Positions 1-36,566 of a stretch of 36,566 nucleotides of DNA are shown here, one piece after another. The notes below the pieces were generated by a model that was not told where the DNA came from, ran no database searches, and was given only the letters and a program-made list of their open reading frames with translations. The position numbers were made by a program, and so were the translations under genes. Location: positions 1-36,566 of IMG/VR virus record IMGVR_UViG_3300032053_000240; one strand, given 5' to 3'. Source of the DNA: a virus. Each line of letters begins with the position of its first letter. Position 1 is the stretch's first letter.

Positions 1-119
1 ATCGCTCAGCGGATAAACGAAGTGCGGTTTCGGGATGGGTTCTGAATTTTTTTAATGGGTTTACATACGTAAGTGTTTGGTTCTGTGGATGTTAGGAACG
101 GTATAAAACAGGTGGTGAC

Positions 120-350
120 ATGCTTCGACAGGGATTGGATTGGTTGCTGAAGGCATTGGGTGCTTTTTACGGATGGACGTGGTGCAGATACCGCCGAGAG
201 TATAGTTGGCGATTGCTCTGGTGGCCCGCGAAAACGTCGCCAGATCCTCGTGGTCCTCAGCGGCGGGCCCGAGTGTCTATGCGATATTGGGCCGGCTTTG
301 TCGGCAACCGCCGCGGCCGGCACTGGAAATCAAGGAGATACAAGACATGA
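120..350 (+). CDS. possible small Trp/Arg-rich protein (doubtful)
   Basis: This 76-residue reading frame is rich in Trp and Arg and matches no family I know. In its favour, a purine-rich stretch (AGGTGGTG, about 110-117) sits just before the ATG, and its TGA overlaps the next gene's ATG as ATGA, the usual arrangement for translational coupling. Against it, two other frames are also open across 160-363, the region is GC-rich, and the composition looks like an out-of-frame reading. No other gene is apparent in the first 346 bases, so this is the only candidate there. Confidence 0.25.
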   Translation: MLRQGLDWLLKALGAFYGWTWCRYRREYSWRLLWWPAKTSPDPRGPQRRARVSMRYWAGFVGNRRGRHWKSRRYKT

Positions 351-526
351 ACAAAGGCGATAGACCAGGGACGAAGGATGATGGCCGAAAACTTCTCGGC
401 ATCGAGTTACCATTCGGGTGGTGCCTGGTCAAAGGGCAGCGTCTTCGGGCGATGCAGAAGGAGCTCCATGAGATCAAGCAGACGGCCGGAATCCGGTTGC
501 GGATGTGCGGCCAGCTTTTGAAATAA
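347..526 (+). CDS. small hypothetical protein (59 aa)
   Basis: The start is set by a clear Shine-Dalgarno (AAGGAGAT, 332-339) seven bases before ATG 347; the frame stays open upstream but has no comparable signal. The product is basic and its C-terminal half (RLRAMQKELHEIKQTAGIR) is probably helical. The EIKQT stretch recurs near the N-terminus of the next gene's product, which may be chance or may reflect a shared helical motif. It lies 20 bp upstream of the AP2-like gene in the same orientation. Function is unknown. Confidence 0.55.
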   Translation: MNKGDRPGTKDDGRKLLGIELPFGWCLVKGQRLRAMQKELHEIKQTAGIRLRMCGQLLK

Positions 527-546
527 ATACACGGAAAGGATTCACG

Positions 547-1494
547 ATGAAGGGATATGTGCGATTGACGATTGAGGATCTCCAGGCGAGACTTACCCAT
601 ACGGAGAAACAATTCAGCGAGATCAAACAAACTATAAGAGTGCTCTTGGAGCTCGAAGGCGTACCGATTGTGCCCCTGCCCTTAGAGATTCTGCCACCCC
701 TACGAGATCACCAGATAGGAGAGTATCCACCACATCAACTTCCATTACAGCCATTCAGATCCGTGTCGCCATCGGGGACATTGGCAGATCATGGCATTAA
801 ACCTCCGAGAGGAGGATCAAGTCAATCCAATATTTGCAAGCCGCCGGGCCCGGTACCGGCGCCGGCGGAAGACAAAGGCGCCAGAAGTCCTTTGCCGCCG
901 AGGGAGGGTAAACGATTTAAGGGCGTCAAGAAAATGGCCTCCGGCCGATACCAGGCTATATGTTGGGACTCGAAAGCTTGCAAAACGCTGCATCTCGGGA
1001 CATTCACCGACGAGATCGAGGCGGCGCTCGCCGTGGCGGAACGATTGGGCGACAAGGTCGAGATCGAACGGTTCGAAGAGCTGGTCCGGCAGAAAGCCGA
1101 TGAGATCGAACAGAAGGAGAATAATCCGGACCGGACGAAAGATAGAGCAACAGAAGACAGAAAACACAAGACAGAGGATAGAGAACGGAAGATGAAAGAC
1201 GGGAAACGGGACATGCGCAAAGGCGTCGGGGCCTGCCGGCGGCATAACTACTCAAGGCCTCACAAGGGCGCGATGAAAAAGGATTTCAAATCTGCCACGG
1301 CGGACAAATCTCAGATCTCAGAAAGTGGGGATCCGCCGCAAAGCGAGCTGGTGAATATGGGCGGCCTACTGAAAGCGAATGTCACGGCCTGTGCCTGGCA
1401 ATGCAGAAAATGCGGTCATCAACATCTGCAGGAGCTGATACCGGAAAATTGTGCCAATTGCAATAGCAATGAGGGTTTTCGGAAAATTGAGTAG
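547..1494 (+). CDS. AP2/ERF-like DNA-binding protein with C-terminal zinc ribbon
   Basis: The start is ATG 547 with SD GGAAAGGA (533-540); the frame continues upstream to 505 without a ribosome site. The product is 315 aa. Residues about 5-38 are a probable coiled helix. Residues about 119-165 carry the AP2/ERF pattern: KGVKK, then GRYQA, then LHLGTF, then an EIEAALAVAE helix. In phages and bacteria this small beta-sheet DNA-binding domain often accompanies homing endonucleases, but I see no HNH motif. Residues about 180-235 are a charged, low-complexity linker of short K/R/D/E repeats encoded by ACAGA/AGACA-rich DNA. The C-terminus (about 281-307) has CxxxCxxC and CxxC pairs (CAWQCRKCGH, CANC) forming a zinc ribbon. 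A DNA-binding regulator or recombination accessory protein is the likely role; the exact function is inferred. Confidence 0.75.
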   Translation: MKGYVRLTIEDLQARLTHTEKQFSEIKQTIRVLLELEGVPIVPLPLEILPPLRDHQIGEYPPHQLPLQPFRSVSPSGTLADHGIKPPRGGSSQSNICKPPGPVPAPAEDKGARSPLPPREGKRFKGVKKMASGRYQAICWDSKACKTLHLGTFTDEIEAALAVAERLGDKVEIERFEELVRQKADEIEQKENNPDRTKDRATEDRKHKTEDRERKMKDGKRDMRKGVGACRRHNYSRPHKGAMKKDFKSATADKSQISESGDPPQSELVNMGGLLKANVTACAWQCRKCGHQHLQELIPENCANCNSNEGFRKIE

Positions 1495-1533
1495 CGGTGA
1501 AAACAAAGGACGATAGACAAGAGACGACGGATG

Positions 1534-1600
1534 ATGATTGACCACGAAGAGCACAGCTTGCCCTGAGTTTGCCGAATGGGAAGGAACACGAAGATGAATA
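1534..1600 (+). repeat. dispersed repeat that supplies an SD and start codon
   Basis: The junction holds ACCACGAAGAGCACAG followed by AAGGAACACGAAGATGAAT. The second part carries AAGGA and an ATG nine bases later, and this becomes the initiation site of the SpeD-like gene. Nearly the same string recurs at 2053-2071 in front of the next gene. Confidence 0.7.
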
Positions 1601-2037
1601 GAGACACGATGACAATGAAGATTGGTCTGAAATATCTGCGGGATCTGGATGGCAAGCCGATCGTCTCTGGTATTTATGGCAAGGAAGTGATTTTAGACTG
1701 TTATTACTGCGACGTCACTCTATTCAATCGCCGGGATATTCGCCGCTTTATGAATCAACTGGTCAAGCGGCTCAAGATGAAGAAAGGCCCGCTTCATTTT
1801 TGGGATGACGTCGGTGTTCCGAAGCGATATCGGCAAACGAAGTTGGCGACGACGGGCGCCTCCGCCGTTCAGTTCATACTCACGAGCAACATTACGATTC
1901 ACTGCCTCGATAAACTTCACCGAGTCTACGTGAATATTTTTTCATGCAAAGATTTCAGTGAAGGCGAGGCTAAACAGTTCGTCCAGACCTTCTTCAATGC
2001 TTTCACGGTGAGAATACATGTATTGTATCGACAATGA
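1594..2037 (+). CDS. S-adenosylmethionine decarboxylase (SpeD)-like protein
   Basis: The product is 147 aa, close to bacterial class 1B AdoMet decarboxylases (about 130 aa). These autocleaving pyruvoyl enzymes make decarboxylated AdoMet for polyamine synthesis. The core block TGASAVQFILTSNITIHC through VYVNIFSCKDF (residues 87-121) follows the family. Ser98, His103 and Cys118 stand at the same relative spacing (0, +5, +20) as the pyruvoyl Ser, processing His and catalytic Cys of the Thermotoga maritima enzyme. The residue before the cleaved Ser, usually Glu, is Thr97, and the following His is Asn99, so autoprocessing or substrate choice may differ. The start is ATG 1594 (SD GGAAGGA); 1576 and 1609 are alternatives. 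No spermidine synthase lies nearby. It may act alone to alter polyamine pools or use another substrate. Confidence 0.8.
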   Translation: MNRDTMTMKIGLKYLRDLDGKPIVSGIYGKEVILDCYYCDVTLFNRRDIRRFMNQLVKRLKMKKGPLHFWDDVGVPKRYRQTKLATTGASAVQFILTSNITIHCLDKLHRVYVNIFSCKDFSEGEAKQFVQTFFNAFTVRIHVLYRQ

Positions 2038-2040
2038 GAC

Positions 2041-2073
2041 TGTGAAGCGCACGAAGGAACACGAAGATGAATA
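2041..2073 (+). repeat. dispersed repeat with built-in SD and ATG
   Basis: CACGAAGGAACACGAAGATG repeats the unit found at 1578-1596. Again it provides AAGGA (2054-2058) and the ATG (2067) of the following gene. Confidence 0.65.
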
Positions 2074-2360
2074 ATGAAGAATACACGCTTATACAGCATC
2101 AGTTGTTGCTTTTGGCGGGTGTCTGCCGCGAGATGAAATTGAAGGAGTTTTTGGACCGTATCTCTATTTCGGAAACCATTGCTCCAATTTTTGATCCGAC
2201 ATTGTACCTTTCTGGGATGGATAACCTCGAGCAGATCAAGAAATTGGCTCAATCTCTCTTGCCCTTCCAACAAGAGATTCGCCGGCAAATTAAAGAATCT
2301 CAAACCAAGCTCACCACGAAGGGTAATTCTGTGCCCTCTGTGACTAAAAAAGAACCGTGA
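2067..2360 (+). CDS. hypothetical protein (97 aa)
   Basis: The product is small, probably helical, and rich in Leu, Glu and Lys; I do not recognise a family. The start is ATG 2067 with AAGGA at 2054-2058, both supplied by a dispersed repeat. The last 20 or so residues (from about QTKLTTKG) are encoded by sequence of the dispersed CCACGAAGG / CTGTGACTAAA type, so the original C-terminus may have been replaced. The stop overlaps the GTG start of the small terminase gene (GTGA), suggesting coupling. It may be a packaging or early accessory gene by position. Confidence 0.5.
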   Translation: MNNEEYTLIQHQLLLLAGVCREMKLKEFLDRISISETIAPIFDPTLYLSGMDNLEQIKKLAQSLLPFQQEIRRQIKESQTKLTTKGNSVPSVTKKEP

Positions 2361-2407
2361 AATCTGTGTCTAAAAAGAAATCAAAAATCAGAAATCGCAA
2401 ATCGCAA
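2357..2407 (+). repeat. dispersed repeats at the TerS start
   Basis: GTGAAATCTGTGTCTAAAA is followed by tandem AAATCGCAA units ending in the ATG at 2408. These are standard members of the window's intergenic repeat set. They put the GTG 2357 start in doubt, because residues 1-17 would be repeat-encoded. Confidence 0.65.
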
Positions 2408-3391
2408 ATGAGCGAAGCGGCAGCGCAGCGCTTGGGCTTCGCCTGCAAGGACATCGCCGAGGCCGATGTGCAATCGGGGATCCGGCCGAACCTGGCGAGG
2501 TATCTTGAACGGCATCCGCGATTGCGGGCGGCGTTCGACCGCGGGCGGTTGCTGCGGTACCTGGTGGAATTGGCGCCGAAGGCAATGGTCTATGAGGCGG
2601 CCCGGCGGCTCAAGGATCTGGGGTTCAATCAATTCGAGACGCCCCAGAACTTACGGGGATTTCTCGACGGTGACAAAGAGGCGAATGAATTATGGGAAAC
2701 GTCGCGGGTCAACGGCTGGATTGCTAATCGCGAGGCCCTGGTCAAGACGGCGGGCGAAGGCAACGTCAAGGCAATTCAATTGCTGGACAAATGGGCCGTG
2801 GACCGCCAGCGGGAGACGGGCGAGCCGGGCGTCAACTTCAACCGCGTCGGGGTCAATCAGATGGCGGAGCTCTTCGGCGTCACGCGCCAGACGATCCACG
2901 ACTGGTATCGGGATCAGGGCCTGCCCCAGAATACCGACGGCACGTTCGATCTGGCGAGGGCAATTCCCTGGTATGAAGAATTCACGTTGAAGAAAGCCGT
3001 TCGCGGCAAGGACGCGGTTGGACCGTTGAATCCATTTCAGGATATCAAAGTCAAACACATGCAATTGAAATTCGAGCAGGAACAAGGTGAACTGTACGGG
3101 CGGGGCGAGGCCATCGGCTGGCAAGTCGCCATGATGCAGAATATAGTTAATGCCTTCAATGCGATCGCGGACCTGGCCAATCGCGTCTTTGGCCAATCGC
3201 GTGAAGAGATCGTCGCCCTCCTGGAGGATTTCCGCGATGAGATCATGGGCAAAATGAAGCACGTGCCGGCGGAATTGAAACTATCCGAGCCGGCCCTGAT
3301 GAAACTAACGGAATTTTACGAAGTGATTAAGCCACAGAAGAACGCAAAGAAATTAACCACAGAGAGCACAGAGATCATAGAGAAAGGTTAG
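2357..3391 (+). CDS. terminase small subunit (Nu1-type)
   Basis: This is the DNA-recognition subunit of the packaging motor. The product has 344 aa from GTG 2357, or 327 aa from ATG 2408, which is preferable because residues 1-17 are repeat-encoded. Residues about 166-190 (VNQMAELFGVTRQTIHDWY) are a helix-turn-helix of the kind in lambda Nu1 and relatives, where it recognises the wHTH-bound cos/pac element. The N-terminal part (about 25-150) is helical and unusual for the family, since typical Nu1 starts with the HTH. Residues 205-325 are helical and may form the TerL-binding region. The last 20-25 residues (from PQKNAKKLTTE) are read from an ACCACAGAG repeat and match the end of the 3909 gene. 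The large subunit gene lies 2.3 kb downstream, an unusually long gap. Confidence 0.75.
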   Translation: MKSVSKKKSKIRNRKSQMSEAAAQRLGFACKDIAEADVQSGIRPNLARYLERHPRLRAAFDRGRLLRYLVELAPKAMVYEAARRLKDLGFNQFETPQNLRGFLDGDKEANELWETSRVNGWIANREALVKTAGEGNVKAIQLLDKWAVDRQRETGEPGVNFNRVGVNQMAELFGVTRQTIHDWYRDQGLPQNTDGTFDLARAIPWYEEFTLKKAVRGKDAVGPLNPFQDIKVKHMQLKFEQEQGELYGRGEAIGWQVAMMQNIVNAFNAIADLANRVFGQSREEIVALLEDFRDEIMGKMKHVPAELKLSEPALMKLTEFYEVIKPQKNAKKLTTESTEIIEKG

Positions 3392-3420
3392 CCACGAATG
3401 AACACGAATGAGCACGAAAA
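3331..3420 (+). repeat. dispersed repeat cluster (CCACAGAG and CCACGAATG types)
   Basis: The cluster GCCACAGAAGAACGCAAAG, then ACCACAGAGAGCACAGAG, then GCCACGAATGAACACGAA spans the end of terS and the start of the next gene. It encodes the TerS C-terminus and the following gene's N-terminus (MNTNEHE). A near-identical block sits at 4132-4215. Confidence 0.8.
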
Positions 3421-3712
3421 AAAAGATATGATAAATGCAGCGAAAAAATCTTTCTCCAGATATGAGGAACTATTGAATGACGATGCTTGGGAAAAGCGGC
3501 ATACTGCAAAATTGCAGTATGCCGCTCTCCTAATCGCTTACAGGAAAATATTTGGATGGAAGCGATTCTTCATGGTTCGCTGGTGGAGGCAACGCCACGT
3601 CGCCAAACAGATATTTCTGGATAAAACTGATCCTCAATTAACTAGGTATGATTGGAGTTCTCTTGATCCAAGGCGGGACACAGAGGACCCGGGAAAGGAG
3701 CAAAAAGAATGA
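3398..3712 (+). CDS. hypothetical protein (104 aa) containing a perfect DNA palindrome
   Basis: The family is not recognised. The product is basic and aromatic in its middle (KIFGWKRFFMVRWWRQRH, about residues 49-66), compatible with membrane-surface or nucleic-acid contact. Residues 1-8 (MNTNEHEK) are read from the dispersed CCACGAATGAACACGAA repeat; ATG 3428 (MINAAKK) is an alternative start outside it. Codons for KRHTAKLQYAAL overlap a perfect 15-bp inverted repeat (3495-3526). The stop overlaps the next gene's ATG (ATGA), so it belongs to the same transcription unit. Confidence 0.5.
   Translation: MNTNEHEKKDMINAAKKSFSRYEELLNDDAWEKRHTAKLQYAALLIAYRKIFGWKRFFMVRWWRQRHVAKQIFLDKTDPQLTRYDWSSLDPRRDTEDPGKEQKE
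3495..3526 (+). repeat. perfect 15-bp inverted repeat inside a gene
   Basis: The left arm AGCGGCATACTGCAA (3495-3509) and right arm TTGCAGTATGCCGCT (3512-3526) are separated by two bases. All 15 pairs are exact. It is not followed by a T run, so it is not a terminator. It could be a protein-binding site or a stable mRNA hairpin. Confidence 0.9.
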
Positions 3713-3906
3713 ATACTTGGCATTACGCATGGTTAGGGGCATTGACGGGTTTCGTCGTAGCGCTTTGTTTGACCCAGAAATGGCAACAGAATGCTATTGA
3801 GGTTTTGCAGAAGACGGTGACTCAATTGTCAATAGTAAATAGTAAATCACAAATCACAAATCGTTTAGCCACAGAGAACACAGAGATCACAGAGAAAGGA
3901 AATTGA
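3709..3906 (+). CDS. small single-span membrane protein (65 aa)
   Basis: Residues about 6-23 (YAWLGALTGFVVALCL) form one hydrophobic segment, followed by a short amphipathic helix (about 24-40). The remainder (SIVNSKSQ onward, ending TENTEITEKGN) is encoded entirely by dispersed repeats (AATAGTAAATAGTAAATC and CCACAGAGAACACAGAG), so the native C-terminus may have been lost. ATG 3709 overlaps the preceding TGA, and an AAAGGAGC ribosome site lies at about 3695-3702. A holin or small accessory membrane protein is possible, but nothing specific supports a function. Confidence 0.5.
   Translation: MNTWHYAWLGALTGFVVALCLTQKWQQNAIEVLQKTVTQLSIVNSKSQITNRLATENTEITEKGN
3832..3905 (+). repeat. dispersed repeat cluster
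   Basis: Tandem AATAGTAAAT and CACAAATCACAAATC units are followed by AGCCACAGAGAACACAGAG. The end of the cluster (GAGAAAGGA, 3892-3900) also provides the Shine-Dalgarno of the next gene. Confidence 0.75.
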
Positions 3907-3908
3907 TT

Positions 3909-4202
3909 ATGAGCACAGAAGAAAGCATCAAGACAGCAATAACCGGTTTAGGGTTATTAGCGGAAACAGAACTGGGTAAAGCACTGCGGAAAGTTTTGCC
4001 GCCGCGACTGACCCGGGTCATTATAGACATCCCGGTCGGTGAGGTCGCGAAGATTTACTACGCCTCCATTGATAGCGGACCGATTGTCGATTTGAAATGG
4101 GACCAGATCATTGAGCAGTTTGAAGTGGTATCGCCACAGAAGAACGCAAAGAAATTAACCACAGAGAACACAGAGGACACAGAGAAAATTAGCCACAAAT
4201 GA
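3909..4202 (+). CDS. hypothetical protein (97 aa)
   Basis: The family is not recognised. The start is ATG 3909 with SD GAAAGGA (3894-3900), eight bases upstream. The N-terminal 65 residues look like a small folded unit (an early helix, then a beta-rich RVIIDIPVGEVAKIYYAS). The C-terminus from PQKNAKKLTTE onward is read from the same repeat block that ends terS, so two unrelated proteins share a C-terminal peptide. It sits between the terminase subunits and is followed by a 46-bp repeat-containing gap. Confidence 0.5.
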   Translation: MSTEESIKTAITGLGLLAETELGKALRKVLPPRLTRVIIDIPVGEVAKIYYASIDSGPIVDLKWDQIIEQFEVVSPQKNAKKLTTENTEDTEKISHK

Positions 4203-4225
4203 ACACGAATAGACACGAACAGAAA
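4132..4225 (+). repeat. dispersed repeat cluster, second copy of the 3331 block
   Basis: GCCACAGAAGAACGCAAAG, ACCACAGAGAACACAGAG and GCCACAAATGAACACGAA appear in the same order as at 3331-3420. The shared order shows that composite blocks, not only single units, are duplicated. Confidence 0.8.
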
Positions 4226-4248
4226 CCAGTAAAACGAAAGGAAGAAAA

Positions 4249-4848
4249 ATGATTGAAGTAGTCACCCATTTGAAATCGGCTTCGCCATACGGTCAGAGCA
4301 AAATGGTGCGGACGCCGAAAAAAGAGAAAGAAACCTCAAAAGATTACGAAGAGCGAACGTGGAGAGATCGCTGCCACTGCGACGAGAAAGGAGAGGTGTA
4401 TATTCCGGCGATCAGCTTCAAAAAGTGCATCACCGAGGCCGCCCAATATCTGAGCTTACAGATTCCCGGCAAGGGCAAAGCGACCTACACGAAGCATTTT
4501 CGCAGCGGGCTTTTTGTGCCCAACCTCATGCCCCTGGGTGTCAGGAAAGACAAGATCGACGGATTTCTCAAGGATGTGCCCGCCGACGGCAAGCCGGGCG
4601 GCAGTAAGCGCGTCGATAAGATGTTCCCTTACGTGAACACCTGGGAAGGGGACGTGACGTGGTATATCCTCGACGAGACGATCACGAAAGATATCTTCGT
4701 CTATATCCTGAGCCAGTCGGGCAAGTTCATCGGCCTGGGCTATTGGCGGCCGGCCCGGGACGGTTACTGGGGACGATTCGATCTGTCGGAGGTCGTCTGG
4801 GACGGCAAGCGGCTCGATGTGAAAAAGATTTTGGAGAGCAAATATTGA
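4249..4848 (+). CDS. conserved phage-type protein of unknown function (199 aa)
   Basis: The start is ATG 4249 with SD GAAAGGAAG (4236-4244). The product is soluble and mixed alpha/beta, with a well-formed core (GEVYIPAISFKKCITEAAQY) and a C-terminal block FIGLGYWRPARDGYWGRF (about residues 163-180). From memory a G-x-G-x-(W/F)-R-P...G-(Y/W)-(W/Y)-G-R-F ending occurs in phage proteins of unknown function, but I cannot name the family. The terminal stop codon itself opens the GACNN array, which starts one base after the T of TGA. A DNA-packaging or recombination accessory role is a guess from position only. Confidence 0.65.
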   Translation: MIEVVTHLKSASPYGQSKMVRTPKKEKETSKDYEERTWRDRCHCDEKGEVYIPAISFKKCITEAAQYLSLQIPGKGKATYTKHFRSGLFVPNLMPLGVRKDKIDGFLKDVPADGKPGGSKRVDKMFPYVNTWEGDVTWYILDETITKDIFVYILSQSGKFIGLGYWRPARDGYWGRFDLSEVVWDGKRLDVKKILESKY

Positions 4849-5114
4849 CGCGACAAGACCAGACCCGACAGGACCGGACGCGACCGGACAAGACAAGACA
4901 CGACCGGACCAGACAAGACAAGCCTTTTTTGGGAAGGGCGAAACAAAATCGACGCGACTAGACCAGACGTGACAAGACCGGACACGACGAGACACGACCT
5001 GACAAGACAAGACAAGCCTTTTTTGGGAAGGGCGAAACGAAATCGACGCGACCGGACCCGACTCGACTCGACGAGACAGGATGTGACGGGACATGACATG
5101 ACGGGACAAGACAA
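4847..5114 (+). repeat. GACNN pentamer array (42 units in three blocks)
   Basis: Three runs of 5-bp units lie at 4847-4921 (15 units), 4951-5015 (13) and 5045-5114 (14). All 42 units fit GACNN except one (GATGT, 5080-5084). Runs 1 and 2 end in two or three GACAA units and are followed by a 29-bp spacer beginning GCCTTTTTTGGGAAGGG and ending AAATC; the two spacers (4922-4950, 5016-5044) differ at one base. The third run also ends GACAAGACAA and then enters GATTTTTTTAAG. The last two bases of each unit vary freely, so the pattern is constrained at three of five positions rather than a simple slippage repeat. The region lies between genes in the terminase cluster. Confidence 0.95.
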
Positions 5115-5140
5115 GATTTTTTTAAGCAAAGGAAGCCATC

Positions 5141-5653
5141 ATGGAAATGACGACAAAACGCAAGGCGATCAATGAGCTTCACACCGATACGCGGATTCTC
5201 TTCAATGTGTTAGAGACGCGGCTCGTGGATCAGAAAGCCGAACGGATCGGCTATGATGAACTATCGAAGGCGATTGGACGGGACGTGCAGAAGCAGGCAC
5301 GCGGCCTTCTCAAGACGGCCCGCAAGCACATCGAGGAACAATATCACATCCTGCTCGAACCTATCGTGGGCGAAGGTTTGAAGATTAGCAAGGACTATGC
5401 CGGTCTATTGGGCAAGAGCACGGCGCATATCCGCCGCCAGGCCAGAGGGACAGCCAAGCGCGTTCTCAACGGGATCAATGGCTCGGAGATCGACCCAGAG
5501 CAGAAGCTGGAAATCACGGCAAGACTAAGTATCCTGGGAGCAATTGAATTGTTTACCAAGCCGAAACTGCCAAAGAAACTTATGGCCTCAATCGAAAGGG
5601 AGCCAGCGAAGCAATTGCCAACGGCCGAGACGTTAAAACTCTTTCTCGAATAG
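5141..5653 (+). CDS. hypothetical helical protein (170 aa)
   Basis: The start is ATG 5141 with SD AAAGGAAG (5128-5135). The product is mainly helical, basic overall, with heptad-like stretches (about residues 10-60) and a YDELSKAIGRDVQKQ segment (about 39-53) that could be a small DNA-binding helical unit. I do not recognise a family. It is the first gene after the GACNN array and overlaps the large terminase frame by one base (TAGTG), so it is probably cotranslated with it. A role in packaging or in binding the adjacent array is possible but unproven. Confidence 0.55.
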   Translation: MEMTTKRKAINELHTDTRILFNVLETRLVDQKAERIGYDELSKAIGRDVQKQARGLLKTARKHIEEQYHILLEPIVGEGLKISKDYAGLLGKSTAHIRRQARGTAKRVLNGINGSEIDPEQKLEITARLSILGAIELFTKPKLPKKLMASIEREPAKQLPTAETLKLFLE

Positions 5654-5745
5654 TGGCGAAAATTCGTGTTGATTCGTGGTCAAGTAAAATCGAAAATCAT
5701 AAATCAGAAACTTGTGGTGAGCGAAGTCGAACCATCGTCAATCGC
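5653..5745 (-). repeat. antisense copies of dispersed repeats at the terL 5' end
   Basis: The stretch holds ATTCGTGTTGATTCGTGG, AAAATCGAAAATCATAAATC and CTTGTGGTGAGCGAAGTCGA. The last is the reverse complement, with one mismatch, of sequence at 27612-27641. Because it is repeat material, residues 1-30 of the annotated frame are unlikely to be ancestral terminase. Confidence 0.7.
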
Positions 5746-7725
5746 CAAGGCGAAGCTTTGGCTTACTTCCGCCCCATGCCGATGAGCGAGGAGGCGCTGG
5801 AGATATTGTCCCCGAGGCGGAAACAGCACATGCTCGACTGGATGCAGGCGAATTACGTTCTGCCCGCGAAGTCCTCGCGGAAAAAGGGGCCGTGGAGTTT
5901 GGAGACGACGCCTTTCTGGAGGCCCGTGATCGAATGGCTGTGTGATTTAACGACGCGGGAAATTTGGGTCTATGCCTGCCGGCAGTCGGGCAAGTCAACG
6001 ATACTGGGCGGGTGGCTTGGCTACGTTATCGACGTGGTCCCCGGTCCCATGAAGATCATCCTTCCCGACGAGAAGGTCGCCAAGAAACGAATCAAGCGAT
6101 TCCGGCCCGCCTTCGAGAAATCGCCTCGCATCATGCACCACCTGGGTGGGGACATTCGTAACCTCCTGATCGGGGAGGTCACGGATATGGACAATATGCA
6201 GCTCGTCTTGGGCTGGCCGACCAGCCCCGTCACGCTCGAAGATGACGCGATCCAGTACCTGGCGGGCGATGAGGTCGCCCTGTGGACGGTGGAGATTGTG
6301 GACGGCGTCAGTACGATTGATACCTTGCGATACGGCACGCGGACTTATGAGGGTATCAGCAAGCGTTTTTTCATCACGCGCCCCGGCAACAAAGGCGACA
6401 TCGCGGACAAAAACTTCGAGGAATGCCAGAAGTGGGCCATCCACGTCGTCTGCCCCGAATGCGGGCAATATCACGAGGCCATGTTCGAGAACGTTCACAT
6501 CGATAAGGACAAAGACGATAAGTTTTTCGACCCTGCCTATTACCATTACCGGCCGGGAAAGGGCCGGCGGAAGGCCCGGTACGTCTGCCCGCATTGCAAG
6601 GCCGAATGGTCCGAGCTGGAGCGCAAGGCCGCCATCTCCGGCTGCCGGGCCTGCCCCCAGGGGTGCACCATCGGAAGGGATGGGGAGATCGTTGGCGAGT
6701 GGGAGGACGGCGACAAAAAAGCATTGTGTGTACCGGCCGTCCTGGTCGATCCATCGTTCACAACGGTCGATCAGTTGGCCGCCGAATTTGTCGCCGCCAT
6801 CAAACGCCGCGAGGCGGGTGACATCGGGCCCTACCGCAGTTTCTGGAATAACCAGAACGCCCGGGCGTTCGAGCGGCGTGAGCGCGAGACGGGCCTGACG
6901 CAATTGCAATCGCATATAGGTGGCTATTCGATGGCTAAGAGGCTCGTGCCCCGCCGCGTCCAGATGATCTGTCACGGCATCGACGTTCAAACCGATTGCA
7001 TCTGGGCCGTGACAAAGGGTTATGGCTTCCGAAACGAGCAATGGCTCTTATGGGCCGGGCGGCTGGAGACGGGTCACACGGGCCGGCCGGAGAATTGGGA
7101 CCTGGTCGAATCGTTCGTCCGCAGCGAATGGGTCTCGGCGGAAGATGAAACGGTCCGGTACTACGCCAGCCGGGCCGCCGTCGATTGCCGATACCAGGTG
7201 GCCGAGCGTGATGAGGAATCGAGCGTGGTCTATGATTTCTGCCTGCGGTTCCCCGAGGGGGCCGTGGTGCCGGTCATGGGTTACGGCCGGGACCGGATGC
7301 ACAACAGTTACTACAAGGCCCGGCCCGTCGCCGGCAAGGCCATGCGGCGATTCGATCTCTGCGTCGATACGGGCAAGGACCGGTTGTGGCAATGCCTGTA
7401 CGACAAGGAGAAACCCCCGGGCCCCGGGTTCCTGCATCTGCCGAACGATCTGCCGGCCGATCTCGCCAGGCAGTTGGCCAGCGAGGCCCAACTTGTCAAG
7501 CGGACCCGCAGCGGCCGCGAGATCGTCACGTGGGTGCTCAAACCCGGATTCCGCGAAAACCATATCTGGGATGCGAGTGTCTATTGCGATCTCGCCGCCG
7601 AGTTGGCCGGCGTATTTCACCTTCAGGACGTGGACTATGTGAAGACCGTCTCCGGGCGGATGAAGAAACATAAGGATGGTTCTAAACAGGAAAGCAGTTA
7701 CTGGGACGGAACGCCGAGCCTGTAG
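5653..7725 (+). CDS. terminase large subunit (GpA-type)
   Basis: This is the ATPase/nuclease motor that pumps DNA into the prohead through the portal. The frame has 690 codons. The family core begins at about residue 41 (MPMSEEALEILSP), so ATG 5776 or 5782 is a likelier start than GTG 5653, which lies in repeats. The Walker A-like loop is CRQSGKST (109-116) and the Walker B/DE pair is QYLAGDE (201-207). A zinc-finger insertion with two CxxC pairs (CPECGQY, CPHCKAEW) follows at about 265-330, typical of lambda GpA relatives. The C-terminal half has the nuclease-type core, including HGIDVQTD (about 440-447) with its acidic residues. The family's usual length is about 600-700 aa. The next gene is separated by a short AT-rich repeat. 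Confidence 0.93.
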   Translation: MAKIRVDSWSSKIENHKSETCGERSRTIVNRQGEALAYFRPMPMSEEALEILSPRRKQHMLDWMQANYVLPAKSSRKKGPWSLETTPFWRPVIEWLCDLTTREIWVYACRQSGKSTILGGWLGYVIDVVPGPMKIILPDEKVAKKRIKRFRPAFEKSPRIMHHLGGDIRNLLIGEVTDMDNMQLVLGWPTSPVTLEDDAIQYLAGDEVALWTVEIVDGVSTIDTLRYGTRTYEGISKRFFITRPGNKGDIADKNFEECQKWAIHVVCPECGQYHEAMFENVHIDKDKDDKFFDPAYYHYRPGKGRRKARYVCPHCKAEWSELERKAAISGCRACPQGCTIGRDGEIVGEWEDGDKKALCVPAVLVDPSFTTVDQLAAEFVAAIKRREAGDIGPYRSFWNNQNARAFERRERETGLTQLQSHIGGYSMAKRLVPRRVQMICHGIDVQTDCIWAVTKGYGFRNEQWLLWAGRLETGHTGRPENWDLVESFVRSEWVSAEDETVRYYASRAAVDCRYQVAERDEESSVVYDFCLRFPEGAVVPVMGYGRDRMHNSYYKARPVAGKAMRRFDLCVDTGKDRLWQCLYDKEKPPGPGFLHLPNDLPADLARQLASEAQLVKRTRSGREIVTWVLKPGFRENHIWDASVYCDLAAELAGVFHLQDVDYVKTVSGRMKKHKDGSKQESSYWDGTPSL

Positions 7726-7768
7726 GATTTACTATTTACTATTTACAATTTATTATTTTCGATTGAAG
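7726..7768 (+). repeat. dispersed AT-rich repeat
   Basis: TTTACTATTTACTATTTAC followed by TTCGATT occupies the whole gap between terL and the next gene. It belongs to the same family as 3832-3863, 13890-13920 and 33040-33072. Confidence 0.7.
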
Positions 7769-7769
7769 A

Positions 7770-8006
7770 ATGAGCGGTTTTTTTGATGATCTGCCGGATT
7801 TAGGGTTGCCGGATCAACCGATGAGACGACGGCGGCTTCCCCCTGGGAACGAAGACGGCGTCCCAGTCATCTATTACGTCAAAGTTCGTTGCCCAAATCC
7901 CGATTGCCGTTCCGAAGATTGCCCGGTCTATTCGAGCGAGGTACCGATCCGGTACCATAAATGCCGTGCGTGCGGGCTGAATTTTAAGAGCATCGAGCAA
8001 AAATAA
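7770..8006 (+). CDS. small zinc-ribbon protein (78 aa)
   Basis: The C-terminal half binds a metal by pattern: CPNPDC (about residues 41-46), then C51, then H64-K-C-R-A-C (about 64-69), giving two cysteine knuckles as in rubredoxin-type zinc ribbons. The N-terminus is acidic and then Arg-rich. No good Shine-Dalgarno is visible; the start follows an AT-rich repeat. Small zinc-ribbon proteins are often found between the large terminase and portal genes of phages; their role is not established. A regulatory or head-completion accessory role is possible. Confidence 0.65.
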   Translation: MSGFFDDLPDLGLPDQPMRRRRLPPGNEDGVPVIYYVKVRCPNPDCRSEDCPVYSSEVPIRYHKCRACGLNFKSIEQK

Positions 8007-8015
8007 ATCTTCAAC

Positions 8016-8038
8016 TCGTTACCAATCCCTGGTAACGA
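8016..8038 (+). other. 9-bp stem hairpin between genes
   Basis: TCGTTACCA (8016-8024) pairs exactly with TGGTAACGA (8030-8038) around a 5-base loop. No T run follows, so it is not a standard terminator. It lies in the 66-bp gap before the gpW-like gene and could be an RNA-processing or stability element. Confidence 0.5.
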
Positions 8039-8072
8039 CCCCATTTCAAACATTCCCCGCCCTGCCGATACT

Positions 8073-8324
8073 GTGCCTATACAGTATACCAGATATGGTG
8101 TATGGTTTGATTACGGAGCACAAGATGTGGCCACATTAGCGGAACAATTGACGAGTGTTCAGGCGGCGATTGCGGCGGTCGAAGCAGGGGCCCAGAGCTA
8201 CGTCAATGACGAAGGGGCGACGATCACGTATCCGTCCCTCGACGTTCTCTACAAGCGGGAGGAGCGTCTGCTCGGCCGGACCGAGCGGGGAAATAGCGGA
8301 TATATCAAGGTGGCGGAATTTTAA
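8073..8324 (+). CDS. gpW-like head-tail joining protein
   Basis: The product is 83 aa. The core ATLAEQLTSVQAAIAAVEAG, then SYVNDEGATITYPSLDVLYKREERL, follows the gpW pattern: a helix of alternating small residues, a short beta pair around the 'ATITYPS' turn, then a second helix. In lambda gpW sits beneath the portal and stabilises packaged DNA before tail joining. The start is GTG 8073; no strong ribosome site is visible and no other start lies in frame. Its position between terL and portal is the canonical one. The stop overlaps the portal start (TAATG). Confidence 0.75.
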   Translation: MPIQYTRYGVWFDYGAQDVATLAEQLTSVQAAIAAVEAGAQSYVNDEGATITYPSLDVLYKREERLLGRTERGNSGYIKVAEF

Positions 8325-9823
8325 TGAGCGGCGGTGAGCGCAATTCGTTCTGGGATCGGATGTCTAGGTCGATGGATGGACCGGTTAGTGTTCTTTCGCC
8401 GCGCTTGGCGAGGGCCCGGCAGGCCCATCGTTTTGCCTACGAGGTGCTCGATCGGAGCCGGTTGCGGAAGAAACGGATCTATGGTCCGAGAGCCGGCGAC
8501 CGGGACCTCAGCGAGAGTACGTTGGATGAGTTGCGCCAGATCGCCCGGGATCTCTCCAATAATAACCCCTTAGTCAAGGGATTGTTTCGCAAATTAGCCA
8601 CAAACATTGTCGGGACCTCCACGCGGATCCAGTCCCGTACCGAGGACAAAGGCTGGAATGAAGCGGCCGAGCAGGCGGTCAAGACCGAGATGGTAGAGCA
8701 GCCTTGCGACGTCACGGGCCGGTTCAATTTTCACGCCTATATTCACAAATGCGATTACCGGTTTATGCAGGATGGGGACATCTTCACCCTGCTGACCGAT
8801 GAGGGTCCCCAGGCGTTCCAGGGTGAATGCTGTGGAACACCCTATGGCTCGAAAATCGAGATCGATCCGCAATTTTACGACGTGGTCAACGGTGTCGCCT
8901 TCAGTAAGCAGACCGGCCGCGTACTCGGCTATTATCTCGGCAAACCCAACAAGTGGGGCTACGTCCAGCCGACCGGTTATCAGAAATATCCCGCCGAGAT
9001 CGTTCATCACATGTTTGATCCGGAGCGGTTTGATTGTTCGCGCGGCGAGCCGATGCTGACCAGCGCCGTCGTTTATATCGATCTGCTCTTCGGTTACGTG
9101 GACGCCGAGGTCGTGGCGGCCAAAGTCAACGCCTGTTTTCCCCTCAAAGTGAAAACGTACACGGGTGCAGGGTTGACCGGTTCGCTGGGCGGCATGAAAA
9201 CAACGGAAGGTGACAATAAAGAAGATGGTTATGGCCGAAGGATGGTTCGCATGGAGCCGGGTCAGATATGGGAAGGGGACAGTGCCGGGGGTGAAGAGCT
9301 CGACGTTCTCGGCGCCGCCCGGCCGGCCCAGGCCTTCGATCCCTTCGTCATGCGGATGCTCATGTTCATCGGTTCGCCGCTGTGCCTGCCGTTGATGCTG
9401 ACGACGGGGGACTTCAGTAACGCGACGTTTATGAACGGCCGGTTCGCCTATAACGAGGCCCGGGCCTTTTGGCGCGATCAGCAGGAGCTCGTGGTCCGGC
9501 CCCTGGTCCGGCGACTGTGGCTCTGGAAGATCCGCCAGCTCATCGACCGCAAAGTATTGACGGAGCGCAAGGACTGGACCGCCCACCAGGTCTATTTGAA
9601 ACGATGGCCCTACGTGGATCCCTACCGCGAGGCCCAGGCCGACAAGATTGAGCTGCTCGACAACTTGACGACCACTCGCACGGACATCGCCGCCCGCCAG
9701 GGTCGAGACTGGTCAGAAGAAATCCTGGCCCAGAGGATCAAGGAAGAAAAAGAGATTGCCGAAAGCGGTGTAGTCCTGACTCCTCAGAAACAAGCACCGC
9801 AATCCAACGGGGAGGGAAAATAA
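8324..9823 (+). CDS. portal protein (lambda family)
   Basis: The 499-aa product forms the dodecameric ring at the packaging vertex. The region RDLSNNNPLVKGLFRKLATNIVGT, split here as RDLSNNNPLVKG and LATNIVGT (about residues 69-90), matches the lambda portal family, as do RFNFHAYIHKCDYRFMQDGD (about 126-145) and YVDAEVVAAKVNACF (about 252-266). The length is typical (450-550). The start at 8324 overlaps the gpW stop, and the stop overlaps the protease start at 9823 (TAATG), so three head genes are tightly coupled. The C-terminal 40 residues are charged and probably flexible. Confidence 0.92.
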   Translation: MSGGERNSFWDRMSRSMDGPVSVLSPRLARARQAHRFAYEVLDRSRLRKKRIYGPRAGDRDLSESTLDELRQIARDLSNNNPLVKGLFRKLATNIVGTSTRIQSRTEDKGWNEAAEQAVKTEMVEQPCDVTGRFNFHAYIHKCDYRFMQDGDIFTLLTDEGPQAFQGECCGTPYGSKIEIDPQFYDVVNGVAFSKQTGRVLGYYLGKPNKWGYVQPTGYQKYPAEIVHHMFDPERFDCSRGEPMLTSAVVYIDLLFGYVDAEVVAAKVNACFPLKVKTYTGAGLTGSLGGMKTTEGDNKEDGYGRRMVRMEPGQIWEGDSAGGEELDVLGAARPAQAFDPFVMRMLMFIGSPLCLPLMLTTGDFSNATFMNGRFAYNEARAFWRDQQELVVRPLVRRLWLWKIRQLIDRKVLTERKDWTAHQVYLKRWPYVDPYREAQADKIELLDNLTTTRTDIAARQGRDWSEEILAQRIKEEKEIAESGVVLTPQKQAPQSNGEGK

Positions 9824-11127
9824 TGCCTTATCCCAATGAGCACGCCGCCCGTTTGAGAAACCCGGATGATTTTGACCCGAAGAGTTTCCGCCGGACCGAC
9901 GGAGGAACGATTTACGGCAAGATCAAAGTGCCCAAGACAGTGGCGATCATCTGGGGCAAGCTCAAAGGCAAAGCCAAACCAAGTGATAACCCGATCCCTC
10001 AGGCATTAAGATTCGCCAAAGAAAGTTGGACCTCAGAGAAGGCCAGGAAGTGGCTCAAGGATAACGGGGTCAAGTATATCTCCTTCGAACCGGCCAGCAG
10101 CAACAGTCGCCAGGCGGCAGGGGATCCCTTCGTCTTCACGATGCCCGGTTTGGTGGAGTTCGCCGAGACATTACCCGACAAGCCGAAGAACAAAGTAAAA
10201 CTGACACTCTATGACGGCTCGGTTGTAAATCACTGGTATTGGGGCAATCTGGCGTTCGATCAGAAAACGATGCGAATGGCCAAGAAACGAAACCCGATAC
10301 TCTTTCAGCATGATGTCGAGCAGCGAATCGCCGTCAGTGACGTGGCCACCTTTGAACCGAAATTCGTCATGGAAGGTGATTTTCTAAAAAGTTCCTCACT
10401 CGCCCAGGGCGTCAAGGCGGAAATGGATGAAGGATTTCCTTTTGAAGCGAGTCTGCGTTTCGATCCGGTTAAAAGCATCATCGAACATATCAAGGAAGAT
10501 GAGACGGCGGAGATTAATGGCCATAAGTTGAAAGGACCCGGTACGATCATACGTAACGCCCTAATATTGGAAGGCAGTATCTGTGTCTTTGGGGCGTTGA
10601 AGAATACTCAGTCCCAGGCATTTGGAACCATTTTACAAAAGGAGAATATCATGCCCGAAGAAATCACGAACATGACCTTGGCGGAGTTAACGGTGGAGAA
10701 TTTTCCGACCGTCCTGCCCGAGATCTACAACCAGGTCCTGATCAAAGGCAAGGCCGAAGGTGAGCAGGCCGGCAAGCAGCGGTTCGCCGAGCTGCAGAAG
10801 GTTTGCGGCGACGATGCGGCGTTGATCGTCCAATGCCTCGCCGAAGGCAAGACCGCCGCCGATGCATCCTCGTTGAGGATGATCAAACTGCAGGCGGAGA
10901 CGAAACGCCTCGCCGAAGAGAACGCGGCGCTCAAGGCGAAACGAATCGATCCCGCCGTGTCCGAGTTCAGCGACCAGGCCCCGGCCCCGGGAACATCCGG
11001 AAAGTTCGATGAGGCCAAGGCGACCGATGCGCAGCTCAAGGAGCACTTCGCCGCGACGCAGGACCTGCAGGACCGGTTCAGTTCCGCCGGAGCCTACGTG
11101 GCCTACGTCCGCCATCCGGCGAAATAG
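9823..11127 (+). CDS. prohead maturation protease fused to scaffold
   Basis: The product is 434 aa. Residues 1-90 form a basic domain with conserved blocks (PNEHAARLR, VAIIWGKLKG, PQALRF, KKWL-like ARKWLKD) known in phage head-protein precursors. Residues about 100-265 look like a herpesvirus/HK97-type serine protease: His163 in NPILFQHD and Ser210 in GFPFEASLRF are the likely catalytic pair. Residues about 277-434 are the helical scaffold, with a long coiled stretch (LRMIKLQAETKRLAEENAAL, about 345-364). An internal start at 10651 would release the scaffold alone, as in lambda C/Nu3 and Mu I/Z. Family assignment is from motifs; which protease clan is less certain. Confidence 0.8.
   Translation: MPYPNEHAARLRNPDDFDPKSFRRTDGGTIYGKIKVPKTVAIIWGKLKGKAKPSDNPIPQALRFAKESWTSEKARKWLKDNGVKYISFEPASSNSRQAAGDPFVFTMPGLVEFAETLPDKPKNKVKLTLYDGSVVNHWYWGNLAFDQKTMRMAKKRNPILFQHDVEQRIAVSDVATFEPKFVMEGDFLKSSSLAQGVKAEMDEGFPFEASLRFDPVKSIIEHIKEDETAEINGHKLKGPGTIIRNALILEGSICVFGALKNTQSQAFGTILQKENIMPEEITNMTLAELTVENFPTVLPEIYNQVLIKGKAEGEQAGKQRFAELQKVCGDDAALIVQCLAEGKTAADASSLRMIKLQAETKRLAEENAALKAKRIDPAVSEFSDQAPAPGTSGKFDEAKATDAQLKEHFAATQDLQDRFSSAGAYVAYVRHPAK
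10637..10644 (+). promoter_or_regulatory. internal ribosome binding site for nested scaffold
   Basis: AAAAGGAG lies six bases upstream of an in-frame ATG (10651) in the middle of the protease gene. It is one of the strongest Shine-Dalgarno matches in the window and has no other purpose in a coding region. Confidence 0.75.
10651..11127 (+). CDS. nested scaffold protein (in-frame, internal start)
   Basis: This is the 158-aa C-terminal part of the protease gene made separately from ATG 10651. The sequence is acidic and helical (MPEEITNMTLAELTVENF, then a coiled coil around LAEENAALKAK), with a flexible Pro/Gly linker and a C-terminal basic end (YVAYVRHPAK) that could contact the capsid protein. 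Scaffolds assemble the shell as an internal core and are then degraded by the protease. The evidence is the strong internal ribosome site and the precedent of lambda Nu3 and Mu gpZ; no separate scaffold gene exists elsewhere in the head module. Confidence 0.7.
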   Translation: MPEEITNMTLAELTVENFPTVLPEIYNQVLIKGKAEGEQAGKQRFAELQKVCGDDAALIVQCLAEGKTAADASSLRMIKLQAETKRLAEENAALKAKRIDPAVSEFSDQAPAPGTSGKFDEAKATDAQLKEHFAATQDLQDRFSSAGAYVAYVRHPAK

Positions 11128-11130
11128 TAA

Positions 11131-11205
11131 CGATGAGTTAATAATTCGTAGTTCGTAGCCAAATAACGAACCATGAAATCTGAACTGTGAACATTTTTGA
11201 TTAAG
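11131..11205 (+). repeat. dispersed repeat (TTCGTAG / GAACCATGAA type)
   Basis: ATTCGTAGTTCGTAG, then CGAACCATGAA and CTGAACTGTGAAC fill the gap before the decoration gene. Related units are at 15198-15225 and 16947-16985. The SD AAGGAGAT (11203-11210) follows. Confidence 0.6.
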
Positions 11206-11215
11206 GAGATCAATC

Positions 11216-12403
11216 ATGGCATTAACAGCCAATACGCCGCTGACCTTTATCAGGGGCGAACAAAGCGAATATCCGCAGGCCGCGGCGGTCGTCTATGAGG
11301 GGGCGATTCTCGGTGACAATGGCTCAGGGTACGCCCGATGCCTGGTCGCCGGCGATCCCTTTGTCGGTCACTCGATGGAATATTACGACAACTCGGCCGG
11401 CTCGGCGGGCGACAACAAAATCAAGCGGATGCGAGGACGGTACCGGCTCGAAGTAACGATCACCAGCGTCGCGATCACGGACGTGGGCAAGGCCGTTTAT
11501 GCGTCGGCGGATGATACGCTGACCCTGACTGCGGGGGCCAATAGCCGCGTGGGCGTCGTGGAGCGATACGTCACGACGAATACGGCCATCGTGGATTTCC
11601 AGACGCACGAGCAGTCGGACGCCAACATTGATACGTCGGTGAGTTTCATCTGGGTCAGCCCTGACGGCAACGATACCAGCGGCAACGGTTCCTTCTCGAA
11701 ACCATTCGCTACAATCACTAAGGCATTGACCCTGGTCACTAGCGCCCGCAAGACGATCATGGCGATGCCGGGCACCTACACGGAAGCATTGTCGCTGACC
11801 TGGCCATCGATCACCGGCGTCAGCATTAACGGTGTGCTCGGACACGGCGACGGCGTCACGATTAAGGGAACCACGGGGCAGACCGATGTGATCTCGATTA
11901 ATCCGACCGTTCAGACGGCGACCTTCGAGGCGACGATCAGCAATGTGACGGTCGATGCCCCGACGGGAGTTAAGGGCATTACCTTCAACAATACGAGCGT
12001 CGCGCAAAAGATCAATCTATATCTCAAAAACGTGCCCATTGAGATGCAGACGGAGACCGACAAGGCCCTCGACATCGTACACACCGATGCGGCCAATGCC
12101 ATGCGTGTCTATGCGACCGGCCAGAAGAATATCGTCGAGGGGTTGCTCTACATCGAGCCGAAGAACACGGGCGACCGGTTCGACTTCACAAATTATCAGT
12201 TCGACGGTGGGATGCAGTTCGGCACAACCACCATCGCGTCCGTATCGACCTTCAAGGATTGTATCCTGAAGGATGCCGGCGGGTCCGGTGGCCAGGATAC
12301 GCAAATCCTCGTTTCGATGGGCTGCTACAGTCTGACCGGAACAACGTATGCGGCGGCGGCGCTCAATGACTTCGCCGCCAATGCAGCGGAAGTGATTCTA
12401 TAA
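11216..12403 (+). CDS. capsid decoration-type protein fused to a beta-helix domain
   Basis: The product is 395 aa with SD AAGGAG six bases upstream. Residues 1-140 resemble the DUF2190 family of small phage head-decoration proteins (about 110 aa; RYRLEVTITSVAITDVGKAVYAS and a SRVGVVERY block). Residues about 142-340 form a parallel beta-helix of the DUF1565/pectate-lyase-like kind, starting with WVSPDGNDTSGNGSFSKPFA and AMPGTYTEA, a classic entry motif. The fusion would place a large beta-helical knob on the capsid surface; I infer a role in glycan or host-surface binding. It lies just upstream of the capsid gene, separated from it by a terminator-like hairpin. Confidence 0.75.
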   Translation: MALTANTPLTFIRGEQSEYPQAAAVVYEGAILGDNGSGYARCLVAGDPFVGHSMEYYDNSAGSAGDNKIKRMRGRYRLEVTITSVAITDVGKAVYASADDTLTLTAGANSRVGVVERYVTTNTAIVDFQTHEQSDANIDTSVSFIWVSPDGNDTSGNGSFSKPFATITKALTLVTSARKTIMAMPGTYTEALSLTWPSITGVSINGVLGHGDGVTIKGTTGQTDVISINPTVQTATFEATISNVTVDAPTGVKGITFNNTSVAQKINLYLKNVPIEMQTETDKALDIVHTDAANAMRVYATGQKNIVEGLLYIEPKNTGDRFDFTNYQFDGGMQFGTTTIASVSTFKDCILKDAGGSGGQDTQILVSMGCYSLTGTTYAAAALNDFAANAAEVIL

Positions 12404-12463
12404 ACAAGTAAATACGCGGGTTCATCCGAGGGCCGGCCAGCCTGAGAATGACGCAAGGCAGAT

Positions 12464-12503
12464 AAAAAGGTCGTGTGGGACCACACTCTCACACGGCCTT
12501 TTT
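12464..12503 (+). terminator. Rho-independent terminator (bidirectional form)
   Basis: The left arm AAAAAGGTCGTGTG (12464-12477) pairs with CACACGGCCTTTTT (12490-12503) over 14 positions with one G-U pair and a 12-base loop. The right end is a T run and the left end an A run. It stands between the decoration gene and the major capsid gene. Confidence 0.85.
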
Positions 12504-12560
12504 GTTTGCGCCCATATCGCCACGGGGCGATGAAAAACTTTTTGTTAAGGAGAATTCAAA

Positions 12561-13520
12561 ATGAGATACATCACAGCAGCAGGCGTTCGCGGCCAGTTCT
12601 TTCTGAGGATCGCCCAGGCCATGGCGGACTGGATCGATCTCTTGTCGATTCCTTTCGATTCGAACAATGCCATTGAGACCTACGCATGGCTTGGCACGCC
12701 GCCCGGGCTCTCGGAAGTCAAAGGCGAGAAGCGGGGCGAAGAGGCGGCCGAATACTTCTACCAGCTCCGCAACAAAGTATTTCAGGGTGGCCTGAATATC
12801 AAGCGGGAGGACATCGAACGGGACAAGACCGGCCAGGTCATGGCCCAGGTCGATGAGTTCGGCACGCGGTGCGTGAATCATTGGGCGGAACTGATGAGCA
12901 CGCTGGCATTGGCCGGCACCGGCGCCACGCTCGGCAAGTGCTACGACGGCGCTAATTTCTTTTCCGCCGCCCACGGGGAGCGTAAGAGCGGGACGCAGAA
13001 AAACCTCCTCGCCTATGGGGACATTCCCGCGTTGAGCGTGGTGGCGGCCGCCACGCCAACGGCCACCGAATCAGTCAAGGCGATCCTGGGCGTCATCACG
13101 CACATGCTCGCCATCCTGGATGACCAGGCCAAACCGATGAATGAAGACGCGAAGAATTTTCTCGTCATGACGAGCCCCTCGCTCTGGATGTACCTGGTCC
13201 CGGCCATCGTCAATATGACGATCAATCAGGGAGACACCAATACGATCCAGTCGCTGAAACAGGATGGCTTCAACGTTCGCGTCGTGGCCAATCCCCGGCT
13301 GACCTATACGGTTGATTTCGACGTGTATCGAACCGATGCGCCGCTGAAGCCGTTCATCCGTCAGGAAGAAATCCCCCTGGCGGACAACGTGGACGTGTTC
13401 GGTCCCGAAAGCGAGCACTATCGCCTGAACGATCAGATGCTCGTCAAGGCCTATACGAGAAGGGCGGCCGGTTTCGGCCGGTGGCAGTATGCGGCTCATG
13501 CAACGTTGCATACGACGTAA
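12561..13520 (+). CDS. major capsid protein (Mu gpT type)
   Basis: The 319-aa product matches the Mu-like major head subunit family: YAWLGTPPGLSEVKGEKRGE (about residues 34-53), NKVFQGGLNIKREDIERD (about 71-88), and the DGANFFSAAHGE block (about 130-141) characteristic of gpT. Mu gpT is slightly shorter (about 305 aa). The start has SD AAGGAG (12547-12552). As in Mu, the gene follows a protease/scaffold gene, but here the portal and terminase are of the lambda kind, so the head is a mosaic. A strong terminator lies 58 bp upstream with no obvious promoter after it. Confidence 0.9.
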   Translation: MRYITAAGVRGQFFLRIAQAMADWIDLLSIPFDSNNAIETYAWLGTPPGLSEVKGEKRGEEAAEYFYQLRNKVFQGGLNIKREDIERDKTGQVMAQVDEFGTRCVNHWAELMSTLALAGTGATLGKCYDGANFFSAAHGERKSGTQKNLLAYGDIPALSVVAAATPTATESVKAILGVITHMLAILDDQAKPMNEDAKNFLVMTSPSLWMYLVPAIVNMTINQGDTNTIQSLKQDGFNVRVVANPRLTYTVDFDVYRTDAPLKPFIRQEEIPLADNVDVFGPESEHYRLNDQMLVKAYTRRAAGFGRWQYAAHATLHTT

Positions 13521-13536
13521 AAAGCAGTGAGCGGTA

Positions 13537-13881
13537 ATGGCGACGGCCTTTGAAACTAAATGGATGGCGGCGGGCCGGGCGGCGTTTTTGACGGTGTTCG
13601 GCCAGCCGGTGACGTTTCAGCCCGGCACGCTGGATCGGGCGATCACGGCGATTATCAAGTACGTCACCGATGACGCCACGGTCGATCCGGTTTTGCGCCA
13701 TCGCAGCCCGCTGGTCCATATCAAGGTCGCCAACGATGCGACGCTCGGCATCGCCGCCTCGGAGTTCGCGGATAATCAGACGGTCAGCGTTCCACCGCGG
13801 TCCGGGGCGACCGCTCGCGTGATGCAGCTCGCTCGAATCGTCAAAGCCGACGGGATTTGGGTAACTTACGAATGTCATTGA
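13537..13881 (+). CDS. probable head-tail joining protein (FII-like)
   Basis: The product is 114 aa. Its position right after the capsid gene and its beta-rich second half (VHIKVANDATLGIAASEF, then ARVMQLARIVKADGIWVTYE) fit small neck proteins such as lambda FII, which link the filled head to the tail. The start is ATG 13537 with only a weak ribosome site. The identification rests mainly on size, order and strand pattern; I do not see a diagnostic motif. It could also be another connector or stopper protein. Confidence 0.55.
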   Translation: MATAFETKWMAAGRAAFLTVFGQPVTFQPGTLDRAITAIIKYVTDDATVDPVLRHRSPLVHIKVANDATLGIAASEFADNQTVSVPPRSGATARVMQLARIVKADGIWVTYECH

Positions 13882-13882
13882 G

Positions 13883-13967
13883 AAAAAGATTTACGATTTA
13901 TGATTTTCGATTTTCGATTTATCTCTGTGTGCTCTGTGTCCTCTGTGGCTGAAAAACTCTGTGGCTT
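13883..13967 (+). repeat. dispersed repeats forming the leader of the Z-like gene
   Basis: TTTATGATTTTCGATTTTCG is followed by the reverse CCACAGAG type (CTCTGTGTGCTCTGTGTCC, then CTCTGTGGCTGAAAA) directly before the ATG at 13968. No Shine-Dalgarno is present. Confidence 0.75.
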
Positions 13968-14702
13968 ATGGCTTTGAGTGTTCAAATCAAGATTGACGAA
14001 GCGAGTCTCAAGGAGGCCGAGCGGATTCTCGGGGCGATCCCCGGAGGGCTCAATCGCGTTCTGGTCCGCAGTTTCAATCGCGGTATCGACCAGGCGTTCA
14101 CGAAGTATAAGAATGCCATTAGCTCAGCGACCACGCTGCGTCCCACCATCGTCGGCAAGTCGATGAGTAAAAAGAAGGCGACGCGCGCCAATATCTCGGC
14201 CTCATTGTCGGCGGACCCGGTGCGGTTTCCTTTGGCCGTGTTCGAGGCCAAACAGACGAAGCAGACCAAAGCGGTCCGCAAAAAGATTGCCCGCGGCGTG
14301 GCCTCGCGGCTTGGATCGGGCCTGGGCGTTCGTTATCGCATCAGCCGGTACCAGCGGATGATCGAAGGGGCGTTTATCGCCACCGCGGTCGGCAAAAAAG
14401 GCGGGGCCCGAGGCGACTTGAGCACGAGTTCGGCCGAACGGCGGGCCGAATGGGAGGCGGAAGGATTGACGGCGGCCGAGATCAGAAAAAAGAGTCATAG
14501 GGGCGTTTTCAAAAGGCGAGGCGCCTCGCGGCTTCCGATTAGTGAAAAATACGGCCCGTCGATCTGGCGGGTCATCGTCAATGAGCCGGGGATCAAGGAC
14601 GCCGTGCCGGCGGAGGTGAGCGTCGATCTCAATACGCTTATCAACGATCAGATCGGCGTCGAGTTGAGGAATTGGGAAAAGAGATCGGCTGTGCCATTCT
14701 GA
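13968..14702 (+). CDS. minor tail protein Z-like
   Basis: The product is 244 aa, basic, with an N-terminal helical region and a C-terminal block RGVFKRRGASRLPISEKYGP (about residues 180-199) that is characteristic of lambda Z-family tail proteins, followed by a beta-rich end. Lambda gpZ (about 190 aa) is needed for correct tail completion and DNA positioning at the tail top. The start ATG follows a repeat ending in GTGGCTT and has no Shine-Dalgarno, so initiation may be leaderless-like or depend on coupling. Position between the FII-like and U-like genes matches the lambda order. Confidence 0.75.
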   Translation: MALSVQIKIDEASLKEAERILGAIPGGLNRVLVRSFNRGIDQAFTKYKNAISSATTLRPTIVGKSMSKKKATRANISASLSADPVRFPLAVFEAKQTKQTKAVRKKIARGVASRLGSGLGVRYRISRYQRMIEGAFIATAVGKKGGARGDLSTSSAERRAEWEAEGLTAAEIRKKSHRGVFKRRGASRLPISEKYGPSIWRVIVNEPGIKDAVPAEVSVDLNTLINDQIGVELRNWEKRSAVPF

Positions 14703-14704
14703 GA

Positions 14705-14732
14705 AATTAATCTGTGAAATCTGTGGCTAAAA
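14705..14732 (+). repeat. dispersed repeat before the first U-like gene
   Basis: AATCTGTGAAATCTGTGGC followed by TAAAA abuts the ATG at 14733, the same leader type as at 21838 and 22418. Confidence 0.7.
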
Positions 14733-15197
14733 ATGGAAACAGTACACGAACAGATCGCTCAATGGATCGCCGCCGCCCTGGACGGCAAGCAGGACGCGGA
14801 TGCGACGCTGACGCTGAGGGCGGTTCGGCCGAAGGTTCTCGATTGGACCGTCGAAGATTTCAAGCACGGCGACGTCGTGATCGAGGCCGATGGCATCGAG
14901 ACGGAAAGCCGCACGACGGTTTCGTCGCGGACGGAGAAAGCGACCTGGACATGTTATGGCATCATCCGGAAGCTGCCGGAGGGTATCGTGGCCGATACGG
15001 TTCTCTCTCGAATGATCGAGACGATTCGCCGGTTGCTTCTGGCGGGTAATTCGGCCGGGACGGCCTGCGGAGGCGTGGCCATCCGGATCGACTGCCCGAA
15101 AGCGGACTTTGAAATTATGTCAGGAGGCATGGTGGCGGAAGTGACTGTCGAGGTACTCTATAGAACGGCGCTGCTGAACGGCTATACGCAGGCATAA
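14733..15197 (+). CDS. tail terminator (gpU-like), copy 1
   Basis: The product is 154 aa, alpha/beta. In lambda gpU forms a ring that ends tail-tube growth and binds the head. This assignment comes from position (after Z, before the tube protein), size and fold-like pattern. The sequence is paralogous to the protein at 21863-22372: both have WIAAALDG, TLTLRAVRP/TLTLRIVRP, YGIIRKLPE/YGVIRSLPE, ETIRRL(L/I)LAGNS and RIDCP/NIDCP at matching positions. The start follows a repeat and lacks a Shine-Dalgarno. Confidence 0.65.
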   Translation: METVHEQIAQWIAAALDGKQDADATLTLRAVRPKVLDWTVEDFKHGDVVIEADGIETESRTTVSSRTEKATWTCYGIIRKLPEGIVADTVLSRMIETIRRLLLAGNSAGTACGGVAIRIDCPKADFEIMSGGMVAEVTVEVLYRTALLNGYTQA

Positions 15198-15236
15198 CAA
15201 TGAATTATGAACTCTGAACTTTGTTAGGAGCTAAAT

Positions 15237-15650
15237 ATGGCAACGAGTGGAATAACGGCAATTGGGACCACCGTAAAGTGGAATGGTACAGTGATTCCCG
15301 AACTCAAAGCACCCGCACCGGGCAGTCGGAAGGCCACGATCCATCCCGTGCTTACCTGTGATTCGACCAGCGGCTACGCCGACAAGATCGTAGGGGCCTT
15401 CGACGCGGGCCAGGTGACTTTGGCCTTCATTTACAATCCGGCCGCGGCCGCCGTCTATGCTCAACTTCAGACCGATTTCGACGCCCGGACAAAGGCGACT
15501 CTATTGGTGACTCATCCGACCGGCTCGAAGATGTCGGGACAGGCGGTCATAGCGGACCTGGGGGACCCGGGTTCCGGTGAAGCGGACGGGGTGGAGGAGT
15601 TCACGGTCACGTTCGAGCGATGCGGCGCCCATGCGCATACGGGAGTGTAA
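15237..15650 (+). CDS. major tail tube protein (gpV-like)
   Basis: The product is 137 aa, beta-rich and low in charge. The pattern GTTVKWNGTVIPEL, then SGYADKIVGAFDAGQVTL, ending EFTVTFERCG, fits the N-terminal tube domain of lambda V-type proteins, which stack as hexameric rings around the tape measure. It lacks the Ig-like C-terminal domain of lambda gpV. SD TTAGGAGC (about 15224-15231) precedes ATG 15237. The neighbouring tail terminator and tail chaperone genes support the call. Confidence 0.75.
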   Translation: MATSGITAIGTTVKWNGTVIPELKAPAPGSRKATIHPVLTCDSTSGYADKIVGAFDAGQVTLAFIYNPAAAAVYAQLQTDFDARTKATLLVTHPTGSKMSGQAVIADLGDPGSGEADGVEEFTVTFERCGAHAHTGV

Positions 15651-15658
15651 AAAGGAAA

Positions 15659-15722
15659 GATTAGCCACGAATGAACACGAAAATTACACGAATTATTCGT
15701 GATAATCAGTGAAAATTCACGG
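15659..15722 (+). repeat. dispersed repeat, near-complete palindromic unit
   Basis: TTAGCCACGAATGAACACG is followed by ACACGAATTATTCGTG, whose centre is self-complementary, then GTGAAAATTCACGGC as a decayed right arm. This is a version of the hairpins at 21763-21827 and 31207-31272. Confidence 0.75.
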
Positions 15723-15741
15723 CAAAAATGAAAGGAAGACA

Positions 15742-16185
15742 ATGTCACTGAAGGAAGACAAACAGGCAATTCTCGACGAATGGGACAAGATTCCGCAGGA
15801 AGATTACGAGATCGGCGGTCGAAAAATCGTGATTCGCGGCCTGACGGCTTACGATCTCGAAATGTACCGCAAATGGAAGAACGGCAGCGATGAGTTGAGG
15901 AGCTGCTCGGCCGGCTCGAAGCTGGTCCAGTTATCGCTCTACACAAAGGACGGCAATAGGTTGTTCGAGGACGCCGAGGTCAACGAGATCAACGGCAAGT
16001 TCGGCACGAAAATAGATGAGCTCGTGGACGTCATTCTGAGAGTCAACGGTTTCAACGCCGTCGGTGCGGACGCCATACTAAAAAACTTATTGAAGATCCT
16101 TGGCGTCGCTGGCTTGCGAGAACTGCAAGAGAGTATAAGTGTTCTGTTAGCGAGTTTTGCAAGCGCCACACTGCCTATGAGCTGA
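15742..16185 (+). CDS. tail assembly chaperone G
   Basis: The product is 147 aa from ATG 15742, which has SD AAAGGAAG; the frame extends upstream through repeat sequence and the earlier ATG 15709 is not favoured. The N-terminal part is acidic, with IVIRGLTAYDLEMYRKWKNG (about residues 32-51), matching tail chaperones that act on the tape measure before tube assembly. Near the 3' end codons CTA AAA AAC form an in-frame A AAA AAC slippery heptamer (16080-16086). Ribosomes that do not slip stop at TGA 16185. The chaperones are not part of the finished virion in lambda. Confidence 0.75.
   Translation: MSLKEDKQAILDEWDKIPQEDYEIGGRKIVIRGLTAYDLEMYRKWKNGSDELRSCSAGSKLVQLSLYTKDGNRLFEDAEVNEINGKFGTKIDELVDVILRVNGFNAVGADAILKNLLKILGVAGLRELQESISVLLASFASATLPMS
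16080..16086 (+). promoter_or_regulatory. programmed -1 frameshift site (A AAA AAC)
   Basis: The heptamer is in the correct phase of the G frame (ctA AAA AAC), the pattern X XXY YYZ. The -1 frame is open from here to 16400. The downstream sequence shows no hairpin that I can assign with confidence. Confidence 0.8.
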
Positions 16186-16400
16186 TCGAACAGTACATTA
16201 TCGAGCAGTATTGGCCCGTAGGGGAGCCGGCGGCCAATAGCAGGGCGTTGATCTCGGGCAGTTTCGGCTACAAGGATGAAAAGACGGCGAAGAAAATCAT
16301 GAAGATGCTCGACGGCACGTATCGTCCGAAAGAGCAAAAAACAGAAGTTGACCGGCAAGGGCTGGATGTAATTTTCAAGAATTTTTTTAATCAAACATAA
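16086..16400 (+). CDS. T extension of the G-T tail chaperone (-1 frame)
   Basis: In the -1 frame after the slippery site the sequence stays open for 104 codons, reading LIEDPWRRWLART, then YELIEQYIIEQYWPVGEP, then a basic helical stretch and VIFKNFFNQT before TAA 16398-16400. It has no initiator of its own in a useful position, as expected for a frameshift product. The fused G-T protein would be about 219 aa. In lambda the T part recruits the tube protein and the low G-T ratio is essential. The TAA overlaps the Shine-Dalgarno (AAGGAG) of the next gene. Confidence 0.78.
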   Translation, partial: LIEDPWRRWLARTAREYKCSVSEFCKRHTAYELIEQYIIEQYWPVGEPAANSRALISGSFGYKDEKTAKKIMKMLDGTYRPKEQKTEVDRQGLDVIFKNFFNQT

Positions 16401-16411
16401 GGAGATTAACC

Positions 16412-16924
16412 ATGTCTGTAGGATCTACACGATTGGGCGGTCAGGCCGGGGTTGTGATTGATTTGAAGGCCTTTCTGGCGGGCGACCTGAGCGAGTTCCA
16501 GGTACCCGTCGCCGTGGGCAACGTCGACTGGGCTTATGGTACCGGCGCCGGGGCCATCAATGTCATATATGCCGATACGATCACCCTGGCCGACGCCGCC
16601 AATACGACCCTGGATCTATACGCATCAGGGACGCTGCTGGATATCTTCAACCGGGCCCTGACGATGGCGGCCCTGAAATTCCTCTATATCAAGAACAAAT
16701 CCGCCGACGCGACCCTGAAGGTTTTTGGAGGGGCCTCTCTGGATATAGGGATATTAGCGGCCACGAATGACATTCTCACAATCAAACCAGGCGGAAGCTT
16801 TCTCTGGGCCGATCCATCGGCGGCGGGCCTGGTCATTACGACGAACAAAAATCTCAAGGTCGAGCACGACGGGACAGGCAGCTCCACGATGGACGTGGAC
16901 GTCATCGCAATGGGACTCGATTAA
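16412..16924 (+). CDS. small beta-rich virion-type protein (170 aa)
   Basis: SD AAGGAGA lies eight bases before ATG 16412. The product is low in charge, rich in Ala, Gly, Thr and Asp, and repeats short beta-strand patterns (ALKFLYIKNKSADATLKVFG, then ILTIKPGGSFLW). These IKN-S and PGG-x-F patterns are common in phage structural beta-sandwich proteins that coat fibres or heads. I cannot name a family. In lambda the tape measure follows G-T directly, so this gene marks the start of an inserted island. Confidence 0.55.
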   Translation: MSVGSTRLGGQAGVVIDLKAFLAGDLSEFQVPVAVGNVDWAYGTGAGAINVIYADTITLADAANTTLDLYASGTLLDIFNRALTMAALKFLYIKNKSADATLKVFGGASLDIGILAATNDILTIKPGGSFLWADPSAAGLVITTNKNLKVEHDGTGSSTMDVDVIAMGLD

Positions 16925-16929
16925 ACAGT

Positions 16930-17037
16930 TCTGGGTTCATGGAAATTAGTTCGTTGTTCGTAGTCGATGAACCATGAACTATCGACTATTGACCATTTAT
17001 GAACTACCGGCTATTGACTATTTTGCTGTTTTGCAGT
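16930..17037 (+). repeat. dispersed repeats overlapping the fibre gene start
   Basis: TTAGTTCGTTGTTCGTAG, GATGAACCATGAAC and a pair of CTATTGAC units (16984, 17012) run into the coding region, so residues 1-9 of the fibre product (MNYRLLTIL) are repeat-encoded. Confidence 0.65.
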
Positions 17038-19785
17038 CTGGTGGTCTTTGTCTTCGCCTTTGGCGGGTCCGTATCGCCGTTTGTGACGATTTTCATGCGA
17101 ACGGTCTTAAATGACGCCGATGCTCCGGCGGCCCGCACGACGTTGGGCGTGGGTACGGGTGATTCGCCGACGTTTGTGAATCTTTTACTGACCGGTTATG
17201 GGCAACTTCCTGAAATCTCAACCCCGCCCACACCGGATCCGAACATCCTTCGATTCTACGCCAAAGACGATGGGGCGGGAACTTCTCGGTTCTATATCCT
17301 CGACGGAGACGGATTGGAAACCGACCTGACGGGTGGCGGCGGTGGAGCAACAACTCTCGATGCGTTGCTGGACGTGGTCTTGGGAGGCGCACCTTATACC
17401 GACGGCAAGGTTCTCAGGGCCAACGGTGACGATTACGTCGATGCGGTTCTGGCGCATAGTGACCTCTCAGGGATAGGAACGAACACACATTCAGTCATCG
17501 ACTCCCATTTGGCCTCTACCGCGAATCCGCACAGTGTTACGGCGGCGCAGGCGGCAGCGGTCGCTACAACCGGCAATGAAACTATTGCGGGAATCAAGAC
17601 GTTCACTTCATTTCCCATCCTGCCTTCATCTTCGCCGACGACGGGCTACCAGGCCGTCCACAAGGCTTATGTCGATGCGTTTGTCCAAAGTCTGGAAGTC
17701 AAACTGGCCTGTAAGATAGCCACCACGGCGGCGGGGACATTAGCGACCAGTTTTGAGAACGGCGATACGATTGACGGCGTTGAACTGGCGACGGGCAATA
17801 GAATCCTCATCAAAGACCAGGCCGACGCTACGGCCAATGGTATCTATACCGTGAACGCCTCGGGCTCGCCGACGCGGGCGACGGATTACGATGTCTCCTC
17901 GGAAGTCCAGGAAGGTACTTATACCTTCATCACGGAAGGGACGGCGAACAACGGTTATCAGTTTGTCCAAATCACTATCGACCCCGTTCTTAATACGAAT
18001 GATCTCGTTTTTACATATCTGAATAAACCCGGCTCGAATACGGCGTCTTTAGGTGTGGAGCTTGTCGGCAACGACTTGAGAATCGACTTTCTGGCGACCG
18101 GCGGCATGGGACTGACCGGCAATGAGCTCAAAGTGAATGTGGACGGTTCGTCTATCGAGATTGCCGCCAATGCTCTTCAAGTCAAGGCGGTAGGTGTAAC
18201 GAACGCCATGCTGGCAGGCTCAATCGCCGACAGCAAATTGGCCACGATTTCGACGGCCAGTAAAGTTGATTGGGTAGCTGTGAACAAAACGGGTTCGGCA
18301 TTAAATGATCTTGCGGATGTCAACGCACCAAATCCTGGTGATCAACAAGTATTCACATACGATGGCGCGACTAACAAATGGGTCCCCCGAACAATCAGCG
18401 GCGGCGGAGGTGCGATCAGTGCCGCCGTCAGCGATGTCGATGTCTATAGTTCCGGCACGGTTGGTGCGAAGTGGACGAATATGCCCAACGCTACGACGGA
18501 ACTCTTCGGTGATACTTATTCCAGGGTCAAGTCGGATTTGACCTATGCCACATATTACCGGATCGTCGTCAATCAAACAGTCGCTGGTTACAGCACGGCA
18601 GACCTCAATCTCCAATACTCGACGGACAACGTGACCTATCAGGCGGCGGGCACGGCGGCTGGCGAATGCGCCGTCGGGGCGGGTATAGGCGTCAAGGTTG
18701 GGGCATGGGCAACTCTGGTTGCCGGCGCCCAGGGCGACGTGTGGCTGCGAATTGTCGGCAAGCAGGGCAATGGCGCCGTCGATCCCGTATTTCGTCAGGT
18801 GCGAATCCAGTTCAAGATGATGGCGGCCAGTGGAACATTGCATGACGCCGTCACGGTTGTGGACAGCCAGTCAATCAATCTCACACTTTCCACGCAACAG
18901 GTCACGGCGGATGTTAATGACAAAGATTATGGCGACGTGGTGGTTTCTTCGACGGGCTCTTCCTGGGCGGTCAAAGATGATTCCCATGCGCATACGACCA
19001 CGACGATCAGCGGTTTGGATATAAGTGATGATACGAACTTCGGTACGGCAATGGCGGCCATAGACCTACTCATCGCGTCCGGGGATGGTGTGGACGCCAA
19101 TACAGCCACACCCGCTAACGGGGACACGAAGCACCTGGCTACCGGCGACCAGATTTACGATTGGGTCATGGGTTTGGGATTTTTGACGGCAGTACCCGAT
19201 TCCTACATTCTCAATACCGGAGATATCGGCACGGGCGTCTATGACTTCGGCGGGGCGACCACGTTCGAGATACCCAATACGGCGGGCAACGTGACTTTGG
19301 GCGTCGTGGGTCAGATCGCCCTCGATAGCACGAACAAACAACTGGTGGTCTATGACGGGGTGGAAAAGTCCATTCCTTTGAATCATTCGGCACAACTTCA
19401 CGGCGATTTGGCGGGAATGTGGGATATCGTCCCCACATGGCAACTTATCGACATGGACCGCGGGGCCTCAGTTTTCCCCAACGGGATTGTCATCACGTCC
19501 TGGTACGTCGATTGTTCCGTGGCCGACCCCACGACGGAGCTCAATGCGAATCTCTATTACTGCGACGCTTTGGCGAACGGCGCGTTTCCCGGTGCGAATC
19601 CCGTGTTGGTCGATGTTCTGGATACGACGACGGGCAATTCATCCTGCGTAGATATGTCCGGCTCGGATTTGGGCAGCGGTGTGATTCCGACGGCGAAGAT
19701 TCTGTACGTTCTGATGGACGCCGACCCCACGGACGCCAATACGGCGTGGTCGATTATAGTCAACTTCTACATCCCGGAGGGTTAA
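16999..19785 (+). CDS. long tail fibre protein with signal-like N-terminus
   Basis: The product is 928 aa. The hydrophobic N-terminus (residues 4-22, LLTILLFCSLVVFVFAFGG minus its first residues) looks like a Sec signal or anchor. Typical fibre modules follow: AARTTLGVGTGDSPTF (about 43-58), the SVIDSHLASTANPHSVTAAQ block (about 164-183), and the ELATGNRILIKDQADATANG and IYTV segment (about 260-285) known from tail-fibre proteins. Gly/Ala-rich linkers separate repeated small beta domains, and the C-terminal 120 residues form a beta sandwich (DPTTELNANLYYCD). It probably contacts the host surface. Why a virion fibre should carry an export-type N-terminus is unclear; a later start would remove it. 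Confidence 0.78.
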   Translation: MNYRLLTILLFCSLVVFVFAFGGSVSPFVTIFMRTVLNDADAPAARTTLGVGTGDSPTFVNLLLTGYGQLPEISTPPTPDPNILRFYAKDDGAGTSRFYILDGDGLETDLTGGGGGATTLDALLDVVLGGAPYTDGKVLRANGDDYVDAVLAHSDLSGIGTNTHSVIDSHLASTANPHSVTAAQAAAVATTGNETIAGIKTFTSFPILPSSSPTTGYQAVHKAYVDAFVQSLEVKLACKIATTAAGTLATSFENGDTIDGVELATGNRILIKDQADATANGIYTVNASGSPTRATDYDVSSEVQEGTYTFITEGTANNGYQFVQITIDPVLNTNDLVFTYLNKPGSNTASLGVELVGNDLRIDFLATGGMGLTGNELKVNVDGSSIEIAANALQVKAVGVTNAMLAGSIADSKLATISTASKVDWVAVNKTGSALNDLADVNAPNPGDQQVFTYDGATNKWVPRTISGGGGAISAAVSDVDVYSSGTVGAKWTNMPNATTELFGDTYSRVKSDLTYATYYRIVVNQTVAGYSTADLNLQYSTDNVTYQAAGTAAGECAVGAGIGVKVGAWATLVAGAQGDVWLRIVGKQGNGAVDPVFRQVRIQFKMMAASGTLHDAVTVVDSQSINLTLSTQQVTADVNDKDYGDVVVSSTGSSWAVKDDSHAHTTTTISGLDISDDTNFGTAMAAIDLLIASGDGVDANTATPANGDTKHLATGDQIYDWVMGLGFLTAVPDSYILNTGDIGTGVYDFGGATTFEIPNTAGNVTLGVVGQIALDSTNKQLVVYDGVEKSIPLNHSAQLHGDLAGMWDIVPTWQLIDMDRGASVFPNGIVITSWYVDCSVADPTTELNANLYYCDALANGAFPGANPVLVDVLDTTTGNSSCVDMSGSDLGSGVIPTAKILYVLMDADPTDANTAWSIIVNFYIPEG

Positions 19786-19786
19786 G

Positions 19787-19900
19787 ATGATGTGGCTATA
19801 TGACATTCGAGAATTGAGATTGTTTCTACTGTTGATCACCTATTTATATGTGACTATACCGAGTGGACAGATTGATTGGTTATGGGAGATTCTGAGATGA
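19787..19900 (+). CDS. 37-residue membrane protein between fibre genes
   Basis: ATG 19787 follows a perfect GGAGG (19776-19780) with six bases of spacing, and the TGA overlaps the next gene's ATG (ATGA, 19897-19900). Residues about 9-26 (ELRLFLLLITYLYVTIP) form one hydrophobic span, and the end is amphipathic (QIDWLWEILR). The excellent signals at both ends argue that it is translated. No function is evident. It could be a small lysis or assembly protein, or a leader that couples translation of the LamG-like gene. Confidence 0.55.
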   Translation: MMWLYDIRELRLFLLLITYLYVTIPSGQIDWLWEILR

Positions 19901-20748
19901 AGTTTAGAGTATTTTTGATTTTTGTGTTCTGTCTTCTCTGTTCTATTGTTCAAGCGGACGGGCAATATGAGAACGACTTTTCTTCTGATGCTAACTGTGT
20001 GGCCCTCTGGCGGTTCGAGAATGGAGCGTTGACTACTGATTCTAAAGGAACTAATACTCTGACCAGCGTTGGGACGCCTTATGCTACGATAATCACGTAC
20101 CAGGAGGGACATGCCAGTGTCCAACTAAAAGCGGCCGAGGGCGATTATTTTTCTATAACAAACGCCAATCTCAATGCTGGCTTTCCAGGTAAAAATGGTG
20201 ACGTGAATAAAAAATTCACTGTAACGTGCTGGATAGCCCTGGAGAGTCTGCCGGGGACTGGGGACCCGGATTATGGGTATCGCTTCATAGCGAATATCGG
20301 TGAGACGGGCAAATTTTCCTGGTGTATTACTACAAACGAGAATGCTGGTTCTCACTATCCGAGCCTCCGATTGGGATATGACAATGGTAATAGTTGGGAA
20401 GATATTCTGGCTACTGGGCCGGTCTTACAGATTTTGCACTGGTATCATATTGGAATTACCTTTCAGGACTTGGATAAGGCTTACAAAATCCGCGTTTGGG
20501 ATGGTTCAAACGTCACTGAAACTACAGGCAACAGCACAAACAATATCAATATTGAAAACAGTTCTTTCGTTATTGGTCGCGTACCGGAAGGGCCATATGG
20601 GAGGTGGGATGGCATGATAGATGAGTTGGTAATTTTTAACGACATCCTCACGAGTGACGAAATTGATTATATTCGGCAAGGAACCTATCCAACGGGTTCT
20701 CCACCCGTCTCAGGCGGTGGCGCGACCGTCTATATGGGAAACTTCTGA
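19897..20748 (+). CDS. LamG/concanavalin-like lectin protein with signal peptide
   Basis: The product is 283 aa from ATG 19897 (SD GGGAG, 19884-19888). Residues 1-19 (MKFRVFLIFVFCLLCSIVQA) form a good Sec signal peptide with an A-D cleavage site. The rest follows the LamG/concanavalin A-like pattern: VALWRFENGALTTDSKGTN (start), a KFTVTCWIALESL strand pair, GKFSWCITTNEN, WYHIGITFQD, KIRVWDGSNV, and FVIGR...DGMIDELVIFNDILTSDE at the end. Such jelly-roll lectins bind carbohydrate. The DNA here looks AT-richer than its neighbours, suggesting separate origin. Export and carbohydrate binding are inferred. Confidence 0.78.
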   Translation: MKFRVFLIFVFCLLCSIVQADGQYENDFSSDANCVALWRFENGALTTDSKGTNTLTSVGTPYATIITYQEGHASVQLKAAEGDYFSITNANLNAGFPGKNGDVNKKFTVTCWIALESLPGTGDPDYGYRFIANIGETGKFSWCITTNENAGSHYPSLRLGYDNGNSWEDILATGPVLQILHWYHIGITFQDLDKAYKIRVWDGSNVTETTGNSTNNINIENSSFVIGRVPEGPYGRWDGMIDELVIFNDILTSDEIDYIRQGTYPTGSPPVSGGGATVYMGNF

Positions 20749-21755
20749 TGAAACAAAAAATCTTTAGCCACGAATTAACACGAATTATTGCGAAGATTTT
20801 TCTCTGTGTAATCTGTGGAATCTGTGGCTCGATACAAGCGGCCTCGGAGATCAACGCCTTTGCGCCGGGCGTTACGACGGCCTACGCGGTGGTCAGGCAG
20901 GCCGACGGCGGCGTTTGGTATCCAACGGGCCAGGTCTTCGAGACCTGGGGAACATCGGGCCGCACGGCGGCGGATTACGATATTGCCCTCACCGATAAGG
21001 GCGGCGATATGTTCGTGGGATCGTTTGATACGAACATCGCGGCGCAGTACTGTCACATCGTTACTCACTATCAGGCGGGCGGCTCGCCTGCCGATAGCGA
21101 CCCCGTCGTCTGGCAGGAATACGGCTACTGGAACGGTGCCACGTGGCAATCGGGTATCCCGGTGAGTGTTCCTACGAAAGAAGAGATTCGGGCCGAGATT
21201 GACGCCAACTCGACGCAATTAGCGACTATCGTCGCCGATACGAATGAGTTGCAAACCGACTGGACCAACGGCGGACGGCTCGATTTGCTCATCAACGCCA
21301 TACTCGAAGATACCGGGACCACGCTGCCGAATCAGATCACGGCTTTGGTTATACCTGACCCGGCCGGGACCGCGGCGGCGCTGCACATCATTACGGATGC
21401 CCTGATCAACGGAGAGAACGATCTATCCTCCGCCGAGGTCGAAGCGGCGATGACGGCGGCGCTCATTGATTACGATCCTCCGACGAAGGACGAGATGGAT
21501 GTCGCCATCGCGTCCGTCTCGGTCACGGTCGATAATGCGGCCATTGCCGACGCGGTTCACGACGAAGTAGTGGAAGGCACGGTCACGCTCCGCCAGGCGT
21601 TGCGGCTGTTCCTGTCCGTGATGACGGGCAAGAGCTCGGGCGGCGGCACGACAAGCATCACGTTCCGGGACATTGGCGATACGAAGAATAGGCTGAACGT
21701 CACAGTCGATAGCAAGGGCAACCGGACCGCGGTCAATACGAGGGACGGAAACTGA
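20748..21755 (+). CDS. phage tail-type protein with repeat-derived N-terminus
   Basis: The product is 335 aa. Start ATG 20748 overlaps the preceding TGA (TGATG). Residues 1-32 look like a signal peptide (IFLCVICGICGSIQAAS), yet they are read from the dispersed repeat CTCTGTGTAATCTGTGG. Residues 33-145 form a beta domain (TAYAVVRQADGGVWYPTG, then WQEYGYWNGATW). Residues 146-290 are helical, and the C-terminus has DAVHDEVVEGTVTLRQALRL, TSITFRDIGDTKNRL and VTVDSKGNRT, blocks I know from phage baseplate or tail proteins. It probably belongs to the adhesion part of the tail. The canonical phage C-terminus contrasts with the odd N-terminus. Confidence 0.7.
   Translation: MKQKIFSHELTRIIAKIFLCVICGICGSIQAASEINAFAPGVTTAYAVVRQADGGVWYPTGQVFETWGTSGRTAADYDIALTDKGGDMFVGSFDTNIAAQYCHIVTHYQAGGSPADSDPVVWQEYGYWNGATWQSGIPVSVPTKEEIRAEIDANSTQLATIVADTNELQTDWTNGGRLDLLINAILEDTGTTLPNQITALVIPDPAGTAAALHIITDALINGENDLSSAEVEAAMTAALIDYDPPTKDEMDVAIASVSVTVDNAAIADAVHDEVVEGTVTLRQALRLFLSVMTGKSSGGGTTSITFRDIGDTKNRLNVTVDSKGNRTAVNTRDGN
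20760..20832 (+). repeat. dispersed repeat read as a signal-peptide-like segment
   Basis: TTAGCCACGAATTAACACG, then GTGTAATCTGTGGAATCTG and TGTGGCTC lie inside the 5' end of the tail gene at 20748. They are canonical members of the intergenic repeat set, here in a coding frame. Confidence 0.8.
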
Positions 21756-21762
21756 AAGAATA

Positions 21763-21862
21763 TAGCCACGAAGTAACACGAAAACCACACGAAATTATTT
21801 GTGAAGATTAGTGAAAATTCGTGGCTAACTTATCTCTGTGGAATCTGTGAAATCTGTGTCTA
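21763..21862 (+). repeat. dispersed repeat hairpin plus AAATCTGTG leader
   Basis: TAGCCACGAA (21763-21772) pairs exactly with TTCGTGGCTA (21818-21827), enclosing further CACGAA / TTTGTG half-sites. It is followed by GTGGAATCTGTGAAATCTG and GTCTA directly before the ATG at 21863. Confidence 0.8.
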
Positions 21863-22372
21863 ATGGCCAATGAATTTGACAACATCGCTTTTCCGCAGGG
21901 CTTCTGGCCGGAAGGGTTCTGGCCTCAGCAGTTCTGGCCGGCGCCGCTGGGCCGGATCGCCGACTGGATTGCCGCGGCGCTCGATGGTCAGGAGGATCCC
22001 GAGGAGACATTGACGTTGCGGATCGTCCGGCCCGGCATCAACGATCACGGCGATTCTCACTTTCTTCACGCCGACGTTTTTCTGTGCGGCATCGAGGAGC
22101 GGGTCAAGACCGAGACGACGGGGCCGTACCGGTTTGCCACGGCGATCTTCAAACTGTACGGCGTCATCCGCAGTCTGCCCGAGCTGACGGCCGTCGATAC
22201 GATGCTCAGCCGGATCGCCGAGACGATCCGGCGATTGATACTGGCCGGCAATTCCGGCGGCCGGGCCTGTGACGGCCTGGCATTGAATATTGATTGCCCC
22301 ACGGTCGATTTTTTGCCGGGAAAAGGCTTCGAGGCGGCGGAAGTAATTGTCAAGGTGAAATATTGTTTATGA
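21863..22372 (+). CDS. tail terminator-like protein, copy 2 (paralogue of 14733)
   Basis: The product is 169 aa. From residue about 32 it aligns with the 154-aa protein at 14733-15197 (WIAAALDG, TLTLRIVRP, YGVIRSLPE, SRIAETIRRLILAGNS, LNIDCPTVDF). Its own first 30 residues hold three FWP units in QGFWPEGFWPQQFWP, an odd aromatic motif absent from copy 1. One of the pair may cap the tail and the other may have a different role, such as a tip or fibre-base protein. The start directly follows a repeat with no Shine-Dalgarno. It lies immediately upstream of the tape measure. Confidence 0.65.
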   Translation: MANEFDNIAFPQGFWPEGFWPQQFWPAPLGRIADWIAAALDGQEDPEETLTLRIVRPGINDHGDSHFLHADVFLCGIEERVKTETTGPYRFATAIFKLYGVIRSLPELTAVDTMLSRIAETIRRLILAGNSGGRACDGLALNIDCPTVDFLPGKGFEAAEVIVKVKYCL

Positions 22373-22381
22373 ACGGAAATT

Positions 22382-22440
22382 CTTAACCACGAAGAGCACG
22401 AAGAAACACGAAGCAGTGGAATCTGTGAAATCTGTGTCTA
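22382..22440 (+). repeat. dispersed repeat leader of the tape measure gene
   Basis: ACCACGAAGAGCACGAAG, AACACGAAGCAG and TGGAATCTGTGAAATCTG precede the ATG at 22441. The final 24 bases equal those before 21863. Confidence 0.75.
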
Positions 22441-24408
22441 ATGGCTGATTTAACCCGCAGACTCATTATAGAGTTCCTCGCCCGTAACAAGGCGGCCGGT
22501 GAGCTCGCGGCGTTTACGCACGGCATCGATGGCCTGTATCGCGGCGTTCGGCGTATGGCCAGCGGTTTGCTCGCTATGGCCGGCATCGGCGGTTTCGGCT
22601 ACATGATCAAGCAGCAGATGGAGGCGGTCCACACCACGACCAACCTCGCCGCCCGGCTCGGCATGACGACCGAAGCCCTGGTCGGTTTACAGCACGCGGC
22701 GAAATTAACCGATGTCGAGCAGGAACAATTGACTCGTTCGCTCGACTTTTTCAACCGCACCCTGGGCGACGCCCAGATGGGCTCGGCCTCGGCGGCGAAG
22801 GCATTCACCGCGATCGGCATATCCTTTAAGGATCTGGCCGGTCTCAATCCCGAACAGAAGATCGGCATGGTCGCCGACCAGATCAATAAGCTGGGCACTC
22901 AATCTCAAAAGGCGGCGACGGTTCAGGATATATTCGGCCGGGGCAGCCAGGCATTGTTAGGTCTGCTCTCGGAAGGCAGTAAAGGCATCGCCGCCTACCG
23001 TCTCGAAACGGAAAAGCTCGGGCTTTCCTTTAGCCAGGTGGACGCGGCGAAAGTAGAGATGGCCATTGAGAGTCTCACTCGAATGCGCGCCGTCTTCACG
23101 GGATTATTCCGCCGGACGGCGATTGAGTTGGCGCCCTATATCGAGGCCGCGGCGAATGCTTTTATCGATTGGGCGACGGCCGGCGAAGGCGTCGGTCATA
23201 ACGTCACGTCCGCCTTCGAGATGATGACCAAGGGAGCGGTCCGGTTCGGCGCCGAGCTTCAGGGGATTGGAAATCACTGGCTGGAGATGAAGGCCGACGT
23301 CGCCGATGTTGTGGCCCTGTGGGAAAAAGCGACACCAGCGGGAATGCTGAACGCCTTTATTCGCGAGAAACGGGGCATTATCTCGCCGGCGGATTTGGCT
23401 TTGCAGTACCGCGATCAAAAGACGAACACCGAAGGTCAGATCAACGCCGTCGAGCAGTTCTACGCCAATCTGCGAAAAGAGGCCGAGCAGCGGGCCTCGG
23501 CGGCCACAAATGCGAGACGTTATGTTTCTGTGAATGATATTCCCTGGGCCGGCGCTGGACCGGACGTGAAAGAAACCAAGAAATCCACGATGGATGTCGC
23601 CGCGGCGTATTCGCGGATGTATAAAGACATAGACTCCAAATCCGCCGCGAGTTTCCAGGCCCGAGAGCAGCTTATCCAGAACGAATACACCGAATACGAT
23701 AAAGTCATCAAAGATAAATATGCCCTGGATATGTGGTACCTCGATCAGCAGAAGAAACTGGCCATCGAGCGGGGGGCTGTCCTGGGCGGTCCTCTCGAAG
23801 GCATTGCGGCGGCGATTGCCGAGATGAAACAGGAGTTGCCAAGCGTTGGCAAACTCTTTTATGACATGACTAAGAAGGGCGTCGATGGTCTGGTCAACTC
23901 TCTCTCGGATGCCGTCTTCGAGGCGAAGAATTTTGGAGATGCAATGGAGGAAGTCGGCCGTTCGATGGCCAAGATGGCGTTTGAGTGGGCTGCCCGGCAG
24001 GCGATTGTGAACAGCCTCTCCGGCGTCGGCGGGATGTTGGGCCTTGCGCCGGTAGCTCACGCCGGCGGCACGGTGGGAGCGACGCGGTTCCCGACGCGAA
24101 TGGTGGACCCGGGCGTCTTTGCCCATGCGCCGCGGCTGCATAGCGGTCTGGCGTCCGATGAGTTCCCGGCGATCCTGCAACGAGGTGAAGAGGTCCGCAG
24201 CCGAGCGCAAGTCGCCTACAGCGGCGGCGGGTCGAGCAGCCAGCGGCTCGAAGCGCTGATGGGGCAAGTCGTCTCGCTTCTCAGCCAGCGGCAGACGATC
24301 AATCTCAGTGCTAAAGTGGTCGATTCGCGGGACGTCATGACGGCCGAGCAGATGGAAGGGCGCCGAGGCGAGCAGTTCGTCATGCGCCACGTGGGAAGAA
24401 ACAGTTGA
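22441..24408 (+). CDS. tail tape measure protein
   Basis: The product is 655 aa and largely helical. The N-terminal part has Gly/Ala-rich hydrophobic stretches (SGLLAMAGIGGFGYMIKQQM, about residues 40-60) and the NLAARLGMTTEALVGLQHAA block (about 69-88) found in many tape measures. The C-terminus (DAMEEVGRSMAKMAFEWAAR at about 499-518, then LHSGLASDEFPAILQRGEEV near 560-580) matches the end of lambda H-type proteins. With about 1.5 angstrom per residue the tail would be near 100 nm, a rule-of-thumb estimate. The gene is followed by a repeat-filled 299-bp gap. Confidence 0.9.
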   Translation: MADLTRRLIIEFLARNKAAGELAAFTHGIDGLYRGVRRMASGLLAMAGIGGFGYMIKQQMEAVHTTTNLAARLGMTTEALVGLQHAAKLTDVEQEQLTRSLDFFNRTLGDAQMGSASAAKAFTAIGISFKDLAGLNPEQKIGMVADQINKLGTQSQKAATVQDIFGRGSQALLGLLSEGSKGIAAYRLETEKLGLSFSQVDAAKVEMAIESLTRMRAVFTGLFRRTAIELAPYIEAAANAFIDWATAGEGVGHNVTSAFEMMTKGAVRFGAELQGIGNHWLEMKADVADVVALWEKATPAGMLNAFIREKRGIISPADLALQYRDQKTNTEGQINAVEQFYANLRKEAEQRASAATNARRYVSVNDIPWAGAGPDVKETKKSTMDVAAAYSRMYKDIDSKSAASFQAREQLIQNEYTEYDKVIKDKYALDMWYLDQQKKLAIERGAVLGGPLEGIAAAIAEMKQELPSVGKLFYDMTKKGVDGLVNSLSDAVFEAKNFGDAMEEVGRSMAKMAFEWAARQAIVNSLSGVGGMLGLAPVAHAGGTVGATRFPTRMVDPGVFAHAPRLHSGLASDEFPAILQRGEEVRSRAQVAYSGGGSSSQRLEALMGQVVSLLSQRQTINLSAKVVDSRDVMTAEQMEGRRGEQFVMRHVGRNS

Positions 24409-24700
24409 AGAGATAAACCACGAATGAACACGTAAACTATACGAAATTATTCATGCTCGTTAAATGTTTGGCCACAGATTTCACAGATGACACAGAAAAG
24501 AAATATAGACTTCTTTATCAAAACAGTGAAATCTGAGAAATCTGTGTCAAGAAATTGACCACGAATGAACACGAAAATAACACGAATTGTTCGTGTTAAT
24601 TAAATATTTGGCCACAGATTGCACAGATGACACAGAGAAAAATATAGACTTTTTTATCGAAACAGTGGAATCTGAGAAATCTGTGGCTAAAAATATGAGG
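24409..24700 (+). repeat. tandem 141-bp duplication of composite dispersed repeats
   Basis: Two copies (24417-24557 and 24558-about 24695) each hold ACCACGAATGAACACG, TTTGGCCACAGATT, ACAGATGACACAGA, ATATAGACTT and AATCTGAGAAATCTGTG in the same order. They differ at scattered bases. The GCCACAGATT and AATCTGTGGC ends make each copy an imperfect palindrome. I see no gene in this gap. Confidence 0.85.
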
Positions 24701-24707
24701 GACAATA

Positions 24708-25085
24708 ATGGGCTTTTCAGTTGATCTTCGCAATGCGTTGCTCGATCATTATTTCGGCAAATCCGTTCTGACCCCGCCGGAGAATTATTTCCTTGCCCTG
24801 GTCACAGCGGGCGGCAATGAGCCATCGAGCGGCGGTTACGCCCGCGTCTCGACGGCCCCGGCGGATTGGAACGCGGCCTCCGACGGTGTGATCACCAATC
24901 TTTCCGCAATCACCTTCCCGACGCCGACCGGGAATTGGGGGAGTATCACCAAGGCCAAACTCTTCGAGGTCGCCGAGAACGGTACCGAAAAGGCCGTGGG
25001 CGATCTGCCCTACGCCCGCGATGTCACCTCCATCACCCCGGCGCCCGTATTCGCCCCCGGCAGCCTGCGGATGGTCCTCACATAG
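24708..25085 (+). CDS. small tail/fibre-associated protein (125 aa)
   Basis: SD GAGGGA (24697-24702) precedes ATG 24708. The pattern LRNALLDHYFGKSVLTPPENYFLALVT, then GGYARVS, ITFPTPTGNWGSITKAKLFE and FAPGSLRMVL matches a widespread family of small phage virion proteins encoded near tail fibres. I recall its shape (a compact beta sandwich) but not an assigned function. Length is typical. It follows the tape measure and precedes a lectin-like gene, supporting a role at the tail end. Confidence 0.7.
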   Translation: MGFSVDLRNALLDHYFGKSVLTPPENYFLALVTAGGNEPSSGGYARVSTAPADWNAASDGVITNLSAITFPTPTGNWGSITKAKLFEVAENGTEKAVGDLPYARDVTSITPAPVFAPGSLRMVLT

Positions 25086-25097
25086 AAAGGAGCAGAT

Positions 25098-26108
25098 ATG
25101 TCACTGCTTTATTTTGAATCATTTGATGCACAATACGAGCTTGGAACTCTCTATCGCTGGACTTACAATAGCAATTTTTTTATCGTGCCAAGTGGTCGGC
25201 GGGGAAGCAATTGTCTTTCGGTGAATAACTGTTACCAGTATGTTCACTACAATATCGGAACTAATGAATCAGCACTCGTCATTGGTTTTGCCGTCTATCC
25301 CACATCAGGGACGGCGGGAACCACTTTTTTGCGTATTTACAATACTGCTATCGAATTACAGTTCGTCGTCGATTGCACCGCCGCCGGCCGCGTCCGCGTC
25401 AAAACGGCCGCCGACGGCAGTGTCCTGGCCCAGAGCGCCGATGGCGCCATCACATTCAACATCTATCAATATTTCGAGATCAAGTTTACTTGCGACGGCA
25501 CGGATACGGTGCAGGTCCGCGTTGATGGAGTCGATGTGATCGCCTCGACCAGCGGTTTGAACCTTCGGCAATCCGGAAGTGGAGGGGCTGGTGGGATTCA
25601 GTTCACTTCTTTGACGCTCGGGACGACGCATTTTGATGATCTATATATATTAAACCAATCCGGCGCCCAATATAACAACTTTTTGGGAGACGTGAAGGTC
25701 GATGCGTTCTTGCCGACCGGAGACGGCAACTATCAGCAGTTCACTTCGACTCGTTCCACCCAGTATGATGCGATCAATGATAACGGCAACACCGCAATAA
25801 CTTATTACATCGAGGAAGATACGGTTGGACAGAAGGACAGCTTCACGATCACACCCACGGGTGATCTGCCGACGATCCATGCGATCAGTATTCGCAGTAT
25901 AAGCCGCAATTCCGATACAGGCATCGCCGAAGGGACGCCGTTTATCCGCGTGGGCGGCGTGGATTATGACCAGACGCCATTCGAGCGGGGAGATACGTTG
26001 GAATATGACGATGCGATCTTGACCGCCCGACCCGATACGGCCGGGGTATGGACGAAAGCGGCCCTGGAGGCGATGGAGTTCGGCTTCGAGTTCTCGGCGG
26101 CAAGTTAA
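25098..26108 (+). CDS. concanavalin-like lectin structural protein (336 aa)
   Basis: A good SD (AAAGGAGC, 25084-25091) precedes ATG 25098. Residues 1-190 fit a concanavalin A-like sandwich: YFESFDAQY (entry), VIGFAVYPTSG, YQYFEIKFTCDGTDTVQVRV and THFDDLYILN (exit). Residues 191-336 are a second beta-rich domain ending in WTKAALEAMEFGFE, a helix often closing phage surface proteins that describe 'time/space' beta domains. I know this two-part design from phage tail proteins of unknown function. Carbohydrate binding is inferred. The first 300 bp look AT-richer than the remainder. Confidence 0.72.
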   Translation: MSLLYFESFDAQYELGTLYRWTYNSNFFIVPSGRRGSNCLSVNNCYQYVHYNIGTNESALVIGFAVYPTSGTAGTTFLRIYNTAIELQFVVDCTAAGRVRVKTAADGSVLAQSADGAITFNIYQYFEIKFTCDGTDTVQVRVDGVDVIASTSGLNLRQSGSGGAGGIQFTSLTLGTTHFDDLYILNQSGAQYNNFLGDVKVDAFLPTGDGNYQQFTSTRSTQYDAINDNGNTAITYYIEEDTVGQKDSFTITPTGDLPTIHAISIRSISRNSDTGIAEGTPFIRVGGVDYDQTPFERGDTLEYDDAILTARPDTAGVWTKAALEAMEFGFEFSAAS

Positions 26109-26258
26109 GCCACAGAGTCATATTACAGCCACAGAGGACACAGAGAACACAGAGAAATTTGAAATTAAAAATCATAAATCATAAATTGTTTAGCCACGAA
26201 TGAACACGAATCGACAGGAAGAAAATGTCAATAGTCAATAGTCAATAGTCAATGTCAA
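26109..26258 (+). repeat. dispersed repeat cluster
   Basis: GCCACAGAGGACACAGAG units, AAATCATAAATCATAAATTG, AGCCACGAATGAACACGAA and three GTCAATA units fill the gap between two tail genes; no other feature is visible. The run ends three bases before the next ATG. Confidence 0.8.
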
Positions 26259-27602
26259 ATGGCAGCGAAACTACGGATCCATCTCGGTGCGGTGCAGTCC
26301 CTGGATTATGGGGTGCCGAAGCTGCGCATCTATCTCGGCGCCGTCCAGATTTTGTGGAAGGATGAAATATACTGGGGTTGCGACTTTACAACGGTTAGCA
26401 CCTTCGAGGCGGACCTGACCGTCGGGTCTCCGGCCTATCCGCCCGTTGTGGGTCGATGGACCTGGCCGGTGACGGAACGGCTGAGTTTCAATACCGAGAT
26501 TCTGCCATCGCACAACCGGACCGAGCAGCGAATCCCCAAGCGCCGGGGCGTTCCAGAGCATACGCTCAGCACTCGGCTCTTTTTAGAGGGAGACACCGAA
26601 GGGGCCAGTTTCGACGCCATTCTTCATACCTGGCTCAAAGAGATCTGGCGGATACCCATCTGGTCCGACCGCGAGCCCCACGATGGCATCCTGGCCGGCG
26701 GCACGACAATAATCCCGGTCGATACGAGATATTCGGACTTCAGCACGAACTTTCCTCGCCGCAATTGCCTGATCTTCCAGGATGTCGATACCTATGAGTT
26801 CGCTCTTATCGACGCCAAGACCGATGCGTCTTTGACGCTTCAATCGGGCCTGTCGAACAATTATTCGGGCCGAAAATTCATCGTCCCCGTTCGGATTGGC
26901 CGGGCCATCGAAGCGGGCAAATTAGAGCGGTATCACGGCGGCGGCTTGATCGCTATGACCTGGCGGGTCGAAGATATCGAGGCATTGACGGGCTTCTCGG
27001 CTGTGATGACCTACGACGGCTATACGGTCCTGACCGAGCCGGCCGTGTTGCCGGGAGACGCGGGACAATTTTCACACGATCCCGATATCGCGATCTTGGA
27101 CGCCGGCACAGGCCCCTTCGAGATCGTTTCTAACAGCGACTTCAACGAAGTGACTCAATCTCATGGCTGGCGGCCGAAAACGAAAGCCGCCTGCTGGTGG
27201 CTGAGGCAATGGTTTCACAATATCAAGGGGCGGCAGGAGGCGTTCTTAGTCCCAACGTTTAAGTACGATATTGAGTTGACCAGGCCGCTTGCGGCCAATG
27301 CGACAACGCTCTACGTCGTCAACGCCAATCACGTTCAGATGGGTATCAATGATATGCGGACCTATGTGGCCTTCCGGCCGGCGGGCAGTCCGATCATCGT
27401 CCGCAAGGTAATGAGTATCTCGCTGATCAGCGCCGCCGAAGAGCAGATCACAATCAATGCCAGCCCCGAACAGGCATTCGACACAGGCGATAAATTATGC
27501 TGGGTGGATCGTTGCCGCCTGGCGAGCGATGAGATCGAGCTGATTTGGCACGGTGTGGGCAAGTGTGAAGTGGAAACGCCGTTGGTCAGGGTGATAAATT
27601 GA
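26259..27602 (+). CDS. tail hub-type structural protein (447 aa)
   Basis: No named family is certain. The product is beta-rich with a duplicated N-terminal strand unit (AKLRIHLGAVQ and PKLRIYLGAVQ, about residues 3-31). Aromatic blocks such as WRVEDIEALTG (about 235-245) and CWWLRQWFHNIKGRQEAFLVPTF, split around residue 310-330, resemble distal-tail or hub proteins that precede BR0599-type genes in GTA-like and related siphoviruses. Its position just upstream of a gpL/BR0599-like gene supports this. The ATG has no Shine-Dalgarno and follows GTCAAT repeats. Confidence 0.65.
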   Translation: MAAKLRIHLGAVQSLDYGVPKLRIYLGAVQILWKDEIYWGCDFTTVSTFEADLTVGSPAYPPVVGRWTWPVTERLSFNTEILPSHNRTEQRIPKRRGVPEHTLSTRLFLEGDTEGASFDAILHTWLKEIWRIPIWSDREPHDGILAGGTTIIPVDTRYSDFSTNFPRRNCLIFQDVDTYEFALIDAKTDASLTLQSGLSNNYSGRKFIVPVRIGRAIEAGKLERYHGGGLIAMTWRVEDIEALTGFSAVMTYDGYTVLTEPAVLPGDAGQFSHDPDIAILDAGTGPFEIVSNSDFNEVTQSHGWRPKTKAACWWLRQWFHNIKGRQEAFLVPTFKYDIELTRPLAANATTLYVVNANHVQMGINDMRTYVAFRPAGSPIIVRKVMSISLISAAEEQITINASPEQAFDTGDKLCWVDRCRLASDEIELIWHGVGKCEVETPLVRVIN

Positions 27603-27708
27603 AAAAGATTTATGATGGTTCGACTACGCTCACCACAAGTTTACGATTTACGATTTGCGATTGTTTTATTTTTCGTGTGAATTCGTGTTCATTCGTGGCT
27701 AAATATTT
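27603..27708 (+). repeat. dispersed repeat cluster, sense copy of the terL block
   Basis: GGTTCGACTACGCTCACCAC, then TTTACGATTTACGATTTGCG, then TTCGTGTTCATTCGTGGC precede the ATG at 27709. The first part is the reverse complement of 5712-5740 apart from one base. Confidence 0.8.
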
Positions 27709-28533
27709 ATGAGTTTTGCTGAATCAGAAGCATCGTTGACCGGCGGCGAGCCGTATGAGCTGCACGAGTTCCGGCTCGGTGCAACATCGACGTATTGGAC
27801 CTACGCCGACGCCCCGGCCGACATCGATTATGGCGGCAAGACCTTTACGAAAGCCTATTGCAGCGGCAGCCGGATCGAGACCGGCGTCAACGCCATCAAG
27901 AGCCGGACCATCGTCAAGTGTGACTGGTCCAATCCCTTCGCTTGGCAATATACCGTCTGCGCCCCCGAGGATATTATCCACTACACGCGATATAAAGGTC
28001 ACGGCACCGACATCCAGGCGATCTTTCGGGGCGACGTGCTCGATGTCGTGTTTCGGCAGGAAGACAGAAAAGGCAAGCGGTGGGCGGAGATCGTCATCGA
28101 CCCCTCGACGGCGGCGATGCAGCGGATGGGCCTGGTTCAGCATTACAGCCGCCAATGCCAGGCGGAACTCTACAGCGATCTGTGCGGCGTGGGCCGCGAC
28201 GATGAGGGTATTAAGGTCAGCGGGACCCTGGATAGCGTCGCCGGCAATGTGCTCACTTCGACCACGTTCGGGACGGATATAGACGACGGCTGGTGGGTCG
28301 GCGGTGATATCGTGGTCAATAGTCGCCGGCGGAAGATCATCGCCCACGTGGGCAATGACGTCACGATCTCGCCGAGCATCCCCGGCGTGGCGGCAACCCA
28401 AGCGTTCGACGTGTATCCCGGCTGCAATCACCTGCCAGCCACGTGCGATACGAAGTACGGCAATCTCGATAATTACCCAGGCCAGCCGAATATCCCGGAC
28501 GAAAACCCGACCAGCCCGTATGGAGTATTGTGA
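27709..28533 (+). CDS. tail hub protein with gpL/BR0599-type cysteine domain
   Basis: The product is 274 aa. The N-terminal two thirds (ELHEFRLGATSTYWTYADA, then DIDYGGKTFTKA, then WAEIVIDPSTAAMQRMGL) match the DUF2163/BR0599 family. Four cysteines (SRQCQAEL, SDLCGVG, GCNHLPATCDTKYGN) are arranged as in lambda gpL relatives, where the cluster binds [4Fe-4S]. These proteins join the distal tail to the tip. The ATG follows a repeat with no Shine-Dalgarno, and the TGA overlaps the next ATG (TGATG). Confidence 0.83.
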   Translation: MSFAESEASLTGGEPYELHEFRLGATSTYWTYADAPADIDYGGKTFTKAYCSGSRIETGVNAIKSRTIVKCDWSNPFAWQYTVCAPEDIIHYTRYKGHGTDIQAIFRGDVLDVVFRQEDRKGKRWAEIVIDPSTAAMQRMGLVQHYSRQCQAELYSDLCGVGRDDEGIKVSGTLDSVAGNVLTSTTFGTDIDDGWWVGGDIVVNSRRRKIIAHVGNDVTISPSIPGVAATQAFDVYPGCNHLPATCDTKYGNLDNYPGQPNIPDENPTSPYGVL

Positions 28534-30113
28534 TGGATCCGATTACCGCCTGGATCATCAATTTACTTATAACGATGGCGATTGCGACAGGCATCGCCTA
28601 TCTGTCTTACCGAAAACCGAAGGGTCCCAAACCAGCCGGCAAAGACGCCTTCAAACTGCCGACGGCCGAAGAGGGCAGGGCGTTGCCTATCCTGTCCGGC
28701 AAACGGCGCATCCTTAGCCCCAACTCGATCAGCCCGCTCTTGGAATTCAGGGTTGATAAAAAAGGCGATACAGGTGCTTTCTATTATTACATCGGCCTCC
28801 ACATGGCCTGGTGCATCGCAGCCGACGACTTCAAACAATTCTGGATGGCCGAGACGTGCCTGTGGCCGACACTCAACGATCCGACGTCCGAGGCGGAGGA
28901 CCACCAGACCTATGCCTCAGTCGATGCCTCGTATTGCTGGGGCGGCTACGAGCGGGAGGGCGGCGTTCGAGGATCCATGGACATTCAATACGGCGGTCCG
29001 CTCCAGGCACTTAATGCGTATCTCGAAGAAAAATTGGGCAGCTCTCAACCGGCCTACCGGGGGTTTGTCGGTACAATCATGCGGAATTTTTACATCGGCG
29101 TCTGGGCCGGCATCAAGCCGCCCTCGGGACTTTTGAAGCGGACCGATATTCACAATGACAATACGGAGATGTGGTATCTGGCCAAGGCCAACGTGGGTGA
29201 TGATGATCTCAATGCGATCCATTTTCTTTACGAGCGGCTCTTTTGCAAGGTCGGTGGCCTGGGCAAGGATATCTCTCTATTGGGTGATAGTTTCACCGCC
29301 GCCGCCGATACGTGCTACACCGAGGGTTACGGTCTCTCGAACGTCTGGGACTGGTCGCCGGACGATATCGAGAGCATGATCCACCAGGTCGAGGAGATCA
29401 TCGACGGTAAGATATATATCGACCCCGCCACGGGCAAGTTCGAGATCGGCTTAGTGAGGGCTGATTACGATCCCGATGATCCATCAATCGAATCGTTCGG
29501 CCCGGCCGATTTCTGGGTTGAGAACATGCCGACCAGCTCCGCGGGCACCGTCCCCAGCAAGGTGATCGTCAAATGGCACGACAAGGTCAATCTTCAGGAG
29601 CGGCCCGCGTTCGATGATGATATCGCGCTGCTGGCCCGCCAGGGCGGCAACCCCATCGTTCAGGAGTTCGACTATTCAGCCTTCGTCTGCAACGGGACAT
29701 TGGCCACCAAGATCGCCTGCCGGATGCAGTCCGTGTTCTCAGCCATGCCGAAGCGATACACGCTTCACGCCTTGAGGACCATGAGTCATCTCCATGAGAC
29801 CAGCATATTTAAAATGTCTTATCCGGTCCTCAACGTCACCTCGATGATCGTCCGCGTCATCAGTATCGACCGCGGCAGTTTGACCGAGGGTGATTGCATC
29901 ATTGACGTGGCCGAGGACGTCTTCGGCCAGGCCCATACCGTCTATGCCTCGCCTTACGGTGCGCCGCCCGCGAGCGGGGCAACGCCGGCCGAAGAAGAAT
30001 TGACGGAGGTCGGCGAGGATGAACTGGTCATCGACCGGCTCTCAAATGATACCGTGATCGACCGTCTCAGTATGGACCAGGTTTACAGCCGCGCCAGTGA
30101 CCCACTTTCATAA
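28533..30113 (+). CDS. tail tip/attachment protein (phage-tail family)
   Basis: The product is 526 aa from ATG 28533 (GTG 28530 would add one residue). It begins with a hydrophobic span (about residues 6-24, AWIINLLITMAIATGIAYL), common in this family of phage tail proteins. The GEGRALPILSGKRRILSPN-like block (about 47-65), then YYYIGLHMAWCIAADDFKQF and the long beta-rich core (VIVKWHDKVNLQERPAFDD) fit central tail-tip proteins such as the N-terminal part of gpJ. It lacks the large fibronectin modules of lambda J and ends with a repeated VIDRLS pair (about 500-515). Together with the gpL-like gene it forms the tail end. Confidence 0.75.
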   Translation: MDPITAWIINLLITMAIATGIAYLSYRKPKGPKPAGKDAFKLPTAEEGRALPILSGKRRILSPNSISPLLEFRVDKKGDTGAFYYYIGLHMAWCIAADDFKQFWMAETCLWPTLNDPTSEAEDHQTYASVDASYCWGGYEREGGVRGSMDIQYGGPLQALNAYLEEKLGSSQPAYRGFVGTIMRNFYIGVWAGIKPPSGLLKRTDIHNDNTEMWYLAKANVGDDDLNAIHFLYERLFCKVGGLGKDISLLGDSFTAAADTCYTEGYGLSNVWDWSPDDIESMIHQVEEIIDGKIYIDPATGKFEIGLVRADYDPDDPSIESFGPADFWVENMPTSSAGTVPSKVIVKWHDKVNLQERPAFDDDIALLARQGGNPIVQEFDYSAFVCNGTLATKIACRMQSVFSAMPKRYTLHALRTMSHLHETSIFKMSYPVLNVTSMIVRVISIDRGSLTEGDCIIDVAEDVFGQAHTVYASPYGAPPASGATPAEEELTEVGEDELVIDRLSNDTVIDRLSMDQVYSRASDPLS

Positions 30114-30122
30114 GGAGAAATT

Positions 30123-30509
30123 ATGTCAGCGATCCTACAGGAAACGAGTATAGGCCTTTTGGCCAGCGCCGTGGTTCATCTCAAGAATGCCGATCCCAAG
30201 ACCACGGTCTACACCGTCCCGACGGGCAAAAAAGCGATTGTAGTTCTCGCGGTGATCCGCAATCCGACCGCCTCTCTGGCGGACGGCACGGACTTCGATA
30301 CTGGCGACGGCGCCAACGCCGATACCTGGAAGACCGCCATCGACTTGTCGGCCATGACGGCCGCGACCGATAGTAAGGTTATTTTTGATGATGGGGTGAA
30401 GAAAACCATTTATGACGCCGGTGACGAGTTCGGGATCAAGCCCATCACGGGGGCGACCGCCGACGCCGATGCGACGATGGATATCTTTGGCTTCGAGTTC
30501 GATGCCTAA
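30123..30509 (+). CDS. small virion-type beta protein (128 aa)
   Basis: SD ATAAGGAG (30111-30118) precedes ATG 30123, five bases downstream. The product is beta-rich with a pattern YTVPTGKKAIVVLAVIRNPT (about residues 30-49) typical of phage tip or fibre coat proteins with a jelly-roll fold; DMFGFEFDA-like endings are frequent in such proteins. No specific family is named. It ends the structural cluster. Confidence 0.6.
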   Translation: MSAILQETSIGLLASAVVHLKNADPKTTVYTVPTGKKAIVVLAVIRNPTASLADGTDFDTGDGANADTWKTAIDLSAMTAATDSKVIFDDGVKKTIYDAGDEFGIKPITGATADADATMDIFGFEFDA

Positions 30510-30599
30510 CCCGCCGGCGTAAGTGATTTATGATTTTCGATTTATGATTCTCGATTTGTGCCGATTCGTGTTTATTTGTGGCAAAAGATTTTTGGAGCA
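30510..30599 (+). repeat. dispersed repeats before the holin-like gene
   Basis: TTTATGATTTTCGATTTATG, TTCTCGATTTG, GATTCGTGTTTATTTGTGGC are present. The real ribosome site (TTTTGGAGC, 30590-30598) follows them. Confidence 0.65.
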
Positions 30600-30602
30600 A
30601 CT

Positions 30603-30869
30603 ATGGAAGCATTATTCAGCATCGTACCGATTTTGGGCATAGGCGTCGGGCTTTTCTGGGCCGTTTACAAGCACGCATCGAACACGGATCGGCACCCGGC
30701 GAAAAAGGACCTCGTCTTCAAGGACGTTTGCGAGCCGAAGATGGAGCGGATTGAGGACTGCATGGAAGGCAAACTGGAGGGGCTCGAGAAACTGATGAAT
30801 CAGCGGTTCGACGGTCTGGAGCGGCTCGTCCGCAACGGCGGCAATGATCCGGGGAGGGTACGAACATAG
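30603..30869 (+). CDS. holin-like small membrane protein (88 aa)
   Basis: The start is ATG 30603 with GGAG four bases back. One hydrophobic segment (residues about 3-22, LFSIVPILGIGVGLFWAVYK) is followed by a charged coiled-coil region (about 37-80, KMERIEDCMEGKLEGLEKLM). One span plus a coil is the design of XhlA-like haemolysin accessory and some holin-type proteins. It lies at the end of the structural genes, the usual lysis position, but I see no endolysin, so the lysis call is tentative. Confidence 0.5.
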   Translation: MEALFSIVPILGIGVGLFWAVYKHASNTDRHPAKKDLVFKDVCEPKMERIEDCMEGKLEGLEKLMNQRFDGLERLVRNGGNDPGRVRT

Positions 30870-30939
30870 GATCGCGTCAAAATAACGCAGTGGCGGGCCA
30901 CAGGGACGCTGGAATCGGCCCATTACGGATAGGATTAAC

Positions 30940-31020
30940 TACGAATGAACACGAATCGACACGAATCGGTGAAATCCCTCGACAAGCTCGGGACGGCGTC
31001 TGTGGAATCTGTGGCTAAAA
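30940..31020 (+). repeat. dispersed repeats forming the start of the 30945 gene
   Basis: ACTACGAATGAACACGAATC and GACACGAATCGGTG, then TCTGTGGAATCTGTGGC cover the gene's first 25 codons and include its ATG. Confidence 0.75.
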
Positions 31021-31232
31021 AGCTTCACGAGCGGGTCATGGTATCCTGGGCGAAGTATCAGGCGTTGAGCCTGGAGCTATTGGGTTTAGAGGGCCGGGTG
31101 GCCGACTGCCGGACGGGACTGACCGCCACGGCAAAGGAGATATACGAGTTGTATCAGAAAAGCGACGCCGGACTCGACGGAGAGGAATCTCAAAAGATAC
31201 AAGAAATTAGCCACGAATCGACACGAAAATAA
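30945..31232 (+). CDS. hypothetical coiled-coil protein (95 aa)
   Basis: The first 25 residues (MNTNRHESV onward to VESVAKK) are repeat-encoded, starting with the CCACGAATGAACACGAA unit, and the last 6 (HESTRK) come from another copy. The native middle part (about 27-88) is helical with heptads (VSWAKYQALSLELLGLEGRV). A true start might be downstream, for example ATG 31039 (MVSWAKYQ). The family is not recognised. It may be a lysis or tail accessory protein by position. The 3' end lies in the left arm of the hairpin at 31207-31272. Confidence 0.45.
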   Translation: MNTNRHESVKSLDKLGTASVESVAKKLHERVMVSWAKYQALSLELLGLEGRVADCRTGLTATAKEIYELYQKSDAGLDGEESQKIQEISHESTRK

Positions 31233-31272
31233 CACGAAATGTTTGTGCTAATTTGTGAAAATTCGTGGCTAA
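31207..31272 (+). repeat. full palindromic dispersed repeat
   Basis: TTAGCCACGAAT (31207-31218) pairs exactly over 12 bases with ATTCGTGGCTAA (31261-31272). The interior carries CACGAAAATAACACGAAA against TTTGTGCTAATTTGTG. It shows best what the complete unit looks like; many other sites hold one arm. Confidence 0.85.
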
Positions 31273-31323
31273 AGATTTAAGGGAAAATCGGCAATCGTCA
31301 ACGACTTGGCTTCCTTTCATGCG

Positions 31324-31363
31324 CGCCGCCGGCGGCTACCCAGGGCCCCGGCGGCGTTGTTTT
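31324..31363 (+). terminator. probable terminator ending the late operon
   Basis: CGCCGCCGG (31324-31332) pairs exactly with CCGGCGGCG (31348-31356) and is followed by TTGTTTT. The loop contains a further GGC/GCC pairing. It follows the last gene of the structural/lysis run and precedes a promoter. Confidence 0.65.
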
Positions 31364-31498
31364 CGGAAAAAAGGTTTAGCCGCGAATGAACACGAATCAG
31401 CACGAATTTTCTGCATAAAAATCTGCATCCAAAATCCGCGTTTTTAGTCCGAAAACCACGATTTCTAACTATTTTGCGATAATCTCCAGATTTTTTGA

Positions 31499-31527
31499 TT
31501 GACAGACTATACCGGAGCGTATATACT
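31499..31527 (+). promoter_or_regulatory. strong sigma70-type promoter
   Basis: TTGACA (31499-31504), a 17-bp spacer and TATACT (31522-31527) match the consensus at 6/6 and 5/6 positions. Transcription would start about 31534, 18 bases before the ATG of the 31552 gene. It is the clearest promoter in the window. Confidence 0.75.
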
Positions 31528-31551
31528 TATAGATAATCGAAAGGGTTAAAA

Positions 31552-31764
31552 ATGACAATGATTACAATAGATATTAAGCACATCACTCAAACAGATAATC
31601 TGGACCGTCCTCTTCTTTCTTATCGAATCGCTAAAGAAAACGGTATAAAGAAGGGCATGACATTTGATACGGCCTGCGGGCCATTGACTGCGGTCGAGTA
31701 CATCGACTGGAATCCGCGAACGAACTCACGGTTTTCCGGATTTGCCTGTGAAGAAGCCAAATAA
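31552..31764 (+). CDS. small hypothetical protein (70 aa), first gene after the promoter
   Basis: The family is not recognised. The leader GAAAGGGTTAAAAATGA gives SD AAGGG and the ATG 31552; the same leader precedes the next gene. The product is mixed, with a central KENGIKKGMTFDTACGPL stretch. The DNA is AT-richer than the structural region. Probable accessory, or regulatory/immunity gene of the phage by location and own promoter. Confidence 0.6.
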   Translation: MTMITIDIKHITQTDNLDRPLLSYRIAKENGIKKGMTFDTACGPLTAVEYIDWNPRTNSRFSGFACEEAK

Positions 31765-31786
31765 CATTTTTCTGAAAGGGTTAAAA

Positions 31787-32044
31787 ATGATTACCAGAAT
31801 TACAAATCACACAGTTTCAAAAAGCATTAACGATGGTATCGCTACGTCTGTCGATGTGGGGCGCGTTCGCTTTTGGTTCCGGTCCAAAGAAACAGCTAAG
31901 GTAGCTGCGGATGCGTTGGCAAAAGCTACCGACATCGATTATACGCCCGAATCGTTACAACATGCGAATGGAACCATGTTGCGCAACACACCAGACATCC
32001 GTTTGACATATAATGAGAAGTACCCGACGAATGAGCATTTTTAA
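31787..32044 (+). CDS. small hypothetical protein (85 aa), second gene after the promoter
   Basis: It shares the leader GAAAGGGTTAAAAATGA with the 31552 gene, so both are probably translated in the same manner from one transcript. The product has a beta-rich N-terminus (MITRITNHTVSKS) and an alpha segment (KETAKVAADALAKAT), consistent with a small alpha/beta fold. The family is not recognised. A terminator-like hairpin follows directly, so the pair forms a short two-gene unit. Confidence 0.6.
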   Translation: MITRITNHTVSKSINDGIATSVDVGRVRFWFRSKETAKVAADALAKATDIDYTPESLQHANGTMLRNTPDIRLTYNEKYPTNEHF

Positions 32045-32084
32045 CCCTGCCCGGTGTGCCGTAGCGCCGCCGGGCCGGGTTTTT
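32043..32084 (+). terminator. Rho-independent terminator after the two-gene unit
   Basis: AACCC-T-GCCCGG (32043-32054) pairs with CCGGGC-C-GGGTT (32070-32081), a 6- and 5-bp stem around one mismatch, followed by a T run to 32084. It overlaps the stop codon (TAA) of the preceding gene. Confidence 0.7.
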
Positions 32085-32121
32085 GATTCGTGAAGATTCG
32101 TGTTAATTCGTGGCTAAACTT
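32085..32121 (+). repeat. dispersed repeat leader of the HTH gene
   Basis: GATTCGTGAAGATTCGTG and TTAATTCGTGGCTAA run up to the ATG at 32122, the antisense form of the TTAGCCACGAAT unit. Confidence 0.75.
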
Positions 32122-32337
32122 ATGAGCAAGATTGATTTTCGCAAAACGATCCGAATGATTCTGAACTGCCAAAAGATGAGCGTGCCGGCCCTGGCCAGGC
32201 AAGCCGGCTGCAACCCGATGGCGATTTACAATTTTCTCGCGGGCCGAACCGAGATGAAGGCGGACCTGCTGGGCAAGGTCCTGTCGGTGCTCAAAATCAG
32301 ATTAGCCACAGATTTCCCAGATTACACAGTTTTCTGA
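32122..32337 (+). CDS. XRE/Cro-type helix-turn-helix protein (71 aa)
   Basis: The start is ATG 32122; a GTG at 32110 inside a repeat is the alternative. Residues about 17-42 (MSVPALARQAGCNPMAIYNF then LAGRTE) form the HTH: helix 2 ALARQAG, turn, helix 3 PMAIYNFLAG. This is a phage Cro/repressor or host-like regulator. The C-terminus (LATDFPDYTVF) is encoded by the repeat TTAGCCACAGATTTCCCAG. No Shine-Dalgarno is visible. Its target could be the promoters at 31499 or 34569, which I cannot test here. Confidence 0.7.
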   Translation: MSKIDFRKTIRMILNCQKMSVPALARQAGCNPMAIYNFLAGRTEMKADLLGKVLSVLKIRLATDFPDYTVF

Positions 32338-32384
32338 TCTTCGTGTCTTCTGCTTGTTACAATAATTTCGAAAGGAAGAGCGAT

Positions 32385-32708
32385 ATGGCACAGAGAACGA
32401 AAGACCTTCGACCTATTCTTAAATTGGACGGTAAAGTAGTCGGGCGAATCACTAATCTATGCTATAGATCGGATGTTTCTCATCCGTTGATTTGGGACAT
32501 AACTTTCGATGCCCGAGATCCTGCAGTGTGGTATCCACTATTGACGGAACTATACGGACGTGACGGCCGTTGGGCATTCCTTCACAGGGGCTGGCGATCC
32601 AGTGAAAGAGGGATTTGGCGTGTCAGAGCACTCGAAGGACCGGGCAATAATCAAATAGTTGTGACGCTGGAAATTGAGAAGGTCTATCGGTTTAGGCAGT
32701 CTGTTTAA
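32385..32708 (+). CDS. hypothetical protein (107 aa)
   Basis: The start is ATG 32385 with SD GAAAGGAAG (32369-32377); an upstream frame extension to 32343 has no support. The product is beta-rich (RPILKLDGKVVGRITNLCYR, then WDITFDARDP, then IVVTLEIEKVYRFRQ), with Trp and Arg clusters. The family is not recognised. The DNA is AT-rich and resembles that of the 31552 pair, so it may be part of the accessory region. Confidence 0.55.
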   Translation: MAQRTKDLRPILKLDGKVVGRITNLCYRSDVSHPLIWDITFDARDPAVWYPLLTELYGRDGRWAFLHRGWRSSERGIWRVRALEGPGNNQIVVTLEIEKVYRFRQSV

Positions 32709-32740
32709 CCAAATGACTTCGTGATCTTCGTGGTAAAATC

Positions 32741-32769
32741 TTGATTTGAAAGAAATTTTTGCTTATAAA
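32741..32769 (+). promoter_or_regulatory. possible promoter upstream of the lipoprotein gene
   Basis: TTGATT (32741-32746), 17 bp, TATAAA (32764-32769). It matches the sigma70 consensus at 4/6 and 5/6, with an AT-rich spacer. It would serve the region up to the lipoprotein gene. Confidence 0.4.
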
Positions 32770-32834
32770 TCTCGAAATAAACGTGACTTACGCATCTGGA
32801 CGAAAAAACCATACATTTTTCCCTTGACGAATTT

Positions 32835-33035
32835 GTGGATTTATCTGATAATACAGAAAATGAAATACAGGAGATTGAATGGCACACAATAGTAGATTAT
32901 ATCCTTTTGACCAAAGAAGCCCTCAAGCGCCGGCCGTTTTCGATACTGTGTGCCAACATGATATCTCCGCGGTCGGCGCATTTTTCAACACGAAGGCCAC
33001 AGAGGCTTGCCCGCCGGGGCGGGGCACAGAGATGA
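32835..33035 (+). pseudogene. possible gene remnant (66 aa frame)
   Basis: From GTG 32835 the frame gives a plausible acidic, helical segment (NTENEIQEIEWHTIVDYILL), then degrades into repeat-encoded sequence (RRPQRLARRGGAQR). The frame is open upstream to about 32793 but has no start there. Either a gene lost its start and end to repeats, or it is chance. It does not match a family I know. Confidence 0.25.
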
Positions 33036-33045
33036 GAGGAGATTT

Positions 33046-33630
33046 ATGATTTACTATTTGCGATTTGCGATTGTAGTCTGCCTGTTGGGCCTCTGCTCGG
33101 GTTGCGCCTCGATTATGTGCGGGGCCGAGAAGACTATCAATATCGACAGCGATCCGCCGGGAGTTCAATTCGAGATCATCAACCCGGCAGGAAAGACCCT
33201 CCTTACGGGCGTAACACCTGCCAACGTCACACTCAAACGAGGACGAGGGTATTTCCAGGCGGGCGATTACACGGCCCAATTCCACAAGGAAGGATATATA
33301 GGAGTCACCAGCCCGATTGGGCAGGGGTTTGAAACCGGCTGGTACTTCGGCGGTAATGCCATCTTCGGCGGGTTGCTTGGCTGGTTCATCATCGATCCCC
33401 TGACAGGTGCGATGTGGGATATCAAAGATTTCCATGCTTGTCTGGTTCCGAGTCCAAGCGCGTTCGGGTTGCCTGAGTGGGATTATCATCAAGGCTACCA
33501 GGGCTACATCAATCCTCTAACGGGGAAGATGGAGGTCTCGCCCAGAGCTCGCGTCAAGGTTGATGATAAGGGCGAGCCGGTCAAAGACAAGGATGGCTAC
33601 TTCATCTTCGAGCCGGTCCCGGAAAAGTAG
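33046..33630 (+). CDS. PEGA-domain lipoprotein
   Basis: The start is ATG 33046 with SD AGAGGAGA (33035-33042). Residues 1-19 form a signal peptide ending in a lipobox (GLCSGC, Cys20), so the mature protein is a lipid-anchored envelope protein. The domain after it (INIDSDPPGVQFEI, then GKTLLTGVTPANVTLKRGRG and YTAQFHKEGY, about residues 30-85) fits the PEGA family. A Gly-rich hydrophobic segment (about 99-120, WYFGGNAIFGGLLGWFII) follows. The N-terminal region is read from a dispersed AT-rich repeat (TTTATGATTTACTATTTGCG). Located beside the integrase, it may be a lysogenic conversion gene, for example in superinfection exclusion; that is inference. Confidence 0.75.
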   Translation: MIYYLRFAIVVCLLGLCSGCASIMCGAEKTINIDSDPPGVQFEIINPAGKTLLTGVTPANVTLKRGRGYFQAGDYTAQFHKEGYIGVTSPIGQGFETGWYFGGNAIFGGLLGWFIIDPLTGAMWDIKDFHACLVPSPSAFGLPEWDYHQGYQGYINPLTGKMEVSPRARVKVDDKGEPVKDKDGYFIFEPVPEK

Positions 33631-33702
33631 TTCATCACGGAGATCACGAAGAGGCATGAAAGTGAATAATCGAAAATCGCAAATCATCAATCATAAATCT
33701 TA
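33631..33702 (+). repeat. dispersed repeats between convergent genes
   Basis: TCACGGAGATCACGAAGAGG, then AATCGAAAATCGCAAATC and AATCATAAATC fill the space between the lipoprotein gene and the integrase stop. No terminator stem is visible for either gene. Confidence 0.65.
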
Positions 33703-34503
33703 GTCGAGGCAATCGGTCAGGCCGGCCAGATGTTCGGGGGAAAAATGGTAATAACGTTCTGTGACGGCCACGGAACTATGGCCCAGGATTTTTGAGAGAA
33801 GATGAATATCAACGCCGTGAGACAGGCATCGGGTGGCAAAGTAGTGGCGTAACGAATGGGGGCCAAAGGGCAGGCAACCGGCCCGTTTGGCCAGATGTTG
33901 GCAGATTTGGTAGAAGCAATGGCGGCTCTTTGAAAATTGGATAGCGATTTGAACCGTCTCAAGGGCGGTGGTATTGAGGGGCACGAAACGCCTTTTTCTC
34001 CCTTTGCCGTTGACCGTCAACCACTTGCCCTGGAGACTGGCCGGCGTCAGGGCGATCATCTCGCTGATACGCAGGCCCGTATTGGCCAGGAATTTCACTA
34101 AGGCCAAGTCACGGCCGGCGGCAAATGACAGGACCTTGCGGTATTCTTCCTCCGTAAGGAAGCGACTCTCTTCGTCACAGATGGGCATCTTGCGGAGTTT
34201 CGCGGCGGCGTTGGGAAGATCGTAGGTTTCGTTAAGCCAGCGGAAGAACGAGCGGATCGCATTGATGTCCTTATTGAGGCTCTGGGGTTTGCGGCCGGCC
34301 AGTCGGGAATTGACGTAGGCGCCGATCTGTCCGGTTGTCAGGTCGGCGATAGAGGCCGGCTGACAGTAGTCCAGAAGACGGGCGAGGACGGCTTGGTAGT
34401 TCTGGCGAGTGCCCGGGGCGAATCTTTGGCAATGGCCCGACCACTGGTCGATGGCGTGTAAGACTGGCGTCCCTGCCGTGATTGTGTCCACGGCATGTTG
34501 CAA
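33700..34503 (-). CDS. tyrosine integrase/recombinase
   Basis: The product is 267 aa. It catalyses site-specific integration and excision using a covalent 3'-phosphotyrosine. The N-terminal SAM-like DNA-binding domain covers residues about 12-95, and the catalytic domain starts at about 110. The complete set is visible: Arg145 (NTGLRISEM), Lys167 or 170 (NGKGRKRR), His216 and Arg219 (HSLRH), His242 (LGHSS) and Tyr251 (TERYYHF). Size and pattern resemble XerC/D-type phage and integron-related enzymes, with no N-terminal arm-binding domain as in lambda Int. The start is TTG 34503 (AGGAG about seven bases upstream on the minus strand). It is the only gene clearly on the - strand. Confidence 0.92.
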   Translation of the reverse strand: MQHAVDTITAGTPVLHAIDQWSGHCQRFAPGTRQNYQAVLARLLDYCQPASIADLTTGQIGAYVNSRLAGRKPQSLNKDINAIRSFFRWLNETYDLPNAAAKLRKMPICDEESRFLTEEEYRKVLSFAAGRDLALVKFLANTGLRISEMIALTPASLQGKWLTVNGKGRKRRFVPLNTTALETVQIAIQFSKSRHCFYQICQHLAKRAGCLPFGPHSLRHYFATRCLSHGVDIHLLSKILGHSSVAVTERYYHFSPEHLAGLTDCLD

Positions 34504-34681
34504 GGCTTGCTCCTATAAGAGAAGCGTTCGAGACGGCCAAAATATCGGTATGTATTTTGACATTCTATTTGAAATTGTTCTTGAATCGAGCCTATCCTAT
34601 TTAACAATCCTCCAAGGATTGTTAAGCGGTCATAAGGCCTTCTCAAGAGCAACTTACTCCTACAGTTAAAGTGTATCAATA
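34504..34681. promoter_or_regulatory. divergent regulatory region between integrase and ligase
   Basis: This 178-bp spacer separates the TTG of the integrase (- strand) from the ATG of the ligase (+ strand). On the + strand TTGAAA (34569-34574), an 18-bp spacer and TATCCT (34593-34598) make a weak promoter, directly followed by a 10-bp perfect inverted repeat. A TTGACA (34557-34562) lacks a well-spaced -10. It is the natural place for attP and integrase control. Confidence 0.5.
34601..34625. repeat. 10-bp perfect inverted repeat, operator or att-like
   Basis: TTAACAATCC (34601-34610) and GGATTGTTAA (34616-34625) are exact complements around TCCAA. It lies next to a possible promoter -10 box and within the integrase-adjacent spacer. 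The symmetry fits a dimeric repressor site or the core of a tyrosine recombinase crossover site. Confidence 0.7.
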
Positions 34682-35479
34682 ATGTCGGGAATAGTCAAGA
34701 AAATAGTGGAAACAGTGAAATCTGTGTCTGAAATTGTTCCCATGCTGGCCAAGACGTATGACGACAGCGATCCTACCGGCTGGTGGGCCAGCGAGAAGCT
34801 CGATGGTGTCCGGGCGATCTGGGACAGTTCCCGGCTGGTGTCTCGCAACGGTCATGAGTTTCACGCCCCCGAATGGTTCACGGCCGGTCTTCCCGCCGAC
34901 GTGGTTCTTGACGGCGAGTTGTGGGAAGGGCGGGGGTTGTTCCAGCAGACCACGGGTAAAGTGCGAACCCAATACGAACCCGACTGGACTGGCGTCGAAT
35001 ATGTCATCTTCGATTTGATCGCCGACGGCCCGTTCGAGGCGCGATTGGAAAGACTCAAAGCATTACAACTGCCGAGCCACGCCAGGGTGCTCAATCAGGT
35101 TCGCTGCTCGGGCCGACGTCAACTGGGGGAAATGTTGCTTGCCATCACCGATATCGGCGGCGAAGGTGTCATGCTCCGGCGGCCCGGCAGTTTGTACGAG
35201 CACAAGCGATCCGGGTCATTGTTGAAGATCAAGGAGTTCCAGACGGAAGAAGCCGTGGTAACCGGCTATGAAAAAGGCAAGGGAAAATACGAAGGGCTGG
35301 TGGGCGCCTTGTTATGCCGATTCCGCGAGAAGATCATCGAGATAGGAACGGGTCTGACCGACGAACTTCGCGGCTGCCCTCCGGCGATAGGGAGCCGGAT
35401 CACCTTCAAGTTCTTCGAGCTGACCGAGAAGGGCATGCCCCGATTCCCGGTATTTCTGGCGATGAGGGATTACGAATGA
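34682..35479 (+). CDS. ATP-dependent DNA ligase
   Basis: The product is 265 aa. It seals nicks through a ligase-AMP intermediate on Lys39 in the motif SEKLDGVRA (residues 37-45). Further nucleotidyltransferase motifs are VLDGELW (about 75-81), VIFDLI (about 103-108), GEGVMLRRP (about 160-168) and LLKIKEF (about 181-187), followed by an OB-fold domain (KGKGKYEGLVGALLCRF). This is the compact two-domain form found in phages and in bacterial LigE-like enzymes. ATG 34682 sits on repeat material (AATCTGTGTCTG, 34719-34730); ATG 34742 (MLAKTYDD) is a good alternative start. Role: repair or circularisation of phage DNA. The stop overlaps the next start (ATGA). Confidence 0.9.
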   Translation: MSGIVKKIVETVKSVSEIVPMLAKTYDDSDPTGWWASEKLDGVRAIWDSSRLVSRNGHEFHAPEWFTAGLPADVVLDGELWEGRGLFQQTTGKVRTQYEPDWTGVEYVIFDLIADGPFEARLERLKALQLPSHARVLNQVRCSGRRQLGEMLLAITDIGGEGVMLRRPGSLYEHKRSGSLLKIKEFQTEEAVVTGYEKGKGKYEGLVGALLCRFREKIIEIGTGLTDELRGCPPAIGSRITFKFFELTEKGMPRFPVFLAMRDYE

Positions 35480-35515
35480 ACACGAATCAGCGCAAAACAG
35501 TGAAATCTGTGACTC
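35470..35515 (+). repeat. dispersed repeat at the ligase/next-gene junction
   Basis: TTACGAATGAACACGAATC and GTGAAATCTGTGACTC sit on the ATGA overlap. The repeat supplies residues 1-14 (MNTNQRKTVKSVTQ) of the next protein. Confidence 0.7.
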
Positions 35516-36036
35516 AAAAAGAAGTTCTCGGTGAGTTGCACGTCGGCGACCAGCTCTACAACGCCCTGCACGGCGTCGGCGATATTACTCTCAAGGCTAA
35601 GTTTGCGGTTTTTATGGTCATGCACGATTTCTATTACCCGGCCCAGCGGATTGCCAGCAAGCAGGATACAGCCAACCCGGATTATGCCGGCGGGCGTGAC
35701 GAAATCATCAAAATCGTTCGAGCATGCCTCGACAGCGTGCCGAAGATTGTCCAGCCCATCCTCGAACGCTGGATCGACGAAGTCAAAACCGACCTGGCCG
35801 CCAGGACCGCCCAATACGAAGGTGAGGGGACAAGAATGACCAAAGATGAAATGTTCTTGCAGTTGCGTGCTCAGGGTTATGAGATCGGCAATCCTTGCTC
35901 GATAGATGAAGAAATTTGTGAGGAATCCATCTGCGACTGTGGCCACGAAGGACTGGATTACTTTGCCTTCCGAAAGACCGATAGCTACCGGGCTGTTTCG
36001 GTTTGTCCAAATTGTGACACCACGGAAGAGTTTTGA
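35476..36036 (+). CDS. zinc-binding hypothetical protein (186 aa)
   Basis: ATG 35476 overlaps the ligase TGA. Residues 1-14 are repeat-encoded. The middle (about 15-125, VGDQLYNALHGVGDITLKAK to a helical EIIKIVRACLDSVPKIV) is helical and unrecognised. The C-terminal 50 residues carry CDCGH (about 153-157) and CPNC (about 177-180), a zinc-ribbon pattern, preceded by two more cysteines (EEICEESICDC). A small nucleic-acid-binding or regulatory role is possible. Confidence 0.6.
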   Translation: MNTNQRKTVKSVTQKEVLGELHVGDQLYNALHGVGDITLKAKFAVFMVMHDFYYPAQRIASKQDTANPDYAGGRDEIIKIVRACLDSVPKIVQPILERWIDEVKTDLAARTAQYEGEGTRMTKDEMFLQLRAQGYEIGNPCSIDEEICEESICDCGHEGLDYFAFRKTDSYRAVSVCPNCDTTEEF

Positions 36037-36100
36037 GTCGCAAATCATAAATCAGAAATGGTTTAGCCACGAATGAACACGAATCGACACGAAAAACTGG
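36037..36100 (+). repeat. dispersed repeats forming the next gene's start
   Basis: CGCAAATCATAAATCAGAAA and TTTAGCCACGAATGAACACG give the 36073 gene its ATG and first residues. Confidence 0.75.
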
Positions 36101-36354
36101 AAGTGACAAAAACATTGTACTGGCTCTATTTTGTGGTGAACATGATGGAAGCGGCCCGTTCGTATGGTCTTATCACCGGTGGCTATCTCGTCCATCAGGA
36201 AAAAATTGATGAAGTTCTTGCCGAAGGTGAGCGCCTCGGGTATTCCGTTCCTAATCAAGCCGAAATTGAAGTTATTGTGAACGGCATCCAGTCAAATATC
36301 GCATCGAAAAACTTAACCACGAAGAGCACGAAGAGGCACGAAGATGAGCAGTAG
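36073..36354 (+). CDS. hypothetical protein (93 aa) with repeat-encoded ends
   Basis: Both ends are made of repeats: residues 1-8 (MNTNRHEK) from CCACGAATGAACACGAA and the last 15 or so (NLTTKSTKRHEDEQ) from ACCACGAAGAGCACGAAG. The native centre (about residues 12-75) is helical (MEAARSYGLITGGYLVHQEK) and ends near GIQSNIASK. The family is not recognised. ATG 36142 (MMEAARS) is an alternative start outside the repeat. Confidence 0.45.
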   Translation: MNTNRHEKLEVTKTLYWLYFVVNMMEAARSYGLITGGYLVHQEKIDEVLAEGERLGYSVPNQAEIEVIVNGIQSNIASKNLTTKSTKRHEDEQ

Positions 36355-36385
36355 TCAATTGTCAATAGTCAATAGTAAATCTCAA
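36311..36385 (+). repeat. dispersed repeat cluster with portable start
   Basis: ACCACGAAGAGCACGAAGAG and GCACGAAGATGAG supply an ATG at 36344, and the GTCAATAGTCAATAGTAAAT unit then encodes residues 6-13 of the gene that starts there. Confidence 0.75.
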
Positions 36386-36566
36386 AAGAGCTGGCATCAC
36401 CGCATGGCCCGGCTGGTCCGGGACGCCTTCGCGGTGCGATGCGAGCGGCCGGGTTGTGATGGCGCCGCATCTTATGTGTGCGAGTACGATCACCAACGAA
36501 GCGGCAAGCCAGTGAGCGGCCGCAAGCTCTACTGTGCGGAACACGCCGGCAACTTCGCCTTGAAGC
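36344..36566 (+). CDS. partial small zinc-finger protein, cut by the window end
   Basis: At least 74 residues are visible from ATG 36344, in the frame that begins in repeat sequence (SQLSIVNSKSQ) and then gives a clean domain: WHHRMARLVRDAFAVRCERP, GCDGAASYVCEYDH, then KLYCAEHAGNFALK. The cysteine set (C33, C38, C46 and CAEH) looks like a small phage zinc-binding fold. The frame overlaps the preceding gene by 11 bp. It runs off the right edge, so the C-terminus is unknown. Confidence 0.6.
   Translation, partial: MSSSQLSIVNSKSQKSWHHRMARLVRDAFAVRCERPGCDGAASYVCEYDHQRSGKPVSGRKLYCAEHAGNFALK

Follow-up and report, generated by a model that had tools for sequence, protein, structure and literature searches.

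VIPR systems, described in 2026 (PMC13142463; bioRxiv 2026.04.26.720920, version 2), consist of Vipr, a single-RRM RAMP protein of ~20 kDa with a glycine-rich loop, of an accessory gene, vap, and of guide RNAs termed vrRNAs. As laid out in the main text of the preprint, a vrRNA strings together 9-16 YNNGG units, with a fixed GGY and a hypervariable NN, and ends in an invariant, structured 3' tail, for a length of ~100 nt. Its NN dinucleotides base-pair with double-stranded DNA and pass over one target base in every unit; the targets are competing phages, satellites and prophages, on which the effect is transcriptional repression (PMC13142463). The same text distinguishes seven types that use GGY/NN 'or a related consensus', and predicts that Vap binds DNA in types II, VI and VII (PMC13142463). 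Escherichia phage SUSP1 carries a type II system whose vrRNA was shown by experiment to be NN-programmed and to follow the 1-nt skip rule (PMC13142463). Run on the SUSP1 locus (KT454805), the array finder that we applied to our own sequence returned GGY arrays around two adjacent genes, in agreement with the publication.

The window analysed here is a viral stretch of 36,566 nucleotides (IMG/VR record IMGVR_UViG_3300032053_000240, positions 1 to 36,566). Between its terminase genes lies an array of GACNN pentamers that we take, with very high confidence, for the array of guide RNAs belonging to a VIPR system; the closest kind is that of SUSP1 (vipr plus vap1). A sequence-only reading of the same DNA had singled out this array and knew of no described element of its kind; the main text of the preprint has described one since 2026, as the vrRNA of VIPR (PMC13142463).

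Anatomy of the locus

The array holds 42 five-base units in three runs of 15, 13 and 14. Column counts gave G in 42/42 units, A in 42/42 and C in 41/42 (the lone deviant is GATGT, with T as third base), while the two NN positions carry only 0.20 and 0.12 bits of information, i.e. they are nearly random. This confirms the pattern as it had been described from the letters, and also the claim that slippage does not explain it, as slippage leaves a fixed GAC next to a free NN unaccounted for. In 100 Markov-1 simulations of the window, chance GACNN runs reached a maximum of 3 units. A coding repeat was rejected, because a period of 5 shifts the reading frame at every unit.

Each run opens with GACGC and closes with GACAAGACAA, and the two 29-bp spacers between the runs (4922-4950 and 5016-5044) are identical at 28/29 bases, so that the repeated run end and the near-identical spacers of the sequence-only reading were borne out, the latter with a one-base difference. 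All the predicted vrRNAs lie on the + strand. The tandem part of vrRNA 1 (15 GACNN units, 4847-4921) is assigned from its sequence and from same-strand period-5 arrays in relatives, and is followed by a 3' tail or spacer (4922-4950) with a possible 7-bp hairpin (GCCUUUU..GAAGGGC), weak at z = -1.4. The 13 GACNN units of vrRNA 2 (4951-5015) are followed by a tail (5016-5044) with the same hairpin, whereas the 3' end of vrRNA 3 (13 GACNN units and the one GATGT, 5045-5114), which together with the leader of the next gene occupies 5115-5140, is unlike the other two tails and has no stable hairpin. The numbers of units fall inside the published range of 9-16 and the lengths agree with ~100 nt. A repeat scan found a 94-bp period spanning arrays 1 and 2, suggesting that duplication helped shape the locus. 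Rfam and tRNA scans of the window gave no matches.

Other repeats occur in the window. Tandem repeats that are short and degenerate, their units being 7 (AAATCAC-like), 9 (CACAGAGAA-like) or 10 bases (CACGAATGAA-like) long, recur on both strands at many gene boundaries (e.g. 3358-3418, 3831-3896, 4160-4223, 7727-7758, 13888-13947, 20769-20827 and 26130-26258); distinct from GACNN, they seem to form an intergenic repeat family of their own. At 24417-24685, between predicted genes, a 140-bp stretch is present 1.9 times in tandem with copies 86% alike.

The first GAC of the array overlaps the TGA stop codon (4846-4848) of the gene at 4249-4848 (+ strand, 199 aa), which encodes Vipr. A profile built from 77 relatives of this gene had one convincing match in the PDB, 36pp, 'SUSP1 Vipr protein' (E = 4.7e-14), and the AlphaFold2 model (pLDDT 96.3) has a RAMP fold with the glycine-rich loop and matches Cas7/Csm3 RAMPs of type VII and type III CRISPR complexes with a probability of 1.00 in structure comparison. 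When SUSP1 was left out of the family profile and its 144 reading frames were searched, a single one matched (ORF 28477-29079, E = 2.9e-15); BLASTP of the window Vipr alone against that gene gave E 2e-8, with 30% identity over 70 aligned residues. Residues G158, G162, R167 and G175 are invariant in the family. A PHROGs family, phrog_4652, matches the window gene and 76/77 of the Vipr relatives; no function is assigned to it there, and it can now take the annotation Vipr.

Downstream of the array, the gene at 5141-5653 (+ strand, 170 aa) is vap, of the vap1 kind. Its product had no family match in a family profile scan. The SUSP1-free profile of its own family matched among the 144 SUSP1 frames only the gene adjoining vipr (E = 1.9e-8), a relationship in sequence that fits a vap1 identity. 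The AlphaFold2 model (pLDDT 93.7) predicts a winged-helix arrangement and, at the C-terminal end, a helical part. Structure comparison gave it weak matches, with no E value below 0.001 and several winged-helix regulators among them. A TerS-like gene lies upstream of the array (2357-3391; phrog_57, E 1.6e-10) and TerL downstream (5653-7725); the array, which opens on the stop of the previous gene, lies inside the packaging cluster, as had been noted from the letters. Portal, head maturation protease and tail genes are also on the contig, which is a tailed phage, in keeping with the phage or provirus encoding of VIPR systems. At 505-1494, the encoded protein weakly resembles an HNH endonuclease family and a rubredoxin-like zinc-binding motif.

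Set beside SUSP1, the window has a homologous vipr, a neighbour that fits vap1, co-oriented arrays of 5-nt units with a fixed triplet and a variable NN, predicted vrRNAs near 100 nt, and a phage origin. The two differ in that SUSP1 has one array upstream and three downstream of both genes while the window has three between vipr and vap, and in position 165 of the glycine loop, which is Asp in SUSP1 and Tyr here. The triplet differs too: it is GAY in the window (41 GAC, 1 GAT) and GGY in SUSP1. GAC in place of strict GGY counts against the VIPR reading, although the main text of the preprint allows for 'a related consensus' (PMC13142463); the deviating third tail also counts against it.

By analogy with the system described in the main text of the preprint (PMC13142463), we infer that + strand transcription across vipr, the arrays and vap would yield a precursor, from which processing would release three RNAs of ~100 nt each, the first two measuring 15x5+29 = 104 nt and 13x5+29 = 94 nt. 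Each RNA would then be covered by Vipr, a Cas7-related RAMP with a single RRM, at one subunit for every 5-nt unit, the glycine loop and thumb holding GAC. The NN dinucleotides, left exposed, would base-pair with target DNA, probably as NNxNNxNN, with one target base skipped per unit following the SUSP1 rule. The outcome would be a block on the transcription of a competing phage or prophage, with Vap assisting as a DNA-binding partner. The sequence-only reading had proposed that GAC is read once per half helical turn of DNA, possibly by the product of the gene at 5141. A protein from an adjacent gene is still the expected reader of GAC, once per unit; the half turn does not stand, as the reader would be a RAMP protein on the transcript and the 5-base period that of an RNA filament. 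The key neighbour is likewise the preceding gene, vipr, and not solely the following one.

Arrays and triplets across relatives

The sequence-only reading had suggested searching related phages and the host chromosome for runs of at least eight GACNN units. Viral contigs yielded over 119 such stretches, with variable NN in roughly half, and several that were read closely lay beside homologues of the 4249-4848 and 5141-5653 genes. In cellular genomes the same scan found almost exclusively near-uniform runs of low unit diversity, with variable units only in a Vicinamibacterales genome (L154), where a 13-unit array spans 7177-7241. No Vipr was found there, and this array is perhaps a stray guide, the companion of a diverged Vipr or a prophage remnant. 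A search for Vipr in 11 cellular genomes carrying GACNN runs, made without a positive control, found none. A GTC array reads as GACNN once reverse-complemented, so the scan picks up arrays of the GTC type from the other strand as well; later analyses used orientation relative to vipr.

Association with vipr was measured in 48 distinct loci with a full Vipr that had been fetched by protein similarity alone. The period-5 array score ranged from 3.4 to 5.9 in 48/48 loci and was at least 4.1 in 39/48, whereas the 25 control regions reached 3.4 at most, so the weakest few loci are not clearly apart from controls. Block-shuffled DNA (431 kb) contained zero arrays. In the wider survey of 85 loci, vap is on the vipr strand in all 62 in which both were found, and the 231 arrays are distributed upstream of vipr (74), between vipr and vap (56) and downstream (the remainder). 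The last two units of arrays are AA in 38% of cases, vs 8% inside arrays, suggesting that the final AA units probably belong to a fixed 3' end; the three arrays of the window agree with this pattern.

Some loci are unusual. Ten consecutive CTC arrays occupy 5127-6601 of L299, and 3684-4890 of L277 carries CAC arrays of 61 units, which may be overlapping or fused guides. In phage DSL-LC04 (OR003939; L335), a gene annotated as a helix-turn-helix regulator (2815-3432, WJZ48083.1) weakly resembles Vipr (27.7% identity, E 1e-3) and is followed by a 147-aa gene, possibly a misannotated VIPR locus in a named phage.

Co-oriented period-5 arrays are present in almost every relative, and the triplet varies by lineage with a third base that is nearly always a pyrimidine. 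The sequence-only reading would have put the pattern down to chance if relatives kept its length but lost the GAC phase; the phase is kept, while the triplet itself is swapped by lineage. On the strand of vipr, GAC dominates in 31 loci, CGC in 14, GTC in 11, GGC in 10, CAC in 5, AGT in 4 and GTT in 4. Retrieval of some loci by the GACNN pattern has inflated the numbers for GAC and GTC. AAC and GCC (the latter as weak calls) dominate in 2 loci each, and CTC and ATT in 1 each. Mapped on the Vipr tree, where two other GAC loci form a group with the window (support 95), these labels need 27 changes vs 50 in shuffles, so the triplet is heritable yet often switched.

We observed an association between the second base of the triplet and residue 165 of Vipr, within the motif GxG[165]xRP (window numbering). 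Arg165 occurs in 28/28 loci with G at the second base, in 6/36 with A and in 5/17 with T, and the 28 family loci with G also have Ser15; the window, with GAC, has Tyr165 and Gly15. When trait evolution was simulated along the tree, keeping the number of changes matched, an association as strong as the observed one was reached by the top-scoring feature among 542 residue features in about 0.1-0.3% of runs. Strictly independent tree pairs number only about three, none opposing the trend. The link between Arg165 and G is more than shared ancestry explains, but a within-clade rule at best, given the SUSP1 exception (GGY with Asp at 165). In the same phylogenetic simulation, residue associations for C at the first base, A or T at the second and T at the third were not significant (P 0.34-0.63). 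That the fixed triplet is a lineage-specific code read by the protein and switched many times, with residue 165 and residue 15 helping to read base 2 and Arg165 as the counterpart of G, is a proposal for which we see about even chances.

Guide turnover, targets and competing explanations

Closely related loci allow the fate of the NN series to be followed. Between L025 and L034 the vipr DNA is 99.1% identical and the flanks are near-identical, but neither array shares its NN series, even though every GAC is kept. Between L121 and L124 one array is retained (NN identical in 11/12) and the other is not, and between L262 and L264 one is retained (9/9 units) and the others are not. An array is thus either preserved or exchanged in its entirety, behaviour expected of selected guides and not of neutral repeats.

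These comparisons weigh against a reading in which Vipr binds the RNA as a scaffold, a decoy or a regulatory element, and NN is free because nothing reads it. Unread positions would indeed drift to hypervariability, and the guides that we searched with gave no targets. That search used 8-unit seeds on viral contigs under the 1-nt skip rule, and 16 exact bases were required. The three window guides gave 8, 4 and 6 seed matches in viral contigs, whose extension stayed close to chance, none passing 9 of the 13-15 units, and two guides from L012 had no target beyond chance under the same rule. When 243 guides were compared with the 2.4 Mb of retrieved loci, allowing skips of 0-3, there was no excess over shuffled guides in a collection too small for a fair test. 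With 16 exact bases needed, the target scans neither support nor refute guiding. Drift, in turn, does not predict NN series that are nearly whole (11/12, 9/9) or entirely replaced in close relatives, and the SUSP1 homologue is NN-programmed by experiment, as reported in the main text of the preprint (PMC13142463). We consider a non-guiding RNA very unlikely.

Repeats are common in phage packaging regions, and this array lies between a TerS-like gene and TerL, a position that had led the sequence-only reading to propose a cos/pac or packaging-control role. Such a site would be read by TerS or by the 5141 product. This proposal does not survive the comparison with relatives, where the arrays go with vipr and a TerL homologue is present in the retrieved stretch of only 8/85 vipr loci (the stretches being unequal in length). 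The arrays of relatives sit upstream of, between or downstream of vipr and vap; their triplet varies with the Vipr lineage and with a Vipr residue; and a packaging site would have no need of a hypervariable NN. Taken together, a packaging role appears extremely unlikely.

A reduced CRISPR array with a Cas7-like effector, akin to a type IV or VII mini-CRISPR, is suggested by the closest structures, type VII Cas7 and Csm3. Vipr shares with these proteins (types III-A and VII) an RRM core, a glycine-rich loop and, as predicted, one subunit per short RNA segment. The register of Cas7/Csm3 is, however, of 6 nt, unlike that of the single small RAMP of the window, which is of 5 nt, and the window guide bases are non-contiguous. 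The unit is 5 nt, and ~28-36-bp repeats with unique spacers are absent: the repeat scan for a repeat-spacer array at the locus shows only the 5-nt arrays and their 94-bp duplication. The sequence similarity of the protein is to Vipr, with no CRISPR protein scoring in the PDB sequence search, and no adaptation or nuclease genes were seen adjoining the window vipr. The probability of a mini-CRISPR is negligible. Barely credible either is a neutral, microsatellite-like expansion followed by point mutation, which would account for the tandem layout and for the 94-bp period joining arrays 1 and 2, but not for GAC in 41/42 units against 0.1-0.2 bits at NN, for sister loci that retain triplets and replace whole NN series, or for arrays tied to vipr.

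As a guide-RNA array of VIPR, the window is an independent example, recovered from raw sequence, of a newly described, CRISPR-predating way of reading DNA by a gapped guide. This identity accounts for arrays that could otherwise be mistaken for packaging sites or microsatellites, and gives a function to a protein family so far without one. Relative to the main text of the preprint (PMC13142463), two things seem to be new: how widely the triplet has been switched, and the way it covaries with a residue of the glycine loop. If the triplet is indeed a code read by the protein, one would expect VIPR systems found side by side to be orthogonal, a given Vipr loading no guides other than those that bear its own triplet; laboratory systems could then be given a redesigned triplet. 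Variation of the triplet, together with covariation of a loop residue, makes triplet recognition by RAMP proteins and the coexistence of VIPR systems without cross-talk directly testable.
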